From: Nitrosovibrio sp. Nv4
Lineage (GTDB): Bacteria > Pseudomonadota > Alphaproteobacteria > Acetobacterales > Acetobacteraceae
Length of the DNA: 40,165 nucleotides
Direction: 5' to 3'
Assembly (NCBI GenBank): GCA_943330455.2
Contig: CALQHT020000017.1
Coordinates: 1 to 40,165, forward strand
In this document: piece by piece, positions 1 to 40,165 of the stretch
Numbering within the stretch: the stretch's first letter is position 1
Layout of the letters: each line of letters opens with the position of its first letter
The notes under the pieces: generated by a model
The model's database searches: none
Seen by the model: the letters and a program-made list of their open reading frames with translations, nothing else
Told to the model about the DNA's origin: nothing
Position numbers and translations under genes: made by a program

Positions 1-149
1 GCCAAGAGGCCATCCTTGACAGCCGCCATCCCCGGCGTCCTTGGATCGTCAGGCCGGGACGGAGAAACGGCGCCCAACCGAACAGAGAAACACTTGAGGA
101 AGACCGGATTGGGTCGTTACCACCCACTCCAAACAGCGAGGAGGCAAAG

Positions 150-200
150 ATGTGGAGCTGGTTTGCAAACCGCGCATCTGCGTCGACCACAAATGAATAA
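150..200 (+). CDS. Possible 16-residue peptide ORF with strong Shine-Dalgarno (doubtful)
   Basis: A GAGGAGG sequence at 138-144 lies 5 nt before an ATG that opens the 16-codon ORF MWSWFANRASASTTNE, ending at TAA 198-200. The same frame then stays open from an ATG at 210 to a TAA at 351-353 (47 codons), followed by the hairpin at 367-396. I recognise neither peptide. It could be a short expressed peptide, a small gene broken by one stop codon, or chance. Nothing else in 1-482 looks coding; longer overlapping frames there have no family resemblance. Confidence 0.22.
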   Translation: MWSWFANRASASTTNE

Positions 201-366
201 ATCAACTTCATGGGTGGCGTATCGGCAGGCGCATCGCACGGGCCCTTGGCTACGGAGTATCCCCCGGTGTCACCCAGCTTGCAGGTATCCTACACCGGAC
301 AGCGACACAGTGTGGGAAGTCTCTGTCATCGCGTCAATGACATCACGAACTAACCATCAAAGTGAA

Positions 367-396
367 ACACCCGCAGTCCTGTTGGGCTGCGGGTGT
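367..396. terminator. Hairpin terminator between converging units
   Basis: Perfect 10-bp stem ACACCCGCAG / CTGCGGGTGT with a 10-nt loop. On the minus strand it is followed by TTTCACTTT, so it best serves as terminator of the PEP-CTERM gene that ends at 483. On the plus strand the following bases are less T-rich. Confidence 0.65.
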
Positions 397-482
397 CTCG
401 TATGGCGTCTTTAAAGGAACACCAAGCTACACGCGGATTTTCTGAGCACGCTGCGTCGAAGGTGCCACGAAATTGGAAGGTA

Positions 483-1253
483 TCAAGCGGAGGCCGCATT
501 CCTGCGCCTGCGGGCAAAGCCGAGCGCCGCCAAGCTCACGCCCAAAACAGCCAAGGTAGCCGGTTCCGGTGCTTCGATGCTGGCCATAAAGAGTCCGTTG
601 ATAGGCGGAAGGCCAACGTTGAGGCCCGCCGGATCGTACGCGGCATTGAACGATACTGGTGTGCCACCGTTTGCAACATTGGGGCCGGCATACTGCCCGA
701 AATTGTAGCCGCCAACGCCAACTCCCGTAGAGAAGTCAGTTGTATAGGCCCACCGCGCTTGCACGGCGTTGCTCACCACACCACCCACACCCGGATGGGT
801 GTTCACGGCTACCAACCAATAGGTTCCGGCGGCGATGGTTGGAGTGGCGGTCATGTTAATGGCGTGGTTGCCGAGCGTACCGATCGCGCTATCGAGGATG
901 GAGCCGAGCAACGTCGCGCCCGTGAGGGTAAGAGCGCTACCGACCCCCGAGGTCGTCGGTGCATTGCCGCTGTCATTGACCAGGTAAACCATCACCGAGC
1001 CGCCGTCGCCCGGGGTGCTATCTACCATCCTCATGGTCACGCCGGCGATTTGAGAGCTATAGGTCGTGGTGAACTGGACACCAAGAGGGCCACCGTACGA
1101 GGTCGGGCCAGTCGCGGAGCCAGGAGCAACGATACGGGCTAGCGTATTGCTGGTCTGCGTGGTTCCATTGATGGTGTCGAAAAGAACGCCTGCCTGGGCT
1201 GGGGCCGCGGCTGCCGCCGCCATCAAGCCAATCATGTATGCCAAACGCCGCAT
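483..1253 (-). CDS. PEP-CTERM sorting domain surface protein
   Basis: A 256-residue exported protein. Seen: an N-terminal signal peptide (MRRLAYMIGLMAAAAAAPAQA), a Gly/Thr/Ser-rich beta-type body with no cysteines, and a C-terminal tail made of PEPATLAVLGVSLAALGFA followed by RRRR. This tripartite tail (Pro-Glu-Pro, hydrophobic helix, basic end) is the PEP-CTERM sorting signal. In known systems an exosortase cleaves it during export to the surface or exopolysaccharide matrix. The body resembles choice-of-anchor type modules but I cannot name a specific one. No exosortase gene lies in the window, so it must be elsewhere. The start is supported by GAAGAGGG about 7 nt upstream. It is monocistronic, with a sigma-54-like promoter at 1311-1327 and a hairpin beyond its stop. 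Confidence 0.88.
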   Translation of the reverse strand: MRRLAYMIGLMAAAAAAPAQAGVLFDTINGTTQTSNTLARIVAPGSATGPTSYGGPLGVQFTTTYSSQIAGVTMRMVDSTPGDGGSVMVYLVNDSGNAPTTSGVGSALTLTGATLLGSILDSAIGTLGNHAINMTATPTIAAGTYWLVAVNTHPGVGGVVSNAVQARWAYTTDFSTGVGVGGYNFGQYAGPNVANGGTPVSFNAAYDPAGLNVGLPPINGLFMASIEAPEPATLAVLGVSLAALGFARRRRNAASA

Positions 1254-1310
1254 AGTGGAACCCTCTTCTCAGGAGACAGGCGCTGAAGCCCGTCGGTTGT
1301 GCAGAGATAA

Positions 1311-1327
1311 TAGCAACCGTCATGCCA
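1311..1327 (-). promoter_or_regulatory. Sigma-54 (RpoN) type -24/-12 promoter of the PEP-CTERM gene
   Basis: Read on the minus strand the sequence is TGGCATGACGGTTGCTA, against the consensus TGGCACG-N4-TTGCW: one mismatch, with invariant GG and GC at correct spacing. The start codon is about 58 nt downstream with a Shine-Dalgarno between. A 17-nt imperfect palindrome at 1390-1406 (TGTCA/TTACA half-sites on the minus strand) about 65 bp further upstream could be the activator site. Confidence 0.6.
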
Positions 1328-1769
1328 GATTGGTATTGGGGGCATTATCAACGGCTTATGAATTCTCCCGCGGCTTCCGGTATCCCGGGTGTAAAATATC
1401 GTGACAGTCGCGTGGCTCGCCATCGGCGCCGCGTGATAGCGCTCCCCAAGGCTCCGACCGGACCGGGGTTGATCGCCGTGATAGAGCATCATGAGGATGG
1501 AAGTCGGCCTCGTACGGGACGGATTCCCTGTTTCCCAGACACAACTTCGATAGAATCGTCAACCTCGGCATTTCGGCGCGAGGTTCGGTCACGCAACGCC
1601 GACCCTATCCGACGAGATGTTGCGTATTATTTTGCGTCCGCGAGAGGAGATTTTCCTACGCAGGCCGCGATTTCCAGGCTGGCGAACGCAAGCTGCCACC
1701 CGGTGTAAGATTCCCCGACTCCTGGACTGGGTCGAAGCTCGGTGGGCCAAACACGCCGATGGCTCGGCC
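1328..1769. other. Non-coding stretch upstream of the PEP-CTERM gene
   Basis: About 440 bp between the sigma-54-like promoter and the stop of the DUF1194 gene. It holds the candidate activator palindrome at 1390-1406. Short open frames on both strands lack ribosome-binding sites and family resemblance. I see no RNA gene or repeat. Confidence 0.5.
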
Positions 1770-2387
1770 TCAAACCACCACCCCTCCAACCTCCCGCGTC
1801 AGCTTCCGCCGCATCGCCTCCGCGAAATCCGCGAACGTCGCGCATGTCACGGCGAAGGCGCCCGGCCCGCCGATCACTTCCTCCGCATAGGACTCCAGCA
1901 GATCGGCTTCCTCATGCAGGACGCATAACCCGTTGATCGTGATATCGGCCGACGCCATGCGGTCGCGGATCGGGCCGGGTGCGATCCCGTCGTTGGATCG
2001 CCCGTCGCCGATGACGTTCACCACGTTCCTTGTGGGCGCGATCGGCAGCTTCGACAGCAAGGTCAGCGAGGCCAGCAGCGCCTCTCCGATCGCGGTTCTT
2101 CCGGCCCTCACGGTCCTGGGCATGGCATCGACGCCATCGGCGAAGGCCAGCAGGTCGGCGTCCGACGCGATCCGGGTCCAGCCGATGATGATGTCCTGCT
2201 GACCAACGCCGGACCACAGCAACAGACATAACAGGCTGGCGCCGGCCTTGCCGCCGGTCAGGCCCGCGCCGACCGCGGGATCGCGCAAAGCGGCGGCCAT
2301 CCCGCCGGCCAGCAGGCCGAATTCGTCATAGGAGACGCTGGCGGACCCATCGACCGCCAGAACCATCGCGAGATCCACCGGTTCCAT
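1770..2387 (-). CDS. DUF1194 von Willebrand factor A-like protein
   Basis: A 205-residue protein covering nearly all of a DUF1194/VWA domain: EPVDLAMVLAVDGSASV at the N-terminus carries the MIDAS DxSxS motif (DGSAS), and TAIGEALLASLTLL and VVNVIGDGRSNDG match conserved VWA helices and strands. VWA domains bind Mg2+ and mediate protein contacts; the DUF1194 role is not established. Family members are usually exported, but no signal peptide is present. The ATG at 2387 starts exactly at the domain. An alternative GTG at 2453 would overlap the upstream DUF6362 stop as GTGA and give 227 residues, suggesting translational coupling. Neither start has a strong Shine-Dalgarno. It is the last gene of a three-gene minus-strand cluster. 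Confidence 0.78.
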   Translation of the reverse strand: MEPVDLAMVLAVDGSASVSYDEFGLLAGGMAAALRDPAVGAGLTGGKAGASLLCLLLWSGVGQQDIIIGWTRIASDADLLAFADGVDAMPRTVRAGRTAIGEALLASLTLLSKLPIAPTRNVVNVIGDGRSNDGIAPGPIRDRMASADITINGLCVLHEEADLLESYAEEVIGGPGAFAVTCATFADFAEAMRRKLTREVGGVVV

Positions 2388-2449
2388 GCGGCCGACGATA
2401 CACCAACCATCGGCCAAGGCGACGAACTGTTGCCGCCGGCCCCCCTCGG

Positions 2450-2914
2450 TCACCGCTTCTGCTTCAGCGCGCTGACGATCATGTCGATCCCCTGCGCATG
2501 CCAACGCTGCACCGCCTTGTGGTCGGCGCCGAGCGCGGCGCCGAGACGACGCCAGGGGAAGAGGTGGCGGTCGGTGATGGGGTGCACCAGGCTGCGCGCG
2601 CCCACCACCCGACGGATGACAAAGCGATCGACCGGGATCAGCGGCAGCCAACCCATGGCTTCGTCCATCCGGGTGATTTTCTCGGATGGCGGAACCGGGG
2701 GGCGGATGCGGGTTTCGGTCCAACCATAGCTTTCCAGCGCGGTGCGGACGATTTCCAGGGACGACGTCCGCAGCCGGGTCGTCCAGCCGGTGCCGGGCAG
2801 GGCGAGCAAGGTCGCTCCGGCTTCCTCCAGCCGATAGACGACGAAATCGGCGTCGATTTCGTGCGTGTAGCCAAGGGACGGACGCGGTTTGGCGGGCGCG
2901 AAGGCTGCGGTCAT
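2450..2914 (-). CDS. DUF6362-like HTH protein
   Basis: 154 residues from an ATG preceded by AGGAG at 8 nt. The C-terminal half reads RPPVPPSEKITRMDEAMGWL, then FVIRRVVGARSL and WRRLGAALGADHKAVQRWH. This is the DUF6362 pattern, a recognition-helix-like RRLG...VxRWH segment often found in phage-type loci, where it is thought to bind DNA. The N-terminal half (HEIDADFVVYRLEEAGATLLALP) is unassigned. Its partners are the small HTH protein upstream (37-nt gap) and the DUF1194 protein downstream. A longer in-frame ORF extends upstream but is low complexity and overlaps the preceding gene. The family call is from memory of conserved motifs, not a search. Confidence 0.72.
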   Translation of the reverse strand: MTAAFAPAKPRPSLGYTHEIDADFVVYRLEEAGATLLALPGTGWTTRLRTSSLEIVRTALESYGWTETRIRPPVPPSEKITRMDEAMGWLPLIPVDRFVIRRVVGARSLVHPITDRHLFPWRRLGAALGADHKAVQRWHAQGIDMIVSALKQKR

Positions 2915-2951
2915 GGGGATTGCTCCTGGCGGCTGCGACGAAGGGAGAAGG

Positions 2952-3242
2952 TCAGCGGACGATCTGGACGAGCGGGTAGGCGATGCCGGCCAGCACGGTG
3001 CCGTCGGTGATGGCTCCCCAGGTGAGCCGGTCGCCGGCGGGCAGCGGCGCGCGGTTGGGATCCATGGGGTCGGGGATGAAATCGGCGGGAGGCAGTCGCG
3101 CACCGATGCGCCGTCCACGCTCGATGACGGTCCAGCGGGTGACGCCCATGGCGGCGGCGATGGTGTCCCAGGACGCACCCTCCGCGCGGAGGCGCTTGAT
3201 TTGCGTGTCCTGAACGTCGGTCCAGATGATTTTCTTCGGCAC
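2952..3242 (-). CDS. Small HTH DNA-binding protein (GcrA/AsnC-like HTH)
   Basis: 96 residues from a GTG start chosen because GGAGG lies 5 nt upstream. The N-terminal segment WTDVQDTQIKRLRAEGASWD followed by TIAAAMGVTRWTVIERGRRIG is a helix-turn-helix of the type seen in GcrA-like and phage-associated regulators. The C-terminus (LTWGAITDGTVLAGIAYP) is a short tail. It is the first gene of a minus-strand cluster with DUF6362 and DUF1194, and divergent from the XRE regulator at 3429. A TTGACG-N17-TAACGT promoter lies upstream. Likely a transcriptional regulator; the target is unknown. Confidence 0.75.
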   Translation of the reverse strand: MPKKIIWTDVQDTQIKRLRAEGASWDTIAAAMGVTRWTVIERGRRIGARLPPADFIPDPMDPNRAPLPAGDRLTWGAITDGTVLAGIAYPLVQIVR

Positions 3243-3282
3243 CGTAGCCTCCTGCGTCAACGAACGAAACGGGAACGAGAGG

Positions 3283-3311
3283 ACGTTAGTTTGAATAACA
3301 GGACACGTCAA
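3283..3311 (-). promoter_or_regulatory. Sigma-70-type promoter of the HTH-DUF6362-DUF1194 cluster
   Basis: On the minus strand TTGACG (3306-3311), a 17-nt spacer and TAACGT (3283-3288). This leaves a leader of about 34 nt containing the GGAGG that selects the GTG start at 3242. Confidence 0.55.
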
Positions 3312-3360
3312 CAAAAATAACGAAACCGTTAGACAGAATGACGGTGGGCACCCGCAAGCG

Positions 3361-3378
3361 CCGAATTCGGGAATTCGG
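3361..3378. promoter_or_regulatory. Inverted repeat, candidate operator in the divergent region
   Basis: CCGAATTC-gg-GAATTCGG, two perfect 8-bp arms with a 2-bp spacer. It lies between the divergent HTH and XRE genes, about 38 bp upstream of the XRE -10 box. Binding by the XRE protein is inference. Confidence 0.45.
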
Positions 3379-3415
3379 ACGGCCGAAAAAGCTGGTGGTC
3401 GCCCGAAATGTGAAT

Positions 3416-3421
3416 TATACT
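3416..3421 (+). promoter_or_regulatory. -10 box (TATACT) giving a leaderless XRE mRNA
   Basis: TATACT ends 7 nt before the ATG at 3429, and there is no Shine-Dalgarno between them. A start of transcription 7-8 nt after the -10 box would coincide with the start codon. The -35 region (TGGTGG, 3393-3398) is poor, as expected of a regulated promoter. Confidence 0.45.
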
Positions 3422-3428
3422 AACTAAC

Positions 3429-3827
3429 ATGAGCAACCCAACTGACATTGGCACCCGCGTGCGCGACGTCCGTCGTGAGCGTGGTTGGACCCAGGATGAA
3501 TTCGCCAGGCGCGTCGGCGTCTCCCGCAGCGCGGTGGCTCAGTGGGAAACCGGGCGAGCCGGGCAGGTCACCGGGAATTTGACCCGGATCGCGGAGGTTC
3601 TGGGGGTTGGCGTCGAATATCTGACCTTCGGCAACGACAAGCGCGCGCCCGGGCAGGTCGGCCAGGGGGACGAACTGGCGCTGCTGCGGCTTTACCGGGA
3701 ATGCACGCCGGAGGACCGGCAATTGGCACTGCGCATGCTGCGCCGGTTGGCACTGCAGGGGCGGGACGCCGAACGGCAAATGGGCGGGGAGGATCGGATC
3801 AGCGGGTCAGCGTCGGCGGAACCATAA
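3429..3827 (+). CDS. XRE-family transcriptional regulator
   Basis: 132 residues. An HTH_3/XRE domain occupies about residues 6-65: GTRVRDVRRERGWTQDEFAR, then VGVSRSAVAQWETGRA and LTRIAEVLGVGVEYLTFG. The remaining half is charged and helical (RLYRECTPEDRQLALRMLRR) and may mediate dimerisation. It is a Cro/CI-type repressor by fold. It stands divergent from the small HTH/DUF6362/DUF1194 cluster, with a perfect 8-bp inverted repeat between, so it plausibly controls that cluster and itself. No ribosome-binding site precedes the ATG; a TATACT box suggests a leaderless transcript. Confidence 0.9.
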   Translation: MSNPTDIGTRVRDVRRERGWTQDEFARRVGVSRSAVAQWETGRAGQVTGNLTRIAEVLGVGVEYLTFGNDKRAPGQVGQGDELALLRLYRECTPEDRQLALRMLRRLALQGRDAERQMGGEDRISGSASAEP

Positions 3828-3846
3828 ATTTACCATTGTTCCGCCG
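3814..3846 (+). terminator. Hairpin at the XRE gene end
   Basis: Perfect 9-bp stem CGGCGGAAC / GTTCCGCCG with a 15-nt loop that contains the XRE stop codon. A second hairpin, CCACCC/GGGTGG, follows at 3852-3870. There is no T-run after either, so termination is plausible rather than certain. Confidence 0.4.
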
Positions 3847-3920
3847 ATGATCCACCCATGTTGTGGGTGGGAGGCCTCGGGCGGCCGTTGTCGCTCGCCA
3901 CTTATCGGGGATAACACAGT

Positions 3921-4544
3921 ATGCGTTCCGTGAATCTGGCGATCGTCGGGGCCCTGGCTTTGACGTCCTGTGCGGTCGCACCGCCGGTCGGTCCGAACGT
4001 GATGGCGTTGCCGCCGCAGGGCAAAGGCTATGAGATGTTCGCGCAGGACGACATTATCTGTCGTCAGGCCGCGTCGGCGCAGACCGGCGGAGAATCGCCC
4101 GCGCAGGCCGGGAACAACGCCGCCGTTGGCAGTGCCGTCGTCGGCACGGCAGTCGGCGCCGGCCTCGGCATGGCGCTCGGCTCCTTGAGCGGCGCGATGG
4201 GGGCGGGCGCCGCGGTGGGTGGCGCGACCGGATTGCTGGTTGGATCGGCGATCGGTGCGGGCAACGCCCAGGCCGCCGCGGGCAACCTGCAACAGCGCTA
4301 TGACACGGTCTATACGCAGTGCATGTATGCCAGGGGCAATACGGTGCAGAGCCCGCCGGTTGCATACGCCGCCAATCCCTACGCGCCGGGTTATGCACCC
4401 GGTTACGCGCCTGGATACGCCCCCGGTTATGCCCCAGGATATTCCGCGCCGGGCTATTACGGGCCGGTCTATGGCGGATCGGTGGTGATCGGCACGGGCT
4501 GGGGCTCCTATCCGCGCGGTCGCTGGCACCACGGCGGCTGGTAG
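3921..4544 (+). CDS. Glycine-zipper lipoprotein with APGY repeats
   Basis: 207 residues. The N-terminus MRSVNLAIVGALALTSC ends in a lipobox (LTSC), so Cys17 is the predicted lipidated residue. Residues about 65-118 are a Gly/Ala zipper (AAVGSAVVGTAVGAGLGMAL and GAGAAVGGATGLLVGSAIGA), the pattern of outer-membrane-associated glycine-zipper proteins. Residues 155-174 are five exact APGY repeats, and the tail is Gly/Trp/His-rich (RGRWHHGGW). Families with this layout are envelope lipoproteins of unclear function. It is single-gene, between the XRE regulator and a glycosyltransferase. No strong Shine-Dalgarno is visible; the start is set by the signal peptide. Confidence 0.82.
   Translation: MRSVNLAIVGALALTSCAVAPPVGPNVMALPPQGKGYEMFAQDDIICRQAASAQTGGESPAQAGNNAAVGSAVVGTAVGAGLGMALGSLSGAMGAGAAVGGATGLLVGSAIGAGNAQAAAGNLQQRYDTVYTQCMYARGNTVQSPPVAYAANPYAPGYAPGYAPGYAPGYAPGYSAPGYYGPVYGGSVVIGTGWGSYPRGRWHHGGW
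4383..4442 (+). repeat. Five tandem 12-bp units coding APGY
   Basis: Units at 4383, 4395, 4407, 4419 and 4431 each encode Ala-Pro-Gly-Tyr. Synonymous positions differ between units (tat/tac, gcg/gca/gcc), so the repeat is old or selected at protein level rather than a fresh duplication. Confidence 0.85.
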
Positions 4545-4907
4545 CGCTGGTACCGCCCCCCCCTCGTCATTGCCGGACGTGATCCGGCCCCCGCCGGCGT
4601 TGACGCGCGGGTTACCGGGGAAAACCCGGTCATCAGGGCGAGAGGGGGCGCTATCGCTCCTTGTTTCCGTCAGCTGGTATTGGCGACGCGCAATCGGAGC
4701 CGCTGGATCTGGTTTTGACCACGGGTCCCGCCACCCAAGATGTGCGGTATCGATCGCAGCAAAGCCGTGGATGGCCGGCCTACGCAGGCCACGACCGTGC
4801 AGTTTGGCCATGCGCCGAATGGAACCGTGATGATCACGCGTCGCCTGATCCGATCGCCGGTGCCATTGCGGTCGTTGACAGGTTCGGGCATGGGTTCGTG
4901 ACATGCC
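4545..4907. other. Intergenic region with a half REP-like element and hairpins
   Basis: It contains a 23-nt segment at 4566-4588 similar to the arm of the inverted repeat at 22829-22904 (GTCATTGCCGGAC then TGATCCGGC). It also holds a hairpin ACCGGG-gAAAA-CCCGGT at 4614-4630 and a short palindrome CGTGATgATCACG at 4826-4838. No gene is seen. Confidence 0.5.
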
Positions 4908-6170
4908 ATGACGACCAAGCCCACTCTCGCCATTCAATCCAGTGACGGCCGCACCCCTCTGGTCTTCTGCTGGGGTGTGTCCAGCTTTTTCGGCTGGGGC
5001 GTGGTCGGGCTGAACACGATCCTCTCGCTCGCACATGATCCAGGCTACGTTCCGTTCGCCGCGATTGAATTCGGACCGGCCGATGTGGTGCTGGACCCGT
5101 TGCGCGAAGCCCAGATGGCCCGCCACGCCGAACAATCGCGCGGAATATGGCAGGCGCTGGCCGGCATCGCGGACACCGAGGTCGAAGTGGATGCGCCGCT
5201 GCTGGTCGCCCTCGGGACCAGCCTTCAGCAACCCGCCGCGGCCGGGGGCAAAATCCTGACCGGCAACCCGACGATCGCCTGCCCGATCCTGGAGCAGGCG
5301 ACGCTCGATCCTGCCTGGCGCGAACGATTGGGCCGGTATGCGCTGATCATCGCGGGTTCGACCTGGAACGAGCGGATTTTGCGCGCTCATGGCATCCACG
5401 GGGTGACGACCGTCTGGCAGGGCGTTGACACCGGCCTGTTCCATCCCGCGCCCAAGGCCGGCCTGTTGCCCAGGGATCGGTTCGTGATCTTCTCCGGCGG
5501 GAAGCTGGAATTCCGCAAGGGGCAGGATCTGGTCATGGCGGCGTTCCGGGCGTTCCGACAACGCCATCCGGAGGCATTGTTGCTGACCGCCTGGCACTCC
5601 CCCTGGTCGGACCTGATGTATTCGGCGGTTGGGCGTCGGGACATCACGGTGCCCGGGCCGAATGCGGATGGGACACCGGATGTGATCGGGTGGGCCGTCG
5701 CGAACGGGATCCCGGCCGGATCGGTGATCGCGCTGGGTCCGACTCCCAATATCGCGATGCCGCACGTGTTGCACGAAGCGGACGTGGCGCTGTTCCCCAA
5801 CCGTGCGGAGGGCGGCACCAATCTGGTGGCGATGGAATGCCTGGCCAGCGGAATCCCCACGATTCTGTCCGCCAATACCGGGCATCTGGACCTGTTGCGC
5901 GGTGATCGCATCGCCCTGCCCCTCACCCGCCAAGGCACCGTCACGCGGGACGGTCTTGATACGACAGGCCTGGACACCACCGATTGGGGCGAAAGCGACG
6001 TCGAGGAAATCGTCGAGCGGCTGGAAGAGGTCTGGCGCGACCGGGAGGCGGCCCGCGCCATGGGCCTCCGCGCCGCTGCCCATATGACCGACATGACCTG
6101 GACCACCCAGATCGCGCGCCTTATCCGGGCGATAGAGCCGGTTCTGCCGGACAGACCCTCGGCTCGATAG
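4908..6170 (+). CDS. Glycosyltransferase, family 4-like
   Basis: 420 residues with a GT-B layout: an N-terminal acceptor half beginning after LVFCWGVSSFFGWGVVGLN, a hinge near WQGVDTGLFHP, and a C-terminal nucleotide-sugar half (FVIFSGGKLEFRKGQDLVMA, then EADVALFPNRAEGGTNLVAM). The AEGGTNLVAME segment near residue 300 corresponds to the donor-binding EX7E region, with one extra residue between the glutamates. It probably transfers a sugar from an NDP donor to an envelope glycan or similar acceptor; the substrate cannot be told. It converges with the SCO1 gene over a hairpin at 6189-6205. The ATG follows a long intergenic region without a clear Shine-Dalgarno. Confidence 0.82.
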   Translation: MTTKPTLAIQSSDGRTPLVFCWGVSSFFGWGVVGLNTILSLAHDPGYVPFAAIEFGPADVVLDPLREAQMARHAEQSRGIWQALAGIADTEVEVDAPLLVALGTSLQQPAAAGGKILTGNPTIACPILEQATLDPAWRERLGRYALIIAGSTWNERILRAHGIHGVTTVWQGVDTGLFHPAPKAGLLPRDRFVIFSGGKLEFRKGQDLVMAAFRAFRQRHPEALLLTAWHSPWSDLMYSAVGRRDITVPGPNADGTPDVIGWAVANGIPAGSVIALGPTPNIAMPHVLHEADVALFPNRAEGGTNLVAMECLASGIPTILSANTGHLDLLRGDRIALPLTRQGTVTRDGLDTTGLDTTDWGESDVEEIVERLEEVWRDREAARAMGLRAAAHMTDMTWTTQIARLIRAIEPVLPDRPSAR

Positions 6171-6188
6171 GCCGCGGTCAGTCCAAAC

Positions 6189-6205
6189 CGGGACGATCCG
6201 TCCCG
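6189..6205. terminator. Hairpin between converging glycosyltransferase and SCO1 genes
   Basis: Perfect 7-bp stem CGGGACG / CGTCCCG with a 3-nt loop. It fills most of the 36 bp between the two stop codons and could act on both strands. No T-run. Confidence 0.4.
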
Positions 6206-6206
6206 C

Positions 6207-6872
6207 TCAGTTCACCAGTTTGCCCAGCACCGTCGCCATTTCCTCCCCCGACTGTTCGGCGCGCACCGGCGAAATGAACGCGCCGTCGGGTCCCATCAGA
6301 TACAGCACGGAGCTGTGGTCCATGGTGTAGTCTCCGGGGCCGGTGCCGGTCCGATGCTCTTTATAATAGACTCGGTAGGCCTTCCCGGCGATCTCGATCT
6401 GGGCCGGTGAGCCGGTCAGGCCTTTGATCCGAGGCCCGAATGCGGCAGCGTATTGCTTAACGACCTGGGGCGTGTCGCGCGCCGGATCGACGCTGATGAA
6501 CAAAGCCTGGATTTTGTCCGCTTTTGGTCCCAGCCGGTCGAGCGCGTCGGAGACCGTGTTCAGGCTCGTCGGGCAGACATCCGGGCAGAATGTGTAGCCG
6601 AAATAGACCAGCATGTATTTGCCTCGGAAGTCGCGGTCGGTCACGGTGCGTCCGTCTCCGTCGACCAGGGCGAATGGGCCACCGACCATCGATTTCACCG
6701 GATTGGTGCCGCTCAACCACAGGACCGACCCGGTCCCGAGCAGCAGCAATGCCACAAGGATGCCGATGATCGCATAAGTCGTGGTCGCCGACGGAGGCTT
6801 GGCCGGCGGTGGGGCGCTCGGAGCCTGAGGACCGGCGGACGGACGAGCTGGATCGCGGGCGTTGCGTTTCAT
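6207..6872 (-). CDS. SCO1/SenC family copper chaperone
   Basis: 221 residues. A Pro/Ala-rich cytoplasmic stretch is followed by a membrane anchor at about 33-54 (YAIIGILVALLLLGTGSVLW) and a periplasmic thioredoxin-like domain. The copper/redox motif CPDVC gives Cys96 and Cys100, and His186 lies in YTMDHSS; these three residues are the known Cu ligands. SCO proteins deliver copper to the CuA centre of cytochrome c oxidase. The ATG has AGAGG 5 nt upstream. It follows the glyoxalase-like gene by 81 nt and may be in the same transcription unit, though no oxidase gene is present. Confidence 0.93.
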   Translation of the reverse strand: MKRNARDPARPSAGPQAPSAPPPAKPPSATTTYAIIGILVALLLLGTGSVLWLSGTNPVKSMVGGPFALVDGDGRTVTDRDFRGKYMLVYFGYTFCPDVCPTSLNTVSDALDRLGPKADKIQALFISVDPARDTPQVVKQYAAAFGPRIKGLTGSPAQIEIAGKAYRVYYKEHRTGTGPGDYTMDHSSVLYLMGPDGAFISPVRAEQSGEEMATVLGKLVN

Positions 6873-6953
6873 GAATGCCTCTGGACGACGGATCGGCTGG
6901 CGCGGAGCAGTCGGTCAGGGGAGGATGAGACGGCCTGGCGCATGGATCGACGA

Positions 6954-7787
6954 TCAGCCTTGGTTCGCATGGAACCGGAGCACAACGCCCCCGGCCTGGA
7001 TCTGAAGCAGACCGGGCGCCTGATCGTGGTCGATCCCCCGATCCTTCAACAGCCGATGCCGAGCGGCGTTACCGTCGGCGGTGGTCAGGGTCAATCCACC
7101 AATCCAGGGGAGGGTCGGAACGGTCCGACCCGGATGCTGGGTTGTCCAGGACTCCGGCGACAGGATGCGGATACGGCCGGATTTCAACGGCAGGACATAG
7201 CCACCGGCCGGGTCTGGTTGGACGGGCCGGCCAGCGAGGACGGACAGGCGTGCGGCGGTTTCGGCGGGGACAGGCGCGACCAGTATGACCTCCTCCAGCC
7301 GGGTGGTTTGGTTGGGGTGCGTCAGGAACCGCTCCTGCCACATCGCCTCCGGGGTCAGGTGGTGGATCAAATGCACCCGTCCCTCCGGCGGATCGGGCGG
7401 GGTGAGCAAGGCGAACGCCGCCCGCGGTGCGCCTGGGTCGGACTCGTCGGTGCTTCGCTCGGTTCGATCGGCATGGGCGTCGATCCCGGCTCGTCGCAGC
7501 CGTTCAGCCGCGGCGGCTTCGTCAGCGATGGCCAATGCCAGGATATGGATGCCCGGATAGCGGCCCAGGAAGCGGTCCAGCGTCGCGCTGGTCCCGCCAT
7601 TCACGGTCGCGACCAGTTCCAGGTAGCCGCCGTCGCGGAACATGATGCAGCGATTGCCGGTCCGACCGCCCGCGTGGCGTGCCAAAGGAGTCAGGCAAAA
7701 TCCCAGTCCGGCAAACACATCCGCCAACGCGTCCAAATCCGCGCCGACGATGCCAACATGGTCGAGTGTGTGCGCCGCTCCGCTCAT
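6954..7787 (-). CDS. Glyoxalase-like (VOC superfamily) protein
   Basis: 277 residues with an N-terminal VOC module (LDHVGIVGADLDALADVFAG, HAGGRTGNRCIMF, GYLELVA) and an extended C-terminal half with a second VOC-like segment (WIGGLTLTTADGNAARHRLL). This two-part arrangement matches the Glyoxalase_3 / glyoxalase-like family. The conserved H and E (LDHVG, YLELV) could bind a metal. The substrate is unknown. Its ATG overlaps the stop of the GST gene by 4 nt (ATGA), so the two are translationally coupled, which hints at a shared glutathione-linked or detoxification role. Confidence 0.82.
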   Translation of the reverse strand: MSGAAHTLDHVGIVGADLDALADVFAGLGFCLTPLARHAGGRTGNRCIMFRDGGYLELVATVNGGTSATLDRFLGRYPGIHILALAIADEAAAAERLRRAGIDAHADRTERSTDESDPGAPRAAFALLTPPDPPEGRVHLIHHLTPEAMWQERFLTHPNQTTRLEEVILVAPVPAETAARLSVLAGRPVQPDPAGGYVLPLKSGRIRILSPESWTTQHPGRTVPTLPWIGGLTLTTADGNAARHRLLKDRGIDHDQAPGLLQIQAGGVVLRFHANQG

Positions 7788-8446
7788 GGCGCGGTTTCGT
7801 AATCCGCTACCAGCCAGCTCTCGGGTTCGGCGGCGGCGGCATCATACCAGGCCGTTACCAGCGGATGCGCCCGGACGGCGTCGCAATAGGCCCGGGTCGC
7901 AGTGGTGAGTTCGGGCTTCCACGCCAGGAAGCGCGCCACCACGGGCGCGAACATGGTATCCGCGGCCCCGAAAGTGGCTCCAAACAAAAAGGGGCCGCCG
8001 GCGCCGAAGCGTTGGCGTGTGTCTGCCCACATGGCCTCGATCCGCGCGATATCGGCCAGAGCGCCCGGGGTCCGGCCCAGGCCGGAGAAATCGCGGCCCA
8101 GGTTCATCCACATCGCCATGCGCAGTTCGCGGAAACCGGCATGCATTTCTGCGGCAATCGATCGAGCATGGGCGCGGGCGATTCGGTCGGACGGCCACAG
8201 GGCGGGGGTGATCTCGGCGCAATAATCGCAGATGGCCAGCGATTCCCAGACCAGGGCGCCCTGGTGGTCCAGACAGGGCACCAAGCCGGTCGGCGAGATC
8301 TTCGCGATGGCTGGGGTTGGGCCGGGGCGCACGAAGGGGATCAGCACCTCCGTCACGTCCAACCCGGCCAGCCGGACCGCAAGCCAGCCGCGCATCGACC
8401 AGGAGGAGTAGCGCCGATTGCCGATATAAAGTGTGCCGTCAGCCAT
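7784..8446 (-). CDS. Glutathione S-transferase family protein
   Basis: 220 residues. The N-terminal thioredoxin-like domain carries YSSWSMRGWLAVRLAGLD, then KISPTGLVPCL (cis-Pro loop) and ALVWESLAICDYCAE (the ES pair that binds the glutathione gamma-glutamyl group). The C-terminal all-helical domain contains FLFGATFGAADTMFAPVVAR, the conserved N-capping region. YSSWS suggests a serine-type catalytic residue, but this is inference. It lies 15 nt after the uronate dehydrogenase-like gene and overlaps the glyoxalase-like gene, so the three form an operon. Confidence 0.9.
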   Translation of the reverse strand: MADGTLYIGNRRYSSWSMRGWLAVRLAGLDVTEVLIPFVRPGPTPAIAKISPTGLVPCLDHQGALVWESLAICDYCAEITPALWPSDRIARAHARSIAAEMHAGFRELRMAMWMNLGRDFSGLGRTPGALADIARIEAMWADTRQRFGAGGPFLFGATFGAADTMFAPVVARFLAWKPELTTATRAYCDAVRAHPLVTAWYDAAAAEPESWLVADYETAP

Positions 8447-8461
8447 GCCTCTGTCTCCCCG

Positions 8462-9292
8462 TCAGTCGAACAATTGCGCCGGTGCGGGCGCTTCGCGTGA
8501 GTAGCCGTTCGCGCAGAATCCGCCACCCATATAGCGCTCCGTCACCGGATCGCCGCTGGTTTTGCCGCCGAGCTGCCCTGCGTAGGGATCGGCGCTGTCT
8601 TGTGGGGTCCAGCCGAGGGCTTCTCGGGCATCGTCGCGCCACCAGGTCATGCGGCCGTTGTTGGACGCGCCCCAGACCACGCAGCACCCGGTTTTTTGGG
8701 TCACCACGCAGCGGACGACCAGACGCGCGAAATCCGGATAGGACAGCCAGGTGGCCAGCATGCGGGCGTCCACCGGCTCGGGGAAGCAGGAGCCGATGCG
8801 CAGGAACACGCTCTCCACCCCGTGCTTGAACCAATAGAGGCGGCCCATCAGCTCGCCATAGGCTTTCGACAGGCCGTAGAACCCGTCGGGCATGAATTGT
8901 GTGTCGGCGCCGATGCTTTCGGTGCGTTCGTGGAAGCCGATGGAGTGGTTGGAGGAGGCGAAGATCACCCGCGCCTTCTCCCGCCGCGCGGCTTCATAGA
9001 TGTGGTAGAGGCCGCGGATATTGGGGCCGAGGACTTCCTCGAACGGACGTTCGACGGAGATGCCGCCCAGGTGGATGATCGCGCCGCAGCCTTCGGCCAG
9101 ACGGAGGATGGTCACGCCATCGTTCAGGTCGGCCTTGGTGAAGGTGGCGTTGGCAGGCACCGGGTCGGGGAATGGGGTGATGTCGGTTATGCGCAGGGTC
9201 CATCCGGCGCTGGTCAGCCATTTGGCGGCGACTCGGCCGAGATTTCCGGACGCGCCGGTCAACAACACGGGTTTGGCTGGGGCGTCGGACAT
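8462..9292 (-). CDS. NAD-dependent uronate dehydrogenase-like SDR
   Basis: 276 residues of an extended SDR (epimerase/dehydratase class). Seen: TGASGNLG at 12-19 for NAD binding, FASSNHSIGF with catalytic Ser113/114, and Y139xxxK143 (YGLSK). The SSNHxIGF segment and the length match uronate dehydrogenases, which oxidise galacturonate or glucuronate to the aldarolactone. Specificity is inferred from motif similarity. The start has AGGAG 6 nt upstream. A longer open frame runs upstream on this strand but is antisense to the amidase. It leads the operon with GST and the glyoxalase-like gene, and is divergent from the amidase by only 33 bp. Confidence 0.85.
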   Translation of the reverse strand: MSDAPAKPVLLTGASGNLGRVAAKWLTSAGWTLRITDITPFPDPVPANATFTKADLNDGVTILRLAEGCGAIIHLGGISVERPFEEVLGPNIRGLYHIYEAARREKARVIFASSNHSIGFHERTESIGADTQFMPDGFYGLSKAYGELMGRLYWFKHGVESVFLRIGSCFPEPVDARMLATWLSYPDFARLVVRCVVTQKTGCCVVWGASNNGRMTWWRDDAREALGWTPQDSADPYAGQLGGKTSGDPVTERYMGGGFCANGYSREAPAPAQLFD

Positions 9293-9325
9293 GGCATGCT
9301 CCTGGGTGATTTGGTTGGAGGCATC

Positions 9326-10660
9326 ATGCGCGGGATCGACGAACTCGCCCAGGCACTGGCTGCGGGGCAAACGACGGGGCGGGCTCTGGTTGAGGAAAGT
9401 CTGGCTCGGATTGCCGATCCGGGCGGGGAGGGCGCGCGGACCTTCATCAAGGTGCATGCCGACCAGGCGCGAGTGATGGCGGATGCGATGGATGGGCTGC
9501 GCAAGGTTGGGCGGGCGCCTGGGCCATATGCCGGTATTCCGATCGCGCTGAAGGATCTGTTCGATATCGCGGGGGAGCCGACGCCGGCTGGGTCTCGGGT
9601 GCTGGCCAATGGGCCCCCGGCGGCGGCGAACGCGCCGGTGGTGCAGCGGATGCTGGCGGCCGGGTTCGTGCCGATGGGGCGGGTGAACATGACGGAGTTC
9701 GCATTCTCTGGCCTGGGCATCAACCCGCATTATGGGACGCCGAGCAGCCCGTGGGATCGGGCGTCGGGGCGGATTCCGGGGGGGAGTTCGTCGGGCACGG
9801 CGGTTGCTGTTGCGGATGGGATGGTGGCGGCCGGTCTGGGCACGGACACGGGTGGGTCCTGCCGTATCCCGGCCGCGTTTTGTGGGGTTGTTGGCTACAA
9901 GCCAACGGCTCGCCGGGTGCCGATTGCTGGTGTGCTGCCGTTGGCACCGTCTTTGGATTCCGTTGGTCCGCTGGCGCCGACAGTTGCCTGCTGTGCGGCG
10001 ATCGACGCAATCCTGGCCGGGCAGACTCCGGCTGGGGTGACACCGGCGCGGTTGGATAGGCTGCGGCTGGCGGTGCCGGAGAATGTCGTGCTGGACGGCA
10101 TGGATGAGACGGTCGCCGCGGCATTCGACCGCGCGTTGGGCGTGTTGTCGGCGGCGGGTGTTCGGATCGTGCGCACCCGGTTTGCCCAGTTCGATGAGTT
10201 GCCGGCGGTGAACGCCAAGGGTGGGTTTGCGGCGTCCGAGGCCTTTGCGTGGCACCGATCCCTGCTGGCGACGAAAGGCAACGAGTATGACCCGAGGATC
10301 GGGGCGCGGATTGCCCGTGGGGAGGGGATGAGCGCGGCGGAATACCTGGATCTGGTGGCGGCACGGGCTCGGATCGTGGCGGATTTCGATGCGGAGACGC
10401 GGGAGTTCGATGCTCTGATGATGCCGACCGTGCCGATTATCGCACCTCGGATTGCCGATCTGGATGACGAGCGGGCTTACAACCGGATCAATCTGCATAT
10501 CCTGCGCAACACGGCGCTGGGCAATTTCCTGGACCGGTGTTCGATCAGCATCCCGTGCCATCGGGCGGGCGATGCTCCGGTCGGGTTGATGTTGATGGGG
10601 GAAACGATGGGCGACCGGCGCCTGTTCGATATCGCGGCGGCGGTGGAGGCGGTGCTTTAG
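9326..10660 (+). CDS. Amidase signature family amidase
   Basis: 444 residues. The Ser-cisSer-Lys triad is intact: Lys76 (IALKDLFD), Ser154 (GGSSSGTA) and nucleophile Ser178 (TDTGGSCRIPA), with the usual 24-residue spacing between the serines. It hydrolyses an amide; the substrate cannot be read from sequence, and it could equally be annotated as a GatA-like protein, though no gatB or gatC is nearby. The ATG at 9326 has GGAGG 4 nt upstream; the longer open frame upstream is antisense to the uronate dehydrogenase gene. The two starts are only 33 bp apart, so promoters must overlap or lie in the coding regions. Confidence 0.9.
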   Translation: MRGIDELAQALAAGQTTGRALVEESLARIADPGGEGARTFIKVHADQARVMADAMDGLRKVGRAPGPYAGIPIALKDLFDIAGEPTPAGSRVLANGPPAAANAPVVQRMLAAGFVPMGRVNMTEFAFSGLGINPHYGTPSSPWDRASGRIPGGSSSGTAVAVADGMVAAGLGTDTGGSCRIPAAFCGVVGYKPTARRVPIAGVLPLAPSLDSVGPLAPTVACCAAIDAILAGQTPAGVTPARLDRLRLAVPENVVLDGMDETVAAAFDRALGVLSAAGVRIVRTRFAQFDELPAVNAKGGFAASEAFAWHRSLLATKGNEYDPRIGARIARGEGMSAAEYLDLVAARARIVADFDAETREFDALMMPTVPIIAPRIADLDDERAYNRINLHILRNTALGNFLDRCSISIPCHRAGDAPVGLMLMGETMGDRRLFDIAAAVEAVL

Positions 10661-10712
10661 GGCGTTTTCGCGCCGGGTGGCGGCGCGCCTTTATCCCAGG
10701 AGGCTGGGGTCG

Positions 10713-11009
10713 TCAGCGCGCCCCCGCCAATGCGCGGTCCACAACGTCCGGGTCCTGCGCGATGACCAGCAACAGCACGCGGGCGGCCTGTTCGGGCTGA
10801 CGCCTGTGCTGTTCCCAGTCGCGCACCGCGGCCGGGCTGAACCCGAAACGTTGGGCGAAGCCTTCCTGGCTGAGGCCCAGCTTGGCGCGGATGGATTTGA
10901 CGTCGACTTCATCGGGGACGTGGGCGACGAAGCCGTCCGTCGTGTCGCCGCGCGCATAGGCGCGGGCGGTGCGGACGCTTTGCAGAATACGGCTACCAGC
11001 CTTGGACAT
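10713..11009 (-). CDS. HigA-type antitoxin, XRE/HTH
   Basis: 98 residues from the ATG at 11009, preceded by GGAG at 9 nt. The C-terminal half holds an [23 protein letters not shown], then [20 protein letters not shown]. This is the YiaG/HigA-2 class antitoxin pattern, in which the HTH protein neutralises the toxin and represses the operon. It starts 17 nt inside the end of the toxin gene, so translation is coupled and the toxin comes first, as in higBA. A longer in-frame start at 11048 would overlap the toxin further and has no Shine-Dalgarno. Confidence 0.85.
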
Positions 11010-11358
11010 AACGGCGCACTCCTTGTCGATAGTCTTCGACCAATCCACCCAGTTCCTTGCGGAGTTCGTTCCGTTCGGCCTGGGTCAAATCGACCTTGTC
11101 ACCCTTTGCGAACACGTTCAGCAGAAAGACCGGAATGTCTCGGCCGGCGTAGAACGTGATCACGCGGTATCCACCGCTTTTCCCCTTCCCGCGCCCGGCG
11201 AAGCGCAACTTGCGCGCGCCGCCGGTGCCGGGAATTTCGTCCCCCGCGGTCGGTTCCTTGGCAAGCCTGGCGACGATCCGACTGCGTTCTTCCGCGGTCA
11301 GCCCGGCATCCGAGGCGTCCCGCAGATAGTCCGGTGTTTCGACAACCGACTGCAGCAT
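10993..11358 (-). CDS. HigB/RelE-like toxin (mRNA interferase)
   Basis: 121 residues of the RelE/HigB (DUF4-type) fold. The core [20 protein letters not shown] followed by [20 protein letters not shown] matches the conserved strands and basic residues of ribosome-dependent mRNA interferases; the C-terminus is helical ([16 protein letters not shown]). It should cleave mRNA on the ribosome when not bound by the antitoxin, whose gene overlaps its 3' end. The ATG lacks a good Shine-Dalgarno, which would keep toxin synthesis low. The toxin-first order and the palindrome within the promoter fit an autoregulated unit. Confidence 0.88.
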
Positions 11359-11447
11359 CCGAGGTCCATGGGATGAGAGGAGTGCAGCTGGTCACCTACG
11401 CCTGATTTCCTGCCAAAGGGTTACCGTGGGGGTGGAAAAGCGAAGGA

Positions 11448-11476
11448 TATATACGGCAATGCCGTAAGTGAGGCAA
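11448..11476 (-). promoter_or_regulatory. Toxin-antitoxin promoter with palindromic operator in the spacer
   Basis: On the minus strand: -35 TTGCCT (11471-11476), 17-nt spacer, -10 TATATA (11448-11453). The spacer is largely filled by a 15-nt palindrome, TACGGCA-a-TGCCGTA (11452-11466). Antitoxin binding there would block RNA polymerase. Confidence 0.5.
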
Positions 11477-11540
11477 TGTTTATTTGTGTCACCGGTAGCA
11501 GTTGGCAGTTTCCGACCGCTTGCAGAGCAACTCCACCGCT

Positions 11541-11812
11541 GGCACGGCCGCAATCGCACCTCTTCGTGCCCTTCGTGTCTACCATGAAAATAGAACCCGG
11601 ATGCCGCGGAAACGGCGGAAAGTCGCCATTTTCTTCCATGGGGGTGCGGCCGCGGCCGCTGGTTAACTTCGTGGTGGAGAGTCGCGGAGCCGCGGTTCGT
11701 ACCCCCCCTATCCAATCGGACGTTCCCGGACAGGCAAGGTGTCTTGGTTCCGTCCGCAATTCTCCACCACGAAGACTCGAAGGGCACGAAGAAGTACGAT
11801 TGCGGCCGTGCC
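11541..11812. mobile_element. MITE-like element with 40-bp terminal inverted repeats
   Basis: The ends 11541-11580 and 11773-11812 are inverted copies matching at 37 of 40 positions. A second, nested perfect 14-bp inverted pair (CTTCGTGGTGGAGA at 11667-11680, TCTCCACCACGAAG at 11761-11774) lies inside. No convincing ORF or transposase is seen within 272 bp, and I see no clear target-site duplication. It could be a non-autonomous transposon relic or a large structured repeat. The end motif with alternating CTTCGTG/CCTTCG resembles dispersed repeats seen in several bacterial groups. Confidence 0.5.
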
Positions 11813-11876
11813 ACTGATGGGCGCCGTCGGACCGAGGGCGAAAGCTTGCATCCCAATAGATACGCGATGACCAAGA

Positions 11877-11908
11877 GTTAGCGCTCCGACAGGGATACGG
11901 ACGCTAAC
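11877..11908. terminator. Hairpin in the non-coding region after the MITE-like element
   Basis: GTTAGCG-c-TCCG / CGGA-CGCTAAC, an 11-bp stem with one bulged base and a 9-nt loop. Function unknown; it may terminate transcription from either side. The rest of 11813-12023 shows nothing recognisable. Confidence 0.3.
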
Positions 11909-12023
11909 CCCGTCATGGCTGGCCTCCGCCGACCAAGGCGGTGAGAGGCGGGCGCCATAGTCCCCGGACTCGGCAATTCCTGGTCATCGCCTAACGCTTC
12001 AAGAGCAATGGCCGTTTGTGCAC

Positions 12024-12326
12024 TCAGGGCTGCGGCCCGTCATAGCCTTCGACGATCAGCAGGTCCGCCTCGGACCGGCCGTCGCGCAGGGCTTTGGCCG
12101 CCATATACTCGGCGGAATGATAGCAGGCGGCGGCGGTATCGTAGTCCTTGAACTCGATCACGATGTTGCGGGCGCGTGGTTTGCCTTCTGGTGCTTCGAA
12201 CCGCCCGCCGCGGATGACGAAGCGCGCACCATACCTGCTGAAGGCCGCGGCATTGGCGGCGACGTATTCCTTGTAGCCCTCGGGGTCCGTCACATCGACC
12301 CGCACGATCCAGTAACCCTTTGCCAT
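12024..12326 (-). CDS. DUF1330 domain protein
   Basis: 100 residues, the full length of the DUF1330 (dimeric alpha/beta-barrel, ferredoxin-like) family: MAKGYWIVRVDVTDPEGYKE, then GGRFEAPEGKPRARNIVIEF and YHSAEYMAAKALRDG. The YxSxEYxxAKxxR segment is the family hallmark. Members are small dimeric proteins of unknown role, sometimes near catabolic genes. It begins 9 nt after the GDSL hydrolase stop on the same strand and is presumably co-transcribed with it. Confidence 0.93.
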   Translation of the reverse strand: MAKGYWIVRVDVTDPEGYKEYVAANAAAFSRYGARFVIRGGRFEAPEGKPRARNIVIEFKDYDTAAACYHSAEYMAAKALRDGRSEADLLIVEGYDGPQP

Positions 12327-12335
12327 GTGTATCTC

Positions 12336-13118
12336 CTATCGGGGTGAGCGTCCGGCCAGCAGTGCCGCCAATGTCGGTTCGATGGCCTCTGCCATCAGGG
12401 CCTGGCCGGCTGGGCTTGGGTGCAGCGGGGCGGCGGGCGGGGTCTGCTTGGGGTCGTAGTAGAGGTCCCGGTTCAGCACCCCATTCCGCATGAACACGGG
12501 GCTGACATCCAGGAACGTGACCTCATGCCCGCGAGGAAACCGCGCCGCCAGGGCCTTGTTGACGGCGAGGGTCGTCTCGGTCGTCCAGGCCGAACGGTCG
12601 CTGGGGAGAATGCCGAGCAGGAGGATGCGGGTGGCGGGAAGGCGCTTGCGGAGGGCGGTAAGGATCGCGTCGATGCCGGCGAGCGTGTGTTCGGTGGACC
12701 AATGCAGGCGCCCCAGATTGTTGGCGCCGATCAGCACGATCGCCACCTTGGGGGCGATTCCGGACACCTCCCCATTCTCGATCCGCCACAGCAGGCTGGC
12801 GGTGGTATCGCCGCTGAAGCCGAGATTGACCGCCTTGCGTTGGCCGTAGAAGCGATCCCAGACCGGAGCGAAGTCCTTCCACTCCGGGGGCGCGCGATAT
12901 TCGTATTGCTGGGTGATCGAATCCCCAAGGAAGATCAGCTCCGGTTGTTTGCGCCGAAGTTCCTCCAGCTTGGCCTCATGGCGCGTCCGCCACCATGGCA
13001 GGTCCATGCGGCTGATTGGCGTCGCGGCCAGGATTGGTTGCGACTTTTGCGGTGGCGATGCCGCCATGCACAACAGCAGCGACGCCAGCGCCACACAGCC
13101 TGCCAACCAGCGCATCAT
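12336..13118 (-). CDS. Exported GDSL/SGNH-family hydrolase
   Basis: 260 residues. A signal peptide (MRWLAGCVALASLLLCMAAS) leads to an SGNH domain: block I LIFLGDSITQ with Ser67, block II LGFSGDTT, block III GANN with Asn133/134, and block V PLHPSPAGQ with His233. The usual Asp three residues before that His is Ala230, with YYDPK at about 221-224 as the nearest acidic residue. The family cleaves esters of lipids or acetylated sugars. Two adjacent ATGs occur; the first has AGGAG 9 nt upstream. It is divergent from the enolase-superfamily gene by 135 bp and followed by DUF1330. Confidence 0.86.
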   Translation of the reverse strand: MMRWLAGCVALASLLLCMAASPPQKSQPILAATPISRMDLPWWRTRHEAKLEELRRKQPELIFLGDSITQQYEYRAPPEWKDFAPVWDRFYGQRKAVNLGFSGDTTASLLWRIENGEVSGIAPKVAIVLIGANNLGRLHWSTEHTLAGIDAILTALRKRLPATRILLLGILPSDRSAWTTETTLAVNKALAARFPRGHEVTFLDVSPVFMRNGVLNRDLYYDPKQTPPAAPLHPSPAGQALMAEAIEPTLAALLAGRSPR

Positions 13119-13187
13119 CGTCTCTTGCTCCTGCCAGTTCAGCGCCCTGAAACGCCGAACGGGTTCTCGTCCGCTCGCCGTTCGCGC

Positions 13188-13216
13188 TTGGAAACCGCGT
13201 CCGTGCTCCGTAGCAT
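13188..13216 (+). promoter_or_regulatory. Promoter of the enolase-superfamily gene
   Basis: TTGGAA (13188-13193), a 17-nt spacer, and TAGCAT (13211-13216), about 38 nt before the ATG at 13254. It sits in the divergent region shared with the GDSL hydrolase gene. Confidence 0.4.
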
Positions 13217-13253
13217 TGAGGCCACCGAGGGGAAAGCCAGGGGAGAAAGCGTC

Positions 13254-14456
13254 ATGCGCATCACCAAGATCGAGGATCTGCACTGCAATGCCGGCTGGCG
13301 GGATTTCTCCTTCCTGAAGATCAGCACCGATGAAGGCGTCGTCGGCTGGTCCGAATTCATGGAGAATTTCGGCTCCGAGGGTCTCGGCGGCGTCATCCAA
13401 CGCTTGGGTGAACGCCTGATTGGCCAGGACCCACGCCCCGTTGAGAAAATCACCGCGTTCTTGCACGGCGTGACCCGACAAGCTCCTGGTGGGATCAACC
13501 AGCAGGCCATCGCCGCCATCGAAAACGCCCTCGTCGACATCAAAGCCAAGGCGCTCGGCATACCTGTGTATGAACTGTTGGGCGGTCCGGTGCGGGATCG
13601 GCTGCGGCTTTATTGGTCCCATTGCGGCACCTGGCGCGTCAGTTTCGCCGACCGGATCAAGGAATGGACCGGGTTCGACCCGATCCGGTCTCTGGCCGAC
13701 GTGGAACGCGCCGGGGCCGAGGTTGCGCGCCGCGGCTTCAAGGGTCTGAAGACCAACATCATGCGGTTTGACGCCGAGAAGCCCTATATCCACATGCCCG
13801 GCTTCAACGGCGGCGGCTGGCCGGAGCTGAATTTCGACCCGGCGGTGCAGGATGCCCTGGTGGCCGAGATGACCGCGTTTCGCCAGGGCACGGGCCCCGG
13901 GGTCGGTCTGCACGTCGACCTGAATTTCAATTTCAAGACCGAGGGATATATTCGTCTGGCGCAGGCAATGGAGCCGTTCGACCTGGTCTGGCTGGAAATC
14001 GACAGCTACGACCCGGCGGCTCTGGCGACGATCCGCCGCAGTTCCCGCACTCGGGTGGCGTCGTGCGAATCACTCTACGGCCGGCGGCAATTCCGCCCGT
14101 TCTTCGAGCAGCAATCGGTGGATGTCGCGATCATCGACGTCGCCTGGAACGGCATATTGGAATCGTTCAAGATCGCCGCGATGGCGGATGCCTACGAAAT
14201 CAACGTCGCGCCGCACAACTTCAACGGCCATATCGGCTCGCTGATGAGCGCGCATCTCTGCGCCGCGATCCCAAATTTCCGCGTGATGGAAATCGATATC
14301 GAGGATGTGCCCTGGAAGGACGATCTGGTCACCCCAGTGCCCGTCATCGAAAACGGGGAACTGTTGCTGCCCACCGGTGCCGGCTGGGGCGCCGAGGTGA
14401 ACGAGGAGGTGATCCGCGCGCATCCGCCCCTGCGCCCGGTGAAATGGCGAGGCTGA
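13254..14456 (+). CDS. Enolase-superfamily acid-sugar dehydratase-like enzyme
   Basis: 400 residues of the mandelate racemase/muconate lactonizing type. The N-terminal capping domain (FLKISTDEGVVGWSEF) is followed by a TIM barrel with Mg2+ ligands Asp222 (HVDLN), Glu248 (WLEIDS) and Glu272 (SCES), and His321 (APHNF). In place of the KxK motif the barrel has GLKTN, that is K166-x-N, as in galactonate-type dehydratases. The enzyme probably abstracts the alpha-proton of a sugar acid and eliminates water; the substrate is unassigned. GGGAGAA precedes the ATG. It converges with an IclR-family gene, a likely regulator. Confidence 0.87.
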   Translation: MRITKIEDLHCNAGWRDFSFLKISTDEGVVGWSEFMENFGSEGLGGVIQRLGERLIGQDPRPVEKITAFLHGVTRQAPGGINQQAIAAIENALVDIKAKALGIPVYELLGGPVRDRLRLYWSHCGTWRVSFADRIKEWTGFDPIRSLADVERAGAEVARRGFKGLKTNIMRFDAEKPYIHMPGFNGGGWPELNFDPAVQDALVAEMTAFRQGTGPGVGLHVDLNFNFKTEGYIRLAQAMEPFDLVWLEIDSYDPAALATIRRSSRTRVASCESLYGRRQFRPFFEQQSVDVAIIDVAWNGILESFKIAAMADAYEINVAPHNFNGHIGSLMSAHLCAAIPNFRVMEIDIEDVPWKDDLVTPVPVIENGELLLPTGAGWGAEVNEEVIRAHPPLRPVKWRG

Positions 14457-14467
14457 CCCTTAACCCT

Positions 14468-14494
14468 TGAGCCGGACTGGAGAAAACCGGCTCA
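14468..14494. terminator. Hairpin between converging dehydratase and IclR genes
   Basis: Perfect 8-bp stem TGAGCCGG / CCGGCTCA with an 11-nt loop. It overlaps the IclR stop codon and occupies the gap between the two convergent genes. Confidence 0.5.
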
Positions 14495-15433
14495 GCGGAA
14501 GATCGAATGCGGGCGCGGCGGGGCGAATTTCGGCGGCACGGGCCAGCCGGTTCGCCCGGCATTGTCCTGCGGCGGGACGGTCTGGATGGCCTGTGGGGAT
14601 GCGCCGAGGGCCTGGGAGAGTTTGGCGGCGGCGTCCATCACGATCGCGACCAGGGCGCGTGGGCGTGGCGGACGCATGCGCATCGACGGTGCGCTCACGC
14701 TCAGCGCGGCGACGACCTGACCAGTGGCGTCGCGGACCGGCGTGCCAACACTGACCGCGCCGGCCACGATTTCATCCGCGGTCACCAGATAGCCACGCGT
14801 GCGGATGCGTTGGAGGTCGGCGGCAATCCAGGCCGGATCGGTGCGCGTGGCCGGGGTGAAGCGGGGCAGTTTTTGTGCCAGAATCTGAGTTTGGACCGAT
14901 TCCGGCGAATGGGCGAGCAGAAGGCGGGAACTGCCGGCATGTAGAGGCAGGCGCTTCCCGACCTCGGTGTAGACACGCAGGGTCGGGTCGGTCTGGTAGA
15001 TCGCGATGGTTTCGCTTTCCATACCGTCGCGGATGCGCAGGTAGACATTCTCGTTGCTGGCCTTGCCGAGGTCGACGAGGAACGGCATGGCGGTCGCGGC
15101 CAGCGCGCCCTGTTCGGCGGCCGCGCGTCCCAACACGCTCCATCGTGCGCCCAGTCGCCAAAGACCGCGCGCTTCGTCCTGGATGGCGAACCCACGTGCC
15201 TGAAGCGTCCGCAGCAAGCGGAATCCGGCAGTGCGAGTGCAGCCCGCGGCATCAGCCAAGGTGGCGAGAGGCGCCGGTCCGATGCGCGCAAGCGCCTCCA
15301 GCAGGTCCAAGGCCCGATCGACGGCGGCAATGCTGTAGTCGCGCGCTGACGTATCCGCCGCCGAGGCGTCCGGATCGACGGTTTGATCGGCCAGGGGAGG
15401 GGTTTTCCCATTGCTACGGATGCCGGATGCCAT
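14492..15433 (-). CDS. IclR-family transcriptional regulator
   Basis: 313 residues. After a variable N-terminal 30 residues comes the winged HTH (YSIAAVDRALDLLEALARIG, then LATLADAAGCTRTAGFRLLR), followed by the IclR effector-binding GAF-like domain (GSSRLLLAHSPE, IRTRGYLVTADEIVAGAVSV, PVRDATGQVVAALSVSAPS). IclR proteins respond to small organic or sugar acids and control nearby catabolic genes. The convergent dehydratase gene is the obvious candidate target. The C-terminal tail of about 30 residues is Pro-rich and outside the domain. An ATTGAT/ATCAAT inverted repeat lies 72-94 bp upstream of the ATG. Confidence 0.93.
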   Translation of the reverse strand: MASGIRSNGKTPPLADQTVDPDASAADTSARDYSIAAVDRALDLLEALARIGPAPLATLADAAGCTRTAGFRLLRTLQARGFAIQDEARGLWRLGARWSVLGRAAAEQGALAATAMPFLVDLGKASNENVYLRIRDGMESETIAIYQTDPTLRVYTEVGKRLPLHAGSSRLLLAHSPESVQTQILAQKLPRFTPATRTDPAWIAADLQRIRTRGYLVTADEIVAGAVSVGTPVRDATGQVVAALSVSAPSMRMRPPRPRALVAIVMDAAAKLSQALGASPQAIQTVPPQDNAGRTGWPVPPKFAPPRPHSIFR

Positions 15434-15504
15434 GTGCGAACCCTTGGGCTAGGCGTGGGAGGAGACGGGCGGGTTGGCGCTCGCGGCCGGAAGGACGCTG
15501 TCTC

Positions 15505-15527
15505 ATTGATGCCAATTTGTGATCAAT
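15505..15527. promoter_or_regulatory. Inverted repeat upstream of the IclR gene
   Basis: ATTGAT-N11-ATCAAT, in the otherwise featureless 333-bp stretch 15434-15766 between the IclR gene and tRNA-Leu. It could be an autoregulatory site; short arms make this tentative. I see no gene in this stretch. Confidence 0.3.
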
Positions 15528-15766
15528 ATGAGGAAGCACTACCGCTCGGTAGCATCGCATTCCGAAGCGTTCGGGTCAAAGGGTAATTCGAATAACCCTC
15601 GCATTTCGATGCGGCCAATCGGCGGCCTGCCTGGGTTCGACCGGTTGGGTTCCACCGTTGCGGCGCCAGTCTCGGAGCGCGGGCGCTTGTCGGACGGGGG
15701 CGGCTGCGCTAAAGCCCGACGCTCACGGTCGCGCGGCGGGCCCGGCGCGGCCTGTTTGTGCTATGC

Positions 15767-15851
<85 letters not shown>

Positions 15852-15914
15852 TCACCTGGCACCCCGACCTGGCATTATCGCCAAGCAAGGGCTTCTTGAG
15901 GGATTTTCTGGCAG

Positions 15915-17285
15915 ATGCAGGTTACCGAGACGCTTTCCGAGGGCTTGAAGCGCGCATTCACCGTCCTTGTGCCCGCGGCGGATATTGAAACCCGTCGCTC
16001 CGAGCGCTTGGCAAGTCTGAGCAAGACCGCTCGCCTGCCAGGCTTCCGTCCCGGCAAGGTGCCCATGATGGTGATCCGTCAGCGTTTCGGCGCCGCGGTG
16101 TCCGCCGAGGTGCTGGAAGAATCCGTCAGCAACGCCACCCGTGACATGCTGACCGAGCGCGGCCTGCGCCCGGCGATGCAGCCCAATGTGGAGATCGTCA
16201 CCCAGAACCCCACTAGCCTCGCCACCGTGGGCGACCTGGAATTCAAGGTTGAGCTGGAGCTGCTGCCGGACATCACCCTTCCCGATTTTGGCGCTCTGGC
16301 CCTGACCCGCATGAAGGTCGACGTCGCCGATGAGACGATCGAGAAGGTGCTGAACGACATCGCCACCTCCAACCGCGAAACGGTGCCGCTGACGGATGAA
16401 GAACTCGCGGCGCGTGGCGAGAATGCCGGCGCGGCCGATGGCGACGTGCTGAATGTCGATTTCGTCGGCAAGATCGGCGATGAGGTATTCGAGGGCGGAA
16501 CAGCCAAGGATATCGGTGTCGATATCGGTGGGACCGGCTTCATTCCAGGCTTTGCCGAACAATTGGTGGGAATGCGTTCCGACGAAATCCGCACCATCTC
16601 GGTGACTTTCCCCGAGGATTATAACGCCCCGAACCTGGCGGGGAAGGCGGCGACCTTTGAGGTGACGGCGAAGTCGCTCAACCGCTCGGTCGTGCCGCCG
16701 ATCGACGACAATCTGGCGATGAAGATCGGCTACGACACGCTCGACGAAATGCGCGATGCGATCCGCCAGCGGCATCAGCGGGAATTCGAGCAGCTCTCCC
16801 GCCTGCGCATCAAGCGGCAGTTGTTGGACGCTTTGGCGGGGCAGATCAGCTTCCCGGTGCCCGAAGGCATGTTGTCACGGGAATTCGATCAGATCTGGGA
16901 ACGGCTGGAATCCGACCGCAAGGCGGGGCGGATGGATGCCGACGACAAGGAAAAGGACGACGACACGCTGAAGGCCGAGTATCGCGCCATCGCCGAACGT
17001 CGGGTCCGCCTGGGGCTTCTGCTGGCCGAGATCGGGCGCATCAACAATCTGACGGTGTCGGAAGCGGAACTGACCCGCGCGATGCGCATCGAGGCGTCTC
17101 GCTATCCCGGCCAGGAACAGCAGATGATGGATCTGTTCGAGAAATACCCGGCTTTGGCCGACAACATGCGTGGCCCGATCTTCGAGGAGAAGGTCGTCGA
17201 TTTCGTGCTGGAATTGGCCCAGGTGACCGACCAGACCGTCACCCCCGAGGAGCTGATGAAGGAACCGGAGCCTGTCACGCCCTGA
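15915..17285 (+). CDS. tig: Trigger factor
   Basis: 456 residues, normal length for the ribosome-bound chaperone. The N-terminal domain carries the ribosome-docking signature GFRPGK at 43-48. A central FKBP-like peptidyl-prolyl isomerase domain follows (GDVLNVDFVGKIGDEVFEGG, then GTGFIPGFAEQLVGM, about 165-250). The rest is the helical C-terminal cradle, including the helix-rich QLSRLRIKRQLLDALA. It binds nascent chains at the exit tunnel. The ATG has TTGAGGGA about 12 nt upstream. The order tig-clpP-clpX-lon is standard in alphaproteobacteria and places folding next to degradation. Confidence 0.98.
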   Translation: MQVTETLSEGLKRAFTVLVPAADIETRRSERLASLSKTARLPGFRPGKVPMMVIRQRFGAAVSAEVLEESVSNATRDMLTERGLRPAMQPNVEIVTQNPTSLATVGDLEFKVELELLPDITLPDFGALALTRMKVDVADETIEKVLNDIATSNRETVPLTDEELAARGENAGAADGDVLNVDFVGKIGDEVFEGGTAKDIGVDIGGTGFIPGFAEQLVGMRSDEIRTISVTFPEDYNAPNLAGKAATFEVTAKSLNRSVVPPIDDNLAMKIGYDTLDEMRDAIRQRHQREFEQLSRLRIKRQLLDALAGQISFPVPEGMLSREFDQIWERLESDRKAGRMDADDKEKDDDTLKAEYRAIAERRVRLGLLLAEIGRINNLTVSEAELTRAMRIEASRYPGQEQQMMDLFEKYPALADNMRGPIFEEKVVDFVLELAQVTDQTVTPEELMKEPEPVTP

Positions 17286-17451
17286 CCGGTACTGGTGGCG
17301 CGCCGACCGCAACCCCGACGAAGCCAGCCGACCCGAATCGCGGATAAGGCTGGACTTCGCGGGCGCCGCACATATCTATGACCGTCATTGATCTCCCCAC
17401 CCACCGCCCGGGACTGTTCCTGGGCGAAGGGGCATCCGAAGGTGACCGAAC

Positions 17452-18096
17452 ATGAGGGACCGCGATCCCGTCGAAGTCTATGGCAATGCGCTGGTGCCGA
17501 TGGTGGTCGAACAGACCGCCCGCGGAGAGCGCGCCTTCGACATCTATTCCCGCCTGCTCAAGGAGCGGATCATCTTCCTGACGGGCCCCGTCTACGATCA
17601 GGTCAGTGCCCTGATCTGCGCCCAGTTGCTGTTCCTGGAGTCCGAGAACCCGAGCAAGGACATCTCCTTTTACATCAACAGCCCGGGCGGCGTGGTGTCG
17701 GCTGGACTCGCGATCTATGACACGATGCAATATATTCGCAGTCCGGTCAGCACCGTGTGCATCGGCCAGGCGGCGTCCATGGGCAGCCTGCTGCTGACCG
17801 CCGGCGCAAAGGGCAAGCGCTATGCGCTGCCCAATTCCCGGATCATGGTGCATCAGCCGTCCGGCGGTGCGCAGGGCCAGGCGACCGATATCGAGATCCA
17901 GGCGCGGGAGATACTCACCCTGCGAAAGCGGTTGAACGAGATCTATGTCCGCCACACCGGCCAGCCGATCGAGGCGATCGAGCGCAAGCTGGAACGGGAC
18001 AGCTACATGTCGGCCGAGGAAAGCCGCGATTTCGGCCTGGTGGATGAGGTCGTGGACAGCCGTCCGGTGACCGGTGACGATGCATCCAAGGGGTAA
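17452..18096 (+). CDS. clpP: ATP-dependent Clp protease proteolytic subunit
   Basis: 214 residues. The catalytic triad is Ser109 (GQAASMGS), His134 (MVHQPSGGA) and Asp183 ([10 protein letters not shown]), at the same spacing as in E. coli ClpP. It should assemble as a double heptamer and degrade substrates unfolded by ClpX, encoded 221 nt downstream. The ATG follows GAAGGTGA. The gap to tig is 166 nt, so it may have its own promoter. The C-terminal tail past [10 protein letters not shown] is short and variable. Confidence 0.98.
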
Positions 18097-18317
18097 TGGC
18101 GAGTCGGGTGAGGACGAAGGATAACCGGTGGTTGCGAATGTCCTCCCCGCTTGATCAGACCGAAATACGATAATTCAATGACTTGACCGAGCGGCGCTGC
18201 ATGATTGCCCGCCTGCGTCGCATTTTTTGACCAGTTCGGCCGCGATGTTCTTGTCGTCGTCGTCCGAGGAGGGCTAACATCCCTCATTGTGCCCCCGTGC
18301 AAGGGGGAGGAGTGCGC

Positions 18318-19571
<1,254 letters not shown>

Positions 19572-19628
19572 TCACGGAAGGCGCTGTCACGGATGACGCC
19601 CTGCCGTGGCTCTCCTGGATGTCAAGGT

Positions 19629-19657
19629 CTTGTGCTGAAGCATGGCGACCCCGATAT
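19629..19657 (+). promoter_or_regulatory. Candidate RpoH (sigma-32) promoter of lon
   Basis: CTTGTGC, a 13-nt spacer, then CCCCGATAT, about 98 nt before the lon ATG. This fits the heat-shock pattern CTTGAA-N(13-17)-CCCCATnT with mismatches. Confidence 0.35.
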
Positions 19658-19754
19658 CCGACCGAGCCTGAAACGTATGACGTAGCCGTGAAAGCGCCCC
19701 CCCGTGCCGCAATTTGGGCGGATGTGGTGCCGACTGTCCTGAAGGAGGTCAATT

Positions 19755-22211
19755 ATGACGCAATCCGATCGGCCGGGGCCTGAAGGGTCCCCCGAACCCC
19801 GTAAACCCGAGACCGCGCTGGGCGGTGGCGATATGCTCGCCGTACTCCCCCTGCGCGATATCGTGGTGTTCCCGCATATGATCGTGCCGCTCTTCGTCGG
19901 ACGGGAGAAATCCGTCCGCGCATTGGAAGCGGTCATGAAGGAGGACAAGCAGATCCTGCTGGTGGCGCAAAAGAACGCGTCCCAGGACGATCCCTCGGTC
20001 GAGGACATCTACCGTGTCGGCACGGTCTCCACGATCCTGCAACTGCTGAAACTGCCGGATGGCACCGTGAAGGTGCTGGTCGAAGGCGGCAAGCGCGCGA
20101 AGATCACCGGCTTCAAGGAAACCGAATCCTATTTCGAAGCCATGGTCGAGCCGATGCCCGACCTTGGCGGCGACAAGAAGGACCTGGAAGCCCTCGGCCG
20201 CACGGTCGTGTCCCAGTTCGAGCAGTATATCAAGCTCAACAAGAAGATCGCGCCCGAGGTCCTGGTTTCGCTGAACCAGATCGAGGAGCCGTCGAAGCTG
20301 GCCGATACCGTCGCCAGCCATCTGAACCTGAAGATTCCGGAAAAGCAGGAACTGCTTGAAATCGCCAAGATCGGCGAGCGGCTGGAGCGCGTTTTCGGCC
20401 ACATGGAATCCGAAATCGGCGTCCTGCAGGTCGAGAAGAAGATCCGCAACCGCGTGAAGCGGCAGATGGAGAAGACCCAGCGCGAGTACTACCTGAACGA
20501 ACAGCTCAAGGCGATTCAGAAGGAGTTGGGCGAGGGTGAGGACGGCAAGGACGAGAACGCCGAACTCGAAGCCCGCATCAAGAAGACCAAGTTCACCAAG
20601 GAAGCCCGCGAGAAGGCCTTGGCGGAGCTGAAAAAGCTCAAGACCATGAGCCCGATGAGCGCGGAAGCGACCGTGGTGCGCAACTATCTGGATTGGATGC
20701 TGTCCATTCCCTGGAAGAAGCGCAGCAAGATCAGCAACGACGTGATCGCCGCCGGCAAGGTGCTGGAAGACGACCATTACGGGCTGGAGAAGGTGAAAGA
20801 GCGGATCATCGAGTATCTGGCTGTGCAGGCGCGCAGTCCGAAGGTACGCGGTCCGATTCTGTGCCTGGTCGGCCCGCCCGGCGTCGGCAAGACGTCCCTG
20901 GGCAAGTCGATCGCCAAGGCCACCGGGCGCGCCTTCGTGCGTATGTCGCTCGGCGGTGTGCGCGACGAAGCGGAAGTGCGTGGCCATCGGCGGACCTATA
21001 TCGGCTCGATGCCGGGCAAGGTCATCCAGGGCATGAAGAAGGCCAAGACGTCCAACCCGTTGTTCCTGTTGGATGAGGTCGACAAGCTGGGCCAGGATTG
21101 GCGCGGCGATCCGTCCTCGGCCCTGCTGGAGGTGTTGGATCCGGAGCAGAACTCCACCTTCGCCGATCACTACCTGGAGGTCGATTACGATCTGTCCGAC
21201 GTGATGTTCGTCACCACGGCCAACAGCCTGCGGATGCCGCAGCCGCTGATGGACCGCATGGAGATCATCCGCATCCCCGGCTACACCGAGGATGAAAAGG
21301 TCGAGATCGCCAAGCGCCACCTGATCACCAAGCAATCCGAGGCACACGGCCTGAAAAAGGACGAGTGGAGCATCTCGGAAGAAGCGTTGCGGGACCTGAT
21401 CCGGTACTACACACGGGAAGCCGGCGTGCGGAATCTGGAGCGGGAAATCGCCAACCTGGCGCGCAAGGCGGTGCTTGAGATCGTCACCAAGAAGTCCGCC
21501 AAGGTCGCGATCACGCTGAAGAACGTCGAAAAATTCGCCGGTGTGAAGAAGTACCGCTACGGCGAGACCGAAGAAGAGGACATGGTCGGTGTCGTCACCG
21601 GTCTGGCCTGGACCGAGGTCGGCGGCGAAATTCTGACCATCGAGTCGGTGCTGCTGCCGGGCAAGGGCAACACCAAGCAGACCGGCAAGCTGGGCGATGT
21701 GATGCAGGAAAGCGTCTCGGCCGCCATGAGCTACGTGCGCAGTCGCTCGATCAATTTCGGCATCAAGCCGACGCTCTTCGAGAAGCGTGACCTGCATGTC
21801 CATGTACCGGAAGGAGCGACCCCGAAGGATGGACCGTCGGCCGGCATTGCGATGGCGACCTCGATCGTGTCGGTGATGACCGGCATTCCGGTGCGCCGGG
21901 ACGTGGCCATGACCGGCGAGATCACCCTGCGCGGTCGGGTGCTGCCGATCGGCGGTTTGAAGGAAAAACTGCTGGCGGCGCTGCGGGCCGGAATCACCAC
22001 CGTTTTCATTCCTAAGGATAATGAAAAGGACCTGGCCGAGATCCCGGATAACGTGAAAAAGCACCTCAAGCTGATCCCGGTCGCCCATGTGGACGATGTG
22101 ATTAGCCAGGCGTTGGCACGCAAACCGATCGCGATCGAGTGGGAAGAACCGCCGGACCCTCCGGTCGCTGCGCCCGCCGCACAACCGGCAGCGAGTACGC
22201 TGGCACACTGA
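19755..22211 (+). CDS. lon: ATP-dependent Lon protease
   Basis: 818 residues of LonA type. The N-terminal substrate-binding domain ([20 protein letters not shown]) is followed by a coiled-coil region, an AAA+ module with Walker A GPPGVGKT at 373-380 and [11 protein letters not shown], and the protease domain with catalytic Ser695 (PKDGPSAG) and Lys738 (GGLKEK). It degrades misfolded and short-lived regulatory proteins. The ATG has GAAGGAGGTC about 5 nt upstream. The C-terminal tail is Pro/Ala-rich. It is followed by an intrinsic-type hairpin and then hupB. Confidence 0.98.
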
Positions 22212-22264
22212 ATTGGGCCTGAAAGCGGCGCGATTTGTGTTGCTCGTGGAAAACAAAGCCATGA

Positions 22265-22291
22265 AACCCGCCGGAAAACCTCCGGCGGGTT
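22265..22291 (+). terminator. Terminator hairpin after lon
   Basis: Perfect 10-bp stem AACCCGCCGG / CCGGCGGGTT with a 7-nt loop, ending in TTAGCTT. It separates lon from hupB. Confidence 0.65.
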
Positions 22292-22406
22292 AGCTTCCCG
22301 CATTGACGCGGGCGAATCCCCCCCACTAGTGTCCGCCGCCCACCGGCCGCCCCTTATCGGTCGGAGACGGTGACTTCATGTATCTGAACGAGAGGAAAGC
22401 GTAACT

Positions 22407-22679
22407 GTGAACAAGATGGATCTGATCGCGGCCGTATCCGATGCGACCGACCTCTCGCGTGCGAAAGCAAGCGACGTCGTCGATGCGGTGTTCAGCTCGA
22501 TCACCGACGCTTTGCGGAAGCAGGACGAAGTGCGCCTGGTCGGTTTTGGCACGTTTGCCGCCGCGAAGCGCAAGGCCAGCACGGGCCGCAATCCGCGCAC
22601 GGGTGAGGAGATGCAGATCCCCGAATCCACCACCGTCCGCTTCAAGGCCGGCAAGGGCCTGAAAGACGCGGTTGGCTAG
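22407..22679 (+). CDS. hupB: HU family DNA-binding protein
   Basis: 90 residues, full length for HU. Helix-loop N-terminus (MNKMDLIAAVSDATDLSRAK), the signature GFGTFAAAKRKASTGRNP, and the proline-tipped arm RNPRTGEEM. It binds and bends DNA as a nucleoid protein. The start is a GTG with GAGGA about 10 nt upstream; an ATG three codons later is less likely because HU proteins begin MNK. The position after lon is typical of alphaproteobacteria and many other proteobacteria. Confidence 0.97.
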   Translation: MNKMDLIAAVSDATDLSRAKASDVVDAVFSSITDALRKQDEVRLVGFGTFAAAKRKASTGRNPRTGEEMQIPESTTVRFKAGKGLKDAVG

Positions 22680-22701
22680 GCTTCTAAGGCAGGGTCATGC
22701 T

Positions 22702-22720
22702 GGGGGCGGGTTTGGCCCCC
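22702..22720 (+). terminator. Terminator hairpin after hupB
   Basis: GGGGGC / GCCCCC with a 7-nt loop, followed by a TTGGTTTT stretch. It lies 23 nt after the hupB stop. Confidence 0.5.
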
Positions 22721-22828
22721 GGCGTTGGTTTTCCCTATCGCCGATAGGAGCATGATCGCGCCGAGCGGAGCGTAATAGTGTGTGATATCAACCGGTCTAG
22801 CCCTTGACTGGTGTACCTCTTCCCACTC

Positions 22829-22904
22829 GTCATTGCCGGGCTTGACCTGGCAACCCGCGGGTAAACGTCGGGGGATGGGTTGCCAGATCAAGTCCGGCAA
22901 TGAC
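22829..22904. repeat. REP-like imperfect inverted repeat
   Basis: Arms 22829-22856 and 22877-22904 match as inverted copies at 26 of 28 positions (GTCATTGCCGG...TGGCAACCC), with a 20-nt centre. A related single arm occurs at 4566-4588. Such intergenic repeats are dispersed in many alphaproteobacterial genomes. The surrounding region 22721-23007 has no gene. Confidence 0.65.
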
Positions 22905-23007
22905 GGTGAAAGAACGCCCTCGGGCCATTGTTTCGGCCGGTTGGTATGGATCATGCGATAAGCTAAAGAGCGAAAGCGGTTTCCAGCGAGAGTGAAACCG
23001 CTTTAGT

Positions 23008-23082
23008 GGGCGGTTAGCTCAGCGGTAGAGCGTCTCGTTTACACCGAGAGGGTCGGCGGTTCGAAACCGTCACCGCCCACCA
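23008..23082 (+). tRNA. tRNA-Val (anticodon UAC)
   Basis: 75 nt with encoded CCA. Acceptor stem GGGCGGT/ACCGCCC, D-arm TTAGCTCAGCGGTAGAGC, anticodon stem around TTTACAC (anticodon TAC), T-arm GGTTCGAAACC. It converges with the pyruvate kinase gene. Confidence 0.97.
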
Positions 23083-23092
23083 TCACCCAGCA

Positions 23093-24523
23093 TCACACCG
23101 TCGCGACGCGCAATGCGTTCGTCGTCCCGGCATGACCGAACGGCACGCCGGCGGTCACCACGATCTCCTCTCCCGCGACTGCAAATCCCTCGGCCAGTGC
23201 GACGCGGCTGGCGCGGGTCACGGCTTCCGTCATGGAGTGGACGTCGGGAGTCACGACGGCATGCACCCCCCACACCACTGCCATGCGGCGGGCGGTGTCC
23301 AGATTGGGAGTCAGGCCGATCACCGGCGCGTCGGGCCGTTCCCGTGCCACACCCAAGGCGGTGCTGCCGGATGCGGTGAAGGCGACGATCACCTTGGCGC
23401 CCATCGTGTGGCAGATCTGCTGCGCGGCGGCGGCGATGGCGCCCCGCGTGGTGCGCTCCGGTTCGGCCCGGGACGAGTCGATCATCGCCCGCCAGCCGGA
23501 ATCCTGCTCCACCCTGGCGACGATGCGATCCATCATGTTGACGGATTCGTACGGGTATTGGCCGGCGGCGGTTTCGCCCGACAGCATCACCGCATCCGCC
23601 CCGTCATAGACCGCGGTGGCGACGTCGGACGCCTCGGCGCGGGTCGGCGCGGGGGCGGCCATCATGCTTTCCAGCATCTGGGTGGCGACGACGACGGGCT
23701 TGCCGAGCTGACGGGCGAGTCGGACGATGCGCTTTTGGGCGAGGGGGACTTCCTCGGGCGGCAATTCCACGCCCAGGTCGCCGCGCGCGACCATCACCGC
23801 GTCGGTCAGGGCCAGGATCGCCTCCAGATTGTCCAAAGCCTGGGGTTTTTCCAGTTTCACCATCACCCAGGCGCGACCGGCGATCAGGGCCTTGGCCTCG
23901 ATCACGTCTTCCGGGCGTTGGACGAAGGACAGGCCGATATAATTGGCACCATGGCTGACAGCGAATTCCAGGTCCTCGCGGTCTTTCACCGTCAGGGCGG
24001 GGATCGGCAACACGACGTCGGGGACGTTGACGCCTTTGCGGTCGGACAGCGGGCCGCCGACGACGACCTCGGTTTCCAGGCCGTCGGGGCGCTTGCGGGT
24101 CACGCGCAGGCGCAGTTTGCCGTCGTCCAGCAGCAGGGTGCAGCCGATGGAAGCGGCTTCGATGATCTCCGGATGGGGCAGGTTGACCCGCTGGGCATCG
24201 CCGGGCGTGGGGTTCAGGTCCAACCGGAAGGGCTGGCCGGTTTGCAGATGGACCCGCCCGCCGGAAAAGCGGCCGACCCGCAGTTTCGGACCCTGCACAT
24301 CCGCCAGAATCCCGATCGGGCGGTCGAACCGCTGTTCCAACTCGCGAATCATGGCAAAGCGGAGCGCGTGGTCTTCGTGCGTCCCGTGCGAGAAATTCAG
24401 CCGGAACACGTCGGCGCCGGCCTGAAACAGCCGCGCCATCACCTCCATGGACGAACTGGCCGGGCCAAGCGTGGCGATGATCTTGGTGCGACGACGCCGG
24501 CGGAGCTTGGGACGGGTGGCCAT
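23093..24523 (-). CDS. pyk: Pyruvate kinase
   Basis: 476 residues, normal length. Seen: TKIIATLGPASSSMEVMARL at the N-terminus, FRLNFSHGTHEDH with the substrate-binding NFSHG, VMVKLEKPQAL with the active-site Lys and metal Glu, DAVMVARGDLGVELP, and the C-terminal allosteric domain. It converts phosphoenolpyruvate and ADP to pyruvate and ATP. It starts 11 nt after the glycerate 2-kinase stop, the same pairing as ttuD-ttuE in tartrate-degrading operons, so it may mainly serve glycerate-derived carbon. AAAGAG lies 7 nt before the ATG. Confidence 0.97.
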   Translation of the reverse strand: MATRPKLRRRRRTKIIATLGPASSSMEVMARLFQAGADVFRLNFSHGTHEDHALRFAMIRELEQRFDRPIGILADVQGPKLRVGRFSGGRVHLQTGQPFRLDLNPTPGDAQRVNLPHPEIIEAASIGCTLLLDDGKLRLRVTRKRPDGLETEVVVGGPLSDRKGVNVPDVVLPIPALTVKDREDLEFAVSHGANYIGLSFVQRPEDVIEAKALIAGRAWVMVKLEKPQALDNLEAILALTDAVMVARGDLGVELPPEEVPLAQKRIVRLARQLGKPVVVATQMLESMMAAPAPTRAEASDVATAVYDGADAVMLSGETAAGQYPYESVNMMDRIVARVEQDSGWRAMIDSSRAEPERTTRGAIAAAAQQICHTMGAKVIVAFTASGSTALGVARERPDAPVIGLTPNLDTARRMAVVWGVHAVVTPDVHSMTEAVTRASRVALAEGFAVAGEEIVVTAGVPFGHAGTTNALRVATV

Positions 24524-24534
24524 GACGTGCTCTT

Positions 24535-25815
24535 TCAGGCGATCAGGATCGCGCGGATGTCGTTGACATTGGTCAGGGTCGGGCCGGTGACGATCAGATC
24601 ATCGGTGGCACCAAACAGGGTATGGCTGTCGTGGCTGGCCAGCGCGGCGCGCGGGTCGATGCCCTTGGCGCGGGCGCGCGCCAGAGTGTCGGGGGACAGA
24701 ATCGCGCCCGCGATCTCATCCATGCCGTCCACCCCGTCGGTATCGCCGGCCATGGCCCAGATGCCGGGGGCGCCATCCAGGGCGATCGCGAGTCCAAGCA
24801 GGAACTCGGTGTTGCGCCCGCCATGACCGGTTGGGGTGCCCTGATTCATGGTCACCGTCGTCTCCCCGCCGGACAGCAGGATGGCGGGACCGGACACCGG
24901 TTTTCCATGGGTTTGGATGGACCGGGCGATGCCGGCCAGGACGGTGCCCATTTCGCGGGCCTCGCCTTCCAGGGCGTCTCCCAGGATCAGCGGGGGCAGG
25001 CCCAGGGCACGCGCGGACTCCGCCACCGCCAGCAGGGCCATCATCGGGGTGGCGATCATGCGGAAGGACGCGTGCGGCAGGCTGCCGGGCTTGGGTGTCT
25101 CGTCGGCGTCCATGCCCAGCCGGGTGGTAACGGCCGGGGACACAGCGATGCCGAAGCGGGCCACCAAAGCGCGGGCATCGGCGAAACTGGTGGGGTCCGG
25201 CACGGTCGGGCCGGAGCCGATGACCGCGGGATCGTCGCCCGGCACGTCGCTGATCGCCAGGGTCACAACCCGGGCGGGAGCGGCCGCTGCTGCCAGGCGT
25301 CCACCCTTGATCGCGGACAGATGTTTCCGGACGGCATTCATCTCGGTGATGGTCGCCCCGCACGCCAGCAGCGCTCGGTTCACGGCCTGCTTGTCGGCCA
25401 GGGTCAGGCCCGGGGCGGGGGCGGGCAGCAGCGCGGAGGCGCCGCCGGACATCAGGGCAATGACCAGATCGTCCGGCCCCAGACCGCGCACCCGTTCCAG
25501 CAGCCGTTGGGCGCCGCGCTCGCTGTTGGCATCCGGGACGGGGTGGGAGGCTTCGATGACCTCAATCAGCTTCGTCGGCACGGCGTGGCCGTAGCGCGTG
25601 ACGACGGTGCCTTCCAACGGAACATCCGGCCAGGCGTCTTCCAGCGCCGCGGCCATGACGGCGGCGGATTTTCCGCCTCCCACCACGATGCAGCGTCCGC
25701 GGGTCGGTTTGGGGGGCAAATGGGCGGCCAAGACCTTGCGCGGGTCCGCCGCGGCGACCGCCGAATCGAACATTGTCCGCAACGCGGCGCGCGCCCGTGC
25801 GTCATCCCACATCAT
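24535..25815 (-). CDS. ttuD: Glycerate 2-kinase (MOFRL/TtuD family)
   Basis: 426 residues. The N-terminal DUF4147 part has GRCIVVGGGKSAAVMAAALE and LMSGGASALLPAP; the MOFRL C-terminal part has LLSGGETTVTM followed by GRNTEFLLGLAIAL and AGDTDGVDG. The enzyme phosphorylates D-glycerate to 2-phosphoglycerate, which enolase and pyruvate kinase then carry to pyruvate. Its gene is followed directly by pyk, which supports that route. It could also be named gckA or annotated as hydroxypyruvate reductase, an older misnomer. Two adjacent ATGs occur at the start and no strong Shine-Dalgarno is visible. Confidence 0.92.
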   Translation of the reverse strand: MMWDDARARAALRTMFDSAVAAADPRKVLAAHLPPKPTRGRCIVVGGGKSAAVMAAALEDAWPDVPLEGTVVTRYGHAVPTKLIEVIEASHPVPDANSERGAQRLLERVRGLGPDDLVIALMSGGASALLPAPAPGLTLADKQAVNRALLACGATITEMNAVRKHLSAIKGGRLAAAAAPARVVTLAISDVPGDDPAVIGSGPTVPDPTSFADARALVARFGIAVSPAVTTRLGMDADETPKPGSLPHASFRMIATPMMALLAVAESARALGLPPLILGDALEGEAREMGTVLAGIARSIQTHGKPVSGPAILLSGGETTVTMNQGTPTGHGGRNTEFLLGLAIALDGAPGIWAMAGDTDGVDGMDEIAGAILSPDTLARARAKGIDPRAALASHDSHTLFGATDDLIVTGPTLTNVNDIRAILIA

Positions 25816-25917
25816 GGGACCAGGCCATCGACGGTTTCCTCTCTTTGGCTCCCGGTGCAGTATGGCGAAGTTGCGGTCTCGACGCCATGTTATGCGCTAC
25901 CAAGACGGAGGATTGTC

Positions 25918-26229
25918 ATGACAACACCCGAACTCGACCAGGCCACGCGGACCGAGTTGGAGGCCGCGGCCTTTCGGCGACTGGTTCAGCATCTGCAAGA
26001 ACGCACCGATGTGCAGAACATCGACATGATGAATCTGGCGGGATTCTGCCGGAATTGCCTCAGCCGCTGGTACCGGGAAGCCGCCCAGGAAAGCGGCATC
26101 GGCCTGGCCGATCCGGATGCGCGGGAGATCGTCTACGGCATGCCCTACAAGGAATGGCAGGCCAAATATCAGAAAGAGGCGACCGCCGAACAGAAGGCCG
26201 CTTTCGCCAAATCCAATCCCGGACATTGA
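25918..26229 (+). CDS. DUF1244 family protein
   Basis: 103 residues from an ATG with GGAGG 6 nt upstream. The segment FRRLVQHLQERTDVQNIDMM followed by NLAGFCRNCLSRWYREAA is the DUF1244 signature, with two Cys (CRNC) that could bind a metal or form a redox pair. Family members are small helical proteins of unknown function, common in alphaproteobacteria. It is divergent from the glycerate kinase gene and followed 55 nt later by gapR on the same strand. Confidence 0.93.
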   Translation: MTTPELDQATRTELEAAAFRRLVQHLQERTDVQNIDMMNLAGFCRNCLSRWYREAAQESGIGLADPDAREIVYGMPYKEWQAKYQKEATAEQKAAFAKSNPGH

Positions 26230-26284
26230 CCCGGGGGTCCCACACGGCTATCCCCGCGCGCTTCGTTGGTGCGGGGATTGAGTG

Positions 26285-26554
26285 ATGGCGGCCAAACCGA
26301 TTACCGAGGAACAGATCAAGACGGGCGGCGTCGCAGCCGACCGCTTGCGCAGCATTGTCGAACGGATCGAGCGGCTGGAGGAAGAGCGCAAGGCCCTCGG
26401 TAGCGATATCAAGGACATCTACCAGGAAGCGAAGTCGGCGGGTTTCGATGTGAAGGTGTTACGGCAGTTGATCCGTATCCGAAAGCAGGAAGCCGCTGAA
26501 GTTGAAGAGCTTGAAACGATGCTGGATGTCTACCGGCGCGCGCTGGGGATGTAG
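26285..26554 (+). CDS. gapR: GapR-like nucleoid protein (DUF2312)
   Basis: 89 residues, the same length as Caulobacter GapR. The segment RLRSIVERIERLEEERKALG, then SDIKDIYQEAKSAGFDVKVL and RQLIRIRKQEAAEVEE, is the conserved coiled-coil DNA-clamp. GapR is known to bind overtwisted, AT-rich DNA ahead of replication and transcription and to stimulate topoisomerases. The start is the ATG at 26285; a GTG directly before it is also possible. It stands 55 nt downstream of the DUF1244 gene and converges with the acyl-CoA ligase gene. Confidence 0.9.
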   Translation: MAAKPITEEQIKTGGVAADRLRSIVERIERLEEERKALGSDIKDIYQEAKSAGFDVKVLRQLIRIRKQEAAEVEELETMLDVYRRALGM

Positions 26555-26765
26555 TACTGGTTGGGTGCAGCCGGTGCATACTTGGCTATGTTATGAAAAA
26601 TTGCAGCGGAACTTGTTGTAATTTCTCGGTCGAGCGTCTAATTTCTGGCGCCCTGGCGATGTTGCGTTAGCGATGTCGCAGTCCCGGTCGGGTGGGCGGT
26701 CGGCGGATGGTGCTACACGCGTCATCCGCCGATGACTTTTAGGCGTATCCTGCGCTGACGCCCCC

Positions 26766-28511
26766 TCAGCCGTGCAGTTGCGCAAGCACCTCATGATTGG
26801 CGCGGATCACCAGCATCCGGCGGATTTTCTGCGTCGGCGTCAGCAGTCCGTTCTCGACCGTGAACGGCTCAACAACCGCATGCTTCCGCACTCTCTCCGT
26901 CACCGACAACCGATGATTCGCTCGGCTTACCGCCACCGCGACCGAAATTTCGTCATGGCCTTCCGCCGGCACCAGCAGGGCTGTCAGTCCGGCTCGCCCG
27001 TCGCCGGAGACCACCGCCTGGGAGATTTCCGGTTCCGCCATCAAGATGCCCTCAACCCGAGCCGGTGAAACGTTTTCGCCGCCGGACAGCACGATCATGT
27101 CCTTCTTGCGATCCGTGATACGCAGGTAGCCATCCCGGTCGAGCTCCCCGATATCGCCCGTGTGCAACCAGCCATCGCGGATGGTCGCCTCGGTGTCCGC
27201 TGGCCGGCCCCAGTAGCCGTCCATCACCAGATCGCCGCGCACCAGGATTTCCCCGTCCTCGGCGATTTTCAGGTCGACGCCTTTTAGAACCGTCCCCACG
27301 GTTTCGATCCGGATGCCGTCGGGCGGATTGGCGCTGATAACGGGGCCGGCCTCGGTCTGGCCGTAGCCCTGAAGAACATTCAGACCCAGGGCGAGGAAGA
27401 AGCGCCCGACCTCGGGTTCCAGCCGGGCGCCGCCGGACATCGCGGCGACGACCCGGCCACCAAACCGGGCGCCGACCTTGGCGCGCACCAGCCGATCCAG
27501 CAGCGGATCGATCAGCCGCTCCACAAGCGACAGCGGTTGGTGGTCGAGCCGCTTCAGCCCGATTGCCAGTGCCTGTCGGAACAATGCCTGCTTCCAAGGC
27601 TTCTGCCGTTCCATCTGCGCCAGCACGCGGGTCCGGATCACTTCCAGCACGCGCGGCACCGCGGCCAGCACCGTCGGGCGGGCGGTGAGCATATCCGCGG
27701 CCAGATGCTCGACGCCGCGCGCATAGACGATCTCGGTGCCGATGCTGAGCAGGAAGAACTGCCCGACCGTGTGTTCGTAACTGTGGGAGAGCGGCAGGTA
27801 GGACAGATAGGTCTCGTCCTTCAGGCCCAGGGGACGAACCAGTTCGAACGCGCCGGCGCAGTTCGAGAGAATGGAACGGTGCGGCAGCATCACGCCTTTC
27901 GGCGCCCCGCCGGTGCCGGAGGTGTAGATCAGGCAGGCCAAAGCGGTGGGGGCGATGCCGGATGCCTCCAATGCGATATCGTCGCACGGGGCGGTATCCC
28001 CCACCATGGTTGCCCAGTCCGTCCCGTCCCTAATCGCCCCGTCCATCGTTGCCCCGTCCGGCCCGTCCTTGGTTGTCCAGTCCGTCCCGTCCATCGTGAC
28101 CAGAAGGTCCAGGCCTTCGGATTGCTCGCCCGCCGCCCGGAACCGGTCTGCCAGGACGGTCGAGGAAACGATGGCGGCCCGTGCCCCGGAATCGCGCAGG
28201 ATATGGGCGTGGTCGTCGACCGTGTTGGTCGTGTAGGCCGGCACCGGGACGGCACGGATTGCCATCAGTGCGGTCTCGACGATCGGGTATTCCGGCCGGT
28301 TCTCGGCGCAGATGACGACGCGATCTCCCGCCGATACGCCGGCGGCGCGCAGATGGCGGGCGCAGGACGCGGTCATGCGACCGAACTCGCCCCAAGTGAC
28401 CGAGTGCCACGCTCCGTCGCGAAAATACCGCAGCATTTTCTTGTTGGGCCAGGCGCGAGCGAGGGCCAGCATCATGGCGGCGAGGTTGGGCCAGGTCGGA
28501 TAGGTCTGCAC
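26766..28511 (-). CDS. Long-chain fatty-acid CoA ligase (AMP-binding, FAA1-like)
   Basis: 581 residues from a GTG that begins VQTYPTWPNLAAMML. Seen: the P-loop YTSGTGGAPKGVMLPH, GYGQTEAGP, DGWLHTGDIGELDRDGYLRI, and RKKDMIVLSGGENVSP with the adenylation-core residues. It activates fatty acids via acyl-AMP to acyl-CoA at the membrane face. Around residues 140-175 an Asp/Gly/Thr-rich stretch (TMDGTDWTTKDGPDGATMDG) arises from a repeated DNA segment. The reading frame extends another 30 codons upstream to a TTG, but that part is weak. It is divergent from pepF by 103 bp. Confidence 0.9.
   Translation of the reverse strand: MQTYPTWPNLAAMMLALARAWPNKKMLRYFRDGAWHSVTWGEFGRMTASCARHLRAAGVSAGDRVVICAENRPEYPIVETALMAIRAVPVPAYTTNTVDDHAHILRDSGARAAIVSSTVLADRFRAAGEQSEGLDLLVTMDGTDWTTKDGPDGATMDGAIRDGTDWATMVGDTAPCDDIALEASGIAPTALACLIYTSGTGGAPKGVMLPHRSILSNCAGAFELVRPLGLKDETYLSYLPLSHSYEHTVGQFFLLSIGTEIVYARGVEHLAADMLTARPTVLAAVPRVLEVIRTRVLAQMERQKPWKQALFRQALAIGLKRLDHQPLSLVERLIDPLLDRLVRAKVGARFGGRVVAAMSGGARLEPEVGRFFLALGLNVLQGYGQTEAGPVISANPPDGIRIETVGTVLKGVDLKIAEDGEILVRGDLVMDGYWGRPADTEATIRDGWLHTGDIGELDRDGYLRITDRKKDMIVLSGGENVSPARVEGILMAEPEISQAVVSGDGRAGLTALLVPAEGHDEISVAVAVSRANHRLSVTERVRKHAVVEPFTVENGLLTPTQKIRRMLVIRANHEVLAQLHG
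28004..28092. repeat. Direct repeat inside the acyl-CoA ligase gene
   Basis: Two 26-bp copies (28004-28029 and 28067-28092) matching at 24 of 26 positions, offset by 63 bp (21 codons). The intervening DNA is also rich in CCGTCC. It keeps the reading frame and codes for DGTDW repeats. Confidence 0.75.
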
Positions 28512-28614
28512 GTGTCCATCCCCAGAGTCGGGTTGCACCGGATGCAACCCTTTGACGGACGGTATTCCTACCTTACATGCAGAGAGATTGCAGCAGACCA
28601 AGGATCAGCGCCCG

Positions 28615-30402
28615 ATGTCCGAGACCAGCCTGGCCGTAGCCGCCGCCGAACCTCTGCCGGCCTGGGATCTGTCCGATCTTTACCCCTCGCCCGACAGCCC
28701 GTCCGTCGCCACGGATTTTGAGCGGTCGGCCTCGCAGGCCAAGGCGTTCTCGACGGCCTATGCCGGCAAGCTCGCCACTTTGCCCGGCGCCGCCCTGGCC
28801 GCGGCCATCGCGGAATTCGAGCGGATTGAGGAAATCCTGGGCCGTTTGGCGTCCTACGCCAGCCTGTTGTTTGCCGGCGATTCCACCGATCCGGTGGTCG
28901 CGCAGTTTTATCAGACTGTGAATGAGCGGGTGACGACCATCAGCAGCGACCTGCTGTTCTTCACCCTGGAACTGAACCGCCTGGACGATGCGGTGCTGGA
29001 CCGCAAACTGGCGGACCCGGCTTTGGCTCGGTATCGGCCGTGGCTGCGCGATCTGCGTGTATTCCGTCCGCATCAACTGGCGGACGATCTGGAAAAGCTG
29101 CTGCACGAGAAGGAAATCACCGGCCATTCCGCCTGGAACCGGCTGTTCGATGAGACGATCGCGGCGATGCGGGTTCCCCTGGGCGGTGAGGACCTGACCA
29201 TCAGCGGCGTGCTGAACAAGATGTCCGACCGCGATCGGACGGTGCGGGAAGCTGCTGGCAAGGCCATCGGCGAGGCGTTCAATCAGAATTTGCGGCTGTT
29301 TTCGTTGATCACCAACACCTTGGCCAAGGACAAGGAGATCATCGACACGTGGCGGCACTATCCTCGCCCGGGCAGCTATCGCAACCGCTCCAACATGGTG
29401 GAAGACGAGGTTGTGGATGCGTTGGTGAGCGCCGTTCGCGGTTCCTATCCTCGGTTGGCACATCGGTACTACAGCATGAAAGCGCGGTGGCTGGGGCTGC
29501 CGAAGTTGCAGCATTGGGATCGCAACGCGCCGCTGCCGCAGGATGACGACCGGATTATCCCGTGGGAAGAGGCTCGCGACCGGGTTCTGACCGCCTATGG
29601 CGCGTTCAGCCCGGAATTGGCCTCGGTCGGCAAGCGGTTCTTCGACAAGCCGTGGATCGACGCCACCTTGAAGCCCGGCAAGTCCGGCGGGGCGTTCGCG
29701 CATCCGACGGTGCCGGCCGCGCATCCGTATTTGCTGGTGAATTATCATGGGCGGACCAGGGATGTGATGACCCTGGCGCATGAGTTGGGGCATGGCGTGC
29801 ACCAGATCCTGGCCGGCGGGCAGGGTTACCTGATGTCCGGCACGCCGCTGACTCTGGCCGAAACCGCCAGCGTGTTCGGGGAGATGCTGACGTTCCGCGC
29901 TCTGCTGGACAGTGCGACTCCGGCACAACGGCGGATCATGCTGGCGTCCAAGGTGGAGGACATGTTGAACACGGTGGTGCGCCAGGTGGCGTTCTATCGG
30001 TTCGAGGCGCTGTTGCACGACGAACGCCGCAAGGGCGAATTGCTGCCCGAGCGGATCGGCGAGTTGTGGTTGCAGGTGCAGACCGAAAGCCTGGGGCCGG
30101 CGTTCGAGTTCACGCCGGAATACAGCGTGTTCTGGGCTTATGTGCCGCATTTCATCCACTCGCCGTTTTATGTGTATGCGTATGCGTTCGGCGATTGTCT
30201 GGTGAACGCGCTGTATTCGGTGTTCCAGAATGGCCATCCGGGCTTCCAGGCGAAGTATCTGGACATGCTGCGGGCTGGTGGAACGAAGCGTCACAAGGAA
30301 TTGCTGGCGCCGTTCGGCCTGGATGCGTCGGACCCCGCGTTCTGGACGCGGGGGTTGGATGTGATCGCTGGGTTTATCGATGAGTTGGAGACGGGGGAGT
30401 GA
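28615..30402 (+). CDS. pepF: Oligoendopeptidase F (M3B metallopeptidase)
   Basis: 595 residues. The zinc-binding motif HELGH is at 389-393 (LAHELGHGVHQ), with the third ligand expected in LAETASVFGEML. The N-terminal helical part (WDLSDLYPSPDSPSVATDFE) and the C-terminal FVYAYAFGDCLVNALYSVFQ-like segment (here FYVYAYAFGDCLVNALYSVF) match the PepF/M3 family. It cleaves short peptides in the cytoplasm. The start has only AAGGAT about 10 nt upstream. The gene ends in GTGA, overlapping a GTG that opens the DUF559 reading frame. Confidence 0.95.
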   Translation: MSETSLAVAAAEPLPAWDLSDLYPSPDSPSVATDFERSASQAKAFSTAYAGKLATLPGAALAAAIAEFERIEEILGRLASYASLLFAGDSTDPVVAQFYQTVNERVTTISSDLLFFTLELNRLDDAVLDRKLADPALARYRPWLRDLRVFRPHQLADDLEKLLHEKEITGHSAWNRLFDETIAAMRVPLGGEDLTISGVLNKMSDRDRTVREAAGKAIGEAFNQNLRLFSLITNTLAKDKEIIDTWRHYPRPGSYRNRSNMVEDEVVDALVSAVRGSYPRLAHRYYSMKARWLGLPKLQHWDRNAPLPQDDDRIIPWEEARDRVLTAYGAFSPELASVGKRFFDKPWIDATLKPGKSGGAFAHPTVPAAHPYLLVNYHGRTRDVMTLAHELGHGVHQILAGGQGYLMSGTPLTLAETASVFGEMLTFRALLDSATPAQRRIMLASKVEDMLNTVVRQVAFYRFEALLHDERRKGELLPERIGELWLQVQTESLGPAFEFTPEYSVFWAYVPHFIHSPFYVYAYAFGDCLVNALYSVFQNGHPGFQAKYLDMLRAGGTKRHKELLAPFGLDASDPAFWTRGLDVIAGFIDELETGE

Positions 30403-30869
30403 CAAGTCATGCCACTCCCCCTCCCCTTGCGGGAGGGGGCCGGGGGGAGGGGGCCGCGCCGCCGGGAGCCTCTCTTTTAAAGCACGCCAAGTCCATGCGG
30501 CAGGATGCGACCCCGGCTGAGCGTCGACTTTGGGCTGGCGTCCGTAATCGCCAATGTGGAGGGTTGAAGTTCCGGCGGCAGGTTCCAATCGGTCCGTTCA
30601 TTGCTGACTTCTACTGTGCTTCTGAGCGTTTGGTCGTTGAATTGGACGGTGTTTCGCACATCGATTCGGTGACGGATGGTGCCCGCGATGCCTGGATGGC
30701 GGCGCAGGTGTTGCGTGTACTGCGGTTCTCCAATCGGGACGTTTTGGGGAATTTGGAGGGGGTGTTGATCAGTATCCAACAGGCTGTGGCGCGGCCCCCT
30801 CCCCCCGGCCCCCTCCCGCAAGGGGAGGGGGAGTCGTTTTCAAGCCCCATCGCTTCCCATGTCCGGTAG
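30399..30869 (+). CDS. DUF559 (Vsr-like, PD-(D/E)XK) nuclease-like protein within an inverted-repeat cassette
   Basis: The open frame has 156 codons from a GTG overlapping the pepF stop. The conserved domain starts near an internal ATG at 30495 (MRQDATPAERRLWAGVRNRQ) and contains FRRQVPIGPFIADFYC and RLVVELDGVSH, then RDAWMAAQVLRVLRF and RDVLGNLEGVL. This is the DUF559 core related to very-short-patch-repair endonucleases, with the putative catalytic Asp and ExD intact. Both flanks of the frame are the 47-bp inverted repeats, translated as Pro/Gly/Glu-rich tails (GGGRGEG, PLPQGEGES). The frame also runs 11 nt into the next gene. Function is not established; nuclease activity is inferred from the fold. 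Confidence 0.8.
   Translation: MTSHATPPPLAGGGRGEGAAPPGASLLKHAKSMRQDATPAERRLWAGVRNRQCGGLKFRRQVPIGPFIADFYCASERLVVELDGVSHIDSVTDGARDAWMAAQVLRVLRFSNRDVLGNLEGVLISIQQAVARPPPPGPLPQGEGESFSSPIASHVR
30414..30834. mobile_element. DUF559 cassette bounded by perfect 47-bp inverted repeats
   Basis: Bases 30414-30460 and 30788-30834 are exact inverted copies, 47 of 47. Each copy can also fold on itself (CCCCCTCCC-cttgc-GGGAGGGGG at 30417-30439). The DUF559 domain fills the interior. No transposase and no clear target duplication are visible. Removing the cassette would leave pepF and the ABC1-family gene about 36 bp apart, a normal operon spacing. It resembles in layout, not in sequence, a REP-associated gene flanked by palindromes. 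Confidence 0.65.
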
Positions 30870-32202
30870 CAATCTCTTCGGGGAACTGCGGCGGTTTGCG
30901 CGGACGTCTGGCGCCGTTGGGGGCATTGCCGCCCGGGTTGCCGGGGAGCGGGTCTTCGGCATCAAGACCAACCGCGCCTCCCACGCAGAGGACCTAAAAA
31001 CCATTCTTGGCGGGCTGAAAGGTCCGCTGATGAAGGTGGCGCAGTTCCTGTCCACCGTGCCGGATGCGCTGCCCGCGGAATATGCCGCGGAGCTGGCTCA
31101 GTTGCAGGCGAATGCGCCAGCCATGGGCTGGTCTTTCGTGCGGCGCCGCATGGCCAGCGAGTTGGGGCCGGACTGGCGATCTCGCTTTGCCGCGTTCGAC
31201 CAGACCGCCTCGGCCGCGGCGTCGCTGGGGCAGGTGCATCGGGCGCGCCTGCCGGATGGGCGAGAGGTGGCGTGCAAGCTGCAATACCCGGATATGCCCA
31301 GCACGGTGGAGGCCGATCTACGGCAGTTGCGTATGGCCATGGCGATCTACCATCGTATGGACAACGCAATCCAGCACGAGGAGATCTACAAGGAACTGAC
31401 CGAGCGACTGCGCGAAGAATTGGACTACGGCCGCGAAGCCGCGCAGATGCGTCTGTATGGGCTGATGCTGGCCGTACATCCGACGGTGCATGTGCCGTCG
31501 CCGGTGGCGGAGTACAGCACCGACCGACTGCTGACCATGACCTGGTTGGATGGCCGCCCATTGATGCACCGGCTGGCCGAGGACCCTCCACAGGATGAAC
31601 GCAACCGCATTGCCGAGGCGTTGTTTCGCGCCTGGTATGTGCCGTTCTACCGCTATGGCGTGATCCACGGCGACCCCCACATGGGCAACTACCAGGTGCG
31701 GCCGGATGGGTCGGTGAATCTGCTGGATTTCGGTGCCATTCGCGTCTTCAACCCGAAATTCGTGCGCGGCGTGATCGATCTGTTTGAGGCGGTTCGCGAT
31801 CACGACGACGCCAAGGCGCATCACGCCTACGCGACCTGGGGCTTCACCGATCTGTCGCAGGAGAAGATGGAGGTGCTGAACCTGTGGGCTCGGTTCCTTT
31901 ACGAACCGCTGACCGAGGATCGCGTGCGACGCATCCAGGAAACCGATGATCCGATGTTCGGTCGCGCCGTGGCGGAAAAAGTCCATGCCGGGCTGAAACG
32001 GACGGGTGGCGTGAAGCCGCCCCGGGAGTTCGTGTTGATGGATCGGTCCGCGATTGGGTTGGGTGGCGTGTTCCTGCGCCTGAAGGCAGAGTTGAACTGG
32101 AGTCGCCTGTTCCACGAACTGATCGCCGATTTCGATGAAGCGGCACTGGCGGAACGTCAGGCGGCCGCGCTGGCTAAGGCCGGGGTGCCGACGGCGGGGT
32201 GA
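30859..32202 (+). CDS. ABC1/UbiB family atypical kinase-like protein
   Basis: 447 residues. Seen: LKGPLMKVAQFLSTVPDALP (the KxGQ-type extension, here KVAQ), the Ala-rich loop ASAAASLGQVHRARLPDG in place of a glycine-rich loop, VACKLQYP with the ATP-contacting Lys, VIHGDPHMGNY as catalytic loop and LLDFGAIR as metal-binding DFG-like loop. UbiB/ABC1 proteins support ubiquinone synthesis and have ATPase activity. The KxGQ Gly is Ala here, which is unusual. No Shine-Dalgarno precedes the ATG; the upstream bases are the end of the DUF559 cassette. Confidence 0.9.
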   Translation: MSGSNLFGELRRFARTSGAVGGIAARVAGERVFGIKTNRASHAEDLKTILGGLKGPLMKVAQFLSTVPDALPAEYAAELAQLQANAPAMGWSFVRRRMASELGPDWRSRFAAFDQTASAAASLGQVHRARLPDGREVACKLQYPDMPSTVEADLRQLRMAMAIYHRMDNAIQHEEIYKELTERLREELDYGREAAQMRLYGLMLAVHPTVHVPSPVAEYSTDRLLTMTWLDGRPLMHRLAEDPPQDERNRIAEALFRAWYVPFYRYGVIHGDPHMGNYQVRPDGSVNLLDFGAIRVFNPKFVRGVIDLFEAVRDHDDAKAHHAYATWGFTDLSQEKMEVLNLWARFLYEPLTEDRVRRIQETDDPMFGRAVAEKVHAGLKRTGGVKPPREFVLMDRSAIGLGGVFLRLKAELNWSRLFHELIADFDEAALAERQAAALAKAGVPTAG

Positions 32203-32272
32203 TCGGCGGGGGTGGACGCTCGTCGGTCTGACCGGCTGGTCGGATGTCGCCACCCGGCCAGCCTCCGACCTC

Positions 32273-33052
32273 CTACCCTCCCAAACGCGTCGCCCGCCCT
32301 GCCGTGATCCCGCCATCGATCACCAGTTCCGACCCCGTCATATGGCTCGACGCATCCGAGGCCAGGAACAGAATACCGTTGGCGATGTCCGCCGCTTCCC
32401 CGGCATGCCCCATCGGAACCGTCGATTCGCCGATCTTGTGCGGGTCGAGCGGCGCGTTGGACCGCCCGGGCAGCTTGTCCCAGATCGCCGTTACGATGAT
32501 GCCAGGATGCACGGAGTTCACCCGGATGCCGTCACGTGCAACCGCACATTCCAATGCCACGGACTTTGCGAACAACCGCACCGCGCCCTTGGTGGCGCTG
32601 TAGCCCGCCATGTTGGCCGATCCTCGTAGCCCGGCGATCGAAGACAGCATCACGATCGACCCGCCATTCCCCGCTCGGCGCATCGCCGGAATGCAGTGCT
32701 TCACCGTCAGGAACACGCCATCGACGTTGATCGCCATCTGCCGGCGCCAATCGGCCAGGGACATGTCGACGACGGAGCTCATGATGCCGATCCCGGCGTT
32801 GGCGACGACGATGTCCAGTCGGCCGAACCGTTGCTCGATGGTGGCGACCAGGCTGACCCAGCCATCCTCGTCGGTCACGTCGTGGTGGATGAACACGCCG
32901 CCAATCTCGTCTGCCAGCGCCTGGCCGGCCGCGTCGTCGAGGTCGGTGATCACGACCTTCGCGCCTTCCCGCGCCAGGACCCGAGCGGTTGCCGCGCCGA
33001 TGCCGGACGCCGCGCCCGTGACGATTCCGACCTTGCCCTCAACCTGACCCAT
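32273..33052 (-). CDS. SDR family oxidoreductase
   Basis: 259 residues of the classical short-chain dehydrogenase type. TGAASGIG at 12-19 binds the cofactor, Asp37 (TDLDD) favours NAD(H), NAG (85-87) follows, and the catalytic residues are Ser138, Tyr151 and Lys155 (YSATK). The C-terminus FLASDASSHMTGSELVIDGG is typical. Substrate unknown; 3-alpha/20-beta-hydroxysteroid or cyclohexanol-type dehydrogenases have this layout. It converges with the ABC1-family gene. An orphan SDR tail lies about 110 bp upstream of it on the other strand. Confidence 0.93.
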   Translation of the reverse strand: MGQVEGKVGIVTGAASGIGAATARVLAREGAKVVITDLDDAAGQALADEIGGVFIHHDVTDEDGWVSLVATIEQRFGRLDIVVANAGIGIMSSVVDMSLADWRRQMAINVDGVFLTVKHCIPAMRRAGNGGSIVMLSSIAGLRGSANMAGYSATKGAVRLFAKSVALECAVARDGIRVNSVHPGIIVTAIWDKLPGRSNAPLDPHKIGESTVPMGHAGEAADIANGILFLASDASSHMTGSELVIDGGITAGRATRLGG

Positions 33053-33160
33053 GGCTCGTTTCCTCTCCTTTGATGCGCCATTGCAGCCCGCCCCGATGGA
33101 CGGCGCAAGACCCGCCCAGTCCCCTTGCGCCCGCGACCAGCGTGGTCACCATGCGTGGAC

Positions 33161-33274
33161 ATGACGGAGGACAACGTGGCCGGGCTGATCGCCTTTCTGT
33201 GCGGACCGTACGGCGGCGATATCAACGGCGCCGACCTGCCGATCGACGGGGCCTGGCTCACCGGCCGCGGTTGA
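33161..33274 (+). pseudogene. C-terminal fragment of an SDR gene
   Basis: The frame encodes MTEDNVAGLIAFLCGPYGGD followed by INGADLPIDGAWLTGRG and a stop. This is the usual C-terminal end of a short-chain dehydrogenase (loop, small helix, and GADLPIDGAW final strand). The rest of the gene is absent: upstream codons lose all resemblance. It is on the opposite strand to the intact SDR and not a copy of its C-terminus, so it is probably the remnant of another gene lost by deletion. It could be expressed as a 37-residue peptide, but I see no ribosome-binding site. Confidence 0.65.
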
Positions 33275-33388
33275 AGGACGGCGCCCCGATCCCACCGACC
33301 GATAAGCTGTCCGGCGGCGTGGTGTCTGATGTTCGGTATCCGTGATAGGTTTCGACCCTTGAGGTATGGGTCGAATCAGGGAGGCGGC

Positions 33389-34813
33389 ATGACACGCGCG
33401 GTCTGGGTAATCGTTGCCCTGATGATGACGACCGAGGCCGGGGCGTATGGGCGTTGCACCTCGGAGACCAGTACGGAGCTGGATTGTGTCGCGATGACCA
33501 GCACCCTGAGCGCCGTTGCCCCGATCGACCGGCCAACTCTGGCCTGGCCGGCAGCGGTTGCCGATGGTCCGTTCGGGGTGGCCATCCCGACCACGCGGCC
33601 GATGGCCGACCGGAGCGACGATGCCGACGCCCCGCTTCGTTTGGCACTCAATCCGCCATCGTCGCCGCAACAGCCCGCCCGCGCCCCTGCCACGGTCGAT
33701 CCCGTGGCGTTCAACGTCATGATGAAGGAGTTGCTGGCGACCAACGGCCTGGACGCCACGTTGCGGGTACGGTCGGTCGGACGGTACGGCGTGGAACCGG
33801 CCGGCCATTCGGAAGTCAGTATCCGCTACCTCCCCGCCTACAAGGGCGGGCCCAAGACCGTCGTGCAGAATGCCCTGCAGGTGACAACCCAGGTTGCCGG
33901 GGCGCCGAATGACAGCCATTGGACCACGTTGTCGCTGTTGGAATATGGCGGCACCGGCGGAACCGGCCAGCACGTCGCCAGCTACGCGCAGGCAAACCGC
34001 CGGACCTTTGCTCCAGGTGGCCCCAAGGACAATCCGCAAATCTGGGCCAGCACCTTCGAATCCAACGACATGACGGGGCAGCGATCCAGCCGGACCGGGG
34101 CGCAGATCACCACCGAGTTCGATCTGGCGGCCAACGACCTGGACGATGCGGATGAGCGCACCGTGATGGTCCTGTGGGCCAAGCGCTGGGACAAGGCGGG
34201 TCCGAACGCCGAGTTCCGGGCCGCGGTCACGGTCGTGACGGACGGGTGGCATAACCCGGCGAGCGTTCACCAAGCCTCGTTCAAGAGTGTGTTCCAGATC
34301 TGGGCCCATTACAGCCAGGCGGTGCTCGACATGCGGCGGGCCACGCAGGACGCCGGCGGCAATGCGATCTGGATGCGGGCAAATCAGACGATCGGCCTGG
34401 ACACCGCCGGTCGAGATGGGGCCGCCGTCGCGCGCCTGTCCAGCGACGGCGCGTCGGTGATTTCGTCGGTGCCCATTGTGGCGACTGCCGGGACAAGTGG
34501 TGCCCAGGTGGTGAATTTCAGCCAGTTCGCCCCCAACAACGCGCCGGTCGGTTTCACGCGCCTGCCCGGTGGGTTGTTGCTGCAATGGGGACGCGCCAGC
34601 ACGGATGGCAGTGGTGCGGTCAACGTGACCTTTCCCACCGGGTTCGCCACCCGCGCTCATTCCATCACAATCACCCCCAATGCGACGGGGGGATCGCTGG
34701 CGGTGGCGATGAACGCGCTGCCCCGCGGAACCAACGCGTTCACCGCTTCTGCGACCGATCCCGGTGGGCGAGGCGTTCCGGTGAATTTCTATTGGATGGC
34801 GATCGGGAATTGA
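33389..34813 (+). CDS. Secreted protein with phage tail-fibre-like (gp53-type) C-terminal domain
   Basis: 474 residues from an ATG preceded by AGGGAGG. The N-terminus MTRAVWVIVALMMTTEAGA is a signal peptide. The middle (about residues 110-330) is rich in Asn/Thr/Gly with beta-sheet character and no recognised family. The last 85 residues (GFTRLPGGLLLQWGRASTDG, then VNVTFPTGFATRAHSITITP and VNFYWMAIGN) match the putative tail-fibre gp53-like C-terminal domain, normally at the tip of phage fibres. No other phage genes are nearby. It is followed 46 nt later by a small exported protein, possibly a partner. Confidence 0.75.
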   Translation: MTRAVWVIVALMMTTEAGAYGRCTSETSTELDCVAMTSTLSAVAPIDRPTLAWPAAVADGPFGVAIPTTRPMADRSDDADAPLRLALNPPSSPQQPARAPATVDPVAFNVMMKELLATNGLDATLRVRSVGRYGVEPAGHSEVSIRYLPAYKGGPKTVVQNALQVTTQVAGAPNDSHWTTLSLLEYGGTGGTGQHVASYAQANRRTFAPGGPKDNPQIWASTFESNDMTGQRSSRTGAQITTEFDLAANDLDDADERTVMVLWAKRWDKAGPNAEFRAAVTVVTDGWHNPASVHQASFKSVFQIWAHYSQAVLDMRRATQDAGGNAIWMRANQTIGLDTAGRDGAAVARLSSDGASVISSVPIVATAGTSGAQVVNFSQFAPNNAPVGFTRLPGGLLLQWGRASTDGSGAVNVTFPTGFATRAHSITITPNATGGSLAVAMNALPRGTNAFTASATDPGGRGVPVNFYWMAIGN

Positions 34814-34859
34814 AACCCGTCGCTGATCGCCGGTTAAACCCCACTGGGAAGGCGCAATC

Positions 34860-35126
34860 ATGAGACTGTCATGCCTGCTGATCGCGATGGTTCTTGCATG
34901 GCCGGCCCGGGCGCAAGCCCCGCTGCCATCGGAGCCGTATGCCGTGGTTCTGCCGCCCCAGACCTTTCAGGCGATCGTCAATTACCTCAAGCGACAGCCC
35001 TGGGAGGAAGCGCAGCCGTTGATGGCTGCCCTTGCCCAAGCCGCCCAGGCCTCTGCGCCGAAAGGAGCGTCGGGTGTCAAGATCGACGGCGACGACAAGG
35101 CCCTGGATGGCGGGAAGGCCCGGTAG
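34860..35126 (+). CDS. Small exported hypothetical protein
   Basis: 88 residues with a signal peptide (MRLSCLLIAMVLAWPARAQA) and a short mature part, PLPSEPYAVVLPPQTFQAIV, NYLKRQPWEEAQPLMAAL and a Lys/Asp-rich tail. GGAAGG precedes the ATG by about 7 nt. I do not recognise a family. It directly follows the secreted tail-fibre-domain protein (46-nt gap), so the two may be co-transcribed, and the hairpin at 35126-35154 closes the unit. Confidence 0.7.
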   Translation: MRLSCLLIAMVLAWPARAQAPLPSEPYAVVLPPQTFQAIVNYLKRQPWEEAQPLMAALAQAAQASAPKGASGVKIDGDDKALDGGKAR

Positions 35127-35154
35127 GCTGGGGCTCTCCTGTCTCCCTCCAGCC
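35126..35154. terminator. Hairpin between converging small genes
   Basis: GGCTGG / CCAGCC with an intervening 17 nt, flanked by CCCGG and GGG. It overlaps the stop of the upstream plus-strand gene and fills the 31-bp gap to the minus-strand gene. No T-run. Confidence 0.35.
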
Positions 35155-35157
35155 GGG

Positions 35158-35421
35158 TCATGCCGGCGTCAAATTCCCAGCATGATCCGCGTATTGCGTC
35201 GAAGTATCGCTCGCCGAACCGCCGCCGGCCTGAATGTCTCGGAAGAAGACGGCCAACTCGGCGGGCGATCCCGCGAACACCTGCCTTGCCTCCGGATCTG
35301 GCGCCTGTTGTGCCTGTTTCAGCGAGTGAATTCTCACCTGACCTCTCACCACGGTCACCACCATCTGATCCTGGACGCAAGGTTGCTCCAACAACGGCTC
35401 GTTCTCGCTTGGTGTGCTCAT
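35158..35421 (-). CDS. Small hypothetical protein
   Basis: 87 residues from an ATG with AAGGAG 10 nt upstream. Sequence begins MSTPSENEPLLEQPCVQDQM and continues with VVTVVRGQVRIHSLKQAQQA, then PAELAVFFRDIQAGG and a polar tail. No signal peptide, membrane segment or known domain. The good ribosome-binding site and balanced composition favour a real gene. It is divergent from pntAA by 230 bp. A longer in-frame extension upstream has no Shine-Dalgarno and looks spurious. Confidence 0.55.
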   Translation of the reverse strand: MSTPSENEPLLEQPCVQDQMVVTVVRGQVRIHSLKQAQQAPDPEARQVFAGSPAELAVFFRDIQAGGGSASDTSTQYADHAGNLTPA

Positions 35422-35651
35422 GCGGTTTCCGCTCCTTGGAGGTAGGTCACGGGTGCGATCCTGCGGCGGTATGGGTTTCCAAGTCCTTAAGATTGGCCCG
35501 CTTCCTGGCATCAATCCGCGGTACATGGGGCACTGGGTCTTGCATGCGCTGCCCTCGCGGTGCATTGGATATCGGCAGAACCGTCCGGGCCGGCGAGCGG
35601 TTGTCAGCGTGCTCCCCTGCATGAAGGCCCCCGAAGAGAGGATTGATACGG

Positions 35652-36791
35652 ATGCGCCTTGCGGTGCTGAGGGAAAGACGCGTGGCCGAGGCCCGCGTGG
35701 CGGCCACCCCCGAAACGGTCAAACGCCTGATTGTCCTTGGTCTGACGGTTGCGGTCGAGACTGGCGCCGGTGCGACCGCTTCCATTCCCGACGCTGAATT
35801 CGCGGCTGCCGGTGCAGAAATCGCGGCCGATCCGGCCGCCGCGCTCGCCGGCGCGGGCATCGTCTTCGCGGTGCAGGCGCCGGAAGCGGCGGAACGAGCG
35901 CTCATCCCGCGCGGTGCGTTGCTGGTGTGTATCGCGGGCGCGTTCTCCGATCCGGACCTGGTGCCGAACCTGGCTGCTGGCGGTATCGACACGGCGGCGA
36001 TGGAGTTGCTGCCTCGCATCACAAGGGCCCAGGCGATGGACGTGCTGTCCAGCCAGTCCAATCTGGCCGGCTATCGGTCGGTGATCGAGGCGGGGAACGC
36101 GTTCCAGCGTGGCTTCCCGATGATGATGACCGCGGCCGGCACCGTGCCGCCGGCGCGTGTGTTTGTGATCGGCGCCGGCGTTGCCGGTTTGCAGGCCATC
36201 GCCACGGCTCGGCGGTTGGGGGCGATCGTATCCGCGACCGATGTGCGCCCCGCGGCGAAGGAGGAGATCAAGTCCCTCGGCGCCACGTTCGTCGGGGTGG
36301 AGGATGAGGAAACCGCGGGTCAGACCGGCGCCTATGCCCGTGAGATGAGCGATGCGTTTCGCCAGAAACAGGCGGACCTGATGGCCACGACGGTCGCCAA
36401 GAACGATATCGTGATCTGCACCGCTTTGGTGATGGGACGGCGCGCGCCGACCATCGTGACGGAGGCGATGGTGCAATCGATGCGCCCCGGCAGCATCGTC
36501 GTCGATCTGGCGTCGGATGCCGGCGGCAACTGTGCGGCGACCGTGCCGGGGCAGAGCATCGTGACTCCGAACGGCGTGACCATCCTGGGCTACAATAACT
36601 GGCCGAGCAGGATTTCGGTGGCGTCGAGCGCGTTGTATGCGCGGAATCTGCTGACGTTCCTGACCACGTTCTGGGACAAGGACGCCAAGGCGCCGAAATT
36701 GCCCGACACCGACGATATCGTGAAGGGCGTCCTGCTGACGCGTGGCGGCGCGATCGTGCACCCGAGCTTCCTGCCTTCCCAGGCCGCCTGA
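35652..36791 (+). CDS. pntAA: NAD(P) transhydrogenase alpha subunit, part 1
   Basis: 379 residues of the soluble NAD(H)-binding domain I. Seen: RLAVLRERRVAEARVAATPE at the N-terminus, VFVIGAGVAGLQAIATARRL as the nucleotide-binding fold, SATDVRPAAKEEIKSLGA, and SRISVASSALYARNLLTF near the end. With PntAB and PntB it forms the proton-translocating transhydrogenase that uses the proton gradient to make NADPH from NADH. The ATG at 35652 is preferred; a TTG three codons upstream is in frame. AGAGGA lies 11 nt before the ATG. It opens a three-gene operon. Confidence 0.95.
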   Translation: MRLAVLRERRVAEARVAATPETVKRLIVLGLTVAVETGAGATASIPDAEFAAAGAEIAADPAAALAGAGIVFAVQAPEAAERALIPRGALLVCIAGAFSDPDLVPNLAAGGIDTAAMELLPRITRAQAMDVLSSQSNLAGYRSVIEAGNAFQRGFPMMMTAAGTVPPARVFVIGAGVAGLQAIATARRLGAIVSATDVRPAAKEEIKSLGATFVGVEDEETAGQTGAYAREMSDAFRQKQADLMATTVAKNDIVICTALVMGRRAPTIVTEAMVQSMRPGSIVVDLASDAGGNCAATVPGQSIVTPNGVTILGYNNWPSRISVASSALYARNLLTFLTTFWDKDAKAPKLPDTDDIVKGVLLTRGGAIVHPSFLPSQAA

Positions 36792-36809
36792 GACCCGGAG
36801 ACCAGATCG

Positions 36810-37232
36810 ATGAACCCGAACCAGTTGGCGGAAGAGGCAACCCGCCTCGCGCAACGGGCGAACGAACTTGCCGCCCATGCGAAGGCACTGACAGCCGCGT
36901 TGCCGGTCGGGGCGCCCGAGGTCGATGCGTTCATATTTCTGCTCGCGATTTTTCTGATGGCCTGCTTCGTCGGCTATTATGTGGTGTGGAACGTGACGCC
37001 GGCGCTGCACTCGCCGCTGATGGCGGTGACCAACGCGATTTCGTCGGTGATTATCGTGGGTGCCATGCTGGCAACCGGCCTGGCGGAATCGCCCTGGGCG
37101 ATGGCGTTCGGGTTTATCGGCGTGACCTTGGCCTCGGTGAACATCTTCGGTGGGTTCGTCGTGACGCAGCGCATGTTGTCGATGTTCAAGCCACGTGGCG
37201 CCGCCGCCGCGCGAGCAGCAGACTCCAAGTAA
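36810..37232 (+). CDS. pntAB: NAD(P) transhydrogenase alpha subunit, part 2 (membrane)
   Basis: 140 residues: an N-terminal amphipathic helix ([20 protein letters not shown]) followed by membrane helices ([57 protein letters not shown]). It is the transmembrane alpha-2 subunit that carries part of the proton path. The split of the alpha chain into two genes is the Rhodospirillum-type arrangement. It lies 18 nt after pntAA and 12 nt before pntB, so the three are co-transcribed. Confidence 0.95.
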
Positions 37233-37244
37233 GAGAAATCGGCC

Positions 37245-38654
37245 ATGTCCCCCAGCCTGACCTCGCTCGCCTATCTGGTCGCCTCCGTCCTGTTCGTGCT
37301 GGCGTTGCGCGGCCTGTCCAGCCCGGTGACGTCCCGCCAGGGCAACCGGTTCGGCATGATCGGCATGGGCATCGCCGTTGTTGCGACGTTGCTGCACCAT
37401 GGCATGGGAGGCTGGGGCTATCTGCTGATCCTGCTGGGGATCGTCATCGGCGGTGGGATCGGCGTTGCCGTGGCACTGCGCATCCAGATGACCGCCTTGC
37501 CGCAATTGGTGGCGGCGTTTCACTCGTTGGTCGGCCTTGCGGCGGTGTTCGTGGCGGCGGCCGCGCTGAATGCGCCGGTTGCCTTTGGCATCGGTTCGCC
37601 GGGCAATATCCATGGCCAAAGCCTGATCGAAATGTCGCTTGGCCTGGCGATCGGGGCGATCACGTTCTCGGGTTCGTTGATCGCATTCGCAAAATTGCAG
37701 GCGTTGATGAAGGGTTCGCCGATCCTGTTTCCGGGGCAGCACAAGCTGAATCTGGGGCTTGGGATTCTGTTGGCGGTGCTGATCGTGGCGTTCGTCCTTT
37801 CTGGGGGCAATCAGGTTCTGTTCTGGATGATCGCGTTCCTGGCGCTGGGCCTGGGATTCCTGATCATCATCCCGATTGGCGGCGCCGATATGCCGGTCGT
37901 GGTGTCGATGCTGAACAGCTATTCCGGCTGGGCGGCGGCGGGGATCGGGTTCACCATCCAGAATCTGGCGCTGATCATCACCGGCTCCCTGGTCGGCGCT
38001 TCGGGCGCGATCCTGTCCTACATCATGTGCAAAGGCATGAACCGCAGCATCTTCAACGTGCTGCTGGGTGGGTTCGGCACCGATAGCGGCGTCGCCGGCC
38101 CAGCCGGCGCGGCCACGGGGGATCGGACGGTCAAGAGCGGCAACGCCGACGACGCGGCCTTCATCATGAAGAACGCGTCCAAGGTCATCATCGTCCCGGG
38201 CTATGGCATGGCCGTCGCTCAGGCCCAGCACGCGCTGCGGGAGATGGCGGACACGCTGAAAAAGGAAGGCGTCGAGGTCAAATACGCGATCCACCCGGTC
38301 GCCGGTCGAATGCCAGGGCACATGAATGTGCTGCTGGCCGAGGCAAACGTGCCGTACGATGAGGTGTTCGAGCTTGAGGAGATCAACAACGAGTTCTCCA
38401 CCGCCGACGTGGTTTATGTGATCGGGGCCAACGACGTGACCAATCCGGCCGCGAAGACGGATCCGTCTTCCGCGATTTACGGGATGCCGATTCTGGACGT
38501 GGAAAAGGCGGCGACGGTGCTGTTCGTGAAACGCTCGATGGCGTCCGGTTATGCCGGCGTGGACAACGAGCTGTTCTTCCGTCCGAACACGATGATGCTG
38601 TTCGGGGACGCGAAGAAGATGACCGAGGAAATCGTCCAAGGTATGGCACATTAA
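37245..38654 (+). CDS. pntB: NAD(P) transhydrogenase beta subunit
   Basis: 469 residues. About eight or nine membrane helices fill residues 1-270 (for example LAYLVASVLFVLALRGLSS and LGLGFLIIIPIGGADMPVVV). The C-terminal domain III binds NADP(H): KVIIVPGYGMAVAQAQHALR, HPVAGRMPGHMNVLLAEANV and VIGANDVTNPAAKTDPSSAI. GADMPVVVSMLNSYSGWAAA is the conserved core signature. It completes the transhydrogenase. Two weak hairpins (38669-38690 region and 38708-38723) follow the stop. Confidence 0.97.
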   Translation: MSPSLTSLAYLVASVLFVLALRGLSSPVTSRQGNRFGMIGMGIAVVATLLHHGMGGWGYLLILLGIVIGGGIGVAVALRIQMTALPQLVAAFHSLVGLAAVFVAAAALNAPVAFGIGSPGNIHGQSLIEMSLGLAIGAITFSGSLIAFAKLQALMKGSPILFPGQHKLNLGLGILLAVLIVAFVLSGGNQVLFWMIAFLALGLGFLIIIPIGGADMPVVVSMLNSYSGWAAAGIGFTIQNLALIITGSLVGASGAILSYIMCKGMNRSIFNVLLGGFGTDSGVAGPAGAATGDRTVKSGNADDAAFIMKNASKVIIVPGYGMAVAQAQHALREMADTLKKEGVEVKYAIHPVAGRMPGHMNVLLAEANVPYDEVFELEEINNEFSTADVVYVIGANDVTNPAAKTDPSSAIYGMPILDVEKAATVLFVKRSMASGYAGVDNELFFRPNTMMLFGDAKKMTEEIVQGMAH

Positions 38655-39073
38655 GCTTAGTCAGATGTGTGGCGCTGTGATTTGCCACAATGGCGGAGAT
38701 CGGAAGGCGGGACCCTCATCCCGAGACATGACGGCCGCAAGTGACAATAATGTTGCAGGTTCACCGCGTATGATGTCGAATAGGTGACCGAGTGGATGTG
38801 TTGGTGCCACGTCTGGAGAGTTGGTCCACCGGAGGTCCGAGGTCTTTAGACTGATGGTGTGGGCCGTGGATTCTAGGACGAAACCCGGGCCGACGTTGAG
38901 CCCGCGGCATACGGCAAGAATGTGCGGACCACGCCGATCCGGCCGTCTTCACAGGAGTTATCGCGCTAAACCATTTGCTAAGAAGCCGCGCGCTGTGAGG
39001 GTTTTGATCAATCTGCAAGGTTTGGTGGTCGATATATGACCATATCTTACCGCTCGGTTACGGAAAGGCCGTT
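38655..39073. other. Intergenic region between pntB and the sulfotransferase
   Basis: About 420 bp with small hairpins near pntB (CGGGA/TCCCG at 38708-38723) and a progressive fall in GC towards 39000. No gene, RNA or promoter is convincing here; the composition shift suggests a junction with DNA of different origin. Confidence 0.4.
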
Positions 39074-40084
39074 ATGGTTGCCGATTTAAATTTGAACGAC
39101 GGTCTTATTCTTCGCGGCGGCCAGTCACTCGAGGTCTCCAATGGCACTGCCGAGAGAACGATCATCATCACGGGCATAGCCCGATCCGGAACAACGATGA
39201 TGGCTGCTATTCTCCGGCAGGCCGGACTCTTCATCGGCGAAAGAGTATATGAAACCGAGGAGGATGTCAGTTTTGTCCACATTGCGTCAGGCGGATTTAA
39301 AGATCTCTTGCCAAGCCTGATTGCGCAGCGGAACAAACGTCATCCAATCTGGGGTTTCAAGCTTCCTAATCTCCATGCCCAGTTCTTGTGGAGCGATTTG
39401 GCGCTGTTTCGGAACCTGCGATTGGTTGTCGTCTATCGCGATCCTGTTGCGGTGTCGCTCCGGCACTCCCTGGCCGAGCGGTTTGGAGAACAAGAAGATA
39501 CATTGTACGATTCGATCCGCGCTCTTGAGGCACAAACCCGCTTCATCGACAAGATTGGACGTCCTGCGTTGCTGGTCAGTTACGAGAAAATGCTAACGAT
39601 TCCTGAAAAACTGCTGGGGCAAATTTTCGATTTCTGTTCCCTCCACCCAGACGCTGATGCGATGACAGATATTATTGACAAAATAAGACCGAATAACGAA
39701 AAATACATCTCGGGTGCGACGCGGAGTTTCTCGGGGAGCGTCGACCATGTCTTGAAGAACCAATTGTCTGGCTGGTGTCAGGAGCGGGACTCCTTGACCC
39801 CAGTATTGGTAGATCTATTTATAGACGACAAGCTGGTTGACAGCAAACTATCCAATGTGTTCAGAACAGACTTGATGGACGCCGGGGTAGCCAATGGCGC
39901 GCGCGGGTTTATTTTTGATCTGGAGCGTCTCGAAATTAACGACGAATCCATAATTCGGGTAAAAGTTAGCCGGCGCACGGTTGAGTTGGATAATAGTGGC
40001 AAGAAATTGAGGGAGTATTGTAACTGCCCAGGTTCCCCTGGCTCGGTGAGTTCGCCGGGCCACGCCGCGAGCAGGCGATTTTGA
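39074..40084 (+). CDS. Sulfotransferase family protein with C-terminal beta module
   Basis: 336 residues from an ATG with GGAAAGG about 7 nt upstream. The PAPS 5'-phosphosulfate loop is GIARSGTT at 34-41, and the 3'-phosphate segment is VVVYRDPVAVSLRHS with Arg122 and Ser128. Residues about 90-200 are the helical sulfotransferase core. The last third (LFIDDKLVDSKLSNVFRTDL, then MDAGVANGARGFIFDLERLE) is a small beta module that recurs at the ends of glycan-modifying enzymes. It probably sulfates a surface glycan or similar acceptor. GC is visibly lower than in neighbours. Start of an unfinished region; 40085-40165 shows no gene. Confidence 0.85.
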   Translation: MVADLNLNDGLILRGGQSLEVSNGTAERTIIITGIARSGTTMMAAILRQAGLFIGERVYETEEDVSFVHIASGGFKDLLPSLIAQRNKRHPIWGFKLPNLHAQFLWSDLALFRNLRLVVVYRDPVAVSLRHSLAERFGEQEDTLYDSIRALEAQTRFIDKIGRPALLVSYEKMLTIPEKLLGQIFDFCSLHPDADAMTDIIDKIRPNNEKYISGATRSFSGSVDHVLKNQLSGWCQERDSLTPVLVDLFIDDKLVDSKLSNVFRTDLMDAGVANGARGFIFDLERLEINDESIIRVKVSRRTVELDNSGKKLREYCNCPGSPGSVSSPGHAASRRF

Positions 40085-40165
40085 TGTAGCGGCGGCGCAA
40101 TCTCCGATTGACAGAGGGGTAGGTTCCAGATTCGAAGGGGTCGGTGGAACACGCCGCCATTAGCC

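Follow-up and report, generated by a model that had tools for sequence, protein, structure and literature searches.

The stretch of DNA analysed here (the window, 40,165 nt) carries a DUF559 gene between two exact inverted repeats, which raises the question of whether gene and repeats belong to one system, as a preliminary description had proposed by analogy with the REP-associated RAYT enzymes. The features concerned are as follows.

28552 to 30402, + strand: pepF-type oligopeptidase F gene, the upstream neighbour and junction marker (start taken as the first TTG of the frame)
30399 to 30869, + strand: predicted DUF559 (YcjD/Vsr-like PD-(D/E)XK) nuclease gene, core domain at 30477 to 30788
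30414 to 30460, + strand: left half-element, pointing into the gene; a pattern built on it has 110 + 97 genomic matches
30417 to 30425, 30426 to 30430 and 30431 to 30439, + strand: pyrimidine arm, loop and purine arm of the left half
30440 to 30441, + strand: CC linker of the left half, followed by the third purine run starting at 30442
30788 to 30834, - strand: right half-element, an exact inverted copy, with the end of the third run at 30806, the linker at 30807 to 30808 and the hairpin at 30809 to 30831
30859 to 32202, + strand: ABC1-type kinase gene, the downstream neighbour, which adjoins pepF in 7 genomes of the genus without the element

The product of the inner gene matched the PF04480 (DUF559) profile with 110.9 bits (curated cut-off 20.6), in agreement with its initial identification, and profile searches assigned the neighbours to Peptidase_M3/oligopeptidase F and ABC1 kinase. 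The nearest NCBIfam model was PRK09767, presumably the YcjD model, with a score of 84.2 against an equivalog cut-off of 218. The frame was also as originally read: its GTG start overlaps the pepF TGA (30400-30402), it runs through both repeat arms, and it ends 11 nt into the downstream gene (ATG at 30859). The core was modelled with AlphaFold2 (pLDDT 91.2, pTM 0.84), which predicted an endonuclease fold, with the closest PDB match to 3hrl (Foldseek E 1.1e-8), the second best to 3r3p, the homing endonuclease I-Bth0305I (E 2.2e-4), and a weak match to E. coli Vsr (1cw0, E 0.04). Residues D46, E57, D59 and H63, which we take to be the catalytic acidic and His residues of the active site, were invariant in 55 sequences. 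The gene is under purifying selection (dN/dS of 0.13 and 0.11 in two close pairs). A scan for defence systems returned no match.

The arms, 47 nt each and separated by 327 nt, were found to be 100% complementary, and each has the internal hairpin previously described, with the layout CCCCCTCCC-CTTGC-GGGAGGGGG, followed by a third purine run, GGGGGGAGGGG. The 32-nt core of the arm occurs twice in the window (3 mismatches or fewer allowed) and in 0 of 100 window shuffles. When one arm was folded as a single strand, its energy was unexceptional for its composition (z -0.14), so the evidence for an element lies in repetition and not in energy. The third run mirrors the hairpin core within 40 nt in 104 of 152 arms (99 DUF559 loci), against a mean of 44.5 when tails were swapped, and among 46 asymmetric cores mirror matches outnumbered direct ones by 26 to 13. 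In the 41 arms with one off-centre A, a set that leaves out three arms with a central A, the third strand has A/T on the mirrored side in 36, a tie in 4 and A/T on the opposite side in 1 (counted from rows). The arms of the window show this layout too, a Y-R hairpin with a mirror-symmetric third strand behind it.

A pattern search located 207 oriented half-elements in the host genome (110 + 97). Among the first 100 of these, 62 lie in inverted doublets, and neighbours within 1.5 kb form 31 inverted pairs 61-71 bp apart, one inverted pair 385 bp apart, which is the DUF559 locus, and a single pair on the same strand, 794 bp apart; the DUF559 locus is therefore the sole inverted pair with a gene-sized gap (<1.5 kb) in that set. 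The 47-mer search that had been suggested found no further full-length copy among the 74 genome matches listed, and the inner 36-40 nt recur genome-wide, mostly as inverted doublets. The 54 distinct doublets read, which are the basis of the doublet statistics and not all doublets present, are dispersed over the genome and carry on their outer side a repeat of 12 nt, which is missing from the DUF559 copy. With the DUF559 arms excluded, the loop base of the population agrees with that of the arms: C in the host arms and in 75 of 99 halves read, A in the arms and in 16/16 of the population in genome G158, and C in the arms and in 17/17 in genome G137. Both window arms are half-elements belonging to a REPIN-like family, and the locus, which holds the only DUF559 gene of the host genome, is a gene-bearing copy.

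Across 33 genomes of the host genus, an A-type DUF559 gene was found in 5 of the 8 with at least 16 halves and in 0 of the 25 others (p 2.4e-4); when any strong short DUF559 gene was counted regardless of its flanks, the figures were 5/8 and 2/25 (p 0.004). One genome of the genus, G166, rated 100% complete, has 118 halves, and its DUF559 match, in a frame of 240 aa, is no more than partial. All five genus genomes carrying the A-type gene have it at the pepF-ABC1 junction, as does G051 from a different genus (flanks read). The empty sites sought in relatives exist, as the junction is empty in 7 of the 22 genus genomes read, and in one a lone palindrome is present. The gene seems to have been retained vertically, as a single copy at a fixed position, and the reading as a freely jumping cassette was rejected on its position in the five carriers and G051. 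The proposal of a RAYT-like, domesticated repeat-nuclease system is supported, as none of the observations named in advance as refuting it was made. A RAYT in the host was likewise rejected, as Y1_Tnp (PF01797) was found in 5 of the 33 genus genomes and in none of the 8 with a repeat population, the host included.

In the host family (120 genomes sampled), palindromes of types A and B were counted at 246/5, 77/1 and 38/12 in genomes with an A-type DUF559 gene and at 0/139, 0/87 and 0/19 in those with a B-type gene. Strong short DUF559 genes (in the family table, E <1e-13 and a frame of <320 aa, which leaves out G095 with E 7.6e-11 and 1675 aa) were also found in 10 of 110 genomes with fewer than 10 A palindromes. 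Repeat populations without such a gene occur in G014 (142), G078, G002, G114 and G092, and several DUF559 loci of the sample have no flanking repeat above the shuffled null.

Inverted palindromes scoring at least 18 flank 44 of 80 DUF559 loci from several phyla, leaving 36 without, and 0 of 563 shifted windows, so that such repeats surround unrelated stretches less often, as had been anticipated. This set consists of the 80 best among 519 confirmed relatives; some rows from Sphingomonas and Stutzerimonas in it are near-identical, and two come from the genus of the window. The palindrome sequence varies between genomes and, in the host family and genus, equals that of the genome's own population. 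The expected co-variation with protein clade was also seen: palindrome type requires 23 changes on the DUF559 tree, whereas 300 shuffles of the types among hosts of one order gave a mean of 35.6 and a minimum of 30. This test kept 68 of 95 rows, having dropped eight near-duplicates and rows typed none, other or symmetric, and used a crude typing rule by which L041, of an odd class, was typed B. Palindrome type tracks the protein phylogeny more closely than it does the order of the host.

Outside the host family the population test is weak. The C-type pattern was counted in 60 genomes, using 50 of the 80 named loci; the 13 type-C genomes had a median of 99 C palindromes (all at least 5) and 10 type-A genomes had 0. 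Eleven genomes with an unflanked DUF559 gene had a median of 64 and up to 504, and G050 and G133 had C-like flanks yet 0 C palindromes. Flanked and unflanked DUF559 genomes were not separated by this pattern over the 60 genomes. One cause is that some of type F fits the pattern as well, while loops of more than 8 nt, as in G050, fall outside it.

The anatomy of the half-element is that of the intrastrand triplex motifs (TM, TMECO and PIT elements), which consist of a Y arm, a loop, an R arm, a short linker and a mirror purine run (PMC4666352). Mobility genes were sought beside these motifs and none was reported, the main text does not include ycjD, and stable triplex was not found in vivo (PMC4666352). 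In E. coli K-12, copy 9 of 23 adjoins the DUF559 gene ycjD at a distance of 167 nt, with triplex-motif sequence on the downstream side only. YcjD scored 167 bits against PF04480; the PF04480 control search gave no match in the E. coli control genome, which may lack ycjD. Other triplex-motif matches had a median of 3 in E. coli rows with ycjD and 2 in those without, a comparison confounded by phylogroup. The length of one E. coli triplex-motif locus differs by ~186 bp in a two-strain comparison, which may reflect an insertion with a 3-bp TAA duplication or else a deletion. No empty site could be delimited for ycjD, since other genes lie beside fabI in the strain examined and the eef operon is reported at that place (PMC12817139).

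The association of DUF559 genes with the repeats is well supported, and the locus is probably a gene-bearing copy of a repeat-nuclease system in which DUF559 is the dedicated nuclease, a PD-(D/E)XK analogue of RAYT-REPIN. We infer catalysis and mobilisation by the DUF559 protein, as well as binding, cutting, the causal direction and the route of copying. The same inverted halves that enclose the gene would, around a short spacer, form the non-autonomous doublets of ~100 bp. The nuclease would recognise the folded half-element, either the hairpin or the hairpin with its third strand, and would cut at or beside it; the likeliest substrate is DNA at replication forks in single-stranded or cruciform form. 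Repair or strand transfer would then copy doublets to new intergenic sites and keep the arms alike. The gene would be inherited at one operon junction and lost at times, after which the junction would be empty or retain a lone palindrome, and the repeats would decay or persist. The DUF559 family may in this way keep or spread a common bacterial repeat class. That intrastrand-triplex (TM/PIT) repeats in many bacteria including E. coli K-12 have their dedicated nucleases in the DUF559/YcjD proteins, forming an independent PD-(D/E)XK route to REP-like populations with recognition of hairpin and mirror third strand, is a wider proposal for and against which we see equal weight.

A protective role, in which a structure-specific nuclease resolves or trims hairpins and limits rearrangement, the repeats regulate the gene and genomes with the nuclease tolerate repeats better, is unlikely. 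It would suit the PD-(D/E)XK fold, single-copy inheritance at one junction, a dN/dS of ~0.1 and the instability of triplex-motif loci reported for E. coli (PMC4666352), but by itself it accounts neither for inward-facing halves on both sides of the gene nor for clade-specific palindromes and a loop base common to arms and population. We consider it rather improbable that a separate enzyme acts in trans on the repeats and that DUF559 was merely trapped between two halves: several genomes rich in repeats had no DUF559 gene of this kind detected, whereas the family is flanked by clade-matched palindromes in several phyla, 0 of 563 control windows were so flanked, and Y1_Tnp, the one transposase family searched for, was not detected in the 8 population genomes.

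Very little probability attaches to a Vsr-like very-short-patch repair function tied to a cytosine methyltransferase, with incidental palindromes, as it leaves clade-varying inverted palindromes around the gene without reason, even though the model weakly matches the Vsr structure (1cw0, E 0.04) and a Caulobacter DUF559 protein, VsrA, for which such a role was proposed, is linked to a solitary methyltransferase (PMC12907096). The ordinary folding energy of one arm is what an artefact of chance or composition in GC-rich intergenic DNA would give, but this explanation was rejected by the window shuffles (0/100) and the shifted windows (44/80 loci against 0/563) and is next to negligible.

The known example of a repeat population with a domesticated nuclease of its own is RAYT-REPIN. 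If the preferred reading as a repeat-nuclease system is true, DUF559 would add to it another enzyme of unrelated origin in a RAYT-like role, which would point to repeated evolution of such partnerships, and a family annotated as 'protein of unknown function' in many phyla would gain a function. DUF559 would also be a candidate partner for triplex-type repeats, which were reported without a mobility gene (PMC4666352). As E. coli K-12 has both a DUF559 gene and 23 motif copies, the idea is testable in a laboratory strain.

Among known systems, MITE/IS families likewise include short non-autonomous elements that share their ends with a gene-bearing copy, but in the window the gene copy is single, at a conserved junction, and a classical transposase is absent inside. 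The mobile-intron endonuclease I-Bth0305I (3r3p) and Vsr (1cw0) have a fold in common with DUF559 and a DNA context unlike that of the window gene. E. coli YcjD belongs to the same Pfam family as the window protein, and the triplex motifs have the anatomy and inverted pairing of the window halves (PMC4666352), whereas the sequence classes around DUF559 genes differ from the E. coli class. A parallel in organisation is RAYT/REPIN (REPtron; PMC3733652 and other sources), which likewise has a nuclease gene between inverted palindromes, non-autonomous inverted doublets genome-wide and a palindrome tied to the nuclease clade. When doublets were read by eye, no conserved GTAG/CGTC tag, as described for RAYT/REPIN in PMC3733652, was seen beside the hairpin. 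The RAYT enzyme is a Y1 HUH tyrosine transposase whereas that of the window is a PD-(D/E)XK DUF559 protein, and, in distinction from RAYT/REPIN, each window half consists of a hairpin plus a mirror third strand.

The preliminary description had placed one DUF559 frame across two exact 47-nt inverted repeats, with overlaps of the pepF stop and of the start of the next gene, and both points were confirmed in the window. The features are as follows.

30399–30869: DUF559 nuclease frame, traversing both arms (PF04480, 110.9 bits)
30414–30460: left arm, 47 nt, exact inverted copy of the right arm
30788–30834: right arm, 47 nt, exact inverted copy of the left arm
Upstream gene: oligopeptidase F, its stop overlapped by the nuclease frame
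Downstream gene: ABC1 kinase, its start overlapped by the nuclease frame

The two arms are 327 nt apart. An ortholog in G135, a genome of the same genus, encodes a protein identical to that of locus L062, and its two arms differ from each other. Of the recent duplication or gene conversion proposed earlier for the perfect identity, recent conversion between the arms is therefore suggested. The window also contains a second inverted pair at 11533–11580 and 11773–11820, whose 48-nt arms are separated by 192 nt, are 88% complementary and bear no sequence relation to the DUF559 arms. Genes for tRNA-Leu and tRNA-Val lie at 15767–15851 and 23008–23082.

Residues D46, E57, D59 and H63 were among those invariant in a 55-sequence alignment, and the 110-residue core was modelled confidently (pLDDT 91.2, pTM 0.84). 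The top PDB matches were the endonuclease-like protein 3hrl and the homing endonuclease I-Bth0305I (catalytic domain, 3r3p), with Vsr weaker.

To examine relatives, ten DUF559 cores were aligned, the best 80 of 519 loci from named genomes were fetched, and each was scored for its best inverted repeat having one arm on each flank, no more than 250 nt away. Windows of equal size moved along these loci, 563 in all, served as controls. A score of at least 18 was reached by 44 of these 80 loci and none of the 563 shifted windows, bearing out that such repeats do not flank other stretches equally often; at a score of at least 14, the figures were 53/80 and 3/563. The 44 flanked loci come from phyla that include Pseudomonadota, Planctomycetota and Myxococcota, and the sequence of the flanking repeat varies from genome to genome.

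In the half-element of the window, a third purine run mirrors the purine arm of the hairpin (GGGAGGGGG, then GGGGGGAGGGG). A Y-R hairpin lies within ~260 nt at 88 of the 99 DUF559 loci read (the 80 named loci together with 19 of the family and genus), giving 152 arms. A mirror core was found no more than 40 nt away in 104 of the 152 arms, against a mean of 44.5 and a maximum of 60 with swapped tails, although in the many symmetric cores a mirror is indistinguishable from a direct copy. The 46 asymmetric cores gave 26 mirror and 13 direct matches, and in 41 arms with one off-centre A the third-strand A/T lies on the mirrored side in 36, with 4 ties and 1 opposite. This anatomy matches the intrastrand triplex motif (TM/PIT) as described in PMC4666352, where an in-vivo footprint is reported to have given no support for a stable triplex.

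The own assembly (6.48 Mb, 470 contigs) gave at least 74 matches to a 77-nt query, with 40 of 260 candidates scored. As a full 47-mer the repeat does not recur among the matches listed; what does recur is the half-element (hairpin, linker and third purine run), the strand-specific pattern of which occurs at 207 places (110 forward, 97 reverse), mostly paired inverted. Among the first 100 of the 207, neighbours less than 1.5 kb apart form 31 inverted pairs spaced 61–71 bp; beyond these there are only the DUF559 copy, an inverted pair at 385 bp, and a pair on the same strand at 794 bp. The 54 distinct doublets read run from hairpin through short linker, third purine run and spacer to the mirror image, and most are enclosed by an outer 12-nt repeat, GGAGAAAATTCT or a near variant. 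Judged by eye, neither the DUF559 copy nor the doublets examined in G158, G132 and G137 have this outer repeat, so that the common unit is the inner part. Linkers often differ between the two halves: of 55 pairs tallied, 23 combine TT with either CC or CG, which resembles the reported pairing of types A and B in E. coli. The doublets at loci L220, L030, L149 and L224 are nested in longer inverted sequence starting near CGGCATTCACACATC, a second repeat layer. Several contigs (C25, C28, C96, C97, C326 and C119 among them) end inside or beside an element, which shows that these repeats interrupt the assembly, and the copy number is therefore a lower bound.

This genome has one DUF559 gene. Y1_Tnp was not detected in it or in any of the 8 genus genomes with at least 16 halves (the population genomes), and is present in 5 of 33 genus genomes. 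Membership of RAYT-REPIN was rejected, as the defining enzyme and tag are both absent.

Repeat type follows the type of the DUF559 gene. Among 120 family genomes, A/B palindrome counts are 246/5, 77/1 and 38/12 in G000 (the own genome), G051 and G057, which carry A-type genes, and 0/139, 0/87 and 0/19 in G035, G063 and G015, which carry B-type genes, though the G035 arms score just 14, with 13 the highest value among shuffles. G026, G033 and G093 are consistent (0/3, 0/2 and 0/2), most of these few copies being the flanks themselves; in G033 the two type-B palindromes, the sole ones counted there, lie on either side of a DUF559 copy interrupted by an internal stop (contig G033:C9; loci L039 and L269). 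A strong short DUF559 gene is carried by 5 of the 10 family genomes with at least 10 A palindromes against 10 of 110 others (Fisher p 0.0027), and two of those 5 (G084 and G027) lack A-type flanks. Across the 33 genus genomes, an A-type gene is present in 5 of 8 population genomes against 0 of 25 others (p 2.4e-4). As the definition of an A-type gene uses the flanks, any strong short DUF559 gene was recounted, giving 5/8 against 2/25 (G133 and G140; p 0.004). The population genomes without an A-type gene are G132 (completeness 64%), G164 (68%) and G166. The last, with 118 halves and rated 100% complete, shows DUF559 only as a partial match lying in a frame of 240 aa, with no intact gene of the A-type kind.

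With the DUF559 arms excluded, the loop base of the halves also agrees with that of the arms: C in 75 of 99 halves read in the own genome (arms C), A in 16/16 in G158 (arms A) and C in 17/17 in G137 (arms C). Co-variation of the flanking repeats with the protein clade was upheld on a tree of 95 proteins, 68 of them labelled rows, which was built from few columns and leaves many forks open. On it the palindrome type changes 23 times, against a mean of 35.6 and a minimum of 30 in 300 shuffles within host order. The changes number 5 within Sphingomonadales (shuffle mean 9.2) and 2 within the own family (mean 4.4; 2 of 300 shuffles equally low). Outside the family, C palindromes have a median of 99 in 13 type-C genomes and 0 in 10 type-A genomes, a weak population test given a median of 64 in 11 genomes with unflanked DUF559. 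G050 and G133 have no C palindromes despite C-like flanks.

The pepF end was read in 22 genus genomes. Gene and arms are present in 3 (G000, G135, G137), and the expected empty sites were found in 7, where pepF adjoins ABC1 without DUF559 (G140, 36-nt gap; G129, G128, G120 and G122, 2 nt; G134, overlap; G123, 26 nt). In G132, a 60-nt gap holds a lone palindrome of the same type that looks like a scar; its loop base is A, as it is in 17 of the 18 G132 halves read. In the remaining 11 the ABC1 gene is non-adjacent or off the fragment. The flanks in G158 and G162 place the gene at the same junction, and so, when read through, do those in G051, from another genus. The filled, empty and single-palindrome junctions indicate a gene retained at a single site and subject to loss, so that of the mobile or domesticated candidate first proposed, a domesticated-like single site with losses stands and jumping does not. 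The dN/dS values are 0.13 (G000–G135) and 0.11 (G137–G162).

The nearest NCBIfam model to the window protein, under the equivalog cut-off, is PRK09767, which we take to be YcjD. In E. coli K-12, ycjD is annotated DUF559 (167 bits) and lies beside a triplex motif.

1351407–1351760, minus strand: ycjD
1351204–1351239: triplex-motif copy 9 of 23, 167 nt downstream of ycjD

At its 3' end, ycjD overlaps a hairpin that resembles a decayed motif, and nothing of the kind lies upstream. The chance of one named gene being a motif neighbour is below 1% (18 sites, at most ~36 neighbouring genes, 4760 annotated features). Coverage of ycjD plus copy 9 reaches 80% or more in 3364 of 5426 E. coli genomes, with no match whatever in 329. 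Among 60 evenly spread E. coli rows, the median number of motif places is 4 (3 besides ycjD) in the 39 that have ycjD and 2 in the 21 that lack it, a weak difference that tracks phylogroup. Between fepB and entC (loci L276 and L279), a motif doublet within ~186 bp in K-12 is absent in H105, with a possible 3-bp TAA duplication. PMC4666352 reports no mobility gene near the K-12 motif, and ycjD is nowhere mentioned in its main text.

From the parts available, YcjD had already been assigned to the PD-(D/E)XK superfamily (PMC1189080), the Caulobacter DUF559 protein VsrA is tied to a solitary methyltransferase and DNA damage (PMC12907096), CGTC repeats, mostly alphaproteobacterial, apparently have no dedicated transposase (PMC3733652), and PMC12306157 mentions neither nuclease nor transposase. 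No link of DUF559 to palindromic or triplex repeats was found among the full-text matches listed, a scope that mostly leaves aside subscription journals and preprints, where an earlier description is possible.

DUF559 is strongly associated with inverted triplex-type palindromes, and the protein likely acts on them. The best reading that we infer from these data is that it also spreads them; the main rival gives the nuclease a guardian role instead. Overall, DUF559 is probably the dedicated nuclease of the repeat population, an explanation slightly weakened by the absence of C palindromes from G050 and G133 and by the incomplete DUF559 match of G166. As such a dedicated nuclease, the predicted enzyme would spread palindromes through the genome, as RAYT-REPIN does with its own enzyme, while its gene would be kept at a single site and sometimes lost instead of jumping, leaving a scar as in G132, and recent conversion may keep the arms of the own-genome copy identical. 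RAYT-REPIN is characterised by a defining enzyme and tag, neither of which the DUF559 system has, and the two would be similar in mode of working: the DUF559-repeat system is not of the RAYT-REPIN family but would work like one.
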